Shown in pieces: positions 1 through 64,000 of a stretch of 64,000 bases of DNA. This stretch comes from an uncultured delta proteobacterium. Its GTDB lineage: Bacteria > Desulfobacterota > Desulfovibrionia > Desulfovibrionales > Desulfovibrionaceae. Positions within the stretch are counted from its first letter, which is position 1; the number at the start of each line of letters is the position of its first letter. Position numbers and translations under genes: made by a program. Where the stretch lies: contig LT599018.1 in the NCBI GenBank assembly GCA_900079685.1, positions 2,411,625 to 2,475,624 of the forward strand, written 5' to 3'. Under the pieces are notes generated by a model. It searched no databases. It had not been told where the DNA came from and saw only the letters and a list, made by a program, of their open reading frames with translations.

Positions 1-60
1 AGGTTGGAAGTTTTGAGAGCGAAAGAAAAGGACTTGCGACAAAAAAAACGCAACCCCTTG

Positions 61-115
61 ATTTTTATGGTGGGCGGTGAGGGGCTCGAACCTGTGACTC
101 TCGGCTTACAAGGCA
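61..115 (-). repeat. Displaced 3' end of tRNA-Val (putative att site)
   Basis: Bases 61-92 are identical to 9205-9236, which cover the 3' end (including the encoded CCA) and flank of the intact tRNA-Val. Similarity continues with mismatches through the T-arm and the 3' side of the anticodon stem to about 115, then stops. The anticodon-loop copy reads CTTGTAA instead of CTTACAA. The 5' half of a tRNA is missing, so this is a fragment, not a functional tRNA. The placement, downstream of the tRNA 3' end with about 9 kb between, is what site-specific integration into a tRNA gene leaves behind. Confidence 0.75.
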
Positions 116-187
116 AGGGTAGCACACCTGGCGGACAAAGCTTTACAGCGGCGGCGGCAGTGGTGGGCGACCTGTTCCAGGACGTAA

Positions 188-334
188 GCGCGCGCCTTCT
201 CCACCACTCCGGAACTGTGGCTGAACATGCAGCAGGGTTACGATCTGTGGGTTGCCGAGAATGAGCACACCGACTGGCAGAAGGTGGAACCGGTCTATGT
301 ACCGGAATCCATGACGGAACAAGCGCAAGCGTAA
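188..334 (+). pseudogene. Truncated HigA-family antitoxin remnant
   Basis: The reading frame ending at the TAA at 332-334 encodes a tail that includes TTPELWLNMQQGYDLW, characteristic of the C-terminus of HigA-type addiction-module antidotes (a Cro/C1-type HTH family). An in-frame TAA at 185-187 closes the frame on the 5' side and no start codon or HTH region precedes it, so about half of a normal antitoxin of roughly 95-100 residues is gone. No HigB toxin is visible. The fragment lies immediately inside the tRNA-derived repeat and fits decayed mobile-element cargo. Recognition is from the conserved motif only. Confidence 0.65.
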
Positions 335-368
335 ATTACGAATTTCCCGCCTCTAGCTGTGGTCCGCT

Positions 369-2420
369 CTACCACGGTATGGCATATGGTCCGTGTGCTT
401 CTGCAACCGCTTTCGGACGACACCTGAAATGTTCGGCGTTAATCCGATACTTTTCCATTTTCCGGTACAAGGTCCGTAAACTGACGCCGATGCAGCGGGC
501 TGTGGCCGTCATGTTGCCGTTGCATTTTTCCAGGCCTGCCAGGATGACCTGCTTTTCGCTGTCCTGGACCGTCAACTCCGGATCGGAAACGGCCTGCGGC
601 GCTTCCTGCGGAGGAACGACAAATCCGCTGGCCGCAATGAAAGGCGGAAGATGCTCAGGTTCTATGACCAGGGAATCGGTTATATTGACCGCCCGTTCAA
701 TAACGTTCTCAAGCTCGCGAATATTGCCCGGCCAGTGGTAAGCGAGAAGAAATTCCGCCGCCCGGGGGCTGATGCCGTATTCCCTGCCTTTGCGACCGTA
801 TTTGCGGAGAAAAAAGCAGGCCAGCGCCAGTAAATCTTCCTTTCGTTCCCTGAGCGGCGGCAAAGATATGGTGAAGACGTTGAGACGGTAATATAAATCC
901 TCACGGAACGTCTTGTCGCATATCGCATCCTGGAGTTTTTTGTTCGTGGCCGCGATGATCCGGACATTGACCGTTTTGGGAAATTTCGCCCCGATGCGAT
1001 GAACCTGCTTGGTTTCCAGCACGCGCAGCAGAGTAACCTGCACATCCAGCGGCATATCTCCGATTTCATCAAGAAAGATAGTCCCGCCGTCAGCCAGTTC
1101 AAACTTGCCGACCTGACCCTCCCGGCTGGCTCCGGTAAATGCCCCTTTCTCGTAGCCGAAAAGTTCGCTTTCAATGAGCCCTTTCGGCAGGGCGCCGCAG
1201 TTAATGGCCACAAAAGGGCCGGCGCTGTAGTCACTCGCCGCGTGGATGGATTGGGCGATCAATTCTTTCCCTGTTCCGCTCTCTCCGAGAATGAGCACGT
1301 TGCCCCCGCTCCGGGCGATGCGCCGCGCGTCTTTGACCATATCCCGGGTTTTGGCGCAGTCCCCCACAATGTCGTCAAAGGTAAACGTCGCCCGGTAACC
1401 GCTCATCTTGTTGGTCAGCCGCGTAACGGCCTGGGGTTCTTCCAGGTGGACCACGGTGGAGATATGCTTGCCCGCCCCGTCATTGATGAGGCTGGTGGAA
1501 AGCAGCAGCCGGACGGGTTCCGTGGAGTTTTTAAAAATGACGTTGACCGGAAAGTGTTCCAGCGGTTCATCCAAAATCTTTTTGGTGGCATGGCGCGGGT
1601 CATCCGGAAACAACATCAGCATGTACACGTTCTGCCCGAGGACTTCCTGCCCCGGCAGCCCCATCAGTCGCAGGGCCTTGGAGTTCACCTGGATGACGTT
1701 GTTGGAGTTGTCCAAAAGGAGGATGCTGGCGGACAGGGCTTCGATAATATGGTTGCGCTGCCTGCTGGTATGGGAAAGCTCCTGGAAGGTTTGGAGCCTT
1801 TTCAGCTCTTTTGATATCCCGTCGGCGGCGGCCATGACCATGCCCAGCGTCTGCCGGTTGAGGATGTCATACTCGTGGCCTGAAATATTCAGGCAGCCGA
1901 GAAACGTATTGTCATAATCGAAAACAGGGGCCGCGCAGCAGGAAAAATCCTTGTGCGGCAGAACGTAATGTTCCTGACCATACACAATGGCCGCCGTTTG
2001 CTCCGCGCAGCACACGGCAAAGGCGTTCGTGCCGGCGTATTGTTCGCTGCGGTTGCAGCCAGGGATGGGGAGGGTGATGTTGGATTTGCGCTGGATCTCG
2101 TCATCGCCGATGGTCTTGAGCAGAAAACCATCCTTGTCCAGATAGTGAATGCTCAGCGTGGTCCCCTTGATGACGGAATACAGCGTCTCCATGTAGGGAA
2201 CCACGATCTCCATCAGGTCGCTGTTGGCTGCCACCCGCGCCTGCAAACCGGCCTCGTCCAGCAGCCAGAGCCTGGTTTCCTGCGGCTCGACCCCGGCATC
2301 CCGGGAGCGTAGCCACGAGGCGTAGATGCTGGGGCGGATGAAGCTGTAATCGTGGTCTTCGTGCCGGATGAACTTCCGCCAGGCAACGGAAAGTTTCTCC
2401 GCGTATTCCTTGGTATACAT
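369..2420 (-). CDS. Sigma-54-dependent AcoR-like transcriptional activator
   Basis: A 683-residue enhancer-binding protein that should activate sigma-54 RNA polymerase by ATP hydrolysis. The N-terminal part (about 40-200) has the AcoR-type entry [16 protein letters not shown] and a GAF-like sensor; a PAS-like segment follows (about 225-330). The AAA+ domain shows Walker A GESGTGKE (about 377), the sigma-54-contacting GAFTGA loop (about 424) and [10 protein letters not shown] Fis-type HTH closes the protein (about 620-665). An upstream ATG at 2474 would add 18 residues, but ATG 2420 has a textbook AAGGAGG six bases away and was chosen. It follows the dehydrogenase genes and is the obvious regulator of the dctP promoter, though the ligand is unknown. 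Confidence 0.9.
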
Positions 2421-2480
2421 GGGAGGCCTCCTTGGTACGCCCAGAGACACGTCCGTAGCATGTTTTTCTGCCATAAAAAA

Positions 2481-2493
2481 TGACCGCCGGTCA
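2481..2493. promoter_or_regulatory. 13-bp palindrome upstream of the regulator gene
   Basis: TGACCGCCGGTCA is a perfect odd palindrome between the aco-side terminator and the sigma-54 regulator. It could be an operator for the regulator's own promoter or an RNA hairpin near its leader. No clear -35/-10 pair was found beside it. Confidence 0.35.
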
Positions 2494-2522
2494 AACGCGA
2501 AAAGCTATATTGCCGAGGATGG

Positions 2523-2554
2523 AAAAAGCCCGCCGCGAACCTTTTGCGGCGGGC
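2523..2554 (-). terminator. Intrinsic terminator after the E2-like gene
   Basis: On the minus strand a nine-base-pair stem (GCCCGCCGC with GCGGCGGGC, eight-base loop) is followed by TTTTT. It lies 36 bases past the E2-like stop codon and should end the transporter/dehydrogenase transcript before the regulator gene. Confidence 0.9.
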
Positions 2555-2589
2555 CGGGAACCCGTTTTGCCATCTTCCGCGTCCCGTGG

Positions 2590-3279
2590 TTAAAAGAATT
2601 TTCCAGGGTTCTCAAGAATATCGGCGAGGGTTTTCAGCATCCTGTTCGCGGGCACCCCTGTGGTGGCCGTGTGGTTGATGTTGATCATGACATAACTCAT
2701 CGGTTTGACGACTATCCTATCATCTTCGACCACAACGGGCCTTTTCTTTACCCTGCCGAAACCGTAGATGGCCGTTTCAAAATTGTTGACCAGCGACGTG
2801 AAGAAATCAACATCCAGCATGGCCATGTTGCTGACGGTGAACGTTCCGCCCTTGAAGTCGTCAAGGGTCAGCTTGCCCGCGCGTGTCCGCTCGAGCAGCT
2901 CGCCGACGCCCTCGTTGACGGCATCCAGAGACTTGTCCTGCACATCGCGCAGCACCACGACATACAGCCCCTTGGGGGTGTCCACGGCTATGCCGGCGTT
3001 GCAGTTTTTGTACTGGACGAGTTCCTCGCCTTCCAACCTGGAATTCATTTCCGGGTGCTCGCGCATGGCCATCGCCACCGCCTTCACGTAAACTGCGGTG
3101 GATGACAGCTTCAGGCCTCTGCCCTTGTATTCTTCCCGAAGTTCGCCAATGGCCGTCATGTCGACTTCCAGGGCTTGCATGGCCTGCCCGAAGCCGAGAG
3201 CGCCCTCGAGCAGCTTTTCCCCGGCGAACTTGGCCGCGCCCCGCAACTTCGTCCGTTTGGCTATTTCCAGTTCCATCAT
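2590..3279 (-). CDS. Dihydrolipoamide acyltransferase (E2) catalytic core, no lipoyl domain
   Basis: This 229-residue protein matches only the acyltransferase domain of 2-oxoacid/acetoin dehydrogenase E2. It has the GIAVDTPKGLYVVVLRD stretch, the GGTFTVSNMAM segment with the conserved serine, and the C-terminal active-site region. Ordinary E2 proteins are about 370-550 residues with an N-terminal lipoyl domain and a peripheral-subunit-binding domain; both are missing here, and a lipoyl domain is encoded separately at 5354-5581. The usual DHRxxDG active-site motif reads NHTATTG: the histidine is kept but the aspartate is threonine. ATG codons at 3279 and 3276 follow GAGG. It sits 11 bases after E1-beta and is last in the operon. 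E2 family membership is clear; activity and substrate are uncertain. Confidence 0.85.
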   Translation of the reverse strand: MMELEIAKRTKLRGAAKFAGEKLLEGALGFGQAMQALEVDMTAIGELREEYKGRGLKLSSTAVYVKAVAMAMREHPEMNSRLEGEELVQYKNCNAGIAVDTPKGLYVVVLRDVQDKSLDAVNEGVGELLERTRAGKLTLDDFKGGTFTVSNMAMLDVDFFTSLVNNFETAIYGFGRVKKRPVVVEDDRIVVKPMSYVMININHTATTGVPANRMLKTLADILENPGKFF

Positions 3280-3290
3280 ATACCTCGCCG

Positions 3291-4277
3291 TTACAGCAGG
3301 GACTTAACCCCGTTAATGACGTCTTCCATCTTGGGCACCATGAGATGTTCCGCAACGCCCGACGGGATGGGCGAGTTGAGGGAACCGATCCGCCTGATGG
3401 GCTTTTTCAGGGAATCAAAGCCCTTCTCCGCCGCGATGGCCGCGATTTCCCCGCCGCAGCCGCCCCTGACGGGCGCTTCGTGCACGATCAGGAGCCGCCC
3501 GGTCTTGGCGATGGACCTGAGAAGCGCTTCCTCGTCAAAGGGAATCAGGACCCGCGGGTCGATGATTTCCACGGAGATGCCTTCGGCCGCAAGGGTTTCA
3601 GCCGCCTTTTCCACAATGGGCACCATGCTCTGGATGGCGACCACCGTGATATCTTTCCCTTCCCGGCGGACCCTGGCCGCCCTGGCCAGGGGGATGGGTT
3701 CCTGCACGTCGGGAACCGGGCATTTCACCCCTAGAGAGCCCTCGTGATACAGGAAGAGAACGGCATCGTTATCCCGGATGGCCGATCGCATCAGGCCGAG
3801 GGCGTCGTCCGCGTAATACGGCGCGACGATTTTCAGCCCCGGCACGTTGGAAAACCAGCTTTCGGAACACTGCGAATGCGTGGAACCCGAACCGACGGAA
3901 CCGTACGTTCCCCGGCCTCCGTTGGCCATGACGAACGTTACCGGCACGGAAAGGCGCCCGAGGGAATTGAAACGGAACTTGGCGGCGTTGCTGACAATGG
4001 CGTCACCCGCCACAAAGCCGAAGTCCGAAAACATCAGATCCACGATAGGCCGCAGCCCGGCAAGGGCGGCGCCGTTGGCAAAATGGGAAAAACCCGATTC
4101 GCAGATGGGCATGTCGAGGCAACGGCCGGGAAAGGCCTCCGGAACGCCCAGAAAGATGCTGAGCCCCCCGCCCTTGTTGATGATGTCTTCGCCCAGCAGA
4201 ATAATAGTGTCATCCCGCTCCATTTCCAGGCGCACGGCTTCCGCTATGGCCCGGTTCAAAAAAAGAGAACGGCTCAT
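3291..4277 (-). CDS. TPP-dependent dehydrogenase E1 component, beta subunit (AcoB-like)
   Basis: A 328-residue protein of the transketolase-like E1-beta family (pyruvate, branched-chain 2-oxoacid or acetoin dehydrogenase). The N-terminus (RAIAEAVRLEMERDDTIILLGED) and the ICESGFSHFANGAALAG region are characteristic, and the C-terminal half carries the swivel-domain segment IDPRVLIPFDEEALL. It pairs with the alpha subunit to bind thiamine diphosphate. GGGAGG precedes the start, and its ATG overlaps the alpha-subunit stop (ATGA), so the two are translationally coupled. Sequence alone does not separate acetoin from 2-oxoacid specificity; AcoB is favoured only because an AcoR-like regulator is nearby. 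Confidence 0.9.
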   Translation of the reverse strand: MSRSLFLNRAIAEAVRLEMERDDTIILLGEDIINKGGGLSIFLGVPEAFPGRCLDMPICESGFSHFANGAALAGLRPIVDLMFSDFGFVAGDAIVSNAAKFRFNSLGRLSVPVTFVMANGGRGTYGSVGSGSTHSQCSESWFSNVPGLKIVAPYYADDALGLMRSAIRDNDAVLFLYHEGSLGVKCPVPDVQEPIPLARAARVRREGKDITVVAIQSMVPIVEKAAETLAAEGISVEIIDPRVLIPFDEEALLRSIAKTGRLLIVHEAPVRGGCGGEIAAIAAEKGFDSLKKPIRRIGSLNSPIPSGVAEHLMVPKMEDVINGVKSLL

Positions 4278-5275
4278 ATGGGACCTCCCGTTTCAGGCGT
4301 GGCGTAGATATTTTCCATGGTGAAAATATCCTCGAAACTCGCGGCGGGCGATTCCTTGGTCCGCTCTACCATGCCCTCGTATTCGGCGGCGATTTGCGCC
4401 TTCAGCGCATCCATGGCCGTCTGGTCCGTGACGTTGTTTTCGATCAGATACGTTTCAAAACGTTTCAGGCAGTCCCTGGTTTCCGAATACTCTTTCACCT
4501 TGTCCAGGTCCTGGCGGAACTTGCCTCCCTGGCCTATGAAATGGTCCGTCAGGCGCAGGGTTTTGTATTCAATGACGTTGGGCAGGCCCTTCCGGGCGAG
4601 CTCCAGGGCTTTTTCCATGGCCTTGCGGACCGCCAGCACGTCGTTGCCGTCCGCGATCTGGGTGGACAAGCCATAGGGGATGGCCCGCTCGGAAATGTTG
4701 GGGTTTGTCGTCTGGCGCTCCAGAGGAACGGTCATGGCCCATTCGTTATTGATGATGACAAAAACGATGGGAACCTTGAAGAGGGAGGCCAGGTTGTAGG
4801 CCTCGCTCGTGGGGCCTTCGCTGGCGGCGCCGTCCCCGTAAGTGGCGACAACAACCTCGTCTCCGCGTTTCATATGCTTGAGGGCAAAGGCAAAGCCCGT
4901 GGCCGTGGGTGCCTGCCCGCCCAGAACGGCGGAATTGGGAATGATCCGGACATCCCCGCTGACATCCGCCATATGGTAATCATAGGCCACGCCCTTGAAG
5001 AGGCCGTCCCGTTTGCCGAACACTTCCGCCATGAACCCGTAAGGGTCCATCCGCATGATAATCCCGGCCTGCGACCGGTGGTTGGGGACATACCAGTCCG
5101 TTTTTTTCATGGCACAGAGCATGCCCACATCCACGGCCTCCTGGCCGTAAGCACTGTGGAACGAAGTCCGGATAAGGCCTTCGTTCACGGCCTGGTTCAT
5201 CCGGGCCACAAAGATGCGCCCGCGCGCCAGATGCTCGTACATCGCCAGCAACTCGTCTTTCGCATATGCAGTCAT
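4274..5275 (-). CDS. TPP-dependent dehydrogenase E1 component, alpha subunit (AcoA-like)
   Basis: A 333-residue E1-alpha. The thiamine-diphosphate motif runs from GDGAASEG to IINNEWAM, and the substrate-channel region SAYGQEAVDVG is near the N-terminus. Length agrees with AcoA/PdhA. The start has AGGAGA nine bases upstream. E1-alpha and E1-beta form a heterotetramer that decarboxylates or cleaves the substrate and passes the acyl group to lipoamide. The gene is between the free lipoyl-domain gene and E1-beta in one leftward operon. No E3 (dihydrolipoamide dehydrogenase) is encoded in the window, so that component must be shared from elsewhere. Confidence 0.9.
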   Translation of the reverse strand: MTAYAKDELLAMYEHLARGRIFVARMNQAVNEGLIRTSFHSAYGQEAVDVGMLCAMKKTDWYVPNHRSQAGIIMRMDPYGFMAEVFGKRDGLFKGVAYDYHMADVSGDVRIIPNSAVLGGQAPTATGFAFALKHMKRGDEVVVATYGDGAASEGPTSEAYNLASLFKVPIVFVIINNEWAMTVPLERQTTNPNISERAIPYGLSTQIADGNDVLAVRKAMEKALELARKGLPNVIEYKTLRLTDHFIGQGGKFRQDLDKVKEYSETRDCLKRFETYLIENNVTDQTAMDALKAQIAAEYEGMVERTKESPAASFEDIFTMENIYATPETGGPI

Positions 5276-5353
5276 TGCGCTTCTCCTGGTTGCATTGAAA
5301 CGCGCTCCCTGAAAATACGGGAAGAACTTCCCGCGTGTCCGTTCCGGCGAAAC

Positions 5354-5581
5354 CTATTCAACGATTTCACCTATTACAACACCGCATTCGGCGCTTTCTC
5401 CTTCGGGAACAATAATTTTCAGCGTTCCCGTGGCAATGGCCTCGATCTCGTTTTCCAGTTTTTCCGTCTGGATGACGTACAGGATCTCGCCCTTTTCCAC
5501 CGGGTCGCCGTCTTTTTTCTTCCACTCAACAATGGTCCCTTCGGTCATGGTCATCCCGATCTGGGGCATGACTATTTGCAT
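5354..5581 (-). CDS. Free-standing biotin/lipoyl-attachment domain protein
   Basis: A 75-residue protein that is a single lipoyl domain: it opens MQIVMPQIGMTMTEG, has the GDPVEKGEILYVIQTEK turn with the predicted lipoylated lysine in TEKLEN, and ends GVVIGEIVE. The start is fixed by AGGAGA eight bases upstream; the longer open frame to 5914 is not supported. It should act as a mobile acyl carrier between E1 and the lipoyl-less E2 of the same operon, splitting what is normally one polypeptide. A role as a carrier for another enzyme cannot be excluded. Confidence 0.88.
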   Translation of the reverse strand: MQIVMPQIGMTMTEGTIVEWKKKDGDPVEKGEILYVIQTEKLENEIEAIATGTLKIIVPEGESAECGVVIGEIVE

Positions 5582-5630
5582 AGCTCGCTCTCCTGAGGTT
5601 GATTCTTTTTCACGGGCAACGCCCGCTTTT

Positions 5631-5644
5631 GCCGGCGCGCCGGC
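5631..5644. repeat. Perfect 14-bp palindrome between TRAP and dehydrogenase genes
   Basis: GCCGGCGCGCCGGC is fully self-complementary and lies in the 164-base gap between dctM and the lipoyl-domain gene. No T-run follows on the minus strand, so it is not a typical terminator. It could tune expression between the two halves of the operon or simply be GC-rich sequence. Confidence 0.4.
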
Positions 5645-5745
5645 TTGCCATAAAACCCTTTCCATATGCCTTTCCGGCATAGACAAAACACCCATCGCGC
5701 GTTGACCGGCTTTCGGGAAATCCCACGAGCGCCGTTCGCGCAAGC

Positions 5746-7029
5746 CTACAACAGGCTCGGCAGGAACAGGGTCAGCGGCGGGACGTAGGTGATCAAAAAC
5801 AGCACGAAAATCAGCACGGCCAGAGTCGGGAGCAGCCATTTGAACATCTGCTCGATGGGGCAGTTGCCGATCCGCGTCGCGATGAAGAGGTTGACCCCCA
5901 CCGGCGGCGTGCACAGCCCGATGGTCAGGTTGACCGTCATGATCAACCCGAAGTGCAGGGGGTCGATACCCATGGCCTCGACGCTGGGCAAAAGAACCGG
6001 CGCGAGCAGGATGATGGCGGCATACGTTTCCATGAACATGCCGACCACCAGCAGGAACAGATTGATGATTAGCAGCAGGACATACTTATTGCTGGCCATT
6101 TCCACAAAAAATTCGGCCAGTTGCTCGGGGATCTGCTCCACTGTCAGCAGCCTGCCGAGCGCCGTGGCGCAGGCGACCAGCAACATGATGGTGCCGCTGG
6201 TCAGGGTGGTCTTTTTGAAAATCCGGGGAATTTCCCGAACCGTGTATTCCTTGTAGACGACCACCCCCACGAACATGGCGAACACGCAGGCAACCACAGC
6301 GGCTTCCGTGGGCGTGAATATGCCCCCGTAGATGCCGCCCAGGATGATGCCCGGAATCGTCAGGGACCAGAAGGCTTCCCTGGTCGCCTTGCCAAGAGGT
6401 ATGCGCGCTTTTTCGGCTTCTTCCGGAGAAATGCCGTACCCGTTTTTCTTGGCAAAATAGCGGACCAGGAGCACAAGACCGAGCGTGATCATGATCCCCG
6501 GGATAACGCCGCCAATAAACAGCTTTGTGATGGAAACACCGCAGCAAACGCCATACAGAATCATGGCAACGCTCGGCGGGATGATCGGCCCCAGCGCCCC
6601 GGCGGTCGCAGCCAAAGCGCAGGCGAACCCCTTGTCATACTTTTCCTTGAGCATTTCCGGGATCGTTATGCTGCCGATGCAGGCGACGGTCGCCGTCCCC
6701 GAGCCCGCGACAGCCGCGAATATCATGCTGGAAACGACGGTGACCGCACCGATGGCGCCCGTCATCGTGCCGACAAGGGCGCGGCAGAAGGTGATCAGCC
6801 GGGTGGAAATGCCGCCCTGCATCATCAGCTCACCGGCCAGGATGAAAAAGGGGATGGCGATCAGCGGGAAGGAGTCCAGGGATGTGAAATAGGTGTTCAT
6901 GATCATGGCCATGGGCACCGGCTCGAAAATGAGGCAGTAGGAAACGCTCGCCACACCGATGGCGATCATGATCGGCACGTTGAAAAAGAGAAACGCGAGG
7001 AAGATGATTATGAGCGAAAGACCTGTCAT
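5746..7029 (-). CDS. dctM: TRAP transporter large permease subunit
   Basis: A 427-residue DctM-family protein (usual length about 425-430) with many hydrophobic segments. Conserved stretches include PFFILAGELMMQGG near the N-terminus, AVAGSGTATVACIGSI, GALGPIIPPSVAMILYG, IFTPTEAAVVA and LTIGLCTPPVGVNLF. It is the ion-coupled translocation subunit of a tripartite ATP-independent periplasmic transporter, working with DctQ and the periplasmic DctP. GAGGAGG precedes the start, and the ATG overlaps the dctQ stop codon. Its position directly ahead of the lipoyl-domain and E1/E2 genes suggests that it imports their substrate. Confidence 0.93.
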   Translation of the reverse strand: MTGLSLIIIFLAFLFFNVPIMIAIGVASVSYCLIFEPVPMAMIMNTYFTSLDSFPLIAIPFFILAGELMMQGGISTRLITFCRALVGTMTGAIGAVTVVSSMIFAAVAGSGTATVACIGSITIPEMLKEKYDKGFACALAATAGALGPIIPPSVAMILYGVCCGVSITKLFIGGVIPGIMITLGLVLLVRYFAKKNGYGISPEEAEKARIPLGKATREAFWSLTIPGIILGGIYGGIFTPTEAAVVACVFAMFVGVVVYKEYTVREIPRIFKKTTLTSGTIMLLVACATALGRLLTVEQIPEQLAEFFVEMASNKYVLLLIINLFLLVVGMFMETYAAIILLAPVLLPSVEAMGIDPLHFGLIMTVNLTIGLCTPPVGVNLFIATRIGNCPIEQMFKWLLPTLAVLIFVLFLITYVPPLTLFLPSLL

Positions 7030-7553
7030 TTACTTGCCTCCTCCGCGCCGGCGGCTTCCAGGGGGTCGTCCAGCAGTTCGGGGTTCCGCAGCAGACGTAT
7101 TTCCAGCTGGATCAGCCGGATGGCCATGATGCAGTGGCTGAAAGGCACGATGAAGCAGAAAAGGGCCATGGGCAGTTTCAGCCCCAGGGTTATGGCGCCG
7201 CTTTTCATCAGGCCCCAGAGCCAGACGGAGCTGTAATAGGCGACGACAACGGCATAGACGAAAAAAATGACGTTACTGAACAGCTTCACGCCCCTGTGCA
7301 TCGACTTGGGCCAAACCTTGATGAACATGTCTATTTTGATGTGGACGTTGTGGACAATTGCATAACAGGCCGACAGGTAGCCGAACCAGACCAGCGCATA
7401 CCGCGACATCTCGTCGCACCATGCGTTGGTGACGCCGAACCCGTACCTGCCCACGACTTGATAAAAGAGGATGACAAGCATGAACATCAGGATAACGACG
7501 CAGACCGTGCTCTCTATTTCGTCATACCACTTGAGTTTTTTCTCCATGCTCAC
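7026..7553 (-). CDS. dctQ: TRAP transporter small permease subunit
   Basis: A DctQ-family membrane protein with about four hydrophobic segments, including VVILMFMLVILFYQVVGRYG and the typical WCDEMSRYALVWFGYLSA motif. The open frame reaches an ATG at 7601, but no ribosome-binding site lies there. A GTG at 7553 has GGCGG seven bases upstream, giving 175 residues, and was preferred; ATG 7547 is the next option. DctQ bridges DctM and the binding protein. A perfect hairpin separates the gene from dctP. Confidence 0.85.
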   Translation of the reverse strand: MSMEKKLKWYDEIESTVCVVILMFMLVILFYQVVGRYGFGVTNAWCDEMSRYALVWFGYLSACYAIVHNVHIKIDMFIKVWPKSMHRGVKLFSNVIFFVYAVVVAYYSSVWLWGLMKSGAITLGLKLPMALFCFIVPFSHCIMAIRLIQLEIRLLRNPELLDDPLEAAGAEEASK

Positions 7554-7608
7554 AGACGCACCGCCTTCTTTTGGTGTTGCCGTGCCCCGGAAGCCCGGCA
7601 TGGTCCGG

Positions 7609-7642
7609 AGGCCGGGAAGACCCTCGCGGGGCTTCCCGGCCT
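7609..7642 (-). other. Intercistronic hairpin between dctP and dctQ
   Basis: Eleven-base arms (AGGCCGGGAAG and CTTCCCGGCCT) around a 12-base loop lie 14 bases past the dctP stop. No T-run follows on the minus strand, so a terminator is unlikely. Hairpins in this position commonly protect the upstream binding-protein message, giving more DctP than membrane subunits. That role is inferred. Confidence 0.6.
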
Positions 7643-7656
7643 GAAAAACAGGACGC

Positions 7657-8691
7657 CTACTGCAACAAAGTTTTATAGTCCTTGCCCAGGAGCGCGATCA
7701 CGCTATCCAGAACGCCCTTGCCCGGCCTGTCATAGTTCTTTTCCCACATGCTCTTCACAGCGGCCTTGAAGGGAGCCAGTTCCGCTTCCGTGTACTGGCG
7801 CACCTTCACGTTGTCTTTCGTCTCCAGGCTGACCATGACCTCGGCATTGAGTTTCTTCTCAATCTCGCGGCCCTGGCGGACAAAGTCCTTCATGCATTCG
7901 TCGAAAATCGCGCGAAGGTCGGCGGGAAGGCTGTCAACCCACTGCTTGTTCACCGTCGGAAGATGGAAGTGCGCCGTAGCGCGGATAATGGCCAGGTGGT
8001 CGATGACTTCGCAGAACTTGTCGGTCTTGTACAAGGTGGTCGCGGTCAGCATGCCGTCAACCGTGCCCTGCTGCTGGGCGGTATACAGTTCACCGTAAGC
8101 GACAACCGTGGGGCTGGCGCCGAGCGCGCTGACAAGGCCCATCTGCATGTCCGTGGCCATGGTGCGGATCTTGAGCCCTTTGAGGTCGGCGGGGGTGTTG
8201 ATGGGGCCCTTCTTGGTGCCGATGGAGAGCCAGCCCTTCACGAAACCGTCGTACACGACGACGCCGGCGTCACGTTCCAGCACTTTTGACCATTCCTTGG
8301 CAAGGTCGGAGTCGAGGACCTTGTATATTTCCTCCCAGTCAGTGAACAGGTAAGGAAATTCAAAAATGCTGTACTGAGGAATATTCGCCATGGCGGACAA
8401 AGTATGCGTGGGAATCGGCACCAACTGCACCGTGCCCTGACGCACGATCTCCCCAAGCTCGGTGTCGGATTGGGCCATGGATTTGCCCATGTACACCATG
8501 GCTTTGATCCGCCCGCCGGATTTTTCCTCCAGAATTTTTTTCAAATACTGCAGAGCCGTTTCACCCGCGTCACCTTTGGTGCCGATGTGGGCCATCTTGA
8601 ACTGGAATGTTTGCGCGGTCATGCCGGGAACCGCAAGGGCCAACACGATAAACAGACTAAGCGTCAACGTGAAAAAGTGTTTACAATGCAT
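7657..8691 (-). CDS. dctP: TRAP transporter periplasmic solute-binding protein
   Basis: A 344-residue DctP-family protein. ATG 8691 is supported by GAGGAG and by the signal peptide it starts (hydrophobic core LTLSLFIVLALAV, cleavage after MTAQ or nearby); the longer frame to 8775 is rejected. The mature protein shows LKGLKIRTM, containing the conserved arginine that binds substrate carboxylates in this family, and VDGMLTATT. The ligand is therefore probably an organic acid, but it cannot be named. It is first in the operon behind a sigma-54 promoter. Confidence 0.92.
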   Translation of the reverse strand: MHCKHFFTLTLSLFIVLALAVPGMTAQTFQFKMAHIGTKGDAGETALQYLKKILEEKSGGRIKAMVYMGKSMAQSDTELGEIVRQGTVQLVPIPTHTLSAMANIPQYSIFEFPYLFTDWEEIYKVLDSDLAKEWSKVLERDAGVVVYDGFVKGWLSIGTKKGPINTPADLKGLKIRTMATDMQMGLVSALGASPTVVAYGELYTAQQQGTVDGMLTATTLYKTDKFCEVIDHLAIIRATAHFHLPTVNKQWVDSLPADLRAIFDECMKDFVRQGREIEKKLNAEVMVSLETKDNVKVRQYTEAELAPFKAAVKSMWEKNYDRPGKGVLDSVIALLGKDYKTLLQ

Positions 8692-8784
8692 GTTCCACTC
8701 CTCGTGATAGGGGGTTTTCGCGCACACTGCGCAACGATGGTCTGTGTCGCCTTTTTTACGACCTGTGATGTCCAATGCCGGGAT

Positions 8785-8800
8785 TGCCGCACCCTTGCCA
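8785..8800 (-). promoter_or_regulatory. Sigma-54 (-24/-12) promoter for the dctP operon
   Basis: The minus strand reads TGGCAAGGGTGCGGCA, with the invariant GG and GC ten bases apart and close agreement to TGGCAC-N5-TTGCA. Transcription would start near 8774, leaving a leader of about 83 bases before dctP. The operon also encodes a sigma-54 activator, which supports the call. Confidence 0.75.
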
Positions 8801-8825
8801 TGAAAAAGAGCGGCGCGCGGGAATG

Positions 8826-8880
8826 TGCCATTTTGGCAGCATCAATTAAAAACATGCCAAAATGGCATGCCAAAACGACA
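8826..8880. promoter_or_regulatory. Palindromic upstream activator sites (TGCCA-N3-TGGCA)
   Basis: Two perfect copies of TGCCA-N3-TGGCA occur at 8826-8838 and 8855-8867, with a weaker third (TGCCA-N3-CGACA) at 8868-8880 and another half-site at 8881-8885. They lie about 25-85 bases upstream of the sigma-54 promoter, where enhancer-binding proteins dock. The likely ligand is the Fis-type HTH of the regulator at 369-2420. Confidence 0.6.
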
Positions 8881-9162
8881 TGCCATAGCTATGCCGCAGC
8901 ATTCCGATACTCCAGAATCCTGTGCTTTTCGCTCTATTATGCCCATGGTAGTGCCTGTTTCCGTTTTCTGAAGAAAAAATCACTCTGATTATTTGCAAAG
9001 AGCATGCACAATATCGACCCTCCCGCCGGAATTGCCCCCAAGTTGTGCGCACCGGCCGGAATACGCAACGGCGGAAGGAACGGCGTCGTACCGGTTGTTC
9101 CATCATGGCAGAGCTCTGGGCAATGCTGCGTTTCTTTCTTTTCCATGCGGGAATGGTGTGGG

Positions 9163-9203
9163 GAAACAAAAAGTGGTTATATGCGCTATACATATAACCA
9201 CTT
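9163..9203 (-). terminator. Terminator of the tRNA-Val gene
   Basis: Thirteen-base perfect arms (AAGTGGTTATATG at 9171-9183 and its complement at 9191-9203) are followed on the minus strand by TTTTTGTTT. The hairpin begins nine bases past the tRNA 3' end. Confidence 0.85.
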
Positions 9204-9211
9204 AATTTTTA

Positions 9212-9287
9212 TGGTGGGCGGTGAGGGGCTCGAACCCCCGACCCTCGGCTTGTAAGGCCGATGCTCTACCAACTGAGCTAACCGCCC
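9212..9287 (-). tRNA. tRNA-Val (anticodon TAC)
   Basis: A 76-base gene with an encoded CCA. It folds as a standard cloverleaf: acceptor GGGCGGT pairing with ACCGCCC, D-arm AGCTCAGTTGGTAGAGC, anticodon stem CGGC/GCCG around loop CTTACAA (anticodon at 9252-9254 on the plus strand), and T-loop GTTCGAGCC. It reads GTA and, by wobble, other valine codons. Its 3' part is duplicated at 61-115, so the locus appears to have been an integration target. Another hairpin (9294-9327) lies upstream in its leader. Confidence 0.97.
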
Positions 9288-9419
9288 GCGTGAGGTTCCG
9301 GCACGCGCCAAGGCGCTCGCCGGAACCGGTTCTTTAGTGCATCGGGGCGTATCCGTCAAGCGTTCCGGGCTGGCGGGTTCCCGGTCTCGCCGTTCCGTTC
9401 CCGCGCTTTCCGGCGGCCC

Positions 9420-9574
9420 TTAGAGCTTATTCATAAATAAGTGGAGCGTGAGCCGAGGACGAGGAAAAAACCATTTTTGCGGAAGGAATGTACTCTAATG
9501 GTACTTGACTGGAGCAAAAATGGTTTTTGACGAAGTAGTCGGCCACGATACGCTTATTTATGGATAAGCTCTTA
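9420..9574. mobile_element. MITE-like palindromic element
   Basis: Terminal inverted repeats GAGCTTATTCATAAATAAG and GAGCTTATCCATAAATAAG (18 of 19 matching) bound about 149 bases, with TTA on each side (9420-9422 and 9572-9574) as a possible target duplication. Inside, a second perfect 15-base inverted pair (AAAAACCATTTTTGC at 9466-9480 and its complement at 9514-9528) and a small GTAC hairpin make the whole element an extended palindrome. It has no coding capacity. The right TTA supplies the stop codon of the neighbouring gene. Ends and a TNA-type target resemble non-autonomous derivatives of some IS5-family elements, but the parent is unidentified. Confidence 0.75.
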
Positions 9575-10441
9575 TTCCTTCACGATATTCTTTGCTATCT
9601 CCGCCAGCGGCAGCGCTTCCATGCGCGGCTCCTCCCAGCCCAGGGCCGCGGCTATGGGTTTGTTTTCCGCCAGCCAGCCGATGCTCGCGGCAAAGGCCTC
9701 GGTATCGTGCGGTTCCAGGGTGGCGGTAACGCTCTTGCGCCGCGCGTCCAGCTTCGCGAACAGGGCAGCGTACGGCACCGCCCCCTTGCCCAGCCCGAGA
9801 TGCTGGTCAAGGGAGCCGTCATTGTCGTGCAGATGCAGGTGCAGCGCAAAGGGGCAGAACGCGTCAAGCCACGGGTCCAGTTCGGCGGGGGCGCTTTTTC
9901 CGGCAAAGGAGCGCCAATGCCCCACGTCGAAACAGACGCCGATCAACGGGCCGGAGGCGGCTTCCCCTTGCAGGGTGGCCGCCAGCACGGCTATGGCGTC
10001 CGGCGAGGTTTCGTAGGTGTTTTCCAGAAACAAGGGCGCGCCGGCTATTTTGGGCAGTTCCGGCCAGATGGCGCGGGAGGTTTCCAGCCAGCGGTCCAGC
10101 TCCTTCTCTCTCTGATTGGTCCGGTAATACGGGTGGCCTATCATGTGCCGAGCGCCGTATATGCCCGCCAGTTCCGCGCCGCGCCGCAGGTCGTCCCTGG
10201 CCCGGGACGCCCTGGCGTCATCCGGGTCGCCCGGATCCACGCCCCAGAAAGGCAGATGCACGGAACAGGCCAGGCCCGCGTCGCGGAACCGCGCGGCCAT
10301 GTCTTTGTGCCAGGCGTCGGGCAAGGCGATGGACGCGGCGTCCAGGCCGAACTCCGGCGCGACGCGGCCGTTCACGAACCAGCCGCTCCAGGCGGGCTGC
10401 GCGTGTATCCAGCGCGCGGGAAGATTGACATAACACGGCAT
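9572..10441 (-). CDS. Xylose-isomerase-like TIM-barrel family protein
   Basis: A 289-residue protein resembling sugar-phosphate isomerase/epimerase (AP-endonuclease 2 superfamily). Visible features are SVHLPFWGVDPGD, ARHMIGHPYY, LFLENTYE, the metal-site-like GVCFDVGHW and ALHLHLHDNDG. These histidine, glutamate and aspartate positions fit the divalent-metal site of the family. ATG 10441 has AGGAGA seven bases upstream; the longer frame to 10537 is not supported. The stop codon lies in the right flank of the MITE-like element, so insertion may have altered the last residues. The substrate is unknown. Confidence 0.8.
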   Translation of the reverse strand: MPCYVNLPARWIHAQPAWSGWFVNGRVAPEFGLDAASIALPDAWHKDMAARFRDAGLACSVHLPFWGVDPGDPDDARASRARDDLRRGAELAGIYGARHMIGHPYYRTNQREKELDRWLETSRAIWPELPKIAGAPLFLENTYETSPDAIAVLAATLQGEAASGPLIGVCFDVGHWRSFAGKSAPAELDPWLDAFCPFALHLHLHDNDGSLDQHLGLGKGAVPYAALFAKLDARRKSVTATLEPHDTEAFAASIGWLAENKPIAAALGWEEPRMEALPLAEIAKNIVKE

Positions 10442-10719
10442 TATCTGTCTCCTTTCGCCTCCGGCGCTGCGGCGCCGGAACCAAGCGCGTAGCACAGTTT
10501 TCCATGCGACCGCAACCGCTATCAAACGGTTGCGCAACCCCGGAGCGGTGCGCCGGTGAGTGCATCCATATATGTGAAAGACTCTAAAGCCCGGCGATAA
10601 TCAGCCGAACAGCATACTGATTTTTTTGCTGCAATTACATCCAGTGCCGTCCTGTTGTTTCATTATCCCGAATGATGTAGGATACACATCGGCTACACAC
10701 GGCAGAATGCGGAGGATCC

Positions 10720-11679
10720 ATGACACAGGAAATCAGCGTGCTTGACGCTGCTTCCAACGAGTTGGAAATCATCGAGTTTTACATCGAGGAAGTTCTGGCC
10801 GACGGCAGCAGATACACGAGCTATTTCGGCATGAACGTGGCGAAAGTGCTCAGCATTATCCGCCGCCCTGTCGTGACCGGGGTTCCCGGCAACCACCACC
10901 CGGCGGCCCTGGGCACGTTCAACCTGCGCGGCAGGGTGCTGCCCCTGGTGGATCTCGCCATGTGGCTCGGTAAAAAAACCGAGGTGAACGACAACTGGAA
11001 GGTCATTGTCACGGAATTCGCGGGGTGGACCACGGCGTTCCTCGTTTCCGGGGTTACCCGCATCCACCGCATGACCTGGAGCCAGGTGGAACCGCCCGGC
11101 AAGCACCTGCAAACCTTCAGCCACGACTGCATCACGGGCGTCGTGCGGTTTGAGAACCGCATCGTGTTCCTGCTGGACATGGAACAGGTCATCTCCAGCA
11201 TGAACCCCAAACTCAGCATGGAAGCCCAGACCGAACACGTCGACGCCGCCGGCATCGGGGAAGGCTACACCATCCTGATGGCCGACGACTCGGCCTCCGT
11301 CCGCCATACCATTGCCAAGGCCCTGGCCAGGGCGGGGTTCACGGTCATCCAGACCACCTGTGGCCGGGAAGCCTGGGACGAGCTTGTGGACATCAAAAAA
11401 ACCGCGGCTGCTGAAAACAAACCCCTCACGGAGTTCGTGAACCTTATCATCTCGGACATTGAAATGCCGGAAATGGACGGCCACGCCCTGACCCGGAAAA
11501 TCAAGGACGACCCGGAGCTCAAAACGCTGCCGGTCATCCTGTTCTCCTCCCTCATTTCCGAGGTGGTGCTCGAAAAAGGCCGCCAGGCGGGCGCGGACGC
11601 CCAGCTCTCCAAGCCGGACCTGCCCGAACTCGCGCTGCGCGCGGGCAAGATAATCAAGGAATTCCAGGGCGGAAAGTAA
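10720..11679 (+). CDS. cheV: Chemotaxis coupling protein CheV (CheW plus receiver)
   Basis: A 319-residue protein with an N-terminal CheW-like domain (about 15-165; motif FNLRGRVLPLVDLAMWLG) and a C-terminal response-regulator domain (about 185-310). The receiver has the acidic pair in MADDSASVR, the phospho-acceptor aspartate in IISDIEMPEMDG and the conserved lysine in LSKPD. CheV couples chemoreceptors to CheA and is adjusted by phosphorylation. GGAGG precedes the ATG. It stands alone between unrelated genes and is followed by a strong terminator. Confidence 0.93.
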   Translation: MTQEISVLDAASNELEIIEFYIEEVLADGSRYTSYFGMNVAKVLSIIRRPVVTGVPGNHHPAALGTFNLRGRVLPLVDLAMWLGKKTEVNDNWKVIVTEFAGWTTAFLVSGVTRIHRMTWSQVEPPGKHLQTFSHDCITGVVRFENRIVFLLDMEQVISSMNPKLSMEAQTEHVDAAGIGEGYTILMADDSASVRHTIAKALARAGFTVIQTTCGREAWDELVDIKKTAAAENKPLTEFVNLIISDIEMPEMDGHALTRKIKDDPELKTLPVILFSSLISEVVLEKGRQAGADAQLSKPDLPELALRAGKIIKEFQGGK

Positions 11680-11701
11680 CCGCTTTTGCAACGCAACAAT
11701 G

Positions 11702-11737
11702 AAAAGGCCCGCTGTTTTCACGGCGGGCCTTTTCGTT
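11702..11737 (+). terminator. Terminator after cheV
   Basis: GGCCCGC (11706-11712) pairs with GCGGGCC (11723-11729) across a ten-base loop, flanked by AAAA and followed by TTTTCGTTTT. Confidence 0.88.
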
Positions 11738-11905
11738 TTCCGCCCTGCGCCGCAGGGACCTCATATGCCGCCAACGGCGGATCTGTTTTTTTGACGATTT
11801 GCTGCAACAATTTTTTACATTTGGTTCACACTTGCTTTATACCCGCCCGGTAAAAGGGAATCGTGAACGGATTTACCCGCTCACGACGAGTATTCGAGGT
11901 GACAT

Positions 11906-12136
11906 ATGCATGCAACGGTAATGAAGCCGCTAACCAGACTGGCGCTGTATCTGTGCATCGCGCTGTTCGCTCTCTCCGCCGCCGGGTGCCACTGGCCGAG
12001 GCACGGCCACGCCTCAAGAGGATATTCGCACCACGGATACAGGTCCGCGCCGCCCAGGCACGCGGCGCCCCATTCCGGGTGGCGTCACGGGGGGCCGTCC
12101 CACGGGCATTCACGCCCGACGCATTCCAGGCGGTAA
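11906..12136 (+). CDS. Small His/Arg-rich lipoprotein
   Basis: A 76-residue protein with a lipoprotein signal: basic start, hydrophobic LALYLCIALFALSA and lipobox SAAGC. The mature part of about 48 residues is dominated by histidine, arginine, serine, proline and glycine (for example HGHASRGYSHHGYR), suggesting metal binding or surface charge rather than an enzyme. GAGGT precedes the ATG at 11906. No family was recognised. Its GC-rich mature region also reads open in another frame (11863-12159), but only this frame has a signal peptide. Confidence 0.7.
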   Translation: MHATVMKPLTRLALYLCIALFALSAAGCHWPRHGHASRGYSHHGYRSAPPRHAAPHSGWRHGGPSHGHSRPTHSRR

Positions 12137-12162
12137 CGTCCGCGCCCCGCTATCGGTGATGA

Positions 12163-12202
12163 CGAACAGCCAGCCCACGGCACGCCGTGGGCTGGCTGTT
12201 CG
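12163..12202. terminator. Bidirectional hairpin between convergent genes
   Basis: A 40-base near-perfect palindrome (18-base arms beginning CGAACAGCCAGCC) lies between the lipoprotein gene and the PqiC-like gene, which converge here. It has no long T-run, so termination efficiency is uncertain. Confidence 0.65.
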
Positions 12203-12228
12203 CGCGCGTCCGTTTTTTCTCCCGGCGT

Positions 12229-12870
12229 TTATTTCTTTTTACCGTCCGCCGCCAGATCGGTTTCCAGGGTGGTCACCGTCCATTCCGTCATCTGGGCCAG
12301 GGTTTTGGTCATGGCCTGCCCGAACGCCGCCACAAAGGAATCCAGGGTGTTGTCCCGGCACGGCTCTTCCATCCGGACCAGACGGCGGGCAATAACCTTG
12401 CCCGTATCCGACCGGACCAGGGAAAACACCATGGCGGTATCGACCACGGGCAAGACGTTCTCATGGTCATAGCGCAGGAAGAACCGCCGGATGTCCGTGG
12501 AAAGCCGGTATTTCTGGTCCAGACTGCTCTCTTCCCAGCCCACGCCCGCGAGGCGCTGGGTGGATTCCAGGGCGTCCACGACCTGGCGCTGCACAATGGC
12601 CTGAACCGGGGTTACCCATTTGGCCGAGTCCAGCGCGCGGACCTCGTAGCCGTTCATGAGGGCCAGGATGCGGTCCGAACTGGGGGTGCCGTCCACGGCG
12701 GGCCTGGTCACCAGCAGCTGCACGGGCAGCCGCCCGGCCTGGGAGGGCTGAGGCAACTGGGAGGGTAAAATCACGCTGACCATGGGCGGGCCAGGGTCCA
12801 GCAGGGCGCACCCGGCGGGACACAGCAAAAGAAGGCTCAACAAGACTATATGGAATGCTCTGCGGATCAT
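12229..12870 (-). CDS. PqiC/YmbA-like ABC transport auxiliary lipoprotein
   Basis: A 213-residue lipoprotein (signal ending LLLLCPAGC, lipid-modified cysteine near residue 21) with the layout of the ABC-transport auxiliary component (DUF330/PqiC) family: QLLVTRPAVDGTPSSDRI followed by a region about a C-terminal strand and helix. In MCE systems this outer-membrane lipoprotein works with the periplasmic MCE protein to move phospholipids. It overlaps the mlaD-like stop by four bases and is the last gene of the leftward mlaE-mlaF-mlaD operon, which supports the call. Confidence 0.8.
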   Translation of the reverse strand: MIRRAFHIVLLSLLLLCPAGCALLDPGPPMVSVILPSQLPQPSQAGRLPVQLLVTRPAVDGTPSSDRILALMNGYEVRALDSAKWVTPVQAIVQRQVVDALESTQRLAGVGWEESSLDQKYRLSTDIRRFFLRYDHENVLPVVDTAMVFSLVRSDTGKVIARRLVRMEEPCRDNTLDSFVAAFGQAMTKTLAQMTEWTVTTLETDLAADGKKK

Positions 12871-13784
12871 GGCACTGAAAACTCCGGTACGGGGTTGCCG
12901 AGCAGGAATCTGCGCGGGTCGCTCTCCAGCTTCTGGGTAAGGGAGGAGAGGTGGGTCATCAGCTGCCGGGCCTCCACCAGGAGGCGGTGCAGCTCTTCCA
13001 CGCTGTCGCGGGAGAAACGGGACAGGCCCGGCTCGACGGACCCGGCCATGTTCCCGAGTTGGACGGAAGCTTTGTCGAAAGATTTGGCCGCGCTGCGGAT
13101 ATCTTTATCCACCAGGGTCTGGGCGCTGGCCATGAATTTTTCCAGCCGCTTGCCCGATTCGGCGAAACTCTGGCCCGCGTCGCCGAACCCGGCCATGCCC
13201 TTGCCTATGCTGTCCTTGTTCTGGGCCAGCGTTTCGGCGATTTCCGTGACCGCGGTCAGCAGTTTGCCGAAGGATTCGGTATTTTCCGGCGAGATGAGCT
13301 GGTTCGCCCGCTGCACGACCTCGTCAAGCGACGCCAGGATGGAGGGCACACTGTTCATGATTTCCTGGAGCTTCGAGGGGCGGGCGGGGATGCGCTCGAT
13401 CTGCTCCGGGATGTCGGCAAGCAGGGGGCTGTCCGCCGAGCCGCCGGAAATGGCCACGATGCTCATGCCCGTGACGCCCTGCGGTTCAAGCGTGGCCTGG
13501 GAATTCTGCCGGATGGGGGCATCCGCCGCCACCTGCACGCGCACGATCACCTGGCCCGGGTCCGCCGGGCTGACCTTGATCGCCGAGACCTGGCCTATGC
13601 GCACCCCTTCAAGCGAGACCGCGCTGCCCGTGGAAAGACCCGCGACGCTCTGGCGGAAAACTACTTCATACTCGCGCAGGTCGCCTTTGGAGTTCTTGGC
13701 CGCCCACAGCACGAACAGCAGCGCGGCCGCGACGACCAGCAGCGAGAACGCGCCCACAACCACATAACTGGCTTTTGTTTCCAT
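12867..13784 (-). CDS. mlaD: MCE-domain lipid-transport protein (MlaD-like)
   Basis: A 305-residue protein with one N-terminal membrane anchor (YVVVGAFSLLVVAAALLFVLWAA), an MCE domain (about 37-120; GLSTGSAVSLEGVRIGQVS) and a long helical C-terminal region. Bacterial MCE proteins form hexameric periplasmic rings that carry lipids between membranes. It is longer than E. coli MlaD (183 residues), as is common in Desulfobacterota. It is downstream of the ATPase gene and overlaps the lipoprotein gene. Confidence 0.87.
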   Translation of the reverse strand: METKASYVVVGAFSLLVVAAALLFVLWAAKNSKGDLREYEVVFRQSVAGLSTGSAVSLEGVRIGQVSAIKVSPADPGQVIVRVQVAADAPIRQNSQATLEPQGVTGMSIVAISGGSADSPLLADIPEQIERIPARPSKLQEIMNSVPSILASLDEVVQRANQLISPENTESFGKLLTAVTEIAETLAQNKDSIGKGMAGFGDAGQSFAESGKRLEKFMASAQTLVDKDIRSAAKSFDKASVQLGNMAGSVEPGLSRFSRDSVEELHRLLVEARQLMTHLSSLTQKLESDPRRFLLGNPVPEFSVP

Positions 13785-13904
13785 TCAATCCTCCGTGGCA
13801 GGGGGATGATCCCCCTGCACCCTCGATAGGGACGCGCGTGCGTTGCGGTTCCTTGTCAAGCCGTGCAACGCGCCGGGCTCTCGATTCCTGTTTCGTCTCC
13901 CCCG

Positions 13905-13999
13905 CCCCCCCTACCGGGATAAGGAGGGTGGGGGTCCGGGGGAGGAGGCACGGCCTCTGCGAGGAACCTCAAGGGGTCACCCCTTGTGGTTCCCTCCCC
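13905..13999. repeat. GC-rich 3'-end hairpin repeat, copy 1
   Basis: A copy of the family with core GGTAAAGGAGGG..GGGGTCCGGGGGA..GGAACC, loop, GGTTCC..TCCCCC. Its right arm lies inside the last codons of the mlaF-like gene. Other copies are at 28933-29005, 29085-29135, 46128-46181, 62118-62200 and 63925-64000. Confidence 0.7.
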
Positions 14000-14801
14000 C
14001 GGTTCCGCAATCCTTTTGCGTAACCGCGCGGCCTCTGGGGCCGTTGAAATATTCCTGAATCCAGGGGTACGGGTTCTTGGTCAGTTCCGCAATGGTTCCC
14101 GTGGCGTAAATATGCTTTTCCGCGAGCACGGCTATCCGGTCGCAGACGGCGTGGAGGGAATCCAGATCGTGCGTGACCATGCAGACGGTAAGGCCCAACG
14201 TATCCCGCAGGCTCAGCAGCAACTCGTCGAACGCCGCCGCGCCGAGCGGGTCGAGCCCTGCCGTGGGCTCGTCCAGGAACAGCAACGCGGGGTCAAGGGC
14301 AAGGGCCCGCGCGAGCCCGGCGCGTTTGCGCATGCCGCCGGAAAGCTCCGAAGGGAACAGCGTGGCGGCTTTGGGCGGCAACCCGACCATGTGGATTTTC
14401 ATGGCCGCGATTTCCCGCATGAGGCGCTTTGAGAGCGAGGTGAATTCCCGCAAGGGCGCTTCGATGTTTTCCTCCACGGTCAGGGAAGAGAACAGGGCGC
14501 CGTCCTGGAAGAGGACGCCCCATTGGCGGCGGATGCGCTGCCAGTCTTCGTCCGTGGCGCTCTTGAGGTTGGCGCCCATGACCGATATCTCCCCGGCCTG
14601 CGGCGGCCGCAGCCAGAGAATGGCCCGGAGCAGCACGGATTTACCGGCCCCGGACCCGCCGATCAGCCCGAGGATCTCGTTCTTGTAGATGTCCAGGTCC
14701 AGGTTTTCATGGATCACGTTGGGGCCGAAGCTGTTGGAGACCCCGCGCAGCGAGACCGCAACCTCCCTGGCGGGCGTTATTTTTTCCGTAACGGCGCTCA
14801 T
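13977..14801 (-). CDS. mlaF: ABC transporter ATPase of the Mla lipid system (MlaF-like)
   Basis: A 274-residue ABC ATPase: Walker A GGSGAGKS (about 39-46), signature LSGGMRKRAGLARAL, Walker B ALLFLDEPTAGLD and a switch histidine in VTHDLDSL. LSGGMRKRAGLARAL is typical of the Mla/Ttg2 branch. It energises lipid movement with the permease upstream, whose gene it overlaps by four bases. The last dozen residues (DCGTGGGNHKG) are encoded by a dispersed GC-rich repeat, so the native C-terminus has probably been replaced or extended. Confidence 0.9.
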   Translation of the reverse strand: MSAVTEKITPAREVAVSLRGVSNSFGPNVIHENLDLDIYKNEILGLIGGSGAGKSVLLRAILWLRPPQAGEISVMGANLKSATDEDWQRIRRQWGVLFQDGALFSSLTVEENIEAPLREFTSLSKRLMREIAAMKIHMVGLPPKAATLFPSELSGGMRKRAGLARALALDPALLFLDEPTAGLDPLGAAAFDELLLSLRDTLGLTVCMVTHDLDSLHAVCDRIAVLAEKHIYATGTIAELTKNPYPWIQEYFNGPRGRAVTQKDCGTGGGNHKG

Positions 14802-15973
14802 ACGCCTATCCCTGTAAAAAATAGCGCGAACATGGCGTCGCAGACTATTACCATAAATATGGCCTCAACCACGGAATGCGTGGTGAGCCTGCCCACGGAC
14901 TCGGCGCTGCCCGTCACCTGGAACCCCTGGAAGCAGCCGATAACCCCGATGATGACGGCGAAAAACGGCGTCTTGACCATGCCCACCAAAAGGTTGTTCA
15001 GGTTGATGTCGGCCTGCATGCGGGCGGCGTAAGACGCGGGCGTCATGTCCATGATGGTCAGGGCCGCCACCCCGCCGCCGAGGATGCTCATGATGTCCGC
15101 CAAAAACACCAGGGCCGGGAGCATGAGCACCAGCGCGGTGATGCGCGGGAATACAAGCCGCAGCATGGGGGAAAGCCCCATGGTCTGCATGGCGGCCACT
15201 TCCTCGTTGGCGACCATGGCCCCGATCTGGGCGGTAAAGGATGAACCGGAACGGCCCGCAATGACGATTGAGGTCAAGAGCACGCCCAGCTCGCGCAAGG
15301 TGGTTATTTCCACCAGCTTGATGGTGAAAATCTCCGCCCCGAACATGGCCAGTTGTTGCGCGCCCATGTAGGCGATGACAAGCCCGATGAGAAAGGAGAG
15401 CAGCGCCACGATGGGCACGGCCGAAACCCCGACCTGCTGCATGTGGTAGACCAGGGAGGTGAAGGGGAGCTTATGGGGTTTGACCGCGAGCTGGAAGGAG
15501 GTGACGAGGTACTCCCCGAGGAACCCGACCATGCGGACCGCAAGGCGCGATTCATCCGTGATGGTCTTGCCGAGGTCGTTGAGGAAACCCACGCCGAGCG
15601 CGTGCTTCCCCTCCTTTGCCGGCAGCCCCGGACCGGGGGATTCCAGCGCGATGTCGAGCAGGCGCCTGTGCAGGGGATCATCCGTTATAAATTCATTTTT
15701 TTGCGCGCCGAGCACTTCCTGGAACAGAAGCGCGCCCGTGGTATCCAGCCGGGTCACCCCCTTGAGGTCCACGGCCTGCGGCTGCGGATGCCCCGCAAGC
15801 TCCTTGCGGAGCCGCTTCTCCACCTGGCCGACGGTCTGGGCGGACCACTCCCCGGTTGCCTTCAGGACCACGCCGCCGCTTCCCCCGCGGGACAGGGAAA
15901 ACGACAGGGCGTCCGGCCCTTCGCGTCTGTGTTTCCGTCTCTCGGAGCCGGATATGGGGGCAGTGTCAGCCAT
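14798..15973 (-). CDS. mlaE: Lipid ABC transporter permease with N-terminal STAS-like domain (MlaE-like)
   Basis: A 391-residue protein. Residues about 30-115 look like a STAS domain (VDLKGVTRLDTTGALLFQEVL); the rest is a MlaE/YrbE-type permease with conserved GVSAVPIVALLSFLIGLVIAY, LGVLLTSIVIAGRSGSSF and NEEVAAMQTMGLSP. In E. coli the STAS protein MlaB is separate, so this is a natural MlaB-MlaE fusion, seen in other Gram-negatives. It is the first gene of the leftward mla operon; its promoter must lie in the divergent region shared with nuo. Confidence 0.9.
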   Translation of the reverse strand: MADTAPISGSERRKHRREGPDALSFSLSRGGSGGVVLKATGEWSAQTVGQVEKRLRKELAGHPQPQAVDLKGVTRLDTTGALLFQEVLGAQKNEFITDDPLHRRLLDIALESPGPGLPAKEGKHALGVGFLNDLGKTITDESRLAVRMVGFLGEYLVTSFQLAVKPHKLPFTSLVYHMQQVGVSAVPIVALLSFLIGLVIAYMGAQQLAMFGAEIFTIKLVEITTLRELGVLLTSIVIAGRSGSSFTAQIGAMVANEEVAAMQTMGLSPMLRLVFPRITALVLMLPALVFLADIMSILGGGVAALTIMDMTPASYAARMQADINLNNLLVGMVKTPFFAVIIGVIGCFQGFQVTGSAESVGRLTTHSVVEAIFMVIVCDAMFALFFTGIGV

Positions 15974-16520
15974 GGAACCACCGTGTACATGCTTGCAATA
16001 GCTTGCTGAATAGAGCGCTGTACATCATTACTGAATCCAATGGCAATGGCAAGGTCGACATCTCTAAGGAAACTTCCTGTTTTTTAAAAATTCTACCCCC
16101 TTTTACGGGAGCGTTCCTGTTGTGAAAAAACCTCCCGATTCCGGGTGCGAAATGGCGTTTTCTTAAAGTTCAAAATTTCACAATATTTTTATGTCCCCTA
16201 GGGAAATAGTACACATTACCTGTTTTTTTCCTTCGTACAAGCCTAATCGGCGTTTGACAAAATAAATCGTTACGGTATAGGGGGAGTCTATCGTTTGCGA
16301 GGCAAACTCGGCCGCACACAAAAAAACCTTCTGTTTTGGGAGGCTTTCAGCAGGTATTCCAGCACCCACATTGTCATTCTCCGCCAAGGGAGACGATTTC
16401 CCGCCGCATGAAGCGTTTCCGCGCTTCACGGGAGAGTGCGTCTAAAACGGCAGGCGGATGCAGGGAGGTGCATGGACGACCGCCGCTGGTGTGCCTAACG
16501 CCTTTACTATGGGGTATGCC
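15974..16520. other. Divergent control region between mla and nuo operons
   Basis: About 550 bases separate mlaE (leftward) and nuoA (rightward). A sigma-70 type promoter at 16254-16281 points toward nuo. A strong GGGAGGT (16463-16469) sits three bases before an eight-codon frame (16472-16498, MDDRRWCA), while nuoA itself has only a weak site. No gene or recognised riboswitch was found in the rest. Confidence 0.6.
16254..16281 (+). promoter_or_regulatory. Probable sigma-70 promoter for the nuo operon
   Basis: TTGACA at 16254-16259 and TATAGG at 16276-16281 are separated by 16 bases in AT-rich DNA, oriented toward nuoA, with a leader of about 230 bases. Confidence 0.6.
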
Positions 16521-16901
16521 ATGGTTTTTGACATCCTGCATTTTGCCATCATCCTTTTCCTGGTCGGCGGGACCGTGTTCGCATTGGGCCCCTTGGTCAT
16601 GGGACTCATTCTCACGCCCAGGGCCAAAGGCGGCGATCTCGGCATGCCGTACGAGTGCGGCATGCGCCCGCTCGGTTCGGCCTGGACCAACTACGGCGTC
16701 AGCTACTACATGTACGCGCTGATCTTCATCGCCTTTGACGTGGACGTGCTCTATCTGTTCCCCGTGGCGACGCAGTACGCCGCGACCGACGGCTGGGGCG
16801 CGTTCATCAAATTGTGCGTCTTTTTGTTCTTCCTCTTTCTCGCTCTTATTTATTTCCGCGCCAAGGGAGTGTTTACATGGCAGCGCAAGATTGTCCCGTG
16901 A
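16521..16901 (+). CDS. nuoA: NADH-quinone oxidoreductase subunit A
   Basis: A small membrane subunit with three hydrophobic segments; the conserved [12 protein letters not shown] loop and [13 protein letters not shown] are diagnostic of NuoA/ND3. Possible starts are 16458, 16509 and 16521. The last gives 126 residues, has GGGG six bases upstream and matches the usual NuoA N-terminus, so it is used here. NuoA lies at the junction between the quinone-reducing arm and the membrane arm. It opens an operon running to nuoN and overlaps nuoB by 25 bases. Confidence 0.9.
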
Positions 16902-17491
16902 CGGGCTCCGCCGAGTTCACCACCGGTTACGTTGACAAGCCCGTTATCCCGCTTCCGGGGCCGGTCAACAAATTCATCGACCTTTGCCGGGCCATGTCCA
17001 TCTGGCCCATGACGTTCGGTCTGGCCTGTTGCGCCATCGAAATGATGGCCGTCGGCATGGCCAGGTTCGACATGGCGCGGTTCGGCGCGGAAGTGTTCCG
17101 CCCCTCCCCCCGCCAGGCGGACCTCATGATCGTGGCGGGCACGGTTTCCCAGAAGCTGGCCCCCTCCGTGGTGCGGCTGTATGAACAGCTGCCCGCGCCC
17201 AAGTTCGTCATGGCCATGGGCAACTGCGCCATTTCCGGCGGGCCGTTCGCGTTCAAGGACCAGTACGGCATCGTGCTGGGCGTGGACCAGATCATCCCGG
17301 TGGACGTGTACGTCCCCGGCTGTCCCCCGCGCCCCGAGGCGCTGCTTGAAGGGATATTCACCCTGCAGCACAAGCTGACTGGCAAGCGCTTCTGGCCCGT
17401 GGCCGACGGCCTGGACCCGGCGGCCATCACCGACGCCGTGGACGTGGTTGCCGCGAACAAGGCCGCCATCGACAAAGGAGGCAAGGTATGA
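16877..17491 (+). CDS. nuoB: NADH-quinone oxidoreductase subunit B
   Basis: A 204-residue NuoB/PSST that holds the terminal 4Fe-4S cluster N2. The ligands are seen in [12 protein letters not shown] (adjacent cysteines), [10 protein letters not shown] and [14 protein letters not shown] 16877 has AAGGGAG eight bases upstream and starts within the nuoA coding end; the longer frame from 16814 is shadow. The last 30 residues are a less conserved tail. Confidence 0.95.
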
Positions 17492-18345
17492 TGCCCGCTC
17501 CTTTGCAGAATTTCGACTGTCTGTTCCTGTCCAAGGAAAACCAGGCCAAGGTCGGGTACGCGGCTCTCGCCGTGGTTGCGCCGGAAAAGCTGTTGGATCT
17601 CGCCAAGGCCTTCCTGGCCGGGGGGTACCACCTGGAAGACGTGTCCGGCCTGATTACTTCCGACGGCGCGGTTTCCATGTACCACTTCGCCCACTTTGAC
17701 AAGCCGGGCCGGGCCTCCGTCATGGCGGTGGCGCCCGCGGACAAGCCGAGCTTCCCCTCCATCGCGTCCGTCTATCAGGGCGCGGAATGGCACGAGCGCG
17801 AAACCCGCGACTTCTTCGGCTTCCAGTACGAAGGCAACCCCAATTTCATTCCCCTGCTCCTGGCCGACAACATGGTCGACGTCCATCCCCTGCTGAAGGA
17901 AGACGCGGCGCGCGCGCCGTTGCACGCCATTTTCAGCTCTGAGGGCCGTGAACGCGAGATCGTGAAAAAGGCCGACGGCTTTACGCTGCTGGACGTTCCG
18001 GTGAAGGAAGAAGCCCCTGCGGAAGCTCCGGCTCCGGCGGAAGCGGCTCCCGCTCCCAAGCCCGAAGCTCCCAAGGCCGAAACCCCGAAGGAAGAACCCA
18101 AGCCTGAGGCGTCTGCTGGAACTCCTGGGGCCGAAGCGGCTCCGGCAGCCCCCGCTGAAGCTCCCAAGGAAGCCCCGGCGGCGGTGAAGGCCGAACCCGA
18201 AGTCAAACCGGAACCGGCCCCCGCGTCCAAGCCTGAACCCAAGGCCGAAGCCAAACCGGAACCCAAGGCTGAAAAAGTGACGGCCTCCGTCAAGAAGGGC
18301 AAAGTCGTCCAGGGCAATACGGACAAGAAGGGAGCCGGCAAATGA
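17488..18345 (+). CDS. nuoC: NADH-quinone oxidoreductase subunit C with low-complexity tail
   Basis: Residues 1-170 are Nuo[18 protein letters not shown] is the family signature. Residues about 175-285 are an Ala/Pro/Glu/Lys repeat-like tail ([14 protein letters not shown] and similar) absent from ordinary NuoC of 150-220 residues. The tail resembles the flexible linkers of dihydrolipoamide acyltransferases and is likely disordered. The start overlaps the nuoB stop, with GGAGG upstream; its own stop overlaps nuoD. Subunits C and D together form the quinone-proximal part of the peripheral arm. Confidence 0.93.
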
Positions 18346-19517
18346 CGCACAACAACACCCTTTTCTCCGAAGACATGAAGGGCGATTTCTACACCTGCCA
18401 CTTCCAGGAAGGCCAGCAGGAAGACACGATCATCCTGAACCTCGGCCCCCAGCACCCCTCCACCCACGGGGTTCTGCGCATCCTCTGCGAAATGGACGGC
18501 GAATACGTGCTGCGCGCCGAGCCGGTTCTCGGCTATCTGCACCGCATGCACGAGAAAATGGCGGAAATTAAATTCCCCGCCCAATACATCAACAATATGG
18601 GCCGGGTGGACTACCTCCATCCCATGGCCTGGAACTGGGCGTACGTGGGCGCGGCGGAAAAGCTTATGGGCATCGAGGTGTCCGAACGCTGCGAATTCGC
18701 CCGGGTCATCGCCCAGGAACTGTCGCGCGTGGCCTCCCACCTGGTGGGCTGGGGTGCGTGGATCCTGGACCTCGGCGCCTTTACCCCCATTCTGTACGCC
18801 TTTGACGACCGCGAGGACGTCCTGGACATCATCCAGGAAATGTGCGGCTCGCGCCTGACCAACGCCTATTTCCGCGTGGGGGGCGTCTGCAACGACATCT
18901 CCCCCAGGGCGGTCAAACTGATGCGCGAGTTCATCCCGTACATGCGCACGCGTATCCCCATGTACCACGCCCTGGTGACCAAGAACATGATCCTGCGCGG
19001 CCGTATCGAGGGCGTGGGGATCATTGACCGCGACGTGTGCAACCGCTACGGCGCGACCGGCCCCACGGCGCGCGGCGCGGGGATCAACCACGACACCCGC
19101 CGGGCCGAGCCCCATTCCGTCTACCCCAGGCTGGACTTCAAGGTCCCGGTGTACGGCGAATGCTGCAGCATGGCCCGGTACAAGGTGCGTCTGGACGAAA
19201 TCGAGCAGAGCCTCAACATCATTGAGCAGTGCCTCGACATGATGCCCGCGGAAGGCGACGTGCTGCCCGCCAAGAACCTGAAGTTCAACACCAAGCTCCC
19301 CGCAGGGGAGGCGTACTTCGCGGTGGAGGGCGGCCGGGGCAAGATCGGCGTGTGGATGGCTTCCGACGGCGGCAAGTTCCCGTACCGCGTGAAGCTGCGC
19401 GCGCCCGGATTCTCCAACTTGAGTTGTTTCGCGGAAGTCGCCAAGGGCATGCTTTTGGCCGACGCCATTGCCGTTCTCGGCAGCCTTGACCTCGTTATCC
19501 CGGAAGTCGACAGGTAG
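18342..19517 (+). CDS. nuoD: NADH-quinone oxidoreductase subunit D
   Basis: A 391-residue NuoD/49-kDa subunit that lines the quinone site. LNLGPQHPSTHGVLR, with the quinone-site histidine, is near the N-terminus, followed by LGYLHRMHEKMAE, NDISPRAVK and a central GATGPTARGAGINHDTRR stretch. The C-terminus ends VIPEVDR, close to the canonical GE(I/V)DR. Translation is coupled to nuoC (ATGA). Confidence 0.96.
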   Translation: MTHNNTLFSEDMKGDFYTCHFQEGQQEDTIILNLGPQHPSTHGVLRILCEMDGEYVLRAEPVLGYLHRMHEKMAEIKFPAQYINNMGRVDYLHPMAWNWAYVGAAEKLMGIEVSERCEFARVIAQELSRVASHLVGWGAWILDLGAFTPILYAFDDREDVLDIIQEMCGSRLTNAYFRVGGVCNDISPRAVKLMREFIPYMRTRIPMYHALVTKNMILRGRIEGVGIIDRDVCNRYGATGPTARGAGINHDTRRAEPHSVYPRLDFKVPVYGECCSMARYKVRLDEIEQSLNIIEQCLDMMPAEGDVLPAKNLKFNTKLPAGEAYFAVEGGRGKIGVWMASDGGKFPYRVKLRAPGFSNLSCFAEVAKGMLLADAIAVLGSLDLVIPEVDR

Positions 19518-19523
19518 GCAACC

Positions 19524-20564
19524 ATGCAGGAAATATGTACCTTTTTTGAGAACCTCCCCCCGCTGGTCCTGAACATTCTCTGGCTGGTCGTGGCGCTCGT
19601 CGTCATCATCGCCTTTGTTTCGGTCTGCGCCATCGTGCTGGTGTACGGGGAGCGGAAAGTCGCGGGCTTTGTCCAGCGCCGCCCCGGCCCCTACGAAGTG
19701 GGCCCCCAGGGCATCATCCAGCCCGTGTGCGACGCGGTGAAGCTCATGTTCAAGCAGATAGTGCGGCCCACCCACGCGGACCCGGGCCTGTTCTACCTGG
19801 CGCCGGTCCTCTCCTTCTTCCCGGTGCTGCTGCTGTTTTTGCCCATCCCCTTCGGCGAATTCCTGACGGGCCTGAACGTCAACCTCGGCATACTCCTGAT
19901 CCTGGCGTTCTCCGGCATCAACGTCATCGCCGTGCTGCTGGCGGGCCTTGCCTCCAACAACAAATACGGCCTTTTGGGCGCGGCGCGCGGCGTTTCGCAA
20001 TCCGTTGCGTATGAAATCCCGCTGCTGCTCTCGGTCCTGGCCATCGCCATGATGACCGGCACGCTCTCTTTCTCCGAGGTCGTGGCCAAGCAGGGCGGCT
20101 GGCCCTGGCAGTGGAACGTGTTTACGCAGCCCGTGGCCTTCCTCATTTTCATCATCAGCGCGTTCGGCGAAACGAACCGCGCCCCCTTCGACCTTCCCGA
20201 AGGCGAATCCGAACTTACCGGCGGGTTCCACACCGAGTATTCCGGCATGGGTTTCGGCCTCTTCTTCCTGGCCGAATACGCCAACATGGTGCTGGTCTGC
20301 GCGGTGGCCACGGCTCTGTTCCTGGGCGGGTACAAAGGCCCGTTCCTGGACGGCCCCTGGTGGTTCATGGGCAAGGTTTCCGGGCTGATCTTCCTTATGA
20401 TGTGGGTGCGCTGGACCTACCCCCGTTTGCGGTTCGACCAGATGCTCAACCTTAACTGGAAATGGCTCCTGCCGCTCGGCGTGCTGAACCTCCTGGGCAC
20501 CGCCTTTGCCATGAAGTTCTTTCCGATGGTCGCGAACTTCTTCGGATTCGGGGGTGCGGCATGA
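19524..20564 (+). CDS. nuoH: NADH-quinone oxidoreductase subunit H
   Basis: A 346-residue membrane subunit with about eight hydrophobic segments. It shows GERKVAGFVQRRPGP, the quinone-facing loop after the first helix, and NRAPFDLPEGESELTGGF with the acidic cluster implicated in coupling quinone reduction to proton pumping. It starts six bases after nuoD and overlaps nuoI by four bases. Confidence 0.96.
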   Translation: MQEICTFFENLPPLVLNILWLVVALVVIIAFVSVCAIVLVYGERKVAGFVQRRPGPYEVGPQGIIQPVCDAVKLMFKQIVRPTHADPGLFYLAPVLSFFPVLLLFLPIPFGEFLTGLNVNLGILLILAFSGINVIAVLLAGLASNNKYGLLGAARGVSQSVAYEIPLLLSVLAIAMMTGTLSFSEVVAKQGGWPWQWNVFTQPVAFLIFIISAFGETNRAPFDLPEGESELTGGFHTEYSGMGFGLFFLAEYANMVLVCAVATALFLGGYKGPFLDGPWWFMGKVSGLIFLMMWVRWTYPRLRFDQMLNLNWKWLLPLGVLNLLGTAFAMKFFPMVANFFGFGGAA

Positions 20565-21193
20565 AATGCCTTCTCAGCGTAATCGCCTATGTGCAGGATC
20601 TTCTGCTGCGTCTCTGGAGCCTGGTGGTGGGCCTTGCCATCACCTTGCGGTTCTTCGTCTCCCGTCACAAGACGGTGCATTACCCCCGCAAGGTCATTGA
20701 AAAGGAAAACACCGATTCCTTCCGCGGCCCCATCGAACTGGTCGGCCTGCCCAAAGACCCCACGACCCCCAAGTGCATCAGCTGCATGCTCTGCGTGCAG
20801 GCCTGCCCCAGCGGTTGCATTACCGTGAAAAAGCAGCCCGCGCCGGTCATGACGCCTGAACAGCAAAAAGCGTTCGACGAAGCGACGGCCAGAGGGGAAA
20901 ACCCCAAAAAGCCCACCGCACCGAGGAACCCGGCGGCGTACACCTACGACTACACGTACTGCTCGCTCTGCGCCTGCTGCGTGGAAGCCTGCCCGGTCGA
21001 CTCCATCCGGTTCTCCCACGAAATATATCTCGCCGGCACCCGCCGCGCGGATTTCAACCTGGATCTTCTCGCCCGCCTGAAACGCACGGCGGCCAAAGAC
21101 GCGGCCGCCAAAGCGGCCAGGATAGAGCGGACGGAAGCGGCCCCGGCCGCGCCCAAGGCTGAAAAGGCTCCCGCCGAGGAGGCTACGGCATGA
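20561..21193 (+). CDS. nuoI: NADH-quinone oxidoreductase subunit I (two 4Fe-4S)
   Basis: A 210-residue ferredoxin-like subunit. The two cluster motifs are CISCMLCVQACP and CSLCACCVEACP, separated by about 50 residues. ATG 20561 overlaps the nuoH stop; the longer frame from 20462 is rejected. The C-terminal 30 residues are Ala/Glu/Lys-rich (KAARIERTEAAPAAPKAEKA), a short relative of the NuoC tail. With no nuoE, nuoF or nuoG here, NuoI is probably where electrons from an unidentified donor enter. Confidence 0.95.
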   Translation: MKCLLSVIAYVQDLLLRLWSLVVGLAITLRFFVSRHKTVHYPRKVIEKENTDSFRGPIELVGLPKDPTTPKCISCMLCVQACPSGCITVKKQPAPVMTPEQQKAFDEATARGENPKKPTAPRNPAAYTYDYTYCSLCACCVEACPVDSIRFSHEIYLAGTRRADFNLDLLARLKRTAAKDAAAKAARIERTEAAPAAPKAEKAPAEEATA

Positions 21194-21711
21194 TGGATAC
21201 GATTATGGAATATATCGCTTACGGCGCATACGGCGTCTATCTTCTCATCATCATCGCGGGTTCCGCCGCGGCGGTGTTCGAGAAAAGCCTGGTGCGGGCC
21301 TTTATCGGCCTTATCGCCACCCTGTTCGGGGTTGCCGGCATGTACCTTTTGCTGCAAAGCCCCTTCCTGGCCTTCATGCAGCTGCTTATCTACATCGGCG
21401 CGGTGGCAGTGCTGATCTTCTTCGCCATCATGCTGACGGATTCCCGCGCGGACGGGGACGAAGCCGGCCCGCTTCCCACGGGCAAGTTCATCCGCTCCGT
21501 CGTGGCGGGGCTGCTCCCCATCATCCTGTTGACCCCGCCCATCTTCGTGCACCCGGCTTCCAGGGAACTGCTCCCCGCCGTGGTGACCATAACGGACATC
21601 GGCAACGGCCTGATGAACGAATACGTTCTGGCCTTTGAGCTGATCTCCATCATCCTGCTTGTGGCCATGGCCGGCGGCGTGTTCCTCGCCATGGACAGGA
21701 GGAAAAAGTAA
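21190..21711 (+). CDS. nuoJ: NADH-quinone oxidoreductase subunit J
   Basis: A 173-residue membrane subunit with about five hydrophobic segments; FLAFMQLLIYIGAVAVLIFFAIML is the diagnostic NuoJ helix. The start overlaps nuoI and the stop overlaps nuoK (TAATG). Confidence 0.94.
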   Translation: MMDTIMEYIAYGAYGVYLLIIIAGSAAAVFEKSLVRAFIGLIATLFGVAGMYLLLQSPFLAFMQLLIYIGAVAVLIFFAIMLTDSRADGDEAGPLPTGKFIRSVVAGLLPIILLTPPIFVHPASRELLPAVVTITDIGNGLMNEYVLAFELISIILLVAMAGGVFLAMDRRKK

Positions 21712-22031
21712 TGCCCGCAATACCCGCTCCTCTGGCTCTGTACCATTTCGCGGCCATCGTGCTGCTCGGCATGGGGATTTTAGGCCTCACCCGCAGAAAG
21801 ACCCTGGTCGGCATGCTTATCTCCGTGGAACTCATGCTTAACGGCGCCGGGCTTTCCATCGCGGCGGCCGCCGGGCTTACCCCGGCCAGCGCCGTTCTGG
21901 GACAGTCCGCGACCCTTCTGGTCATGGGCCTTGCCGCTGCCGAAGCGACGCTCATCCTGGCAATGATCATCGTTGTGTACCGCCGTTTCGGCTCCACCCG
22001 CACCGCTGAATTAACCACGCTTCAGGAGTAG
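21711..22031 (+). CDS. nuoK: NADH-quinone oxidoreductase subunit K
   Basis: A 106-residue, three-helix subunit homologous to MrpC. The conserved glutamates are visible in MLISVELMLNGAGL and LAAAEATLILAMII. These buried acids are part of the proton path. It lies between nuoJ and the extra antiporter-like subunit. Confidence 0.94.
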   Translation: MPAIPAPLALYHFAAIVLLGMGILGLTRRKTLVGMLISVELMLNGAGLSIAAAAGLTPASAVLGQSATLLVMGLAAAEATLILAMIIVVYRRFGSTRTAELTTLQE

Positions 22032-22035
22032 ATTC

Positions 22036-23529
22036 ATGACCACTGTGGAAAGCGCACGCCTGCTCCTGCCGTTAGGCATAACACTCCTGGCGCCGTTCGC
22101 CATGATCGCGGCGAAAGGAGACGAGAACCATCGCGAGGGGGTATCCTTCATCGCGGCGGCTCTCACGTTCCTGTCCGTTCTCTCCATGGTCCCGGCCGTC
22201 ATAGCCGGAACGGTGTACGAGTTCACGCTCTTCACCATTCTGCCGGGCGTGACCGTGCGGTTCGCCTGCGACGGGCTGGGGATCATCTTCGCGCTGATCG
22301 CCTCCTTCCTCTGGGGCCTGGCGACCAGCTACAACGTAGGGTACATGCGGTCCCTCAAAGAACACGCCCAGACGCGGTACTACTTCTGCTTCGGCGTGGC
22401 CATCTTCGGGGCCGTGGGCGTTGCCTTCGCGGCCAACGTCTTCACCTTGTACCTCTTCTACGAAATCATCTCGGTCTTCACCTACCCCCTGGTCGCTCAC
22501 CACCAGGACGAGGAAGGCTTTGCCGGCGGGAAGAAATACATCGTCTACCTGATGGGCACCTCCAAGCTCTTTTTGCTGCCCGCGATGGTGCTGACCTACG
22601 TGCTCTGCGGCACGCTGGACATGAACATATCCAACATCATGCAGGGCATGTTCCCGCCCGAGGTTGTGGCCAATAACCCCAACCTCGTCCGGCTGACCTA
22701 CGTGCTGTATATCGCGGGCCTGGCGAAAGCGGCGCTGGTGCCGTTCCACAACTGGCTGCCTTCCGCCATGGTCGCGCCCACGCCGGTTTCCGCTTTGCTG
22801 CATGCGGTGGCGGTCGTTAAGGCCGGGGTGTTCTCGGTTTCCCGCATCATCCTTTCCGGGTTCGGTGTGGAGACCATGGACGTGCTCTGGCTCGGCATCC
22901 CCACGGCGTATCTGGCGGCCTTCACCATCGTGGCGGCGTCGCTCGTGGCGCTGACCAAAGACGACATCAAGGCCCGGCTCGCCTATTCCACGGTCAGCCA
23001 GCTGTCCTACGTCATCATAGGGGTAGCGCTCCTGACCCCCTCGGCGGTGCAGGGCGGCTTGCTCCATATCCCGCACCACGCGTTTTCCAAGATCACGCTG
23101 TTCTTCGGCGCCGGGGCCATCTACGTGGCGACCCACGGCATCAAGAAAATCAGCGAGATGAACGGGCTTGGCCGCCGCATGCCCTGGACCTTCGGGGCCT
23201 TTGCCGTCGCGAGTTTGTCCATGATCGGCATGCCGCCGGTCTGCGGCTTCGTCTCCAAGTGGTTCCTGATTAACGGCGCCCTGGAAGCGCACCAGGTGAT
23301 TCTGCTGGTGGCGCTGCTCCTTTCCACGCTCCTCAACGCGGGCTACTTCGTGCCGATCTTCTTCCGGGCCTTCTTCATGGCCCCGAAAGAAGGCGCGAAC
23401 ATCGAGCAGTATTCCGAAGCGCCCAGGGTCATGGTGATACCGCTGGTCATCACCGGGGGCATTTCGCTCCTGCTCGGTATCTTCCCGGGCATTTTCCACG
23501 TGTTCGTCAAGACCTTCGGGCAATTCTAG
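22036..23529 (+). CDS. Extra MrpD/NuoL-family antiporter-like subunit
   Basis: A 497-residue proton-conducting membrane protein, about 14 hydrophobic segments, closer in size and ending to MrpD or HyfB-type subunits than to NuoL (about 610, with a lateral helix). Pump residues are present: glutamate in LYLFYEIISVF, lysine in AGLAKAALVPFHNWLPSA, lysine in AVVKAGVF and lysine in HHAFSKITLF. It occupies the usual nuoL slot right after nuoK, but a second, longer NuoL-like subunit follows at 23918, so this is a fourth antiporter-like subunit. CAGGAG precedes its ATG. Confidence 0.88.
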   Translation: MTTVESARLLLPLGITLLAPFAMIAAKGDENHREGVSFIAAALTFLSVLSMVPAVIAGTVYEFTLFTILPGVTVRFACDGLGIIFALIASFLWGLATSYNVGYMRSLKEHAQTRYYFCFGVAIFGAVGVAFAANVFTLYLFYEIISVFTYPLVAHHQDEEGFAGGKKYIVYLMGTSKLFLLPAMVLTYVLCGTLDMNISNIMQGMFPPEVVANNPNLVRLTYVLYIAGLAKAALVPFHNWLPSAMVAPTPVSALLHAVAVVKAGVFSVSRIILSGFGVETMDVLWLGIPTAYLAAFTIVAASLVALTKDDIKARLAYSTVSQLSYVIIGVALLTPSAVQGGLLHIPHHAFSKITLFFGAGAIYVATHGIKKISEMNGLGRRMPWTFGAFAVASLSMIGMPPVCGFVSKWFLINGALEAHQVILLVALLLSTLLNAGYFVPIFFRAFFMAPKEGANIEQYSEAPRVMVIPLVITGGISLLLGIFPGIFHVFVKTFGQF

Positions 23530-23541
23530 GAGGAGGAACCA

Positions 23542-23931
23542 ATGCAAAACGAACAAGACCTCCTGAAAAAACCGTGCTGCTGCAAATGCCGGGAAAAGAC
23601 CATCGAATTCATTGAAAAACGCATGCCCGAAGCGCCCGCCAAAAAGATGCTGCTGGACGCGATGCAGGAAAACAAGAGCCTTTTGGGCTCCATCATCCAG
23701 GTGCTGAACGGCATGACGTTCGGCCTCTTGCTGCTCTGGTTCGCGGTGCTGGGTTTTCTCCTGTTCCTGAACATCTTCATCCACCCGCACCACCCCCACT
23801 TCGGCGTTGACGCTTACTGGGGCTTCTGGGCCGTGTTCGGACTCGGCGTCGGGGTCATTATGGTCTACGTCATGAAACGCATAATCCAGCCCCTTATCGT
23901 GCGCAAAGAGGACTATTATGGCGACATTTAA
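23542..23931 (+). CDS. Small membrane protein of unknown function in the nuo operon
   Basis: A 129-residue protein with a cytoplasmic-looking N-terminus holding a cysteine cluster (KPCCCKCREK), two hydrophobic segments (GMTFGLLLLWFAVLGFLLFL and WGFWAVFGLGVGVIMVYVM), and a histidine-rich link (HPHHPHFG). GGAGG lies before the ATG. The end overlaps the NuoL-like gene by 14 bases, so it is firmly in the operon. It is not a standard complex I subunit; an assembly factor or accessory subunit between the two antiporter-like proteins is possible. No family was recognised. Confidence 0.8.
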   Translation: MQNEQDLLKKPCCCKCREKTIEFIEKRMPEAPAKKMLLDAMQENKSLLGSIIQVLNGMTFGLLLLWFAVLGFLLFLNIFIHPHHPHFGVDAYWGFWAVFGLGVGVIMVYVMKRIIQPLIVRKEDYYGDI

Positions 23932-25699
23932 CTTCCTGCACCCGGCCATCGCGTTCCTCGCCCTGGCCATTGCCCTGCCCTTCACGCGCGGCAAACAATG
24001 GCGCTGGCTGCTGCTGCTGCCGCCGGTCATCGCGGTGTACTCGGTCTTCACCATGTCCTTCGGCGACAATTTGACGCTGCACTGGCTGGGCCAGACCCTG
24101 CAACTCGGCCGGGTGGACAAGCTCTCCCTCATCTTCGCCCAGGTCTTTGCCGTGATGAGCCTTGCGGGCATGCTGTTCGCCATGCACGTGGACGACAAGC
24201 TCCAGCACATGATGGCCGCCCTGTACGTTTCCGGCGGGTTCGGCTGCGTGTTCGCCGGGGATTTCCTGACGCTCTTCCTCTTCTGGGAACTGATGAGCAT
24301 CGGCTCCACCTTCCTGGTGTTCTGCAACAGGACGCGGGAATCCACCTACGCGGCCTTCCGCTACTTCCTGTACCACACGGCGGGCGGGCTGTTCCTGCTC
24401 GGCGGGATGCTGCTGCGCTATAAAGCCACCGGCACCTTTGAATTCACCCACGCCGCGCCGGATATGCAGGAAACCTACAACTGGCTGATCCTGATCGGCT
24501 TCTGCGTGAACGCGGCCGTCGTGCCCCTGCACGCCTGGCTGCCGGACGCGTACCCGCGCGGCACGGTGACCGGCTCCGTGTTCATGTGCGCCTTTACCAC
24601 CAAAACGGCGGTGTACGTGCTGGCAAGGGGCTTCGCGGGCTGGGAGATCCTGGCCGTCGCGGGCACCATCATGGCTCTGTACGGCGTGCTGTACGCGTGC
24701 ATTGAAAACAACGCGCGGCGCATCCTCTCCTACCACATCGTCTCCCAGGTGGGGTACATGGTGGCGGGCATCGGGGTCGGCACGGCCATGACGCTCAACG
24801 GCGCATCCGCCCACGCGTATGCCCACATCCTGTATAAGGGCCTGCTCTTCATGGGCGCGGGCTGCGTTCTGTACGCCACCGGCACCGCGAAGCTGGACAA
24901 GCTCGGCGGCCTTGCCGCGCGGCTGCCCTGGGTCATGGTGCTCTACATGGTGGCGGCTCTTTCCATCTCCGGCATGCCGCTCTTCAACGGGTTCATCTCC
25001 AAAACCATGACCATCGCGGGCGCGGCGGAAGCCCACCGCTACCTGGTGGCTCTGGGTCTGGAAATCGCGGCGGTCGGCACGTTCATCTCCGTGGGCATCA
25101 AGCTGCCGTACTTCGCCTTCTGGGGCGGCAAGGCCACGGACCGGGCGCGGGTATTGAAGCCCATTCCCTGGAACATGTACGGCGGCATGGCGATTCTCGC
25201 GATTCTCTGCATCGCGCAGGGCATTTTCCCGGGCATCCTGTACGCCTACCTGCCCTTTGAGGTGGAACAGCAGTTCGTGCCCTGGACCGTGTGGAACGTG
25301 ATGCAGTCCGGCATGCTGCTCGGCTTCGCCGGGCTCGCCTTCTACCTCATGCGCAAGGTCATCACCCCCCACGAAGGGCTTAACCTCGACTTCGACATCG
25401 TGTACCGCGCCATCGGCGCCGCGGCCCTGGCGTTCGTCTGCAAGCCCATCGCCTGGATAGACGACCGCTGGACCAACGTATACGAAACCATAGGGCTGCG
25501 CTCCCTGATGGCCGCCGCCTTCGGCTCCTCCGTCTTTGACCGCAAGGCCATCGACGGCGTTGTGGACGGCTCGGTCTACGGCGTGGGCGCCATAGGGCGC
25601 TTCACCGCCAAGTCCCATAACGGCGACTTGCAGCGGTATCTCGGCATGGCCGTCATTCTTATCATGGTCGCTTTCGGCCTGTACTGGTACCTCGGGTAG
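23918..25699 (+). CDS. nuoL: NuoL-like antiporter subunit with C-terminal lateral segment
   Basis: A 593-residue membrane protein. The antiporter core has glutamate in LFLFWELMSIGSTF (about 124), lysine in TTKTAVYVL (about 228) and lysine in HILYKGLLFMGAG. The TM7 lysine that sits before P-x-H-x-WL in NuoL/M/N and MrpD is asparagine here (FCVNAAVVPLHAWLPDA, about residue 197). The C-terminal 90 residues (including VVDGSVYGVGAIG and a last membrane segment) resemble the lateral-helix end of NuoL, so this is the best NuoL candidate; 'Na+/H+ antiporter subunit D' is the alternative name. AGAGGA precedes the start. Confidence 0.85.
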   Translation: MATFNFLHPAIAFLALAIALPFTRGKQWRWLLLLPPVIAVYSVFTMSFGDNLTLHWLGQTLQLGRVDKLSLIFAQVFAVMSLAGMLFAMHVDDKLQHMMAALYVSGGFGCVFAGDFLTLFLFWELMSIGSTFLVFCNRTRESTYAAFRYFLYHTAGGLFLLGGMLLRYKATGTFEFTHAAPDMQETYNWLILIGFCVNAAVVPLHAWLPDAYPRGTVTGSVFMCAFTTKTAVYVLARGFAGWEILAVAGTIMALYGVLYACIENNARRILSYHIVSQVGYMVAGIGVGTAMTLNGASAHAYAHILYKGLLFMGAGCVLYATGTAKLDKLGGLAARLPWVMVLYMVAALSISGMPLFNGFISKTMTIAGAAEAHRYLVALGLEIAAVGTFISVGIKLPYFAFWGGKATDRARVLKPIPWNMYGGMAILAILCIAQGIFPGILYAYLPFEVEQQFVPWTVWNVMQSGMLLGFAGLAFYLMRKVITPHEGLNLDFDIVYRAIGAAALAFVCKPIAWIDDRWTNVYETIGLRSLMAAAFGSSVFDRKAIDGVVDGSVYGVGAIGRFTAKSHNGDLQRYLGMAVILIMVAFGLYWYLG

Positions 25700-25733
25700 C
25701 CCCGCGAGAACGTAATACTTACGGAGAAGCCTC

Positions 25734-27515
25734 GTGAATTCATTTCCGGTTTTAACATCGCTCTTAGTGCTGCCGCTGGTGGCGTCGCTCCTGGTCGCGT
25801 TCATCAAGGACGATCTGATGATCCGGCGCGTCACGCTCGTCGCGTCCCTCGCGGAACTGGTGCTGACGCTGCCGCTCATCGCCTTCGTGCCGGACGGCGG
25901 GTTCCAGTTCGTGGAGAACGTGGCCTGGGTTCCCGCCTGGGACATCAACTACCACCTGGCGGTCGACGGCATCAGCATCCTCATGATCTGGCTGACGGTC
26001 GCGACGCTCCCCATGTGCGTGCTCTGCTCCTGGACCTACATAGGCAAGCGCATCAAAGAGTTCCACATCTGCCTTCTGCTGATGACCGCCGCCTGCATAG
26101 GCGTGTTCGCGGCCATGGACTTCGTGCTGTTCTGGGTCTGCTGGGAAGCCATGCTCATCCCCATGTACCTCTTGATCGCGGTCTGGGGCGGGGACGAAAA
26201 GCGGTACGCCTCCATCAAGTTCTTCCTGTACACCCTGGCCGGTTCCTGCCTCTTGCTGGCCGCCATCGTGGCCTTCCGCGTGATCGGCGGGACCTTCTCC
26301 ATCCCGGAACTCATGCAGAAGAGCTTCTCCTTCCGCTTCCAATTCTGGGCGTTCCTGGCGATGGCCCTGGCCTTCGCGGTGAAAGTGCCCATGTTCCCGT
26401 TCCATACCTGGCTGCCCGCCGCCCACGTGCAGGCGCCGTCCGCCGGGTCCGTGATTCTGGCGGCCGTGCTCCTGAAAATGGGCGCGTACGGCTTCCTCCG
26501 CTTCTGCCTGCCCATGACCCCCATGGCCAGCGACTACTTCGCCCCGCTCATGATCGGCATTTCCATCGTGTCCATCCTGTACGGGGGGTTCGTGGCGCTG
26601 GGCCAGAACGACATCAAGAAGCTCGTCGCCTATTCCTCCGTGGCCCACATGGGCTTTGTGACGCTGGGGATCTTCCTCTTCGACCAGCAGGGCGTGCAGG
26701 GCGCGCTGTTGCAGATGCTCAACCACGGCATCATCACCGGCGCGCTCTTCATGATGATCGGCACCATTTACGAACGCAGCCACAGCCGCGAGATCACCAA
26801 AAACCTGGGCCTCGGGAAATACCTCCCGGCCTTCATGGGCTTCTGGGGCCTGTTCGCCCTGGCGTCCCTCTCCTTCCCCGGCACCAACGGGTTTGTGGGT
26901 GAAATTCTGGTCTTCGCGGCCGCGTTCCGGGTTGACCCGCTCGTCGGCGCGTTCATCGTGCCCGGCGCGCTGCTCTCCGCCGCGTACATGTTCCGCGTGT
27001 CCCTGAAAATGGCCTGGGGCACCCCGGCCAGCCCGGTGGCGGACGATGACCACGGCCACGGCGAAGCCCACGCCGCCGAAGCGCATGCTCCCGCCGCTCC
27101 CGAAGCCGGTCACGGCGGCCACGGCCATGGTCATGACCATCATGACGATGACAAGCAAAGCAAGTGGCCGGACCTCAACTTCCGCGAATGGAGCTACTGC
27201 GCCATCCCGGCGGTTCTGGTCCTGATAATCGGGCTTGCCCCGACCCCCCTCCTGAACATGGTGACCCCGTCCGTGGACAAGCTCCTTACCGATTACACCG
27301 TGCGGTCCAACAAAGCGGTGGTGGCCTCCATCGACGGTTCGGAAGTGGTGCGCTCCACCCTGTTCGCCTCCACGGCCGTGAAGATGGTCATGGAGCCGGG
27401 CCAGGCTTCCAGCATCGCCGCCATCCACCTTGATACCCTTGCGGCAAGCTCCGTGCCCGCCGTCATAGCCGATGTCGCCATTGTCGTGGCAGCCAACCAA
27501 GGAGAGACGAAGTGA
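25734..27515 (+). CDS. nuoM: NADH-quinone oxidoreductase subunit M with His-rich extension
   Basis: A 593-residue NuoM with 14 or so hydrophobic segments. Key residues are glutamate in LFWVCWEAMLIPMYL, lysine in AFAVKVPMFPFHTWLP, lysine in AVLLKMGAYG and glutamate in NGFVGEILVF. A histidine-rich loop (about 437-472; HGGHGHGHDHHDDD) precedes the final membrane segment, followed by a tail of about 80 residues not found in typical NuoM of 500 residues. GTG is the start, with CGGAGA upstream. The stop overlaps nuoN. Confidence 0.92.
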   Translation: MNSFPVLTSLLVLPLVASLLVAFIKDDLMIRRVTLVASLAELVLTLPLIAFVPDGGFQFVENVAWVPAWDINYHLAVDGISILMIWLTVATLPMCVLCSWTYIGKRIKEFHICLLLMTAACIGVFAAMDFVLFWVCWEAMLIPMYLLIAVWGGDEKRYASIKFFLYTLAGSCLLLAAIVAFRVIGGTFSIPELMQKSFSFRFQFWAFLAMALAFAVKVPMFPFHTWLPAAHVQAPSAGSVILAAVLLKMGAYGFLRFCLPMTPMASDYFAPLMIGISIVSILYGGFVALGQNDIKKLVAYSSVAHMGFVTLGIFLFDQQGVQGALLQMLNHGIITGALFMMIGTIYERSHSREITKNLGLGKYLPAFMGFWGLFALASLSFPGTNGFVGEILVFAAAFRVDPLVGAFIVPGALLSAAYMFRVSLKMAWGTPASPVADDDHGHGEAHAAEAHAPAAPEAGHGGHGHGHDHHDDDKQSKWPDLNFREWSYCAIPAVLVLIIGLAPTPLLNMVTPSVDKLLTDYTVRSNKAVVASIDGSEVVRSTLFASTAVKMVMEPGQASSIAAIHLDTLAASSVPAVIADVAIVVAANQGETK

Positions 27516-28927
27516 CCTTTCTCTGCCAAACCGCCCCTGAGGGCGTCATGTTCATCCTTGTGCTGGTGCTGTTCGCGGCCAGCGCGCTCGGCGAAAGGTT
27601 CCCGAGCCCGGTGGCCAAGTGGCTGCCGATCGGCTCCGCCATCGTGCTCGCGGTTTCCGCGCTGGGGCTTTGCGCTTCCGGCTCGCTGTTCGCGGGCGCG
27701 TACCGCGTCGATATCCTGTCCCAGTTCTTCAAGCTCGCCATTGCCCTGGGTTTCTGTTTCGTGGTGGTCAACACCCTGAAACAGCCCACCCTGGAAAACG
27801 CCCAGAAGAGCGACTATTACCTCTTCATGGGCCTCTCGGCCTGGGGTTTGATGCTCCTCGCCTCCACCGTGGAACTGGTGACGCTGTACCTGGCCCTGGA
27901 ACTCTCTTCCTACAGCCTGTATGTGCTGATCCCGATCCGCGGCAGAACCCGCGAAAGCGCGGAAGCCGGCGCCAAGTACATCCTGTTCGGCGCGGCCGCC
28001 ACGGCGCTGAGCCTGTACGGCCTCTCGCACATCATCGCGTCCCAGCACACCACGTACATCGCGGATCTCATGAGCAAGGACTGGAGCTTCGCCACCAACC
28101 CCGAAGCAGTCATGGGCATGGGCCTGTTCCTCTGCGGCATGTTCTACAAGCTGGCGCTCTTCCCCTTCCACTTCTGGTGCCCGGACGTCTACCAGGGCGC
28201 GAGCAACGAAACCGCCGCCTTTGTGGCGACGCTTCCCAAGCTCGGCGCGGTCATCATCCTTATCCGGCTGGCCGCCTGCCTCAAGCCCGGCCTGGAACTG
28301 ACCAACTGCCTGGCCGGTCTCGCCCTGATTTCCATGACCTTCGGCAACCTCTGCGCCCTGGCCCAGAAAGACTTGAAGCGTCTGCTCGGGTTCTCCTCGG
28401 TGGCGCACGCGGGGTACATCATCGTCGGTCTGGTCGCGGGCACCCCCAAGGGCATGGCCGCCGCCGCCTTCTACGCCCTGGCCTACGTCATCATGAACAT
28501 GCTCTGCTTCTGGGTGGTTTCCCGCGTGGCCTCGGACGGCCGCAACCTGGAACTCAAAGACCTCAACGGTCTCTATAAGCGCAACCCCTACCTCGCCTTC
28601 TCCCTGGCCGTCGGGGCCTTCGCCCTGGTGGGGCTGCCCCCGACCATCGGGTTCATGGGCAAGCTCTTCCTGCTGACCGCCGCCTGGGATCACGGGTACG
28701 ACTGGCTGATCATCGGCCTGGTGCTCAACAGCGCCATCGCCATCTACTACTATCTCTCCCTCGTGCGCCACGCCTATACCGAGGAAGACGGCCCGGCGGT
28801 GCAGCCCGACAACTCCCTGTTCTCCTCCGCCGGCGCCATGGTGCTCGCCACCCTGGCCCTGCTCTTCGGTATCGTGCCCGCCTTTGTCTTCAACCTCGCG
28901 GTCAAAGCCGGAGAGGCTATGATGTAA
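27512..28927 (+). CDS. nuoN: NADH-quinone oxidoreductase subunit N
   Basis: A 471-residue antiporter-like subunit with glutamate in LYLALELSSYSLYVL and lysines in GMFYKLALFPFHFWCPDVY and ATLPKLGAV; IGFMGKLFLL is near the end. The start is GTG with AAGGAGA upstream, overlapping nuoM by four bases. It is the last gene of the nuo operon; GC-rich hairpins and a terminator follow. Confidence 0.94.
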   Translation: MTFLCQTAPEGVMFILVLVLFAASALGERFPSPVAKWLPIGSAIVLAVSALGLCASGSLFAGAYRVDILSQFFKLAIALGFCFVVVNTLKQPTLENAQKSDYYLFMGLSAWGLMLLASTVELVTLYLALELSSYSLYVLIPIRGRTRESAEAGAKYILFGAAATALSLYGLSHIIASQHTTYIADLMSKDWSFATNPEAVMGMGLFLCGMFYKLALFPFHFWCPDVYQGASNETAAFVATLPKLGAVIILIRLAACLKPGLELTNCLAGLALISMTFGNLCALAQKDLKRLLGFSSVAHAGYIIVGLVAGTPKGMAAAAFYALAYVIMNMLCFWVVSRVASDGRNLELKDLNGLYKRNPYLAFSLAVGAFALVGLPPTIGFMGKLFLLTAAWDHGYDWLIIGLVLNSAIAIYYYLSLVRHAYTEEDGPAVQPDNSLFSSAGAMVLATLALLFGIVPAFVFNLAVKAGEAMM

Positions 28928-28932
28928 TGACG

Positions 28933-29005
28933 CGCCGGGGAAGGGGGAACCTTTCTTGGAAGAAAGGTTCCCCTTTCCCCGGACCCCATCCCCCTCCAAA
29001 GAACT
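28933..29005. repeat. GC-rich 3'-end hairpin repeat, copy 2
   Basis: Starts six bases after the nuoN stop. Arms GGGGAAGGGGGAACCTTTCTT and AAGAAAGGTTCCCCTTTCCCC pair almost perfectly (28937-28980), followed by GGACCCCATCCCCCTCC, the family flank in reverse orientation. Confidence 0.75.
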
Positions 29006-29029
29006 TCGCTGGGGTGGATTACGGAAATA

Positions 29030-29064
29030 AAAAACGCTGGTGCTTTTGGGCATCAGCGTTTTTG
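29030..29064. terminator. Bidirectional terminator between nuoN and the 88-residue gene
   Basis: AAAAACGCTGGTGC, short loop, then GCATCAGCGTTTTTGC: a stem bounded by A-run and T-run that can act in both directions at this convergent junction. Confidence 0.85.
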
Positions 29065-29084
29065 CTTATCTAAAGGAAATCCCG

Positions 29085-29135
29085 GTTATCCCCCCTATCG
29101 GGGTAAAGGAAGGGAGAGGGTTCCCCTCTCCCCGG
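29085..29135. repeat. GC-rich 3'-end hairpin repeat, copy 3
   Basis: CCCCCTATCGGGGTAAAGGA followed by GGGAGAGGG-TTCC-CCTCTCCCC, abutting the 3' end of the 88-residue gene (29138). Confidence 0.65.
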
Positions 29136-29137
29136 TT

Positions 29138-29404
29138 TCACGACTCCTCGTTGACGAGGGTGCCGCCTTTGCCCAGGGTTTTGAGGACGTCGGCATCGAT
29201 GAGGGATGTGGCTTTTATCGTGTAGCTTTCTTTCGTCTGGTTGTGTGGGAGGGTTTTTGACCACTCCTGATACGCTTTGGCTTCCTCGAGGAACTTCAAA
29301 CTCTCCGCGATGACGTTCAACGACTCCCTTTCCTGCGTGAAGGCGGGCGCGGAGAGGGCCTTGGTCATGGGCTGCAAGGCGTCGAATGGTTTATACGGTT
29401 TCAT
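29138..29404 (-). CDS. Small hypothetical protein (88 aa)
   Basis: An 88-residue soluble, mildly helical protein (SLNVIAESLKFLEEAKAY; IKATSLIDADVLKTL) with no signal peptide or membrane segment. AGGAGAG seven bases or so upstream of the ATG supports expression. No family was recognised and the neighbours (nuo operon, DinB-like gene) give no functional hint. Confidence 0.6.
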   Translation of the reverse strand: MKPYKPFDALQPMTKALSAPAFTQERESLNVIAESLKFLEEAKAYQEWSKTLPHNQTKESYTIKATSLIDADVLKTLGKGGTLVNEES

Positions 29405-29765
29405 GGGGCGCTCTCCTGCTCATACCCTCTTATCGGCACTCTTGCGGTTTTCTTAAGGGGTATTTCTGCAAACGGTACATAACCGCTCTTTACTCCACAT
29501 AGTACGGAATAGATATTGGCGTAAAATCCGATTGCCTTATGCGGGGATATTCGTCTGTTTAGTATTGATATGCCATGGGCTGTACACTCTTTGTATAGAC
29601 ACGGGACGGCCGGCGCGGCGCTTTTCCGCGCCGAAGACAGTCCGGAAGGCGTCTTTTTGCGGGTAACCCGGCGGGAGATTTCGGCGCATTTATTGTCTGG
29701 CGTCTTTTCTCGCGGCGGCGTATTGCTGTGAATGGATGGACCCATCACAACAAAGGAGAGGAATC
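29405..29765. other. Gene-free interval upstream of two divergent genes
   Basis: About 360 bases between the 88-residue gene and the DinB-like gene, less GC-rich than its surroundings. It must contain both promoters. A 115-residue minus-strand frame here has no ribosome-binding site or recognisable sequence, and I see no structured RNA. Confidence 0.5.
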
Positions 29766-30245
29766 ATGGACCCTGTGATTGATGTTTTCAAACAGGAATT
29801 TGACCGCTTCCACGGCATTCTGCTGCAGCAGGTGGACGCCTGCCCGAGCGAGGAGGCCTGGTTGGAGAAAACCGGCAAGTTCGCTTACTGGTGGCATTTC
29901 ATGCACGTCTTGTCCGTTGTGGAATATTACGCCCTGCCCCTGGGCGCGCCTTCGCGGCAGAAGTATTTTTCCCGCGACGTCGTCATGTTCAAGGCCGAGC
30001 CGGACCGCGCCCTGACGCGGGACGAAGTGCGCTCCCTCGCCGCCGCGATGCAGGAACTGGCCCACGCCTATTTCGCCACCCAGACCGAAAAGACCCTCAT
30101 GGCGAAGAACGAGGGCGCGAGCGCGGCGCTCGGCAAGGAATTCACCAACCTGAACGCGCTCATCGGCCTGGTCCGCCATTACAACTATCATATCGGCTGT
30201 ATAGACTCCATTCTCCGCGCCAAAGGGAAACCCGGCATTTATTAG
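29766..30245 (+). CDS. DinB-like four-helix protein
   Basis: A 159-residue protein with the DinB/YfiT-like four-helix layout: an N-terminal helix FKQEFDRFHGILLQQVD, WWHFMHVLSVVEYYALPL with a putative metal-ligand histidine, and RHYNYHIGCIDSILR with further histidines near the C-terminus. Family members bind a divalent metal and often act as thiol-dependent transferases; function here is unknown. ATG 29766 has AAGGAGAGG upstream; ATG 29736 does not. Confidence 0.7.
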   Translation: MDPVIDVFKQEFDRFHGILLQQVDACPSEEAWLEKTGKFAYWWHFMHVLSVVEYYALPLGAPSRQKYFSRDVVMFKAEPDRALTRDEVRSLAAAMQELAHAYFATQTEKTLMAKNEGASAALGKEFTNLNALIGLVRHYNYHIGCIDSILRAKGKPGIY

Positions 30246-30280
30246 AGCATTTCGCCGGAGACCGCCCCAAAAAATTCATC

Positions 30281-30322
30281 AATGCGAAACAGCCCGCGAT
30301 GCATCGCGGGCTGTTTCGCATT
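30281..30322. terminator. 42-bp perfect palindrome between convergent genes
   Basis: A fully symmetric 42-base sequence (arms starting AATGCGAAACAGCCCGCGAT) lies between the DinB-like gene and the small membrane-protein gene. It can fold as a long hairpin in either transcript, so bidirectional termination is the likely role; no clean T-run is attached. Confidence 0.7.
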
Positions 30323-30340
30323 CCTGTCTTTTTTGATCTC

Positions 30341-30589
30341 TTATCGCCCTCTGAGCTTCGAAACGAGAAAAAGCGCCCCCCAGGTTCCCAAAACAAGAAA
30401 CGGAAAAACCAGGGCTTGCAACAGGGTTAATTCGGCGGTGCCCAACCCGGCGTAGAGAAAACGGATCAAAAAGCTCGCGCTGCCGCCCGTGGCAACAGCC
30501 AGGAAGAAACAGCGCCTGCCCGCCGGGCCGGTAAAAATGAATATCGCCGCCGCCAGCAAAAGAAACACGCCGTACTGTATCTTGAGCAT
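30341..30589 (-). CDS. Small integral membrane protein (82 aa)
   Basis: An 82-residue protein with three likely membrane segments (YGVFLLLAAAIFIF, CFFLAVATGGSASFLIRF, ALVFPFLVLGTWGALFL) and a short basic end KLRGR. AGGAAG lies upstream of the ATG. It is 26 bases after the HTH gene on the same strand and may share its transcript. No family recognised. Confidence 0.6.
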   Translation of the reverse strand: MLKIQYGVFLLLAAAIFIFTGPAGRRCFFLAVATGGSASFLIRFLYAGLGTAELTLLQALVFPFLVLGTWGALFLVSKLRGR

Positions 30590-30615
30590 TCCATCTTCCT
30601 TTTCCCCCGGTTCTT

Positions 30616-31686
30616 CTACTCCCCGCCGCTCAGGCTGCCGACGAAGCCGACGAACTCGGCGGGGTGGACGTTTTCGTCATTGGTCGCGAACCCGACCAAC
30701 TCCACAACACCCACGCCGCTCTGGCTCATGGCTTCTTTCAGCTGCAACCGCCACTTGCCGGGTTTTTCCGCCCCTGGCTGGGTGAGGGTGGCCACCCAAT
30801 CGTTGTTGACCTGTTCCCAATGCAGGGAAAAATGCTCGCCCGGCTGCCTGCCGTATACAAGTAACGCTTTGAAATCATTTAATGTAAACCGCCCGCGAGA
30901 CTTGCCGCCCGCGCCGATATAGGTGCCTTCCATGGTGCGGACCACCATGGGTTTGAGTAAAAACGCGCGGGGCGGGTCCTGGGACATGTTTTGCGGCGCC
31001 GGGGCGGGCTGCGGCGCGGCGGCAGTTGACGGAAACTGCACGATTTTGGATGAGGCTTCCGTCTCGCCGGAGGGGCCTTTGGCCCTATCCGCGAGCGAGC
31101 GCATGATCTGGGCGGCGTCCACCATGTTGGCGGCCGCCTGGTGCAGCACCTCGGTCACGCCCTGGACCTCGTTGAGGCGCTGCAGCTGCTGGAGCGGCAT
31201 GAGGGCGTTGCGCAAGTATCCTTGCAGGTCTTCCAGCACGGCCTTGAAATCCGCTGTCTGCACCCCGCCTTCGCGGGGGGCGCCGGCTTCCGCGACCGTG
31301 GCTTCCAGCCTGTCCATGCGGTCCATGATGCTGCCCTGCTGCTGCAGGAGCGTCACCATGCTCTTGGCCAGGTTGCTGAGCGCGATGGTAAATTCCTGGG
31401 GCATGCCCCCGGGGGCCTGGGCCTGCTGCGGTTCGTCCCTGGCGACCAGGGATATCCAGGGGAACTCCTGGGACAGGCGGCCGCGCACTTCCTCCACGGA
31501 CATGCCGAGATCGAAGAGGTCCCGGATGCGGGTGGCAACAGCCACGGCCTCGGGCAAAAACCGGATGGGCTTGCCGGAACTCGCCACCGGGATACACTCC
31601 GGAAACTTGCGGCGGTAGCTCTTGATGGTGGTTTCGGAAACCTTGAGCTTCCGGGCGAGGTCCTTGTGGGTGTAGGTCTGGGACAT
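30616..31686 (-). CDS. MerR-type HTH protein with C-terminal unknown domain
   Basis: A 356-residue protein. Residues 1-75 form a MerR-like winged HTH (HKDLARKLKVSETTIKSYRR, then a helix with DLGMSVEEVRGRL). A central region (about 95-200) looks helical and glutamine-rich (LLQQQGSIMDRMDRLEATVAE), suggesting coiled-coil oligomerisation. The last 110 residues are a compact, probably beta-rich domain (TYIGAGGKSRGRFTLNDFK). A strong inverted repeat overlapping its -10 element suggests autoregulation. Targets are unknown. Confidence 0.75.
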   Translation of the reverse strand: MSQTYTHKDLARKLKVSETTIKSYRRKFPECIPVASSGKPIRFLPEAVAVATRIRDLFDLGMSVEEVRGRLSQEFPWISLVARDEPQQAQAPGGMPQEFTIALSNLAKSMVTLLQQQGSIMDRMDRLEATVAEAGAPREGGVQTADFKAVLEDLQGYLRNALMPLQQLQRLNEVQGVTEVLHQAAANMVDAAQIMRSLADRAKGPSGETEASSKIVQFPSTAAAPQPAPAPQNMSQDPPRAFLLKPMVVRTMEGTYIGAGGKSRGRFTLNDFKALLVYGRQPGEHFSLHWEQVNNDWVATLTQPGAEKPGKWRLQLKEAMSQSGVGVVELVGFATNDENVHPAEFVGFVGSLSGGE

Positions 31687-31712
31687 GGCTCCCCCTCTTT
31701 ACCATGCGAGAT

Positions 31713-31755
31713 GTGATATTATAACGTTAAGCTATCGGTAACCACATAATATCAC
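31713..31755 (-). promoter_or_regulatory. Operator-like nested inverted repeat and -10 box upstream of the HTH gene
   Basis: GTGATATTAT (31713-31722) and ATAATATCAC (31746-31755) are perfect 10-base arms, with inner GTTA/TAAC arms. On the minus strand a perfect TATAAT (31718-31723) lies in the left arm, 31 bases from the start codon. A repressor bound here would block the promoter, as expected for an autoregulated HTH gene. Confidence 0.65.
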
Positions 31756-31803
31756 GCACGTCAAGTGGGGAAAGGGAGGGGGAGAGTTATTATATTCCGC
31801 CGG

Positions 31804-33174
31804 TCAGCCTTCGGCCGGTTTTTCCGGTTGGGGCTTTTCCGGTTCCGCCCGCTGCACGGCGTCAGCCGCCGCCGCTCGTTGCAGAGTCCCCTGCATTTTT
31901 CCCACCAGCTCTTTGAATTCGGGCATGTCTTTTTTGCTGACCGGCTCGGTTCTGGGGCTGGCAATGGTAAGCGGGTTGATGTAGGTGCCGTCCTTTTTCA
32001 TGCGGAAATCCAGGTGCGGCCCGGTGGAATAGCCCGTGCTGCCCACAAAGCCGATCACTTCGCCCTGGGTGACCTTTTTGCCTTTGTCCAACCCCTTGGC
32101 AAAGCCGGAGAGGTGCAAATACATGGTCTCGTAATTATTGCCGTGGCGCACGGCGATATAGTTCCCGGCGCCCTTGCCCCAGCCCTTGAAGGTCACCACG
32201 CCGTTGCCCACGGATTTGACCGGGGTGCCGGTGGGCGCGGCGTAATCCACGCCGGGATGCGCCCGCCAGACGTTCAGGATGGGATGCAGACGGCTGTTGC
32301 TGAAGGTCGAGGAAATGCGGGTAAAGGACAGCGGCGCTTTGAGGAAGGCCCGTTTCACGCTCTCGCCCTTGCCGTTGTAGTAGTGGGGAATGCCGTCGGC
32401 ATCGCGGTAGCCGTAGGCGTCAAACCGCGAGCCCTGGTTGATGAACTCGGCGGCCAGGATGCGGCCGTACCCCTTGAATTCCCCTTCCCGGAAACGTTTT
32501 TCCACGAGCAGAGTGAAGGAATCGCCGGGGTGGATATCCCGGATGAAGTTGATTTCCCAGGCGAAAATATCCGCCAGGCTGATGGCCAGAACAGGCTGTT
32601 CGCCTGCGTCGTCCACCGCCTGGAAAAGGTGGGATGTGATGGCGCCCTGCACGCGCGCGACAGTGACGTCGTAAACGATGTCCTCGACCGTGGCGGTGAA
32701 CGCGCCGTCCGCGTAGTGCACGATGAGCTTTTTATCCGCGTCTATCTCGTAGGTGAAGGAGACGAACTCCCCCTTGTCGATGGTGATCTCGTACGGCTTC
32801 CCGGCCCGGAGCTTGCGGAGCGAAAAGCAGGCGTCGCAGGCGTCCGCCATGGCCTGTATCTGCGCGGCGGTCAGATACGGCTGCAGTATCCCCCCGGCGG
32901 TTTCCCCTTTCTGGACCGTCTCAATGACGACGAGGGGCCCTTCCGGCTCTGCCGGGGCCTGTTTCGCGGCCTGTTCCGGCCCCTGCAGAGCGGCTCCTTC
33001 GCGCGGGGGCAGGTTCTCTTCCCCGTCCAAAGGACCGCCTTCGGCCCGGCCTGTTTCGAAGGTATGGGAGGGCGGCTGGGAGTACAGATAATATCCGGCC
33101 CAGCTGATGCACAGGACTATGATGACAAGGAACGCAAGCGGCAGAACGGAAAGTCTTTTTTTCGAGGGATCCAT
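31804..33174 (-). CDS. Membrane-anchored M23-family peptidoglycan endopeptidase-like protein
   Basis: A 456-residue protein with one N-terminal membrane segment (SVLPLAFLVIIVLCISWAGYYL), an OapA/LysM-like middle (about 100-290) and a C-terminal lysostaphin-type M23 domain (about 290-410) similar to MepM. The first metal motif is intact (HPGVD, about 305). The second, normally HxH in GPHLHxE, reads GPHLDFRM (about 386), replacing one zinc-ligand histidine by aspartate. It may still bind metal, or act as a non-catalytic activator like EnvC/NlpD. The C-terminal tail is Pro/Glu/Lys-rich. Confidence 0.85.
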   Translation of the reverse strand: MDPSKKRLSVLPLAFLVIIVLCISWAGYYLYSQPPSHTFETGRAEGGPLDGEENLPPREGAALQGPEQAAKQAPAEPEGPLVVIETVQKGETAGGILQPYLTAAQIQAMADACDACFSLRKLRAGKPYEITIDKGEFVSFTYEIDADKKLIVHYADGAFTATVEDIVYDVTVARVQGAITSHLFQAVDDAGEQPVLAISLADIFAWEINFIRDIHPGDSFTLLVEKRFREGEFKGYGRILAAEFINQGSRFDAYGYRDADGIPHYYNGKGESVKRAFLKAPLSFTRISSTFSNSRLHPILNVWRAHPGVDYAAPTGTPVKSVGNGVVTFKGWGKGAGNYIAVRHGNNYETMYLHLSGFAKGLDKGKKVTQGEVIGFVGSTGYSTGPHLDFRMKKDGTYINPLTIASPRTEPVSKKDMPEFKELVGKMQGTLQRAAAADAVQRAEPEKPQPEKPAEG

Positions 33175-33506
33175 GGGTTCGGAGTATACATGGCAATCCG
33201 TCAGTTTTCCAGCAGTAAAATGGTAATTAATTCAAAAGATTAATTCATTATAAAATAATGGACTTTGCTTGAGCCGGAAACGGTTTTGTGCTATAAACAA
33301 CCGGTACCGAGATTGTGGGAATTGCTGAAAATTCCCCGATCAAACCGCCGTTGCCGGGTTCCCCGCCCCGGGTGTTTGCCCGGATGCACGGGCAACGGAT
33401 TTTCCGCTCATACTCGGATACAGCCGGTTATCCCGCCGGCCAAGGGTTTTGTGCGCCCTAAAACGGGAATATCTGTATTTATTATAATTAAAACAATTAG
33501 TTATAT
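33175..33506. other. Region upstream of dnaA
   Basis: 332 bases between the M23 gene and dnaA. It has AT-rich stretches (33216-33265 and 33463-33506), two exact copies of GGTTTTGTGC (33282-33291, 33445-33454) and a hairpin CCGTTGCC/GGCAACGG (33348-33398). Such a region could carry the dnaA promoter and part of the replication origin, but I found no convincing run of TTATCCACA-type DnaA boxes. Confidence 0.4.
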
Positions 33507-34832
33507 ATGGAATTGCCCCTCAACAAACAGCGTATCCGCGATTATCTCCGCACACTGCATTCGGATGCGGACCTTAAGGCATGGTTTGATCCCCTGCACT
33601 TCAGTCTGGCCGAATCCGGCGTTCTTGAGGTCCGTTTTCCGCACGCGCTGTTCTCCCGCTGGTTTGACAAGGAACAGCGGAAACGCTTCGAGCGGGAGTT
33701 GTCCCCTGTTCTCGGGGCCGCTTCCCGCATCGTTTTCACCAAACCCGAAATGGCGCGGAACGGGGCCGCCAAACCCCGCAAGTCCGCGCCGGATGCGTCC
33801 GGTCCGGATGCCGCTCTGGAAATGCTTGGGGAGAATGCGCAATATTCCTTCGACGCCTTCATATACAACAAAAAAAATGAATTCCCCGTGACCATGGCCC
33901 GGGAATTCGCGGCTTCCGTGGCGGACGCGTCCTATGTGCCCTTTATCATTTGCGGCAAGGGAAGCTGCGGCAAAACCCACCTTTTGCGGGCGATCGCCGG
34001 CACCATGGCCGCGCGCCTTCCCGCCGGGGCCGTCTATTGCGCGACTGTCGAGGAAGCCGAAGCCCTGCACAGGGAAAATCCGGTCGCCTTCAAACGGAAA
34101 ATGATGCGGCACAAAGCAATTTTCCTCGACAACGGCCAGAACCTCGCCCTCTACCCGGAGTTGCAGCAGGAGCTTGTGTTTATTGCCGAAAAATTCAAGG
34201 AAAAGAAAAAGCCCCTTGTGATAGCGCTGGATGATTCCACCGATCAATCCGCCCTCAACCCCAGGCTCCGGTCCCGGCTTGAATCCGGCCTTTCGGTCAC
34301 AGTCAAAAAACCCGATCTGGACGTCCGCCTGCGCTACGCCAAAGCCCAGTGCGCCGTTCACCGGGTTCACCTGAAAAAGGAATTGCTGCTCTCCATCGCG
34401 CAGCGGTTTCACGCGCTCCCGACCATCCAGGGCATCATCCTCAAGGCTTCGGCGTTTTTGCAGAACACCGCGAAAGCCCTGACCGAGGCGGACATGGAAA
34501 AACTCCTGGCCGGAACGGACGCCCTGACCGGGAAACGCCCGACCCCCCAAGCCATCATCAACCAGGTGGCGGAGAATTTTGCCCTTTCCCCGGAAGACAT
34601 CACCGGCAACGACCGCCGCGCGGAAGCCGTGCGCGCGCGCCAGATTGCCATGTATCTTTGCCGGGAGCTGTTAGGCACACCCTACTCATCCCTGGGCGCG
34701 TATTTTAACGGCAAAAACCATGCTACTATCATCTATGCCCATAAAAAAATTGAAAAACTTGTCAAAAGCGACAAAGATACGAACAAATTCGTCGCTAAAA
34801 TACGGAAGAAGTTCCTAACCGCATCCAGTTAG
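33507..34832 (+). CDS. dnaA: Divergent chromosomal replication initiator DnaA
   Basis: A 441-residue DnaA-like AAA+ protein. Domain I is short (1-85). Walker A reads GKGSCGKTHLL (about 149-159), where DnaA usually has GGVGLGKTHLL. Walker B is AIFLDNGQN (about 204-212), so the second acidic residue of the usual LxIDDxQ motif is asparagine. Domain IV (about 365-415) keeps the DNA-binding helix VRARQIAMYLCRELL and NGKNHATIIYAH in place of GRDHTTVxHA. The order dnaA-dnaN-gyrB-gyrA supports the identity, but this copy is atypical. No good ribosome-binding site precedes the ATG. Confidence 0.87.
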   Translation: MELPLNKQRIRDYLRTLHSDADLKAWFDPLHFSLAESGVLEVRFPHALFSRWFDKEQRKRFERELSPVLGAASRIVFTKPEMARNGAAKPRKSAPDASGPDAALEMLGENAQYSFDAFIYNKKNEFPVTMAREFAASVADASYVPFIICGKGSCGKTHLLRAIAGTMAARLPAGAVYCATVEEAEALHRENPVAFKRKMMRHKAIFLDNGQNLALYPELQQELVFIAEKFKEKKKPLVIALDDSTDQSALNPRLRSRLESGLSVTVKKPDLDVRLRYAKAQCAVHRVHLKKELLLSIAQRFHALPTIQGIILKASAFLQNTAKALTEADMEKLLAGTDALTGKRPTPQAIINQVAENFALSPEDITGNDRRAEAVRARQIAMYLCRELLGTPYSSLGAYFNGKNHATIIYAHKKIEKLVKSDKDTNKFVAKIRKKFLTASS

Positions 34833-34931
34833 GCAACCCATGTTCCTAACCAAAACCGCAATTCCGGTTGCTGATACTTGCGAAATTACTTTTTGTATTA
34901 ACAAATTCACTACCTTGACAACGTTAGGAAC
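34811..34931. promoter_or_regulatory. Repeated GTTAGGAAC sites in the dnaA-dnaN gap
   Basis: The nonamer GTTAGGAAC occurs at 34923-34931 and, inverted, at 34811-34819 (inside the end of dnaA) and 34842-34850; a one-mismatch copy (GTTAGGCAA) is at 34828-34836. The copy at 34923 lies just behind TTGACA (34915-34920), a probable -35 box for dnaN, so a bound protein would overlap the promoter. The factor is unknown. Confidence 0.5.
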
Positions 34932-34969
34932 AAAGTAACAGACCCTACTACCACAACAAGGATTTATGT

Positions 34970-38553
<3,584 letters not shown>

Positions 38554-38591
38554 AGAAAAGAGCACACTTCCCCTTACCCCCTAATGGGGTC

Positions 38592-38634
38592 CAGAGGGTC
38601 ACCCCCTGGCGGGGCGCAGGGGCGGAGCCCCGCC
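38592..38634 (+). repeat. GC-rich hairpins between gyrB and gyrA
   Basis: CCAGAGGGT/ACCCCCTGG and GGCGGGGC (38608-38615)/GCCCCGCC (38627-38634) form two adjacent stems in the 110-base gap. No T-run follows. They resemble a dispersed GC-rich repeat and could attenuate gyrA or stabilise the gyrB message. Confidence 0.55.
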
Positions 38635-38663
38635 CGCCGGAGGCATAGTAAAAAGAGGTCCAT

Positions 38664-41132
38664 GTGTCTGAAGTACAACAGCCGGAAAAGCAGCAAGAAC
38701 AGATAAGTATCGAGAAAGAGTTACGGAAATCGTACCTGGAATATTCGTTGTCCGTGATTATCGGGCGGGCCATTCCGGACGTGCGGGACGGGATGAAGCC
38801 GGTGCACCGGCGCATTATGTTCGCCCAGCACGAGTTGGGCAACGGGTACACCAGGCCGCCCAAGAAATCCGCCCGCGTGGTCGGGGACGTTATCGGTAAG
38901 TACCACCCGCACGGAGACTCGGCGGTGTACGACGCGCTGGTCCGCATGGCCCAGGAATTTTCCATGCGCGACGTGCTGGTGGAAGGCCAGGGCAACTTCG
39001 GCTCCATCGACGGCGACTCGGCGGCGGCCATGCGGTACACGGAAGTGCGCATGTCCCGCCTGGCGGCGGAGTTTTTGAACGACATCGACAAAGAGACGGT
39101 CGATTTCCGCCCCAACTACGACAATACGCTCCTGGAACCGGAAGTTCTGCCCACCAAGGTGCCGAACCTGCTCCTCAACGGCTCTTCCGGTATTGCGGTC
39201 GGCATGGCGACGAACATCCCGCCCCACAACCTGGGCGAACTGTGCGACGGCCTCTTGATGATCCTGGAAGATCCGGGCTGCACGGTGACGGACCTCTTGA
39301 GCTGCGTCAAAGGGCCGGATTTCCCGACCGGCGGCATGATCTACGCGGGCCAGGGCATGCAGGATGCCTACAAGACCGGCCGCGGCTCGGTGAAGATCCG
39401 GGGCAAGGTCGAGGTGGAAACCCGCAAAAAAGGCGGGGAAGCCATTGTCATCCGGGAAATTCCGTATGCTTTGAACAAGTCCAGCCTGGTCAAGAAAATC
39501 GCGGACCTGATTAACGAAAAACGTATCGACGGCGTGGCCGACCTGCGGGACGAATCCGACCGCAAAGGCATCCGGATCGTGCTGGATCTGAAGCGCGGGA
39601 CCATTCCGGACATCGTCATCAATACCTTATTCAAGTATACGCCGCTGGAAACGTCCTTCGGTTTCAACATGCTGGCGGTGGCCGGCGGCAAACCGCAATT
39701 GATGACGCTGAAAACCGCGCTCGCGGCCTTTATCGAGCACCGGCGCGAAGTGGTTATCCGCAGGACGCGCTACGATTTGAAAAAATCCGAGGCCCGGGCC
39801 CATATCCTGGAAGGCCTCAGGATCGCGCTGGACAACATCGACGAAGTGGTCCGCCTGATCCGCGAATCCAAGACCCCCCAGGACGCCAAAGAACGGCTGA
39901 TGGCCGCCTTCGGGTTGTCGGAAATCCAGTCCCAGGCCATTCTGGACATGCGGTTGCAACGCCTGACCAACCTGGAACACGAAAAACTGCTGGAAGAATA
40001 CCGCGAACTGCTCAAGTTCATCGAGTACCTCAAATCCATCCTGGAAAACGAGGAAGTCTTGCGGAACGTTCTGCGGGAAGAAACCGAAGAGCTGAAAAAG
40101 ACCTTTGCCACGCCCCGCCGCACGGAAATCGTGACGGACGACCTGGAAGGCATCGATATCGAGGACCTCATCCCGGACGAGGACGTGGTGATAACCCTGT
40201 CCCGGCGCGGGTACATCAAGCGCACGACCCTGGACAACTACCACCAGCAGAAACGCGGCGGCAAGGGCGTTGCCGGGGTCCATACCGGTGAAGACGACTT
40301 TGTGCAGGAGTTTCTGACGACAACCAACCACCAGTTCCTCCTGCTGTTCACCAACAAGGGCCGCATGCACCAGCTCAAGGTGCACCAGGTTCCCGAAGGC
40401 AGCCGCACGGCCAAGGGCGCGCATGTGGCCAACCTCCTGTCTCTGGACAAGGAGGAATGGGTCACCACGGTCCTGACCATCCGGGAATTCACGGACGACC
40501 GCTTCTTCCTCTTCGTGACCAAGCGGGGCATGATAAAACGCTCGGCCGCATCCCTGTACGCCAAGTGCCGCAAGACCGGCATGATAGCCGTGGGCCTGCG
40601 CGACGACGACGAACTGATCGCGGTCCGCGAGGTGAACGAAACCTGCAACATCGTGCTCACGACCAAACACGGCCTTGCCATCCGCTTCCAGGGGAACGAG
40701 GCCCGGCCCATGGGCCGGGGCGCCACGGGCGTCAAGGGCATCGCCCTGCGCGGGGACGACGCGGTGGTCGCCTGCGTGGTGGTCCTGGAAGGCCTTGACC
40801 CGGAAATCATGACCGTGTCCCGCAACGGCTACGGCAAACGGACGAAACTGGAGCTCTATCGCGTACAGTCGCGCGGCGGTAAAGGCATCATCAACTTCAA
40901 GGTCACGCCCAAAACCGGCGAGGTTATCGGCGCGATGACCGTCGCGGAGAACGACGCCCTTATCCTCCTGACTTCCACCAACAAGATCATCCGTATCGCG
41001 GTGGACGACGTGCGGAGCGTCGGCAGGGCAACCCAGGGTGTGCGCCTGGTGGCGCTGGATGACGAAGGCTTTGTGGTCGGCTTTGACCGCATTGACGATA
41101 CCAACGGCGACGGCGCCCCGGTCCAGGAATAA
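38664..41132 (+). CDS. gyrA: DNA gyrase subunit A
   Basis: An 822-residue breakage-reunion subunit. The catalytic tyrosine is in [11 protein letters not shown]. The quinolone-determining region [17 protein letters not shown] keeps the serine and aspartate corresponding to E. coli S83 and D87. The GyrA-box in the C-terminal wrapping domain reads QKRGGKG. The start is GTG at 38664 with AGAGGT upstream; an ATG two bases earlier is out of frame. Confidence 0.97.
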
Positions 41133-41152
41133 CCCGCGCGGGAATGGTTGCG

Positions 41153-41986
41153 ATGAAAAGACGCTTACCGGTAATTATCTTTTTTCTCGGCCTTGCGGCA
41201 GCTCTTCCCGGCTGCCTTGAGGCCGAGAAAAAAGCGCCTTCCGACCTGGAGGACGCGCGCCACGCCATGATGACGCGGGATTACCTGGAAGCGGAAAAGA
41301 GCTTCGAGCGCTACCTCCGGCGCAGCCCCCAGGGCGCGGACCGCTGGGAGGTCTGGAACAGCCTGGTGGATTTGGCGTTAAGCGTGCGGAACGACCGCAA
41401 GGCCGCCATCGAGCTGTTGGAAGCCATGCTCATCGAATATGCGGAAGCCCCGGCCCGGAAGCGGGTTATCAGTTCCCAGCTCGCGGAGCAGTACCGGATT
41501 GTGCGCAATTACGAGCGGGCGCTTACCCTTTGGTCCGGCATCGCGGACGACAAGAACGCGGACGTGGTCGAGCGGGCGCGGGCCTGCCGCAACCTTGCCG
41601 GCATTTATCTGCGGCGGCTGGAATTCGAACTTGCCAAGGAATCGCTCGACTACTGCCTGGCCCTGGACATTCCGGATACCGTCCGGGCCGACTGCCTGTA
41701 CGATCTTGCCCAGACCTACGTGGGTACCGGCGACCTTGACCAGGCCATCACGCATTTCCGGCAGGTGCTGGCGCTCGGCAACATTCCCGGCTCCACGCGC
41801 ACCCTGACGGTCTTCATGCTGGCCGATACCCTGGACCAGAAAGGCCTGAACGCCGAGGCCCTGAAACTGTTCACCAGCATCAGCGACGATTACCCCAACC
41901 CCAAGGTTGTGGCGCAGCGCATCGCCTTTTTGAAGAACAAAAAGAAAACCCCTGCCGCCCAGGCTGCTCCCGAGGGGAGAAAGTAA
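41153..41986 (+). CDS. TPR-repeat lipoprotein
   Basis: A 277-residue lipoprotein (signal LPVIIFFLGLAAALPGC with lipobox LPGC) followed by helical tetratricopeptide-type repeats, for example DYLEAEKSFERYLRRSP, LEFELAKESLDYCLALD and GDLDQAITHFRQVLAL. TPR proteins are scaffolds for protein complexes; this one should face the periplasm or be in the outer membrane. ATG 41153 is preferred over 41144 because of the GGGA spacing. It follows gyrA by 20 bases and probably shares its transcript, ending at the terminator at 42188-42216. Confidence 0.8.
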   Translation: MKRRLPVIIFFLGLAAALPGCLEAEKKAPSDLEDARHAMMTRDYLEAEKSFERYLRRSPQGADRWEVWNSLVDLALSVRNDRKAAIELLEAMLIEYAEAPARKRVISSQLAEQYRIVRNYERALTLWSGIADDKNADVVERARACRNLAGIYLRRLEFELAKESLDYCLALDIPDTVRADCLYDLAQTYVGTGDLDQAITHFRQVLALGNIPGSTRTLTVFMLADTLDQKGLNAEALKLFTSISDDYPNPKVVAQRIAFLKNKKKTPAAQAAPEGRK

Positions 41987-42001
41987 GACGCCGCGCGCAC
42001 C

Positions 42002-42170
42002 ATAAAGACATCTGGATTCCCGCTTTCGCGGGAATGACGGATTGCTTTATGTGAGTGCGGCACAAGCATTTTTTCATCAGGACGTCATCCCCGCGCAGGA
42101 CCTTTAGCCGTAGGCGAGTCTTCGAGCCGTATGGATAAAGAGAGCAAAGATGGGGATCCAGTGTCTTTGG
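42002..42170. repeat. Pair of REP-like GTCATTCCCGCG repeats
   Basis: On the minus strand 42002-42040 reads GTCATTCCCGCG-AAAG-CGGGAATCC followed by AGATGTCTTTATG, a hairpin repeat common in many proteobacterial genomes. A second unit at about 42083-42165 has GTCATCCCCGCG and, 60 bases on, GGGGATCCAGTGTCTTT in the opposite orientation. Together they fill most of the gene-free stretch 41987-42299. Confidence 0.65.
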
Positions 42171-42187
42171 ACGTTGCCGACAACCCC

Positions 42188-42216
42188 GGCCCGCCTTCCG
42201 GCGGGCCTTTTCCTTT
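42188..42216 (+). terminator. Terminator after the gyrA/TPR transcript
   Basis: GGCCCGCC-TTCC-GGCGGGCC followed by TTTTCCTTT. Confidence 0.88.
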
Positions 42217-42299
42217 ACCCGGAGAGGAGAAGAGGGTAAGCTTCCGCATCCTGTTTATTCCATCCTTTACCCGCTGTAACGACGAACCAGGAGAGCACC

Positions 42300-43322
42300 G
42301 TGACTATTCAGGAAATTCGCAGCAAGGCGCGCGAGCGCGTGAAAACCCGTTGCCGGGTCTGCCCGGTGTGTGACGGCAAAGCCTGCGCCGGAGAAGTTCC
42401 GGGCATGGGCGGCATCGGAACCGGCATGGGCTTCCGCAACAACGTAACCGCTCTGGCTTCCTGGCGGCTGAACATGCGCGTGCTGCACGACGCCAACAGC
42501 CCGGATACCGGGTTGGAACTTTGGGGCCGCAAGCTTTCCCTGCCGGTTTTCGCGGCGCCCGTGGGCACGGTCGGCCGCAACCTCGGCAGCGGCATGCCGG
42601 ACGAGGAATATGTCGGCCACCTGATACACGGCTGCGTTGCGGCCGGAACGCTTGCCAGCACCGGCGACGTGCCGGATATCGAAATGTTCCGCAAATTCAT
42701 GGCCCAGGTGAAGGGGCGCGGTAAATCCGTTGTGCCGTTCATCAAACCGTGGAACAAAGACGCGGTTGCCGCGCGCTTCGACGTTGCGCGGGAAGCCGGC
42801 TGCGACATCTGCGGCATGGATGTGGACGCCGCCGGGCTGACCATTTTGCGCACCCTTGCCGCGCCCGTTTCCGTCAAAACGCCGGGGGAACTGGCGGAAA
42901 TCATTGCGCTCGCCCACCAGCGCGGTATGAAGTTTATCGTCAAGGGCATCATGACCGTTGACGAAGCCGAGGCCGCTGCCGAGGCCGGGGCGGACGCGAT
43001 TATCGTCTCCAACCACGGCGGCCGGGTGCTGGACTGGACCCCCGGAACCGCCGAGGTTCTGCCGGAAATAGCGGAAACCGTGGGCGACCGCACCGTGGTC
43101 ATGGTGGACGGCGGCATCCGCACCGGCGCGGACGTGCTGAAAGTTCTGGCGCTCGGCGCGAAAGCCGCGCTCATCTGCCGCCCGGTGGCGGTCATGCTCC
43201 ACGGCGACGAGGAAGGGGGCGTGCCGGCCTATTTCGCCGGCATCCAGGACGAACTGGCCCAGGCCATGCGCCTGACCGGCTGTCACGATTTGGCGTCCAT
43301 CGACGCCAACGTGGTGTGTTGA
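42300..43322 (+). CDS. FMN-dependent alpha-hydroxy-acid dehydrogenase-like protein with N-terminal Cys cluster
   Basis: A 340-residue TIM-barrel flavoprotein of the lactate/glycolate oxidase family. It has FAAPVGTVGR, the substrate/FMN lysine in KFIVKGIMT, the catalytic-histidine motif SNHGGRVLDW and VDGGIRTGADVLKVLALGA. It is shorter than typical 2-hydroxy-acid oxidases (about 350-390). The N-terminus carries CRVCPVCDGKAC, a four-cysteine arrangement that could hold a metal or Fe-S centre and is not part of the standard fold. The start is GTG with AGGAGA upstream. The substrate is unknown. Confidence 0.8.
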   Translation: MTIQEIRSKARERVKTRCRVCPVCDGKACAGEVPGMGGIGTGMGFRNNVTALASWRLNMRVLHDANSPDTGLELWGRKLSLPVFAAPVGTVGRNLGSGMPDEEYVGHLIHGCVAAGTLASTGDVPDIEMFRKFMAQVKGRGKSVVPFIKPWNKDAVAARFDVAREAGCDICGMDVDAAGLTILRTLAAPVSVKTPGELAEIIALAHQRGMKFIVKGIMTVDEAEAAAEAGADAIIVSNHGGRVLDWTPGTAEVLPEIAETVGDRTVVMVDGGIRTGADVLKVLALGAKAALICRPVAVMLHGDEEGGVPAYFAGIQDELAQAMRLTGCHDLASIDANVVC

Positions 43323-43367
43323 TGTTCCCGGCAGGGGCGAATTCCCTGCCCGCAAAAGGTAAACGTC

Positions 43368-44216
43368 ATGTGGGATAAAGCCGCGGCGGAACGATACGAA
43401 GCCTGGTACGCGACCCCTCGCGGATCGTTCGCTCTCGCGCGCGAGCAACGCCTGATGGCGGACATGATCTCCCCCTGGCAGCGGCGCAACCACACGCTCC
43501 TGGAAATCGGCTGCGGCGCGGGCCATTTTCTGGAAATGTTCTACGACGGCGGCTTTGACGTCACAGGCGTGGACAACAGCGAAGCCATGCTGGAAAAAGC
43601 GCGGGAGCGCATGGGGTGCAGGGCCTCCCTGCGGCTCAGCGATGCCGCGCACCTGCCCTTTGACGACGGCGATTTTGACTACGTTGCCGTCATCACGGCC
43701 CTGGAGTGCATGGAAGACCCCAGGGCCGCGCTGGCCGAAGCCTTCCGCGTGGCCCAGCGCGGGGTCGTTATCGCCTACCTCAATTCCTGGTCCATCTACC
43801 AGCAGGAACAGCGCCTTAACCGGGTTTGGCGGCGTTTCCGCCACGCCATGGCCGTGCGCGAGGCGGAACGGACGGGCACGCCCCTGCCCGAGCCGGGCCG
43901 GCAGCGCGCCCGCGATTCCCGCTGGTTCAACCTTTTCAGCATCTGGCGGCTTGTTCAGGAAGTGTCCGGTAAGCGCCCATCCGCGTTCCGCTCCACCTTG
44001 TTTTCCCCGTCGTTCTGGTGGCGGGGGGTGAAGCCGTTTTCCCTGTCCTGGGCGCATTTGCTGCCCTTTGGGGCGGTGTCCGTGGTGCGGGCGGACCTTA
44101 TGCCCGTGGCCGCCACGACCACGCTTATCCGCACGCCCGAAATGGCGCGGGCGGCGCGGGCGGCCCGCGCCACGGCCGGCGTCGTCACCATGGACAGTTC
44201 CCCCAAGACCATGTAA
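43368..44216 (+). CDS. Class I SAM-dependent methyltransferase
   Basis: A 282-residue protein whose first 150 residues form a Rossmann methyltransferase: motif I LLEIGCGAGHFLEMF, the acidic residue in VTGVDNSEAMLEKA, SDAAHLPFDDGDFDYV and a motif IV/post-I region ITALECMED. The C-terminal 120 residues are basic and not recognised. AAAAGG precedes the ATG. It follows the flavoprotein gene by 45 bases, so co-transcription is likely. The methyl acceptor, probably a small molecule such as a quinone or lipid, cannot be told. Confidence 0.83.
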   Translation: MWDKAAAERYEAWYATPRGSFALAREQRLMADMISPWQRRNHTLLEIGCGAGHFLEMFYDGGFDVTGVDNSEAMLEKARERMGCRASLRLSDAAHLPFDDGDFDYVAVITALECMEDPRAALAEAFRVAQRGVVIAYLNSWSIYQQEQRLNRVWRRFRHAMAVREAERTGTPLPEPGRQRARDSRWFNLFSIWRLVQEVSGKRPSAFRSTLFSPSFWWRGVKPFSLSWAHLLPFGAVSVVRADLMPVAATTTLIRTPEMARAARAARATAGVVTMDSSPKTM

Positions 44217-44350
44217 GGTCACGAGGCTTATAAAACACGGGTGATGCGGCAAGGCGTCGCGAATGGCTCCTTGCGGCGTTTTGCGCGTGGCATGTTCCGG
44301 GATTCGGATTTCGGCGGCCTTACCCGCCAGATCGAAAATATGGAGATACC

Positions 44351-44971
44351 ATGAAAAAAGGGTCCAAATCGTTGTCGCTGGTGCTGATGGGGTCTTTGAC
44401 CGTGGCCATGGGGGGGTGCGGGTCGGAGGACAACACGGAGGAATTCCGCGCGTACCAGTCCATTAATGATTGCGTCAAAGAGCAGATTTTCACCCAGCAG
44501 GAATGCCGGGACATGGCCATCGCGGCCGTTCGCCAGAACCCCCAGTTCGCGGACAAGGCCGAGTGCGAGCGCGAGTTCGGCGAAGGCAACTGTGAACAGG
44601 CCCAGCTGGCCCAGAACGGCCAGAACGTTCAGGGCGAGCGCCAGGGGTCGTCCTGGATGCCGCTTATCGCCGGGTACATGGTGGGCCGCTACCTCGGCGG
44701 CGGCAGCATGATGCAGGGTTCGCAGCCCTTGTACAAGCAGCCCCAGGCCGCCGCCCCGCAGCAGAGCACCACCGGCGCGAGGCCCTCCGGCGGGTTTGCG
44801 GGCTCCTTCCGCACGCTCGGCGGCGGCACGATCCAGGCCGACGCCAAGGGCGTTGTCAATAACCCGCCCCAGTCCGTCCGCCAGGGCTTTGCCAAGACCG
44901 CCAAGCCTTACGTGGGCCGGGCCGGTTCCGGGTCCCGCGGCGGGTTTGCCGGCGGGAGCTCCGGCTCGTGA
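44351..44971 (+). CDS. YgiB-like (DUF1190) lipoprotein
   Basis: A 206-residue lipoprotein-like protein (signal LSLVLMGSLTVAMGGC) with the DUF1190/YgiB pattern: SINDCVKEQIFTQQECRDMA with spaced cysteines, a glycine-rich MVGRYLGGG stretch, and a Gly/Ser-rich end SGSRGGFAGGSSGS. Its function is unknown; YgiB is always paired with the ATP-grasp protein YgiC, as here (four-base overlap with the next gene). Confidence 0.83.
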   Translation: MKKGSKSLSLVLMGSLTVAMGGCGSEDNTEEFRAYQSINDCVKEQIFTQQECRDMAIAAVRQNPQFADKAECEREFGEGNCEQAQLAQNGQNVQGERQGSSWMPLIAGYMVGRYLGGGSMMQGSQPLYKQPQAAAPQQSTTGARPSGGFAGSFRTLGGGTIQADAKGVVNNPPQSVRQGFAKTAKPYVGRAGSGSRGGFAGGSSGS

Positions 44972-46125
44972 TCCGGAAAGTCATTGAACCGCGGCCCGGC
45001 TGGCAGGAAAAAGCCGAGGCCGCGGGTTTTATTTTCCATCACGTTGACGGCGACATCTATTGGGACGAAACCGTCTGCTATTCCTTCACCTTACGCCAGA
45101 TAGAAGTGGATATTGAGGACGCCACCCAGGAGTTGGTCGGCATGTGCCTCGATACCGTGGCCGACGCCGTGGAGAGTGAGGAAATCCTTACCAAACTGGC
45201 CGTTCCCCGGTTCGCCTGGGACATGGTCCGGAACAGCTGGAAGGACGGCGACGCCACCCTGTACGGCCGGTTCGACTTCGCCTACGACGGCCAAAACCCG
45301 GCAAGGATGTACGAGTTCAACGCGGATACCCCTACCTCCCTTTACGAGAGCGCCTATTTCCAGTGGCTCTGGCTTGAGGATGCCCGGGAGCTGGGCCTTG
45401 TGCGCAAGGACGCGGATCAGTTCAATTCCATCCAGGACAGGCTGATAGAGACTTTTGCCGCCTTCGGCATCACAACCCCCATGCATTTTTCCTGCGTGAC
45501 GGGTTCGGACGAGGATCTCGCCACGGTCCACTACCTGCGCGACTGCGCGGAGCAGGCCGGGATCGTGACGCGCCACATCTATATCGAGGACATCGGCATC
45601 GACGAGAACGGCCAGTTCATCGACATGGAGAACGCGCCCATCCGGCATCTGTTCAAGCTTTACCCGTGGGAGTTCATGGTGCGCGACACCTTCGCGCCGT
45701 ATCTGGCCGGGTGCGATACCCAGTTTTTCGAGCCGCCGTGGAAGATGCTGCTCTCCAACAAGGGCATTCTGCCCCTGCTCTGGGAGCGGTACCCGAACCA
45801 CCCCAACCTCCTCCCGGCCTGGTTTCACGACGATAAAAAACGCGCGCCGTACGGCGATTTCGTGCTCAAGCCCATCTTCTCGCGCGAGGGGGCCAATATC
45901 CGGGCGTACAGGGATTACAAGGAAGTGCTCGCCACCCCCGGCCAGTACGGGGCAGAAGGGTATATCGGCCAGCTGCTCTGCCCGCCGCCCTATATCGACG
46001 GCAACGGCCCGGTCATCGGATCCTGGGTCATCAACAACACCGCTTGCGGTATGGGTATCCGCGAGGATAACGACCCCATTACCGGGAATCTGTCGCGGTT
46101 CGTGCCGCACGTTATCGAAGGATGA
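44968..46125 (+). CDS. Glutathionylspermidine synthase-like ATP-grasp protein (YgiC family)
   Basis: A 385-residue protein matching the synthetase half of glutathionylspermidine synthase, without the amidase half, like E. coli YgiC/YjfC. Recognisable stretches are YEFNADTPTSLYESAYFQW, MLLSNKGILPLLWERYPNHPN, VLKPIFSREGANI and the C-terminal VIGSWVINNTACGMGIREDN. YgiC has ATPase activity but no proven ligase role. The start overlaps the ygiB-like stop. Confidence 0.87.
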   Translation: MIRKVIEPRPGWQEKAEAAGFIFHHVDGDIYWDETVCYSFTLRQIEVDIEDATQELVGMCLDTVADAVESEEILTKLAVPRFAWDMVRNSWKDGDATLYGRFDFAYDGQNPARMYEFNADTPTSLYESAYFQWLWLEDARELGLVRKDADQFNSIQDRLIETFAAFGITTPMHFSCVTGSDEDLATVHYLRDCAEQAGIVTRHIYIEDIGIDENGQFIDMENAPIRHLFKLYPWEFMVRDTFAPYLAGCDTQFFEPPWKMLLSNKGILPLLWERYPNHPNLLPAWFHDDKKRAPYGDFVLKPIFSREGANIRAYRDYKEVLATPGQYGAEGYIGQLLCPPPYIDGNGPVIGSWVINNTACGMGIREDNDPITGNLSRFVPHVIEG

Positions 46126-46127
46126 CA

Positions 46128-46181
46128 CGCCGGGAGAGGGGAACCTCTCCCCTCCTTTACCGCGATTGGGGGGATAGACAG
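46128..46181. repeat. GC-rich 3'-end hairpin repeat, copy 4
   Basis: GGGAGAGG-GGAA-CCTCTCCC followed by CTCCTTTACCGCGATTGGGG, the reverse orientation of the unit, begins two bases after the ygiC-like stop. The flank CCAATCGCGG(G)TAAAGGAGGG is shared with the copy at 63925. Confidence 0.72.
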
Positions 46182-46187
46182 TAAACG

Positions 46188-46222
46188 CAACAGGCCTGCC
46201 GTTTCCGGCAGGCCTGTTTTTT
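46188..46222. terminator. Terminator between ygiC-like and sodium symporter genes
   Basis: Thirteen-base arms AACAGGCCTGCCG and CGGCAGGCCTGTT, then TTTT on the plus strand, at a convergent junction. Confidence 0.85.
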
Positions 46223-46245
46223 ATCGCTTCCCGTTAACACCCATG

Positions 46246-47610
46246 TTACGAAAACACCTTCAGTTCGTTGAGGAAGATGGACAGAATCGCCGCGGGCACA
46301 AGGTAACGGACGAAAAAGATGAGGAGTTTGTAAACGCCATCACGCAGTTCGCCGTAGTGGGTGACCTCTTCCTTCACGAGCCTCTTGTCCAGCCGCCAGC
46401 CGACAAAAATGGCGATAAAGAACCCCACCAGCGGCAGCATGATCTTCGCGGTGAAATAGTCGAAGCAGTCGAAGACCACCATGCCGAAGAGGGTGTAGTC
46501 CTTCAGCGGCCCGAGGGAAAGGGAGCAGGTAACCCCCAGGACCAGGGCCGATGCGGTGATGATGCTTGCGGATTTGGTGCGTGAAAAAGCGAATTCCTCG
46601 TGCAGGTAGGCGGTGGCGACCTCGTGCAGGAAGATCGCGGATGTCAGGGCCGCCAGGGCCAGCAGGGCGTAGAACATGAGCGAAAGCAGCATCGCCAGGA
46701 ACGGCATGGAGCCGAAGGCCTGCTGGAACACGTTCGGCAGGGTGATGAACACAAGGCCCGGCCCGGCGTCCGGCTGGATGCCCACGGAAAAGGCCGCCGG
46801 GAAGATGATGAACCCGGCGAGCATGGCGACGAGGGTGTCTATGGAGCAGACGCTGAGCGCGGTTTTGGTGATGTTCACTTTCCTGTCGAAGTACGAGGCG
46901 TAGGTTGTCAGCCCCATGCCGAGGCTGAGGGAGAAAAAGGCCTGGCCCATGGCGCTGAGGAAGGTCGAGCCCGTGACCTTGCTGAAGTCGGGCGTGAGCA
47001 GGAACTCGACGCCCTTTCCCGCGTTCGGCAGCGTGACGGCGCTCAAAAGCAGGATGATGAGGAGGATGAACAGAAGCGGCATCATGATTTTCGATGCCCG
47101 CTCAATGCCCGCTTCCACCCCCCTGACCACGACATAATGGGTTATGCCCATGAAAACGAAGAGCCAGATCAGGGGCCGCCAGGGGTTGGTGATGAACGCG
47201 CCGAAGTTGGACGCGTATTCGGCGGCCGTTTTCCCGGCAAAGCTGTTTGTCGCGGACTCCAACATGTATTCCAGCGTCCACCCGGCGACCACGCAGTAAT
47301 AACTGAGAATGAGAAACGCGGTCAGCACGCCGCCCCGGCCCACCCATTTCCAGGCGCTCCGGGGGACGAGCGTCTCAAAGGCAAGGGCCGTGTTTGCCTG
47401 GGAGCGGCGGCCGACCAGAAACTCGGAGACCATGAGCGGCAATCCGATCAGAACAACGCACCCGAGATAGATGAGAAGGAAGGCGCCTCCGCCGTTGTTC
47501 CCGGCTTCGTATGGGAAACGCCAGATATTGCCCAATCCGACGGCGGAACCGGCGGCTGCCAGTACCATGCCGATGCGGCTGCCGAAAGCGGCTCTTTTTT
47601 GGGTTGTCAT
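46246..47610 (-). CDS. Sodium-dependent transporter of the NSS (SNF) family
   Basis: A 454-residue membrane protein with about 11-12 hydrophobic segments. The first carries the sodium-site motif GSAVGLGNIWRFPY, and the LeuT-like unwound-helix regions are visible (FFSLSLGMGLTTYASY). Bacterial members are sodium symporters for amino acids or related amines; the substrate is not predictable. Length is close to LeuT-like transporters with 11 helices. It is transcribed leftward as a single gene. Confidence 0.9.
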   Translation of the reverse strand: MTTQKRAAFGSRIGMVLAAAGSAVGLGNIWRFPYEAGNNGGGAFLLIYLGCVVLIGLPLMVSEFLVGRRSQANTALAFETLVPRSAWKWVGRGGVLTAFLILSYYCVVAGWTLEYMLESATNSFAGKTAAEYASNFGAFITNPWRPLIWLFVFMGITHYVVVRGVEAGIERASKIMMPLLFILLIILLLSAVTLPNAGKGVEFLLTPDFSKVTGSTFLSAMGQAFFSLSLGMGLTTYASYFDRKVNITKTALSVCSIDTLVAMLAGFIIFPAAFSVGIQPDAGPGLVFITLPNVFQQAFGSMPFLAMLLSLMFYALLALAALTSAIFLHEVATAYLHEEFAFSRTKSASIITASALVLGVTCSLSLGPLKDYTLFGMVVFDCFDYFTAKIMLPLVGFFIAIFVGWRLDKRLVKEEVTHYGELRDGVYKLLIFFVRYLVPAAILSIFLNELKVFS

Positions 47611-48024
47611 CGATTTTCTCCTTGTAAAGGGGAAAGTGACACTGCGGGGATTATATTCAGTATTCTCATGAATTGGTCCCGGAGGGAAGCTTTTCGGAAA
47701 GATTCTTTCCTTCTCCCTTTCTTTTTCTCTTCAGCCGGCTTTTGCAGTCCCCAAAACTTTCCTTACAGGCAGAGTGCCAGCATTATTTGTCATATAAAAT
47801 CAATAATAAAGCGTCCTTGCACCGCACCACAAAGTAGCGTATCGAAGACCCGTTCCAAACGGGACACAATCGGTTGGCCGCCGCCCCTTTTTCTTTTTTT
47901 CCGGGGACGGCACGGACGGCCGCACCGCAGCCCAGGGGGCGGGCATTCCCGCCTCAATCCATTGTCGGAGCCGGGGCCGGGGCGCGGCCATCCCAGGACA
48001 GGACTTTTACAGACAGGAGATGTC
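47611..48024. other. Gene-free region between the symporter and codB
   Basis: About 410 bases holding two divergent leaders. Two hairpins lie in the codB leader: CCCGTT-CCA-AACGGG (47849-47863) and GGCGGG-CATT-CCCGCC (47938-47953). A purine or pyrimidine riboswitch was looked for, but no known core was recognised. Confidence 0.5.
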
Positions 48025-49281
48025 ATGGACGCTGCACAAGCCGCACATTCTCACGACGATTACGCGCAAACGCCGGTTCCGGAACGGGAACGGCGTTCTT
48101 TTTTTTCCATTTCCATGGTCATGCTGGGCTATACCTTCTTCGCGGCCAGCATGTGGACGGGCGGCGCGCTGGGCACGGGCCTCAGGCTCTTCCCGGACCT
48201 GATCGTCACCATCCTCGCCGGTAACGTCATCCTCGGCATTTACGGCGGGTTCCTGGGCTATGCAGCCTCCTGCACCAACCTCTCCACCCACATGCTGGCC
48301 CGCTACGCCTTCGGCTCCTTCGGCTCCAAGCTCCCCTCCTTCATGCTGGCCTTCACCCAGATAGGCTGGTTCGGGGTGGGGGTCGCCATGCTGGCGTATC
48401 CGCTCAACAAACTCATGGGCCTGCCCGTCATGCCCATCATCCTGGTTTCCGGCATCCTGATGACCCTGACGGTCGTGGTGGGCTTCAAAGCCATTGAGTG
48501 GATCAGCTGGATCGCGGTTCCGGCCATTTTCATCCTCGGGTTCTGGTCCATGGGCACGGCCATTGCGGAAAACGGCGGCGCCGCGGCGCTGGCGGCCATA
48601 GAGCCCAAGAATCCCATGACCTTCGCCGTGGGGGTTGCGCTCGGCGTCGGGTCCTTCATCAGCGGCGCGACCCTGACCCCGGACTTCGTGCGCTTTGCGA
48701 AAAACCGCAAGGACGGCGTTTCCGCCACCGTGGTGGGTTTCACCTTCGGCAACAGTCTGATGTTCTTTTTCGGGGCCATCGGGGCCATGGCCGTGGGGGT
48801 GGCGGATACGGCGGAAGTGCTGGCCGCCCAAGGCCTTCTTGGCGGGGGCATCGCACTGCTCGCCCTTAACATCTGGACCACCAACGACAACGCCCTGTAC
48901 GCCTCCGGCCTCGGCCTCGCCAACATCACGGGCTGGAAACGCAAAACCGTGACCATCATTGCGGGTTTGATCGGCACCATTTTCGCGGATTTTCTCTACA
49001 ACAACTTTGTGGGCTGGCTGACCTTCCTCTCCGTGTCCCTGCCGCCCATCGGCGGGATCATCATCGCGGACTTCTTCATCCGGCGGGGCCGGTCCATCAC
49101 CGCGAGCGAAAAGCCGGAATTTTTGCGCCCGGCCGCCCTGGTCGCCTGGGCCGCCGCCATTGCGGTTTCCAAAATCTCCCCGGCGGAAGGCTTTTTCTGC
49201 GTGGCCCCGCTCAACTCCATCCTCACGGCCGTCATTGTGTATTTGCTCGCGGACAAACTCCTGCCCAAAAGGAGCGCCTGA
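48025..49281 (+). CDS. codB: Cytosine permease
   Basis: A 418-residue NCS1-family transporter, the same length as E. coli CodB (419), with about 12 hydrophobic segments. SMVMLGYTFFAASMWTGG, TQIGWFGVGVAMLA and IWTTNDNALYASGLGL fit CodB. ATG 48025 has CAGGAGA upstream. A longer open frame extends back to 46600 but that part is antisense to the symporter gene. The stop overlaps the codA start (TGATG). Confidence 0.9.
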   Translation: MDAAQAAHSHDDYAQTPVPERERRSFFSISMVMLGYTFFAASMWTGGALGTGLRLFPDLIVTILAGNVILGIYGGFLGYAASCTNLSTHMLARYAFGSFGSKLPSFMLAFTQIGWFGVGVAMLAYPLNKLMGLPVMPIILVSGILMTLTVVVGFKAIEWISWIAVPAIFILGFWSMGTAIAENGGAAALAAIEPKNPMTFAVGVALGVGSFISGATLTPDFVRFAKNRKDGVSATVVGFTFGNSLMFFFGAIGAMAVGVADTAEVLAAQGLLGGGIALLALNIWTTNDNALYASGLGLANITGWKRKTVTIIAGLIGTIFADFLYNNFVGWLTFLSVSLPPIGGIIIADFFIRRGRSITASEKPEFLRPAALVAWAAAIAVSKISPAEGFFCVAPLNSILTAVIVYLLADKLLPKRSA

Positions 49282-50597
49282 TGGATCTGGTCATACGTAA
49301 TGTGAATTTGCGTAATGCAAATTCGCGCAACGCGAACCTGCCCGGCGGTAACGGACCCCTTGGCAAGGGTCCCGTGGACATCGGCATCACGGGCGGGACC
49401 ATCGCGGCGATCGCGCCCGCCATTCCCGCCAAGGGCGCGGAGGAGATCGACGCTTCCGGCAAGCTGGTCTGCCCGCCCTTTTGCGACCCGCACCTGCACC
49501 TGGACGCGGTGTTGACCGTGGGCGACCCGCGCTACAATGAATCCGGAACGCTCCTGGAAGGCATCCAGATCTGGGGGGAGCGTAAACCGCACCTTACGAA
49601 AAAAGCGCTGGTGGACAACGCCAAAGAGGCCGTGCTCTGGGAGTTCGCCAACGGCGTGCAGACCATCCGCACCCACGCGGATACCACCGACCCAACCCTC
49701 CTGACCGTGGAAGCCCTGCTGGAAGTGAAAGACGCCATGAAGGACCTGGTGGATATCCAGATCGCGGCCTTCCCGCAGGACGCCGTCTATACCTCAAAAG
49801 ACGGCGAAGCCCTCATGCGCCGGGCCATGGACATGGGTTGCGACGTGGTGGGCGGCTCCCCCCACATCGAATACACCCGGGAAGACGGGGTGCGGCAGGT
49901 GGAATTTGCCTTTGCCCTGGCTGAAAAATATGGGGCGCTTATCGATATCCACTGCGACGAGACCGGGGACGAGCAGTCCCGCTTCGTGGAAGTCATGCTC
50001 AAGCTGGCGATGGCGACGGGCCTGCGGGAAAAGGTCACTGCCAGCCACACCACGGCCATGCACAACTACAACAACGATTACGCCTTCAAGCTGCTCGGCA
50101 TTGCGGCCAAATCCGGGGTGAACTTCATTACCAACCCCTACGACAACTCCGTGTTGCAGAACCGCACGGACGGCTACCCCCGGCGGCGCGGCCATACCCG
50201 CGTGGACGAACTCGACGCGCGCGGCGTGAACGTCTGCATCGGGCACGATTCCATCATGGACCCCTGGTACCCCATGGGGACCGGCAACATGCTGCACGCG
50301 GCCAACCTTCTCATGCACTACGCGCACATGAGCGGGTACGGCCAGATCCCGCGCCTGTTCAACATGATTACGGACAATGCTGCGAAAACCTTGCAAATAG
50401 AAGACCGCTACGGCCTGGAAGCCGGGAAACCCGCCAACCTGCTCGTCCTGGACGCGCCGGACGAGTTCGAGGCCATCCGCCTCATGCCCGTGTGTCTCTA
50501 TAACATCCGCAAGGGCAAGGTGGCCCTGACCGCCAAACCCGCCGAGCGCCGCCTGCGCTATGCCGGCTTTGACCGCGTTGTGGATTTCAGGATGTGA
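49281..50597 (+). CDS. codA: Cytosine deaminase
   Basis: A 438-residue amidohydrolase that converts cytosine to uracil. Metal and catalytic motifs are present: PHLHLDAV (two metal histidines), HCDETGDEQSRF, SHTTAMHNYN and GHDSIMDPWYPMG with the metal aspartate. It is close to E. coli CodA in motif spacing and length. Translationally coupled to codB, giving a cytosine salvage operon. Confidence 0.92.
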   Translation: MDLVIRNVNLRNANSRNANLPGGNGPLGKGPVDIGITGGTIAAIAPAIPAKGAEEIDASGKLVCPPFCDPHLHLDAVLTVGDPRYNESGTLLEGIQIWGERKPHLTKKALVDNAKEAVLWEFANGVQTIRTHADTTDPTLLTVEALLEVKDAMKDLVDIQIAAFPQDAVYTSKDGEALMRRAMDMGCDVVGGSPHIEYTREDGVRQVEFAFALAEKYGALIDIHCDETGDEQSRFVEVMLKLAMATGLREKVTASHTTAMHNYNNDYAFKLLGIAAKSGVNFITNPYDNSVLQNRTDGYPRRRGHTRVDELDARGVNVCIGHDSIMDPWYPMGTGNMLHAANLLMHYAHMSGYGQIPRLFNMITDNAAKTLQIEDRYGLEAGKPANLLVLDAPDEFEAIRLMPVCLYNIRKGKVALTAKPAERRLRYAGFDRVVDFRM

Positions 50598-50633
50598 AAA
50601 GATGGGAGAGGCGCGCGGGAACTCTTAGGTTGT

Positions 50634-50775
50634 GCAAGGGCCGGTGAAGGTCTGGGCGGGGCCGCCCCTCCGATTTTTATGTCGGCGGACCACGAACACG
50701 CGCCTGCCCCTGCCGGAACGCCGACGGAAAAATCTCCGGGACAGCCCCGCCCAGACCTTCACCGGCCTCGCGACA
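50634..50775. repeat. Long inverted-repeat element, copy A
   Basis: About 45-base arms (left from GCAAGGGCCGGTGAAGG through TCCGATTTTT at 50677; right ending CCGGCCTCGCGAC) pair nearly perfectly around a loop that itself contains GTCGGCG (50681-50687) and CGCCGAC (50719-50725). It lies 37 bases after codA and has no coding capacity. It shares ends and the ATTTTT block with copies at 50986 and 56152. Confidence 0.8.
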
Positions 50776-50985
50776 CGTCCGTTGACACAACGGGGGAAGT
50801 TCTCCGAATTCGCACTGTTTCCGCTGCCGCAACGGGGAGGGGCCACGGATTCATACCGTTTCGGTGAGCGGGAGGGTTTAGGCTTTGCAGATGGTTGCTA
50901 CGGTGCTTTTTTACCTGTGGTGGAGGGAAGTATTACGAGTCTGTTGTTTTCGGCAGGTTTTTTCCTTCCGTGTCCCCGCGTGTGA

Positions 50986-51096
50986 TGCGAGGCCGGAGGG
51001 TTCTTCCCGGCGGTTCTGCCGGAGATTTTTGTAAGAAGCCTGCTTCTCTAAAAATCGGAGGTGAACCGCCGGGAAGAACCCTCCGGCCCTGGCGCA
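50986..51096. repeat. Long inverted-repeat element, copy B
   Basis: Left arm from GCGAGGCCGGAGGGTTCTTC through GGAGATTTTT and right arm from AAAAATCGGAGG back to CCGGCCCTGGCGC form a stem of about 50 bases with a short loop. The layout matches copies A and C but the central stem sequence differs. It lies in the 609-base gene-free interval 50598-51206; the DNA between copies A and B shows nothing else recognisable. Confidence 0.8.
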
Positions 51097-51206
51097 ACCT
51101 GTGCGCTCCCGCTCTTCCTCCCCCTTCTCCCCTCCCTTCCCGCTTCCCACCGTTGCGCCCGCCGCCCTTTCCTCATACACTGCCGTAAACGAACGGGGGG
51201 AACCGC

Positions 51207-51863
51207 ATGCACATTCTTTTCCTTATTCTGGGAATAGCGTTAATCGGCGCGCTGATTTTCTACAAACCGGGCCAACGGCCCGCCCGGAAGCCCGGCAGCG
51301 ATTTTACCGGCTTCCCCGGCCCGCTCTCCAAAGAAGAGCGGCGGGCGGTGAACGAGGCTCTTGAGGCCAAGGGCAAACTCCCCTGGATCATGCGGGAAAA
51401 GGGCACGGGCGCCCTTACCTTCAAGGGCGGCGGCATGCTGACCGAGAATTTCGACTTCCTGGACGCTTACGAAGCCCGGACCTCCCTGGATATCCGCGAC
51501 GAAAAGCCGGTGTTCGACGACGACTACGCAAACCAGCAGGGCAAGGCCGATACCCTCTCCCGCCTTCTGGAGCGGCATCTGGCCGCAAGTTTGCCCTTCC
51601 CGTTCAAAGCGCTTGCCGGTGAAAGCCGGGTCGACGTGGTTACCCTGGCGGACTACGGCAACACAGCCTATGTTTTTATCGTCAACAAGACGCCCGGTAA
51701 CTTCGTCATCCGGATCGACAAGGGCCACTTTTATTACGACGTGCCCACGGTGCTCAAAACCCTGGAAGCCTTCATAGACGGCAACCCGCCAATGGACAGG
51801 GTCATCTGGGTCGAACGCGATACCAACTTCTTCATGTTCGTGGTGCAACAAAAACTGCCGTGA
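51207..51863 (+). CDS. Membrane-anchored hypothetical protein (218 aa)
   Basis: A 218-residue protein with one N-terminal membrane segment (ILFLILGIALIGALIFY) and a soluble domain mixing helix and strand. No catalytic motif was recognised; FVIRIDKGHFYYDVPTVLKTLEAFIDG and VIWVERDTNFFMFVVQQ suggest a compact alpha/beta fold. GGGGGGA precedes the ATG. It is flanked by a repeat element and a bidirectional terminator, so it is probably monocistronic. Confidence 0.7.
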   Translation: MHILFLILGIALIGALIFYKPGQRPARKPGSDFTGFPGPLSKEERRAVNEALEAKGKLPWIMREKGTGALTFKGGGMLTENFDFLDAYEARTSLDIRDEKPVFDDDYANQQGKADTLSRLLERHLAASLPFPFKALAGESRVDVVTLADYGNTAYVFIVNKTPGNFVIRIDKGHFYYDVPTVLKTLEAFIDGNPPMDRVIWVERDTNFFMFVVQQKLP

Positions 51864-51901
51864 ACGGAACACTTTTATAGATAATCTACCGATAACTGTA
51901 T

Positions 51902-51935
51902 AAAAAAGGGCGGAGCATACACTCCGCCCTTTCTC
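51902..51935. terminator. Bidirectional terminator
   Basis: GGGCGGAG-CATACA-CTCCGCCC with TTTCTCTT on the plus side and TTTTTT on the minus side, between two convergent hypothetical genes. Confidence 0.9.
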
Positions 51936-51953
51936 TTGTTTTGAAAAATTGTT

Positions 51954-52757
51954 TTAGTAGCGCCTGCTGAAACTGCCCATCCCGGCGCTGAAGGACGATG
52001 CGGTGCGGGCGTAGCTGGCGAGCGTCCGGGCCGTTTTGCCGGAAACCGCATTAACTTCCTGCCCCACTGCCACCTCATCGCCGGATTCCTCCCCGCCGTC
52101 CCCGGCGGCCATGGCGCTGCGTTCCTCACGCCCGGCCTTGACCGCTTCCAGCGCTTCGGCTTCTTTCGCCGTTTCCTCGGCAGCCTTAATCATGGATTCG
52201 ATCCGCGCCTTGATGGCTGCGAAAAGCCCTTCGGAAGGGTCGGCGACCTTGTCAAGGCCGTGCTGCTCGATCAGCTCCTTGAGGGAAGGCAGAGCTTCCC
52301 CGGCCGCCGCGGCAAGGGCTTGGTCTTCAGCGCCCGTTTCTCCGGCAACAACCTCCTCCGCCGCTGTCTCTCCGGCTTCTTCCGCGAAGGAGACGTACAG
52401 GGTTTCTTCCGTGCCGTCGGGCTTGGTTATGGTGACGCGGGCGGCGAGGTATTTTTCCTTGCCGTCCGGATTAAGGGCCGGGTCAAGGGCCAGGTCCACG
52501 CTCACGCGGCCGCCGTCCTCGGTTTCAAACTCGAGCAGGTGCGCGTAGGAGAGCGCTTCCATCTCCTCTTTGGAAAGGGAGGTGGCGGCGAGCTGTTTGC
52601 CTTTTTCGGAAAAAACCGCCGCATCGGTTGCGCCCTGTTTGGCCTGTTCCGTCCTGGCCGCTTCCAGGCGCTGCCGTTCCTGCGCGATGCGCGCGGTTAC
52701 GCTTTTGTCTTCCGCCAGAAGGGGCTGCCGGGTGTATGTTGCTGCGACTGTGGACAT
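51954..52757 (-). CDS. Hypothetical Ala/Glu-rich protein (267 aa)
   Basis: A 267-residue protein with no signal or membrane segment. Residues about 30-75 are helical (RIAQERQRLEAARTEQ), about 80-145 look like a small beta-rich domain (GRVSVDLALDPALNPDG, AARVTITKPDGTEETLYVS), and the rest is helical, rich in alanine and glutamate, ending in a Ser/Arg tail. GAGGAAAG sets the start at 52757; the longer frame to 52859 is not supported. No family was recognised. Confidence 0.65.
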   Translation of the reverse strand: MSTVAATYTRQPLLAEDKSVTARIAQERQRLEAARTEQAKQGATDAAVFSEKGKQLAATSLSKEEMEALSYAHLLEFETEDGGRVSVDLALDPALNPDGKEKYLAARVTITKPDGTEETLYVSFAEEAGETAAEEVVAGETGAEDQALAAAAGEALPSLKELIEQHGLDKVADPSEGLFAAIKARIESMIKAAEETAKEAEALEAVKAGREERSAMAAGDGGEESGDEVAVGQEVNAVSGKTARTLASYARTASSFSAGMGSFSRRY

Positions 52758-53024
52758 GGCGCTTTCCTCATGCTTCGGAAAAATATTCCGGTTGGGTGTT
52801 CTCGGGGCGTTTCTTTGCAAGGGGCGTTCCAAAAGAAATGAGATATGTGTTTTTTTCATTGCGGGGAGCGGCTTGTGGGGAGCATAGGCTGTTTCCGGCG
52901 TGGATACTTAAACTGAGCCACTGCCTCTGCGGGCCAATGCTTTACATCCCGCAATGCTTGGCTTATTGGAATCTGTTGCGCGGATGCATAAAGGCCGCGC
53001 CCTATTTCTCACTGAGGGTCAACA

Positions 53025-54275
53025 ATGGCAGAATTCAAGCGCGGCAAAGGGTTTGCCGATATTTTCGAGCCGGAAAGCACGGTGTTTTCTTTTATGGAAA
53101 CGACCGCGCGCAAGGTGTTCTCCTCTTACGGCTACGCGGAACTGCGCACGCCCATCATGGAGCAGACGGACCTTTTCGCGCGCGGCATCGGCACGGAAAC
53201 CGACGTGGTGCAGAAGGAAATGTACACCTTCCCGGACAAGAAAGGCCGGTCCATGACGCTCCGGCCCGAAGCCACCGCCGGGGTCATCCGCGCGTACATC
53301 GAAGGGAACTGCAATGCGCGCGAGGCGGTTTCCAAATTCTTCACGTACGGGCCCATGTTCCGTTACGAACGGCCCCAAAAAGGCCGCATGCGCCAGTTCC
53401 ACCAGCTCAACTGCGAGTGCATCGGCGCATCCGAGCCCCAGGCCGACGCGGAACTCATCCTCATGCTGACGACCTTTCTCAAGGATATCGGCATCAGGGA
53501 CCTTTCGCTCCAACTCAACTCCCTGGGCTGCAAAGAGTGCCGCCCCGCCTACCACGCGGCGCTGCAAGCCTTCCTCGACAGCCTCAATCCGGAAGACCTC
53601 TGCGAAGACTGCCGCCGCCGCAAGGATACCAACCCCCTGCGGGTGCTGGACTGCAAAGTGCCGTCCTGCAAGGCGCAGACCGAGAACGCGCCCAAAATTA
53701 TCGATTACAACTGCCCGGACTGCCGCGACCACTTCCAGTTCGTCCTGGACGCGCTGGGCAAAGCGGGCCTGCCGTATGTGCTCAACCACCGGCTGGTGCG
53801 CGGGCTCGATTATTACAACCGCACCACGTTTGAAGTGGTGTCGGAAACCATCGGCGCCCAGGGCACGGTGGCGGGCGGCGGCCGGTACGACGGCCTGGCG
53901 AAAATCCTGGGCGGGCCGGACGTGCCCGCCGTGGGATTCGCGGCAGGCATGGAGCGCCTCGCCCTCATGATCGACCAGGCGGGCGGCGCGCCCGGCGCCA
54001 CTCCCCCGGATTTCTACCTGGCCGTGCTGGACGAGGCCGCGCTCGCGGACGCCATCGTCATTGCGCAACGGTTGCGGGAAGCGGGGAAACGCGGGGAAGT
54101 ATCCTTCACCGCCAAAAGCCTCAAAAGCCAGATGCGCCAAGCTTCCAAAACCGGCGCGAAAAAATGCCTCCTCCTGGGCGGCAATGAGCTGGCCGCGAAA
54201 TCCATTACGGTAAAAGATATGGAGACCGGCGACCAGGTGACCGTTCCCCTCGATGCTTTGTTGGAAAAAATATAA
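53025..54275 (+). CDS. hisS: Histidyl-tRNA synthetase
   Basis: A 416-residue class II synthetase. Motif 2 is around RPEATAGVIRAY and RYERPQKGRMRQFHQ, the histidine-binding signature is LVRGLDYYNRTTFEV, and motif 3 is AAGMERLALM; the C-terminal anticodon-binding domain follows. It charges tRNA-His. It starts a rightward translation gene cluster and ends ten bases before aspS. Confidence 0.95.
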   Translation: MAEFKRGKGFADIFEPESTVFSFMETTARKVFSSYGYAELRTPIMEQTDLFARGIGTETDVVQKEMYTFPDKKGRSMTLRPEATAGVIRAYIEGNCNAREAVSKFFTYGPMFRYERPQKGRMRQFHQLNCECIGASEPQADAELILMLTTFLKDIGIRDLSLQLNSLGCKECRPAYHAALQAFLDSLNPEDLCEDCRRRKDTNPLRVLDCKVPSCKAQTENAPKIIDYNCPDCRDHFQFVLDALGKAGLPYVLNHRLVRGLDYYNRTTFEVVSETIGAQGTVAGGGRYDGLAKILGGPDVPAVGFAAGMERLALMIDQAGGAPGATPPDFYLAVLDEAALADAIVIAQRLREAGKRGEVSFTAKSLKSQMRQASKTGAKKCLLLGGNELAAKSITVKDMETGDQVTVPLDALLEKI

Positions 54276-54285
54276 GGAAAAAGCC

Positions 54286-56133
54286 ATGAGCGAAGAAAAG
54301 TTTGACCTACAGGAAGAGCACCAGCAGTTTGTCGCGCCCCTTGAGGGCTGGCGGCGCACGCACATGTGCGGCGACCTTCGCAAGGACGACTGCGGCAAAG
54401 ATATTTGCCTGATGGGCTGGGCGCAGACCCGGCGGGACCACGGCGGCGTTATTTTCGTGGACCTGCGCGACCGCGGCGGCATCACCCAGGTGGTGTTCAG
54501 CCCGGAAATCGAACCCAAAGCGCATGAAACCGCGAACATTCTGCGCTCGGAATACGTGCTCGCGGTCAAAGGCACGGTCCGCATGCGGCCCGAAGGCATG
54601 GCCAACCCCAACATGGCCACCGGCGCGATCGAAGTGGTGGTGCACGACTGGAAACTGTTGAACACCTCCAAGACCCCGCCCTTCATGATCGACGATAGGG
54701 CGGACATCAACGAGAACGCCCGGCTGACGTACCGTTACCTGGATATGCGCCGTCCCCGGATGGCGGAAAACTTCATATTGCGGCACAAGGCCATGCAGTC
54801 CGTGCGGCGGTATATGGATTCCCTGAATTTCCTGGAAATCGAAACGCCCATCCTGACCAAAGCCACGCCGGAAGGCGCGCGCGACTACCTGGTGCCCAGC
54901 CGGGTCAACCAGGGGTTGTTCTACGCGCTGCCGCAAAGCCCGCAGGTGTTCAAGCAGATCCTGATGGTGGCGGGCATGGACCGTTACTTCCAGATCGCCC
55001 GCTGCTTCCGCGACGAGGATTTGCGCGCCGACCGCCAGCCCGAGTTCACCCAGATCGACGTGGAAATGTCCTTCGCGGACGAGAACATGATTATCGCCAT
55101 GGCCGAAGGGCTTCTGGCCGCGCTCCTCAAGGACACCCTCGGCGTGGATATCCCGCTGCCCATGCGGCGCATGACCTACGACCAGGCCATGGGCGACTAC
55201 GGCGTGGATAAGCCGGACCTGCGGTTTGACCTGAAATTGAAAGATGTTACGGATATCGTTCGCGGCTCGGAATTCAAGCTCTTCGCCACCGCCCCGCTGG
55301 TCAAGGCCATGCGGGTGCCGGGCGGCGAGTCTCTCTCCCGTAAAGAGATCGATGACTTTACGGAATTCGTCAAAATTTACGGGGCCAAGGGGCTTGCCTG
55401 GATTAAAATTCGCCCGGACGAGTGGCAGTCCCCCATCGCCAAGTTCCTGTCCGAAAAGGAACGCGCCGGTCTTACCGCTGCGCTGGGCCTCGAAGCCGGC
55501 GACATCGTGTTCTTCCAGGCCGGGGACCCGGCCATGGTCAACGCGGCGCTCGGCAACTTCCGCGTGCACCTGGCCGGGCACATGGGGCTGATCCCGGAAG
55601 GCAAGTTCGAGTTCCTCTGGGTCACGGATTTCCCACTCTTCGAATACGACGACGAGGAAAAACGGTACGTGGCCTGCCACCACCCGTTCACGTCCCCGGC
55701 CGTGGGCCATATGGAGAAAATGGCGGCGGACCCGGCCTCCTGCAAGGCCAGGGCGTATGACGTGGTGCTCAACGGCTACGAAGTGGGCGGCGGGTCCATC
55801 CGTAACCACTCCGCGAGCGTGCAGCGCAAGATGTTCGAAGCGCTCGGGTTCAAGGAAGACGAATACCAGGCCAAGTTCGGGCACCTTATCCGCGCGTTGG
55901 AATACGGCGCGCCGCCCCACGGCGGCATCGCCCTCGGCCTGGACCGCCTGGTCATGCTGCTCGCGGGCGCGCCCAATATCCGGGACGTTATCGCGTTTCC
56001 GAAGACGCAAAAAGCTACTTGTTTGCTCATGGATGCCCCCTCGGACGTCTCCGGCAAGCAACTCCGCGAGTTGGGCATCCGGATACGGGAAGAAGTGCTG
56101 GCCGAACAGGCCGCGAAGAAAGAAGAAAAATAG
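54286..56133 (+). CDS. aspS: Aspartyl-tRNA synthetase
   Basis: A 615-residue bacterial-type AspRS: N-terminal OB fold, motif 1 around ETPILTKATPEGARDYLVPS, motif 2 FRDEDLRADRQPEFTQID, the inserted GAD domain (about 300-430) and motif 3 GGIALGLDRLVMLLAG. It starts about 30 residues before the usual RTHxCG entry; ATG 54286 has AAGGAAA upstream, so the extension is probably real. Whether it is discriminating (Asp only) or also charges tRNA-Asn cannot be settled from sequence by eye. Confidence 0.95.
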   Translation: MSEEKFDLQEEHQQFVAPLEGWRRTHMCGDLRKDDCGKDICLMGWAQTRRDHGGVIFVDLRDRGGITQVVFSPEIEPKAHETANILRSEYVLAVKGTVRMRPEGMANPNMATGAIEVVVHDWKLLNTSKTPPFMIDDRADINENARLTYRYLDMRRPRMAENFILRHKAMQSVRRYMDSLNFLEIETPILTKATPEGARDYLVPSRVNQGLFYALPQSPQVFKQILMVAGMDRYFQIARCFRDEDLRADRQPEFTQIDVEMSFADENMIIAMAEGLLAALLKDTLGVDIPLPMRRMTYDQAMGDYGVDKPDLRFDLKLKDVTDIVRGSEFKLFATAPLVKAMRVPGGESLSRKEIDDFTEFVKIYGAKGLAWIKIRPDEWQSPIAKFLSEKERAGLTAALGLEAGDIVFFQAGDPAMVNAALGNFRVHLAGHMGLIPEGKFEFLWVTDFPLFEYDDEEKRYVACHHPFTSPAVGHMEKMAADPASCKARAYDVVLNGYEVGGGSIRNHSASVQRKMFEALGFKEDEYQAKFGHLIRALEYGAPPHGGIALGLDRLVMLLAGAPNIRDVIAFPKTQKATCLLMDAPSDVSGKQLRELGIRIREEVLAEQAAKKEEK

Positions 56134-56151
56134 GCGGGTAACGCCTAGGGG

Positions 56152-56302
56152 GTGCAGGGGCCGCCGGTTCGTTCCGGAAGGCTCCCCCTCCAATTTTTGG
56201 CAAAGTGGGGCGCGATTCGTTGCGGCAACGTCAGACGCGATTGCCCCACTTTGTATAAAAATTTCCGGGGAACCCTTCCGGAACGAACCGGCGGCCTCGC
56301 GG
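56152..56302. repeat. Long inverted-repeat element, copy C
   Basis: Arms of about 60 bases: GTGCAGGGGCCGCCGGTTCG through CCAATTTTTGGCAAAGTGGGG pairs with CCCCACTTTGTATAAAAATTT back to GAACCGGCGGCCTCGCGG. It fills the aspS-ybaK gap, begins 19 bases after aspS, and shares the ends and ATTTTT block of copies A and B. Confidence 0.8.
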
Positions 56303-56342
56303 ACGGCACGTCGGCGCGGAAGGCGGGAGAAGAGAATCAGCA

Positions 56343-56822
56343 ATGTCTCTTGCGGTTGTAAAAGAATACCTCAAACAATGGGGCAAGGACGGCGCGGTGC
56401 TGGAGTTCGCGCAATCCAGCGCCACGGTCGACCTTGCGGCTTTGGCCATCGGCTGCGAACCCGCCCGGATCGCCAAGACCCTGTCCTTCAGGCTGAACGG
56501 CGGCTGCGTTCTGGTGGTGGCGGCCGGGGACGCCCGGATCAAGAACGGCAAGTTCAAGGCGCATTTCGGCACAAAGGCCGTGATGCTTAACCCGGACGAA
56601 ACCCTGGAATACACGGGCCACGCGGTAGGCGGGGTTTGCCCGTTCGCGATTGCGAACCCGGATGTCCGGGTTTACCTGGATGTCTCCCTGCGACGGTTCG
56701 CAACGGTCTTCCCGGCTTGCGGGAGTGCAAACTCCGCGATCGAGATGACGTGCGGCGAGTTGTTCGCCTGCGCAAACGCCGCGGGCTGGGTGGACGTGTG
56801 CTCCAACTGGAACGGCGAGTAG
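56343..56822 (+). CDS. YbaK/EbsC-family aminoacyl-tRNA deacylase
   Basis: A 159-residue single-domain protein of the YbaK/ProX editing family, which hydrolyses mischarged aminoacyl-tRNA in trans. ARIAKTLSFRLNGG has the catalytic-lysine region, and GHAVGGVCPFAI is the conserved glycine loop. It lies among synthetase and translation genes, which agrees. Which tRNA it edits is not clear. Confidence 0.87.
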   Translation: MSLAVVKEYLKQWGKDGAVLEFAQSSATVDLAALAIGCEPARIAKTLSFRLNGGCVLVVAAGDARIKNGKFKAHFGTKAVMLNPDETLEYTGHAVGGVCPFAIANPDVRVYLDVSLRRFATVFPACGSANSAIEMTCGELFACANAAGWVDVCSNWNGE

Positions 56823-56879
56823 ACGGATTTTTTCCCTGACGACCCTGCACAAAAGCAAAAGACGACTTACAGTAATTCC

Positions 56880-57389
56880 ATGATACGAAAAGTACTCACA
56901 TACCCGGACCCGGTGTTGAAAGAAAAGGCGGAACCCATACGGGAGATCACGCCTGAAATCCGCGAGCTGGCCAAAGACATGGCCGAAACCATGTATGAAT
57001 ACGACGGCATCGGGCTTGCGGCCCCGCAGATCGGCGAGTTGGTCCGCCTTATCACGGTGGACGTCTCCGGCCCGGAAGCGCGGGAGGATCTGCGCGTTCT
57101 GGTCAACCCGGAACTGGAACTGATCGGCGACGACGAGGTGGAATCCGAGGAGGGCTGCCTTTCCGTCGAGGATTACCGCTCCACGGTCGTGCGGTCCGAA
57201 CGGGTGAAGGTGAAGGCGCTGGATCTGGACGGCAACCCCGTGGCATTCGAGGCGGACGGCCTCCTGGCCGTGTGTTTGCAGCACGAGTGCGACCATCTGG
57301 ACGGCAAGCTGTTCATTGACCGCATCAGCCGCCTCAAGCGCAACATGTACGACGCAAAGGTCAAAAAGTGGCTGCGGCAGAACCGTTAA
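56880..57389 (+). CDS. def: Peptide deformylase
   Basis: A 169-residue metalloenzyme that removes the formyl group from new N-terminal methionines. All three motifs are present: GIGLAAPQ, EEGCLS (metal cysteine) and HECDHLDG (metal histidines and catalytic glutamate). The last 22 bases overlap fmt, so deformylase and formyltransferase are co-expressed as in many bacteria. No good ribosome-binding site was seen. Confidence 0.96.
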   Translation: MIRKVLTYPDPVLKEKAEPIREITPEIRELAKDMAETMYEYDGIGLAAPQIGELVRLITVDVSGPEAREDLRVLVNPELELIGDDEVESEEGCLSVEDYRSTVVRSERVKVKALDLDGNPVAFEADGLLAVCLQHECDHLDGKLFIDRISRLKRNMYDAKVKKWLRQNR

Positions 57390-58366
57390 GACTTGTGTTC
57401 ATGGGCACGCCGGACCTGGCCGCCGTGGTGCTCGACCGCGTGCTGGCCTGGAAGGGCGGCACGGTGACCGCGGTCTACTGCCAGCCGGACAGGCCCGCGG
57501 GACGGGGCATGACGCTCAAAGCCCCGCCCGTGAAAGAGTTGGCCCTGCTGCACAATATCCCTGTTTTCCAACCCCTGAATTTCAAAAATGACGAAGATGT
57601 CGCGGTCTTGCGGTCTCACCGGCCGGATTACCTCCTGGTCGCGGCCTACGGGCTTATTCTGCCGCAACGCGTTCTGGATATCCCCACCCGCATGCCGCTC
57701 AATGTGCACACGTCGCTTCTGCCGCGCTACCGGGGCGCCGCGCCCATCCAGCGGGCCATCATGGACGGTTGTACCGAAACCGGCGTGACCATCATGAAGA
57801 TGGAGGCCGGTCTGGATACCGGTCCGGTCATTCTCCAGAAGGCGGTTCCGATCGGATTGAACGATACCGCCGAGGATCTGCACAACGTTTTGGCCCAAAC
57901 GGGCGGAAATTTGCTTGTAGAGGCCCTGGAAGCGCTTGAAGATGGAAAAGCGACGCCTACACCGCAGGACGATGCAAACGCCTCGTACGCGGCGAAATTG
58001 GGTAAAACCGATGGCCTGCTTGATTTTTCGCGAACCGGGGCGGAAATTCATGCCCGGCGGCGGGGGGTGACCCCCTGGCCCGGCGCCTTCGGCACCCTTG
58101 AATGGGATGGGGGCGATCCGCTTGAGGTGAAAATTGCGGAAGGCAAACCATTTGCCGGTCCCCTGCCGCCGGAAGCCGCTTCCCTCCCCAAAGGGTCGGT
58201 TCTGCCCGGGCTCATCGACAATGCGCTTGCGGTTACCTGCGCGGACGGGGTATATCTTGTCACACATCTGCGTCCAGCCGGTCGCAAGCTCATGGACGCG
58301 GCGGCGTTCATGAACGGGTATCGTAAAGGCCGGGGCGACGCGCGATTCGCTCTGCCGCCGGGGTGA
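57368..58366 (+). CDS. fmt: Methionyl-tRNA formyltransferase
   Basis: A 332-residue enzyme that formylates initiator Met-tRNA. FMGTPDLAAVVL opens the protein, MPLNVHTSLLPRYRGAAPIQ contains the conserved asparagine and histidine of the catalytic site, and MKMEAGLDTGPVIL follows. The start is GTG at 57368 with AAAGGT upstream; ATG 57401 is a shorter option. Confidence 0.95.
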   Translation: MAAAEPLRLVFMGTPDLAAVVLDRVLAWKGGTVTAVYCQPDRPAGRGMTLKAPPVKELALLHNIPVFQPLNFKNDEDVAVLRSHRPDYLLVAAYGLILPQRVLDIPTRMPLNVHTSLLPRYRGAAPIQRAIMDGCTETGVTIMKMEAGLDTGPVILQKAVPIGLNDTAEDLHNVLAQTGGNLLVEALEALEDGKATPTPQDDANASYAAKLGKTDGLLDFSRTGAEIHARRRGVTPWPGAFGTLEWDGGDPLEVKIAEGKPFAGPLPPEAASLPKGSVLPGLIDNALAVTCADGVYLVTHLRPAGRKLMDAAAFMNGYRKGRGDARFALPPG

Positions 58367-58368
58367 GA

Positions 58369-59268
58369 ATGGACTCTGTTTCCGCCAACCGCAAGCCGGA
58401 ACCGCAACTGGTAACGACCGCTTTCGAGCGGGCGCAGGCCGGCGGCGAATCTGTGGCTGTCCCGTACCCCGCGGGCGCGAGAAAGCGGCTGTTCATCGGG
58501 CTGGCGCTCGGCGCGTCCATCATTTTCAGCGTACTGCTTTGCATCGGCTGGGTTATCCCGGTCGTGGGGTTCGGCAACATCCACCCCTCGTTGCCCTATG
58601 TTACGGGCCTCGTGTTCCTGGCCGTCATCCTGCTTATCCTGCTCGGCACCATCGGCCTGGTCATCCACGTTTACACGGGCAAACCCTTTTTGTTCTCGCG
58701 CCGGTTCCGGGGCATGTCCGTGCGGTTTTTCCTGCCGGTGCTTGAGCTTGTCGGGCGGCTGGGCGGCATTTCCCCGGAAGACGTCCGCCATTCCTTCATC
58801 AAGGTCAACAACGAGATGCTGCTCACGGAGCCGGACCGGTTTGCGCCGGACAAGATCCTCATCCTGCTGCCCCACTGCATCCAGCGCTCGGCCTGTGATC
58901 TGCGCCTCAGCCACGACGTGAACCACTGCCGCCGCTGCGGCCTCTGCCCGATCGGCGGGCTGCTTGATCTGCGCGACCGGTACGGCGTGCACCTGGCCGT
59001 CGCCACCGGCGGCACCATCGCCCGCCGCCTGGTTGTGGAAAAGCGGCCCCGGTTCATCCTGGCCGTTGCCTGCGAGCGCGACCTCTCCAGCGGCATCCAG
59101 GATACCTATCCCCTGCCCGTGTTCGGGCTTCTGAACGAGAGGCCCAACGGGCCTTGTTTCGATACCCTGGTCTCGCTTCCCATGGTGGAAAGCGCGCTGC
59201 GGCGGTTCATCCGGCCGGAGAACCTTCCCCCGACCCCGACACCCCCCCCAAGAGGAGACAAACCATGA
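58369..59268 (+). CDS. DUF116 membrane protein
   Basis: A 299-residue protein of the DUF116 family: two N-terminal membrane segments (about 40-105), then a domain with conserved cysteines (PHCIQRSACDLRL and HCRRCGLCPIGG) that could bind a metal or Fe-S cluster, and VATGGTIARRLVVE. The family often neighbours fmt and rsmB, as here, but its role is unknown. ATG 58369, with GGGGTGA upstream, is preferred to GTG 58363. The stop overlaps the next gene (ATGA). Confidence 0.85.
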   Translation: MDSVSANRKPEPQLVTTAFERAQAGGESVAVPYPAGARKRLFIGLALGASIIFSVLLCIGWVIPVVGFGNIHPSLPYVTGLVFLAVILLILLGTIGLVIHVYTGKPFLFSRRFRGMSVRFFLPVLELVGRLGGISPEDVRHSFIKVNNEMLLTEPDRFAPDKILILLPHCIQRSACDLRLSHDVNHCRRCGLCPIGGLLDLRDRYGVHLAVATGGTIARRLVVEKRPRFILAVACERDLSSGIQDTYPLPVFGLLNERPNGPCFDTLVSLPMVESALRRFIRPENLPPTPTPPPRGDKP

Positions 59269-59999
59269 GTGACGACTGGGACGTGTATTTTACCCATGTG
59301 GACGACAAACCCGCCTCCATGCTGCTTGATCTGGATATCGAAGCCCCTATCCCCGGCATGTCGATCATGGCCTACGTCACCCTGGATTTCCTGGACCCGG
59401 ACGAAAACGGCATGAGCAAACGCGGCGAGTACGACAAGCTCATGGAAATCGAGGACGCCCTGGTGCCCGCCCTGACCCATGAGACCTGCATGTTCGTGGG
59501 CCGTTGCACCACGGGCGGCCAGCGGGACTTTTTCTTCTACATGGACAACGCCAAGGGCGTGGAGGACAAGGTCGAGGCCGTCATGGCGAAATTCGACGAA
59601 TACGCCTGGGACATGGGGCTGGTGGAAGAGCCGGGCTGGGATACCTATCTTGAGTTCCTCTATCCCGACGAGCAGGGCATGGACACCATCTGGAACAACC
59701 GGGTGCGCCGCCAGCTTGCCGAAAACGGCGACAACATGGCCGCCCCGCGAGAGATCGACCACTGGCTGTTTTTCCCTTCCGCCGCCGACCGCGAGGCCTT
59801 CGTCTCGGAGGTCAAAGCCGAGAATTTCCGCGTGAAAAATGTGGATGACAACCCGGAAAAACCCTTCGGGCTGCTGGCCCAGCGCGACGACGCGCCCGAC
59901 GATATCGACGACGTGACCTGGCCGCTGCGCGAGCTGGCCGGCGCCCACGGCGGCACCTACGACGGCTGGGGCTGCTCGGTCGTGAAAGGATCCGAATGA
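59265..59999 (+). CDS. DUF695 / RraB-like two-domain protein
   Basis: A 244-residue acidic soluble protein. The first half (WDVYFTHVDDKPASMLLDLD and FVGRCTTGGQRDFFFYM) resembles DUF695; the second half (about 130-244; DHWLFFPSAADREAFVSEV, GTYDGWGCSVVK) resembles the RraB ribonuclease E inhibitor domain. AGAGGAGA fixes the start at 59265; the longer frame to 59154 is shadow. Translationally coupled to DUF116 and rsmB on both sides, hinting at a link to RNA metabolism. Confidence 0.78.
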   Translation: MSDDWDVYFTHVDDKPASMLLDLDIEAPIPGMSIMAYVTLDFLDPDENGMSKRGEYDKLMEIEDALVPALTHETCMFVGRCTTGGQRDFFFYMDNAKGVEDKVEAVMAKFDEYAWDMGLVEEPGWDTYLEFLYPDEQGMDTIWNNRVRRQLAENGDNMAAPREIDHWLFFPSAADREAFVSEVKAENFRVKNVDDNPEKPFGLLAQRDDAPDDIDDVTWPLRELAGAHGGTYDGWGCSVVKGSE

Positions 60000-61339
60000 A
60001 AAACGCATTGCAGCGCGGAGCGGCGAACCGGTCGGAACATGATCCGAGGGCCGCGGCTCTGCGGGTCATAGACCAGACGCTTACCGGCAAGGAACCGTCA
60101 CAGTTCTTGCTGGACAAGGCCCTGCGCGAATCCAAAATGGTTCCGTCAGACAGGGGCCTGTGCACGGAACTGGTCTACGGGTTTTTGCGCGCCGCCATCC
60201 GGCTGGACTGGAACCTGCGCCAACTCCTGCGCGATGCGGACAACCTCCCGCCGGAGATGCTGCTGACCCTGGAACTGGCAGCCTATGAAATAGCCCATTT
60301 GCGCATTCCCCCGCACGCCAGCGTCAACTGGGCGGTGTCGCGGGTGCGCAACCGCTTCGGCAAGGGGCTCGCCGGGGTCGCCAACGGCACGCTGCGCGCC
60401 TTTGCCCGGAACCTCAAGGCCTATAAAAGCGAGGACCGGTACACGGAAGCGCTCGGCCCGGTGGAAGGACCGGCGCTCTTTCACGGCGTGCCGGGCTGGA
60501 TTGCCAAACTCTGGCTGGATGCCTACGGGGAAGAAACCGCCCGCGCGTACCTCGCGGCCTCTTCCGCCCCGGCGGTCCCGGCTGTGCGCATCAACGCGGC
60601 AAAAGAAGACGCGGTCACCGTGCGCATCGACCTCATGACCAACGGCCAGAGCGAAGCGCGGCCCGTCGGCAACTGGGGCATGGCCTTCCCGGACGGGGTT
60701 CCGTACATCGCGCGAAAACTGGAAAAAGAAGGCAAACTGTCCTACCAGTCCGCGGCGGTCCAGGAAGTGTTCCAGGAAACGGACATGCCCTCCTGGCCCT
60801 GCCCGGTGTGGGACGCCTGCGCCGGACGCGGCGGCAAGACAGCCGCCATGCTGGAAAGGGGCTTATCGGTAAGCGTCGCTTCCGATATCGCGGGCGGGCG
60901 TCTCGCGGGCCTGCCCGGCGAGCTGCAACGGCTGGGCTTCGCGGCGGAAACCTGCCCCGTGGTGCTGGAGGCGGACGCCGCCGCCGTGCCGGACGTTCCG
61001 GCGTTTGCCGCGCCGTTCGGAACCGTGCTGCTGGACGTGCCCTGCTCCGGCCTTGGAACGCTGGCCCGCCGGCCGGAGATCCGCTTCCGGCGCAATGCCT
61101 CGGATATCGCGGCCCTTACGACCCTCCAGGATGGTATTCTGGATGCCGCGTCGCAGCGCGTGCGCGGCGGCGGCCGGATCGTGTACATCACCTGCACCCT
61201 GAACCCGGCGGAGAACGAAGAGCGCGTTCGGTCCTTTCTCGGCCGTACCCCCGGGTTCGCTTTGGACAGGGAATGGGCCACCCCGACCGATTCCCCCTGG
61301 CACGAGTTTTTTTACGCGGCCGTGCTGCGCAAGGAGTAA
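59996..61339 (+). CDS. rsmB: 16S rRNA (cytosine-967-C5) methyltransferase
   Basis: A 447-residue protein: an N-terminal NusB-like RNA-binding domain (about 15-145) and a C-terminal methyltransferase. WDACAGRGGKTAAMLE is the SAM loop; the two catalytic cysteines are in LLDVPCSGLGTLARRPE and YITCTLNPAENE. It modifies C967 of 16S rRNA by analogy with E. coli. It is last in the hisS-to-rsmB run. Confidence 0.93.
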   Translation: MKNALQRGAANRSEHDPRAAALRVIDQTLTGKEPSQFLLDKALRESKMVPSDRGLCTELVYGFLRAAIRLDWNLRQLLRDADNLPPEMLLTLELAAYEIAHLRIPPHASVNWAVSRVRNRFGKGLAGVANGTLRAFARNLKAYKSEDRYTEALGPVEGPALFHGVPGWIAKLWLDAYGEETARAYLAASSAPAVPAVRINAAKEDAVTVRIDLMTNGQSEARPVGNWGMAFPDGVPYIARKLEKEGKLSYQSAAVQEVFQETDMPSWPCPVWDACAGRGGKTAAMLERGLSVSVASDIAGGRLAGLPGELQRLGFAAETCPVVLEADAAAVPDVPAFAAPFGTVLLDVPCSGLGTLARRPEIRFRRNASDIAALTTLQDGILDAASQRVRGGGRIVYITCTLNPAENEERVRSFLGRTPGFALDREWATPTDSPWHEFFYAAVLRKE

Positions 61340-61343
61340 CGAG

Positions 61344-61381
61344 AAACGCAAACGGCCCGCGATCGCGGGCCGTTTGCGTTT
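61344..61381. terminator. 38-bp perfect palindrome between rsmB and pagP
   Basis: A fully symmetric sequence (arms AAACGCAAACGGCCCGCGA) lies four bases after rsmB, between convergent genes; the plus side continues TTTGTTC. Probable bidirectional terminator. Confidence 0.75.
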
Positions 61382-61394
61382 GTTCGGGAATGGA

Positions 61395-61970
61395 TCAGTT
61401 CAGCTGCCAGCGCAGCCAGCAGAACAGCACATTGCCGTTGTTGTAGGTGCCGGGGATGTACACCGCCTGCAGCGCGACATTTTTGTACTCGATCCCGGCC
61501 ATGGGCAGGGGGAGCGGCATGGGGATGTAATTATACTGCTGCCGCGCGGTTATGCCCAGGGTGAACCCGCCGCCCACGCGCCAGTCGCTGTTTTCCGAGG
61601 GCCGCCAGTTCTTCTGGAACGCGTACCCCACAATCGGCTCGAACATGTCGTGGGAGTCCTGGAAGCCCATGGCGTACAGAGCGTGCCAGTCGCCGTCCTC
61701 GTCGAACATGGATTTGCCGAACCCGATGCCCCAGGGGTATTCGTTGTACTTGTCGATCTTGTCGCTGTCGTAGGCGAGCCGATTGTGCCAGGTGTACAGC
61801 GGCACATACAGATCGTAGGTCGGCGAGTTCCAGGTTTCCACAACCCGGTTCTGGAACCGTTGCCACCAGGATATGCTTTCCGGCGCGTCCATTTTTTGCA
61901 TCGCCTGGCACGGGAGGGGGAGCAGCAGAAAAAGAAAAAGGCAGGCGATCCTGAAGGTCAGTTTGATCAT
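61395..61970 (-). CDS. pagP: Lipid A palmitoyltransferase PagP-like
   Basis: A 191-residue outer-membrane beta-barrel enzyme. After a signal peptide (ending PLPCQA) come the PagP catalytic residues: histidine in YTWHNRLAYD, and the aspartate-serine pair in GFQDSHDMF. NEYPWGIGFGKS is a family hallmark. It would transfer palmitate to lipid A, changing surface properties. AAGGAGG places the start at 61970. A single gene, convergent with rsmB. Confidence 0.9.
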   Translation of the reverse strand: MIKLTFRIACLFLFLLLPLPCQAMQKMDAPESISWWQRFQNRVVETWNSPTYDLYVPLYTWHNRLAYDSDKIDKYNEYPWGIGFGKSMFDEDGDWHALYAMGFQDSHDMFEPIVGYAFQKNWRPSENSDWRVGGGFTLGITARQQYNYIPMPLPLPMAGIEYKNVALQAVYIPGTYNNGNVLFCWLRWQLN

Positions 61971-62117
61971 TGCAAACCCCTCCTTTATCGCAGGTTTTTC
62001 CACCACGCCACGTAACGTTCGGGCGGCGGACGTATCTTTTCATACAATGGCGGAAGGAGTTTGTCAGCAGCATTGTTTATTGTGGGGGACAGGGCAGGGT
62101 GACCGGCGTTGCGACCC

Positions 62118-62200
62118 AACGTGGTGAAGGAGGGGATGGGGGTCCGGGGGAAGGGGAACCATCAGGGCTTCAAGTCCTGTTGGTTCCCCTTCCCCCGTTC
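62118..62200. repeat. GC-rich 3'-end hairpin repeat, copy 5
   Basis: GGTGAAGGAGGGGATGGGGG then arms GGGGGAAGGGGAACC (62146-62160) and GGTTCCCCTTCCCCC (62182-62196) around CATCAGGGCTTCAAGTCCTG-type loop. It abuts the ftsX 3' end (62204). Confidence 0.8.
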
Positions 62201-62203
62201 ACA

Positions 62204-63103
62204 TCAATCCCTGACGGCCGTCCAGCTGCCCAGAACACCCATCAGGGTGGGCACGACGAGGAGCAGGATCGTGATGCTGACGGGCAGGAACTGGATTTCG
62301 ATCATCAGGGGCGGGAAGTTGAGCACATCCTTGATGTGCGAATGCACGAAATGCAGGAGCGTCAGGGCAAAACATCCGCCCAGGAACCCCTGGGCCGCGC
62401 CGCTGACGACCAGCGGCAGCCGGATATACCAGGTAAACGCGCCCACAAGCTTCAGGATCTCGATTTCCTGGGCCCGGGCCACCAGGGACAGGCGGATGGT
62501 ATTCCCGACCACCAGGGCCAGCACCAGGCACAAAAACGCGATGGACGGCCACATGATGAAATGGCTGATCTTGCGCCAGGCGTGGCCGAGCTCGTCCCTG
62601 AGGGGGGTAACGGCAACGCGCTCCACGGCGGGCAGGCCCTTGAGGTAGGTTGTCACTTCCTCCATCCAGCGGTCGTAGTCCGCCTCGTTGGGGAGAAAGG
62701 TCACGAGCGCCGTGGGGGGCAGGGGGCTTTTTTCCGCCAGGGTGGGGAAGGTTTTGGTCAGGCTGCTTGCGCCGCGCGGCGAGCGGCCAAGGCGGTTGCC
62801 CAGCGCGCGCAGGGCTTCTTCCGGGGTGAAGGTCTTGATCTGCACAAATCCGGGCACGTGTTGTATGCCGTCCCACTGTTCCTTGACCACGGCCATTTCC
62901 GTGCCGGGCCGCCAGTAGACCTGGAACGCGGTTTCTCCGCGCACCGTGCCGAGCTGGTGGTTGATGGAGACGAGCGCCATGAGGAACAGCCCGGCCAGGA
63001 ACGCCACCAGACTGACGGCGGCAAGGGTCAGCATGAGCGCCCAGGGGTTGAGTCCCATGTCTTTTAAGCCTTGCAGGGCCAGGCGGAGCATGATCCGCGT
63101 CAC
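62204..63103 (-). CDS. ftsX: Cell-division ABC transporter permease FtsX
   Basis: A 299-residue protein: an N-terminal membrane segment (WALMLTLAAVSLVAFLAGLF), a periplasmic domain (about 45-165), then three membrane segments in the FtsX/MacB-like C-terminal part (IMWPSIAFLCLVLALVVGNTI). FtsX passes signals to periplasmic murein hydrolases during division. The start is GTG 63103, overlapping the ftsE stop (GTGA); ATG 63091 is possible. The frame upstream of this is shadow. Confidence 0.9.
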   Translation of the reverse strand: MTRIMLRLALQGLKDMGLNPWALMLTLAAVSLVAFLAGLFLMALVSINHQLGTVRGETAFQVYWRPGTEMAVVKEQWDGIQHVPGFVQIKTFTPEEALRALGNRLGRSPRGASSLTKTFPTLAEKSPLPPTALVTFLPNEADYDRWMEEVTTYLKGLPAVERVAVTPLRDELGHAWRKISHFIMWPSIAFLCLVLALVVGNTIRLSLVARAQEIEILKLVGAFTWYIRLPLVVSGAAQGFLGGCFALTLLHFVHSHIKDVLNFPPLMIEIQFLPVSITILLLVVPTLMGVLGSWTAVRD

Positions 63104-63819
63104 AGGATCATCTCCTTTTCTTCGTGTTCGGCGCGCCGGGCGAGGATGGCGCCGGGCCAGTTGGCGTAAGTGACCATGCCGTCCTCCAGCCGCAGCAGCC
63201 GCGCGGTGGGGTGGCGGCGCAGAAGTTCGTGGCTGTGCGTCGCGAATATAATTGTGGTGCCGTAAGCCTGGAATTGCATGAACAGGTCCATGAGCCGCAG
63301 GGAGAGGTCCGGGTCGAGGTTGCCCGTGGGTTCGTCCGCCAGCAGCACGCGCGGGTTGACCACAAAGGACCGCGCAACCGCCACGCGCTGCTGTTCCCCG
63401 CCGGAAAGCTCCCCGCACAGGGTATGAAGCCTGCCGTCCAGGCCGAGCGCCTTGGCCACGGCCCGCACGCGCCGTTCCACATGGACCGGGGCGAGGCCGC
63501 GCACTTCCAGCGCCAGGGCGATGTTGGCCCAGACCGTGCGGTCGGGCAGAATTTTAAAATCCTGGAACACTACGCTCACGTCGCGGCGCAAAAGCGCTAC
63601 CTGCTTGGGCGTGAGTTTGCTCCCCAGGGTAAATCCCGCGATGCGCGCTTCCCCGCGTTGCAGGGGCAGAGCGCCGTACAGGGTGCGCAGGAGCGTGGTC
63701 TTGCCCGCGCCGGACGGACCGGACAGGAACAGAAACTCGCCCTTGGCCAGGGCGAATGTGATATCTTTCAACGCCCACAACGGCCCGAAAGAATATGACA
63801 TATGCGCGACTTTAATCAT
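63100..63819 (-). CDS. ftsE: Cell-division ABC transporter ATPase FtsE
   Basis: A 239-residue ABC ATPase with Walker A GPSGAGKTTLL, signature LSGGEQQRVAVARS, Walker B VLLADEPTGNLD and switch histidine in FATHSHELL. The N-terminus IKVAHMSYSFGPLWALKDI fits FtsE. It partners with FtsX, and its stop codon overlaps the ftsX start. The C-terminal 15 residues are charged. Confidence 0.93.
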   Translation of the reverse strand: MIKVAHMSYSFGPLWALKDITFALAKGEFLFLSGPSGAGKTTLLRTLYGALPLQRGEARIAGFTLGSKLTPKQVALLRRDVSVVFQDFKILPDRTVWANIALALEVRGLAPVHVERRVRAVAKALGLDGRLHTLCGELSGGEQQRVAVARSFVVNPRVLLADEPTGNLDPDLSLRLMDLFMQFQAYGTTIIFATHSHELLRRHPTARLLRLEDGMVTYANWPGAILARRAEHEEKEMIL

Positions 63820-63924
63820 AACCGGCGCATGCTAGCACTTTTTAAGCGAAGCGCAAAGGGGCGGGGCAACGCGTGATGCGCGCATGCGAAAACGCTCGCT
63901 GGCGCGGGCGTTTTATACTATTTT

Positions 63925-64000
63925 GCCCCCCATATCCAATCGCGGGTAAAGGAGGGAAGGGGGTACGGGGGAAGGGAACCATCAGGGCTTCAAGCCCTGT
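63925..64000. repeat. GC-rich 3'-end hairpin repeat, copy 6 (cut by window end)
   Basis: CCAATCGCGGGTAAAGGAGGG then GGGGGAAGGGAACC and the loop ATCAGGGCTTCAAGCCCTGT, nearly the same as copy 5; the right arm lies beyond the window. It probably abuts the 3' end of the next gene to the right. Confidence 0.7.

What the first reader, a model, noticed from the sequence alone, without database searches (positions are those of the whole stretch)
2590..5581. Split E2: stand-alone lipoyl domain plus core-only acyltransferase
2-oxoacid and acetoin dehydrogenases carry lipoyl and catalytic domains on one E2 chain with a subunit-binding domain. Here a 75-residue lipoyl protein and a 229-residue catalytic core are separate genes at opposite ends of the E1 genes, with no binding domain and no E3. 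Acyl transfer must use a diffusible carrier, as in glycine cleavage.
Basis: partly seen in the sequence, partly recalled or inferred. Interest (0 to 1): 0.7.

Follow-up and report, generated by a model that had tools for sequence, protein, structure and literature searches.

The report
Split-E2 dehydrogenase operon on tRNA island
In one bacterium, an enzyme complex that normally keeps its swinging arm and its transfer domain on one protein has them as two separate small proteins, in a transporter-linked operon that looks horizontally acquired; similar splits turn up in unrelated bacteria, so it looks like a real but little-noticed variant rather than a wholly new machine.

Summary
A 75-aa lipoyl domain (5354-5581) and a 229-aa E2 catalytic core (2590-3279) flank E1-alpha/E1-beta on the minus strand, with no binding domain and no E3 in the operon. 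The unit is larger: TRAP transporter DctPQM, lipoyl protein, E1-alpha, E1-beta, E2 core, sigma-54 activator. It lies between tRNA-Val and an imperfect copy of its 3' end, 9.1 kb apart.

The genome also has four full-length E2s, two with a neighbouring E3, so E3 can come from elsewhere. In 297 genomes of the class, only this one and two matches near contig ends have a short lipoyl frame. Comparable E1/lipoyl-only/core-only sets occur in one other genome of the phylum and on four proteobacterial plasmids.

Best reading: a new variant of a known kind with a separate lipoyl carrier. Free diffusion of that carrier is plausible, not shown; the substrate is unknown.

The parts
52..114 (-). Imperfect copy of the 3' end of tRNA-Val, left border of the island
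   Evidence: 63-nt direct repeat, 87% identical to 9196-9258
369..2474 (-). AcoR/DhaR-like sigma-54 activator, 701 aa
   Evidence: PF00158 4.7e-68, PF02954 1.9e-13; best NCBIfam is DhaR, under its cut-off
2590..3279 (-). E2 catalytic core alone, 229 aa, motif NHTATTG
   Evidence: PF00198 9.3e-56 over 5-230 of 232, no lipoyl or binding domain; motif tally; E2 fold
3291..4277 (-). E1-beta, 328 aa
   Evidence: PF02779 2e-26, PF02780 1.9e-32
4274..5275 (-). E1-alpha, 333 aa
   Evidence: PF00676 5.3e-56
5354..5581 (-). Stand-alone lipoyl domain, 75 aa, candidate lipoyl lysine K41 (TEK)
   Evidence: PF00364 2.4e-16; K41 invariant in the alignments
5746..7029 (-). TRAP transporter large permease DctM, 427 aa
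   Evidence: PF06808 2.5e-119
7026..7601 (-). TRAP transporter small permease DctQ, 191 aa
   Evidence: PF04290 8.3e-25
7657..8691 (-). TRAP solute-binding protein DctP, 344 aa from the ATG I favour (a longer TTG frame starts at 8775)
   Evidence: PF03480 1.9e-56; GAGGAG upstream of the ATG
8826..8880 (.). Candidate operator: 13-bp repeats TGCCATTTTGGCA / TGCCAAAATGGCA and a third, weaker copy
   Evidence: Perfect 13-nt inverted repeat 8826-8838/8855-8867; 8868-8880 is 85% complementary; function not tested
9196..9258 (-). Right border repeat: 3' 47 nt of tRNA-Val plus 16 nt beyond
9212..9287 (-). tRNA-Val (anticodon tac)
   Evidence: ARAGORN

Best explanation
A 2-oxoacid/acetoin-dehydrogenase-type pathway with a split E2. 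The TRAP transporter imports a small organic anion. E1-alpha/beta cleaves it, or a product made from it, with thiamine diphosphate and acylates the stand-alone lipoyl protein. The lipoyl protein carries the acyl group to the core-only E2, which most likely passes it to CoA. The reduced carrier is re-oxidised by an E3 encoded at another locus (C1:1001437 or C1:1601905). No binding domain tethers E3, so the carrier must reach E3 as a separate protein, much as the H protein of glycine cleavage does. Shown here: gene content, domain boundaries, lack of a binding domain, other E2 and E3 genes in the genome, similar sets in other taxa, island-like borders. Inferred: lipoylation, acyl flow, CoA as acceptor, which E3 is used, import of the E1 substrate by this transporter. 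Unknown: the substrate.
For: Lipoyl domain, E1-alpha, E1-beta and E2 core are adjacent, co-directional and closely spaced. E1 keeps 12 of 14 (alpha) and 20 of 24 (beta) near-invariant columns. E2 core covers nearly the whole catalytic domain and keeps His203 and Ser150; its model matches solved E2 cores (1c4t_A TM 0.84 by query length). Lipoyl lysine conserved and a lipoate-protein ligase is present. Two strong E3 matches lie in other E1-E2 operons. Similar lipoyl-only plus core-only sets: one genome of the phylum and four plasmids. An E2 domain served in trans is documented for OdhA (PMC10415282, passages).
Against: The E2 motif has lost both R and D of HRxxDG; T at the D position is seen in this one of 89 rows, and the core deviates at 3 of 9 near-invariant columns, tied with one other row for the most among 30. 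E1-beta deviates at 4 of 24, including E176Y. Four full-length E2s could serve this E1 instead. No close relative was found, so purifying selection cannot be tested.
Confidence: 0.5

Rival explanations
1. The parts are split at gene level but assemble non-covalently: the lipoyl protein docks stably on E1 or on the E2 core, so acyl transfer stays within a complex and nothing diffuses between E1 and E2.
For: All four genes are in one run of genes, which favours co-assembly. The E2 core begins where other E2 cores begin, so it could form the usual trimer (inference).
Against: No binding domain and no extra docking segment is visible in the lipoyl protein or the E2 core. E3 would still have to be reached without its usual binding domain.
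Confidence: 0.2
2. The E2 core is not a normal acyltransferase. It has a changed acceptor or is a scaffold, and the acyl group on the lipoyl protein is used by another enzyme, for example one of the four full-length E2s.
For: HTATTG in place of HRxxDG; T at the D position in 1 of 89 rows and T at the R position in 1 of 89, both the window. Longest end branch of 30 rows in the E2 tree (2.11). Of the split cores whose motif I read, G442 also lacks D/N (DHRVFAG). Four full-length E2s are available.
Against: Histidine and serine are kept. Asn is tolerated at the D position: 4 of 89 rows, and Asn614 is the residue named for Azotobacter E2p in the titles of 1dpb-1dpd. R is M in 23 of 89 rows, so its loss alone is ordinary. 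One full-length E2 (L084) has Y at the D position, so change there is not special to split cores.
Confidence: 0.2
3. The operon is a decaying or non-functional passenger on an island, and the altered E2 reflects drift.
For: Long end branches for all three enzyme chains; border repeats diverged to 87%; no integrase seen among the island's genes.
Against: The eight genes of the run are open, overlapping or closely spaced, with full-length domain matches; E1 columns are largely conserved. Long branches may simply reflect an unsampled donor.
Confidence: 0.1

Closest known systems
Acetoin dehydrogenase / 2-oxoacid dehydrogenase complexes with E1-alpha/beta
   Same: E1-alpha, E1-beta, lipoyl domain and E2 catalytic core are all present; AcoR-like activator beside them, as in ordinary operons of the window's family (L124-L128, L130) and as described for acetoin clusters (PMC3543383, passages).
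   Different: Lipoyl domain and core are separate genes, no binding domain, no E3 in the operon; E2 motif HTATTG.
OdhA/KGD two-in-one 2-oxoglutarate dehydrogenase of Actinobacteria (PMC10415282, passages)
   Same: An E2 catalytic domain that takes its lipoyl group in trans.
   Different: OdhA fuses E2 to E1 and borrows the lipoyl domain of the full-length E2p; here E2 is a separate protein and the operon has its own lipoyl protein.
GcvH of glycine cleavage, LbpA of sulfur oxidation (PMC6067878, passages), LarG of Pelobacter (proposed; PMC3543383, passages)
   Same: Small separate protein that carries the lipoyl group (the general role of GcvH is recalled).
   Different: The window protein matches PF00364, the E2-type lipoyl domain, and no other lipoyl family at E<=1; it sits beside E1 and an E2 core.
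Unnamed split sets: Shinella WSC3-e, Diaphorobacter HDW4B, Paraburkholderia PGU19 and P. sprentiae plasmids; G442 of the same phylum
   Same: E1-alpha, E1-beta, lipoyl-only gene and core-only-length E2.
   Different: Those whose motif I read have DHRVING, DHRALDG or DHRVFAG, not HTATTG; none of the shown regions has a TRAP transporter (the PLSDB gene tables are incomplete); E2 cores only 28-33% identical to the window's where compared.

Membership tests
Canonical 2-oxoacid/acetoin dehydrogenase complex | E1-alpha and E1-beta with their cofactor-binding domains | tested here: met
   PF00676, PF02779, PF02780; 12 of 14 and 20 of 24 near-invariant columns kept
Canonical 2-oxoacid/acetoin dehydrogenase complex | E2 with lipoyl domain, binding domain and core on one chain | tested here: not met
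   Two separate genes, no PF02817 in either; the four other E2s of the genome meet it
Canonical 2-oxoacid/acetoin dehydrogenase complex | Active-site motif HRxxDG in E2 | tested here: not met
   HTATTG; histidine kept, D/N position is T
Canonical 2-oxoacid/acetoin dehydrogenase complex | E3 in the operon or genome | tested here: inconclusive
   None in the operon; two strong PF02852 matches beside other E1-E2 genes; which E3 serves this E1 is unknown
Canonical 2-oxoacid/acetoin dehydrogenase complex | Lipoyl group attached to the lysine (K41 here) | not testable with these tools
   Lysine conserved, lipoate-protein ligase present; the modification itself needs an experiment
E2 (CAT-like) acyltransferase fold | Catalytic-domain fold of E2 | tested here: met
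   PF00198 9.3e-56; Foldseek to 3mae_C 1.6e-23 and 1c4t_A TM 0.84 by query length, from a model of mean pLDDT 70
E2 (CAT-like) acyltransferase fold | Acyl transfer to CoA | not testable with these tools
   Needs purified protein
Glycine cleavage H protein | Member of the H-protein family | tested here: not met
   Only PF00364 and PF13533 among lipoyl-type families at E<=1; no H-protein family
OdhA-type enzyme | E2 and E1 fused in one chain | tested here: not met
   Separate genes with their own starts
Freely diffusing lipoyl carrier system | Carrier not bound in a stable complex | not testable with these tools
   Complex prediction and biochemistry not available here

The most novel reading that the evidence does not exclude
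An island-borne operon encodes a dehydrogenase in which the acyl group on a free lipoyl protein is not handed to CoA by the usual E2 chemistry: the core-only E2, with HTATTG, uses a changed active site, another acceptor, or serves only as a scaffold, and the carrier links this E1 to the cell's other complexes.
Probability: 0.15. Interest if true: 0.75.

Novelty: new variant of a known kind. Interest (0 to 1): 0.5.

Why it matters
These complexes are textbook examples of tethered swinging arms. A natural set in which the arm is a separate 75-residue protein, with similar sets in other bacterial groups, lets one ask directly how much tethering matters: same E1, arm and core, with and without a linker. 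The plasmid annotations record the pieces (biotin/lipoyl-containing protein, lipoyl domain-containing protein, 2-oxo acid dehydrogenase subunit E2) without naming a system. The altered core motif gives a clean test of which active-site residues an E2 needs.

Tried and rejected
Wrong strand: I aligned L002-L004 on the wrong strand; one search replaces it and one search is not used.

Close relatives: the genome-contig scan with the E2 core gave 3 loci at 31-36%; the viral-contig scan with E1-beta gave none; plasmid tblastn gave no match of 60% identity or more for the E2 core, E1-beta, E1-alpha or the lipoyl protein. The only other genome of the genus held (74% complete) has no E2 match above 33%. 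No metagenome scan was allowed.

Isethionate as substrate: considered because DctP is nearest to the isethionate-binding protein (120 bits). By my reading of the alignment against the residues named in PMC11668362 (passages), Arg177 is kept but Arg156 reads Leu and Asn217 reads Thr, so that site is not conserved. Substrate left open.

Sigma-54 promoter: the consensus scan found 23 matches in the window against 35 expected by chance, so no promoter is claimed.

Hidden binding domain upstream of the lipoyl gene: tested on the longer open frames, none at E<=1. The second small carrier of the genome is of biotin type.

Structure: the E2 model comes from 4 sequences, mean pLDDT 70, with 1-13, 16-20, 22-29 and 152-167 under 50; used for the fold only, not for active-site geometry.

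Papers: searches listed no paper that I recognised as describing a split lipoyl/core E2. The library holds open-licence PubMed Central papers only, and apart from the four papers of which I read passages I saw listings only.

Full report
WHAT IS THERE. On the minus strand the window holds one run of genes: DctP, DctQ, DctM, a 75-aa lipoyl protein, E1-alpha, E1-beta, a 229-aa E2 core and a 701-aa sigma-54 activator. Spacings are 55, -4, 164, 78, -4, 11 and 115 nt, counting DctP from the ATG at 8691. The lipoyl protein matches PF00364 over 2-73 of 73 positions, the E2 core PF00198 over 5-230 of 232.

IS THE SPLIT REAL. There is no room for a binding domain before the E2 core (11 nt), and the longer frames of both genes show none at E<=1. 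In the whole genome the 6 PF02817 matches all lie in the four full-length E2 genes, which serve as positive control. Both short genes have ribosome-binding-like sequences before their ATG. The 164 nt before the lipoyl gene stay open in frame, so a longer N-terminus without known domains cannot be ruled out.

THE REST OF THE GENOME. It has four further E2 genes, each with lipoyl, binding and core domains, one with two lipoyl domains. Two strong E3 matches (135 and 123 bits; three further PF02852 matches score 46-62) sit beside two of them. Of the four loci, two show DctP, DctQ and DctM, a third shows DctQ and DctM, and two show an AcoR-like activator within the stretches I took. The window operon is thus the split member of a set of five E1-E2 loci, and E3 can come from elsewhere. 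One lipoate-protein ligase was found.

THE ACTIVE SITE. In 89 distinct E2 cores of at least 150 aa taken from loci I held (102 aligned stretches; shorter and identical ones dropped), the position before the final G of the motif is D in 81, N in 4, and T, Y, A or a gap in one each; the T is the window. The residue after the histidine is R in 62, M in 23, and T, Q, G or a gap in one each; the T is again the window. The set is not random: it comes from my own searches and is rich in the window's taxonomic family, whose ordinary E2s read NHMxTDG. His203 and Ser150 are kept. Asn614 is the residue named for Azotobacter E2p in the titles of 1dpb-1dpd, so loss of Asp is not by itself loss of function. 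Other split cores whose motif I read have DHRVING (Diaphorobacter), DHRALDG (Shinella) and DHRVFAG (G442). E1 keeps 12 of 14 (alpha) and 20 of 24 (beta) near-invariant columns; the E2 core keeps 6 of 9, its 3 departures tying with one other row for the most among 30 rows.

HOW RARE. In 297 genomes of the class, 49 have an E2 match at 1e-30, the window's genome included; the best other identity is 40%, and every other listed open frame is at least 409 aa except one at a contig edge. In 395 genomes of the phylum, 8 match at 1e-35, the window's included; best other identity 41%. With a lipoyl profile built from the window protein and six plasmid lipoyl proteins, 54 of 297 class genomes match at 1e-13 in 81 places; three have a frame under 400 aa: the window, and G235:C69 and G266:C326, both within 630 bases of a contig start and not fetched. 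In the phylum 147 of 395 genomes match at 1e-12, but the list of places was cut, so the short ones seen are a lower bound. Besides the window, five listed places there have frames under 250 aa: G399, G442, G450, G532 and G669. I fetched three. G442 holds a complete split set: E1-alpha, E1-beta, an 81-aa lipoyl protein and a 249-aa core. In G399 and G532 the lipoyl frame runs into the contig end and tells nothing. G450 and G669 were not fetched.

ELSEWHERE. I opened 24 plasmid regions chosen from hits, so these counts are not frequencies; PLSDB gene tables are incomplete, so a gene not listed may exist. Thirteen have a stand-alone lipoyl gene; in twelve it lies beside E1 genes, while Azospirillum B510 lists only the lipoyl and E2 genes, with transposases upstream. 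One of the thirteen (Novosphingobium) has no annotation and was read from open frames. Five have an E2 of core-only length (225-275 aa): Shinella WSC3-e, where it lies two genes downstream of the lipoyl gene, Diaphorobacter HDW4B, Paraburkholderia PGU19, P. sprentiae and Azospirillum B510. Of these I tested two (Shinella, Diaphorobacter), plus G442, for a binding domain; none has one. Four others have the lipoyl gene next to a separate alpha/beta hydrolase gene, which is only a fragment in P. phymatum. Thermus has it next to a TRAP transporter with no E2 listed; Rubrobacter and Streptomyces NBC_00564 also list no E2 in the region. The other 11 regions have no stand-alone lipoyl gene that I saw.

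ORIGIN OF THE SPLIT. In the E2 tree of 30 rows the Diaphorobacter, Paraburkholderia and Azospirillum cores group with a full-length E2 of Aminobacter (100/100); Diaphorobacter's core is 53-56% identical to several AceF proteins. They lie across a branch of 84/89 from the window, G442 and Shinella cores. The window has the longest end branch there (2.11) and is among the longest in the E1 trees, so its place is unsure. At least two origins of the split are likely; a shared origin for the others is neither shown nor excluded.

ISLAND. tRNA-Val lies at 9212-9287. A 63-nt direct repeat (9196-9258 and 52-114, 87% identical) covers the 3' 47 nt of the tRNA and 16 nt beyond. Between the copies lie this operon and about 250 nt more at the left end: 9.1 kb, GC 0.570 against 0.612 to the right. 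I saw no integrase among its genes. To the left are a Bro-N protein and a transposase with integrase core. A tRNA gene and a copy of its 3' end are the usual borders of an integrated element (general knowledge); this fits the absence of close relatives in the class. The empty site was not looked for, and the donor is unknown.

MECHANISM. Known chemistry of the families (recalled): E1 with thiamine diphosphate acylates a lipoyl group, E2 transfers the acyl group to CoA, E3 re-oxidises the lipoyl group. Here the lipoyl group would sit on a separate protein and E3 would come from another locus. That an E2 domain can work on a lipoyl group in trans is documented for OdhA (PMC10415282, passages). 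Small separate lipoyl carriers are documented as LbpA (PMC6067878, passages) and proposed as LarG (PMC3543383, passages). Free diffusion, the CoA step and the substrate remain inference. DctP is closest to an isethionate-binding protein but by my reading lacks two of three of its named anion-binding residues.

VERDICT. Observation confirmed, interpretation partly supported, new variant of a known kind. My ten answered paper searches (listed in Tried and rejected) showed no description of such a split set, within an open-licence library only.

Noticed in passing
window 52-114 and 9196-9287: The operon sits between tRNA-Val and an 87% copy of the tRNA's 3' end (63-nt direct repeat), the usual borders of an integrated element; no integrase seen inside.
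   Followed up: partly
window 8826-8880: Three 13-bp TGCCA-type repeats, two of them perfect inverted copies, upstream of DctP: candidate binding sites for the sigma-54 activator.
   Followed up: partly
L132, L133, L134, L135 (same genome): Four further E1-E2 loci, three with TRAP transporter genes: an expanded set of such operons. E1 and E2 of L132 are sister to those of the gut clostridium Vescimonas fastidiosa in the trees.
   Followed up: partly
L070, L068, L073: Thermus, Rubrobacter and Streptomyces plasmids with E1-alpha, E1-beta and a stand-alone lipoyl gene but no E2 listed in the region.
   Followed up: no
L072, L074, L075, L078: Lipoyl gene next to a separate alpha/beta hydrolase gene: looks like a split form of the lipoyl-hydrolase AcoC (the fused form is recalled and fits the NCBIfam hit PRK14875); hydrolase only a fragment in L078.
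   Followed up: no
L137 9428-14203: A 1591-aa repetitive open frame, adhesin-like by eye, left of the island, near a transposase and a Bro-N protein.
   Followed up: no
L084 (G442): A full-length E2 with Y at the conserved D position (motif DHRVIYG), in the same genome as the split set of L113.
   Followed up: no
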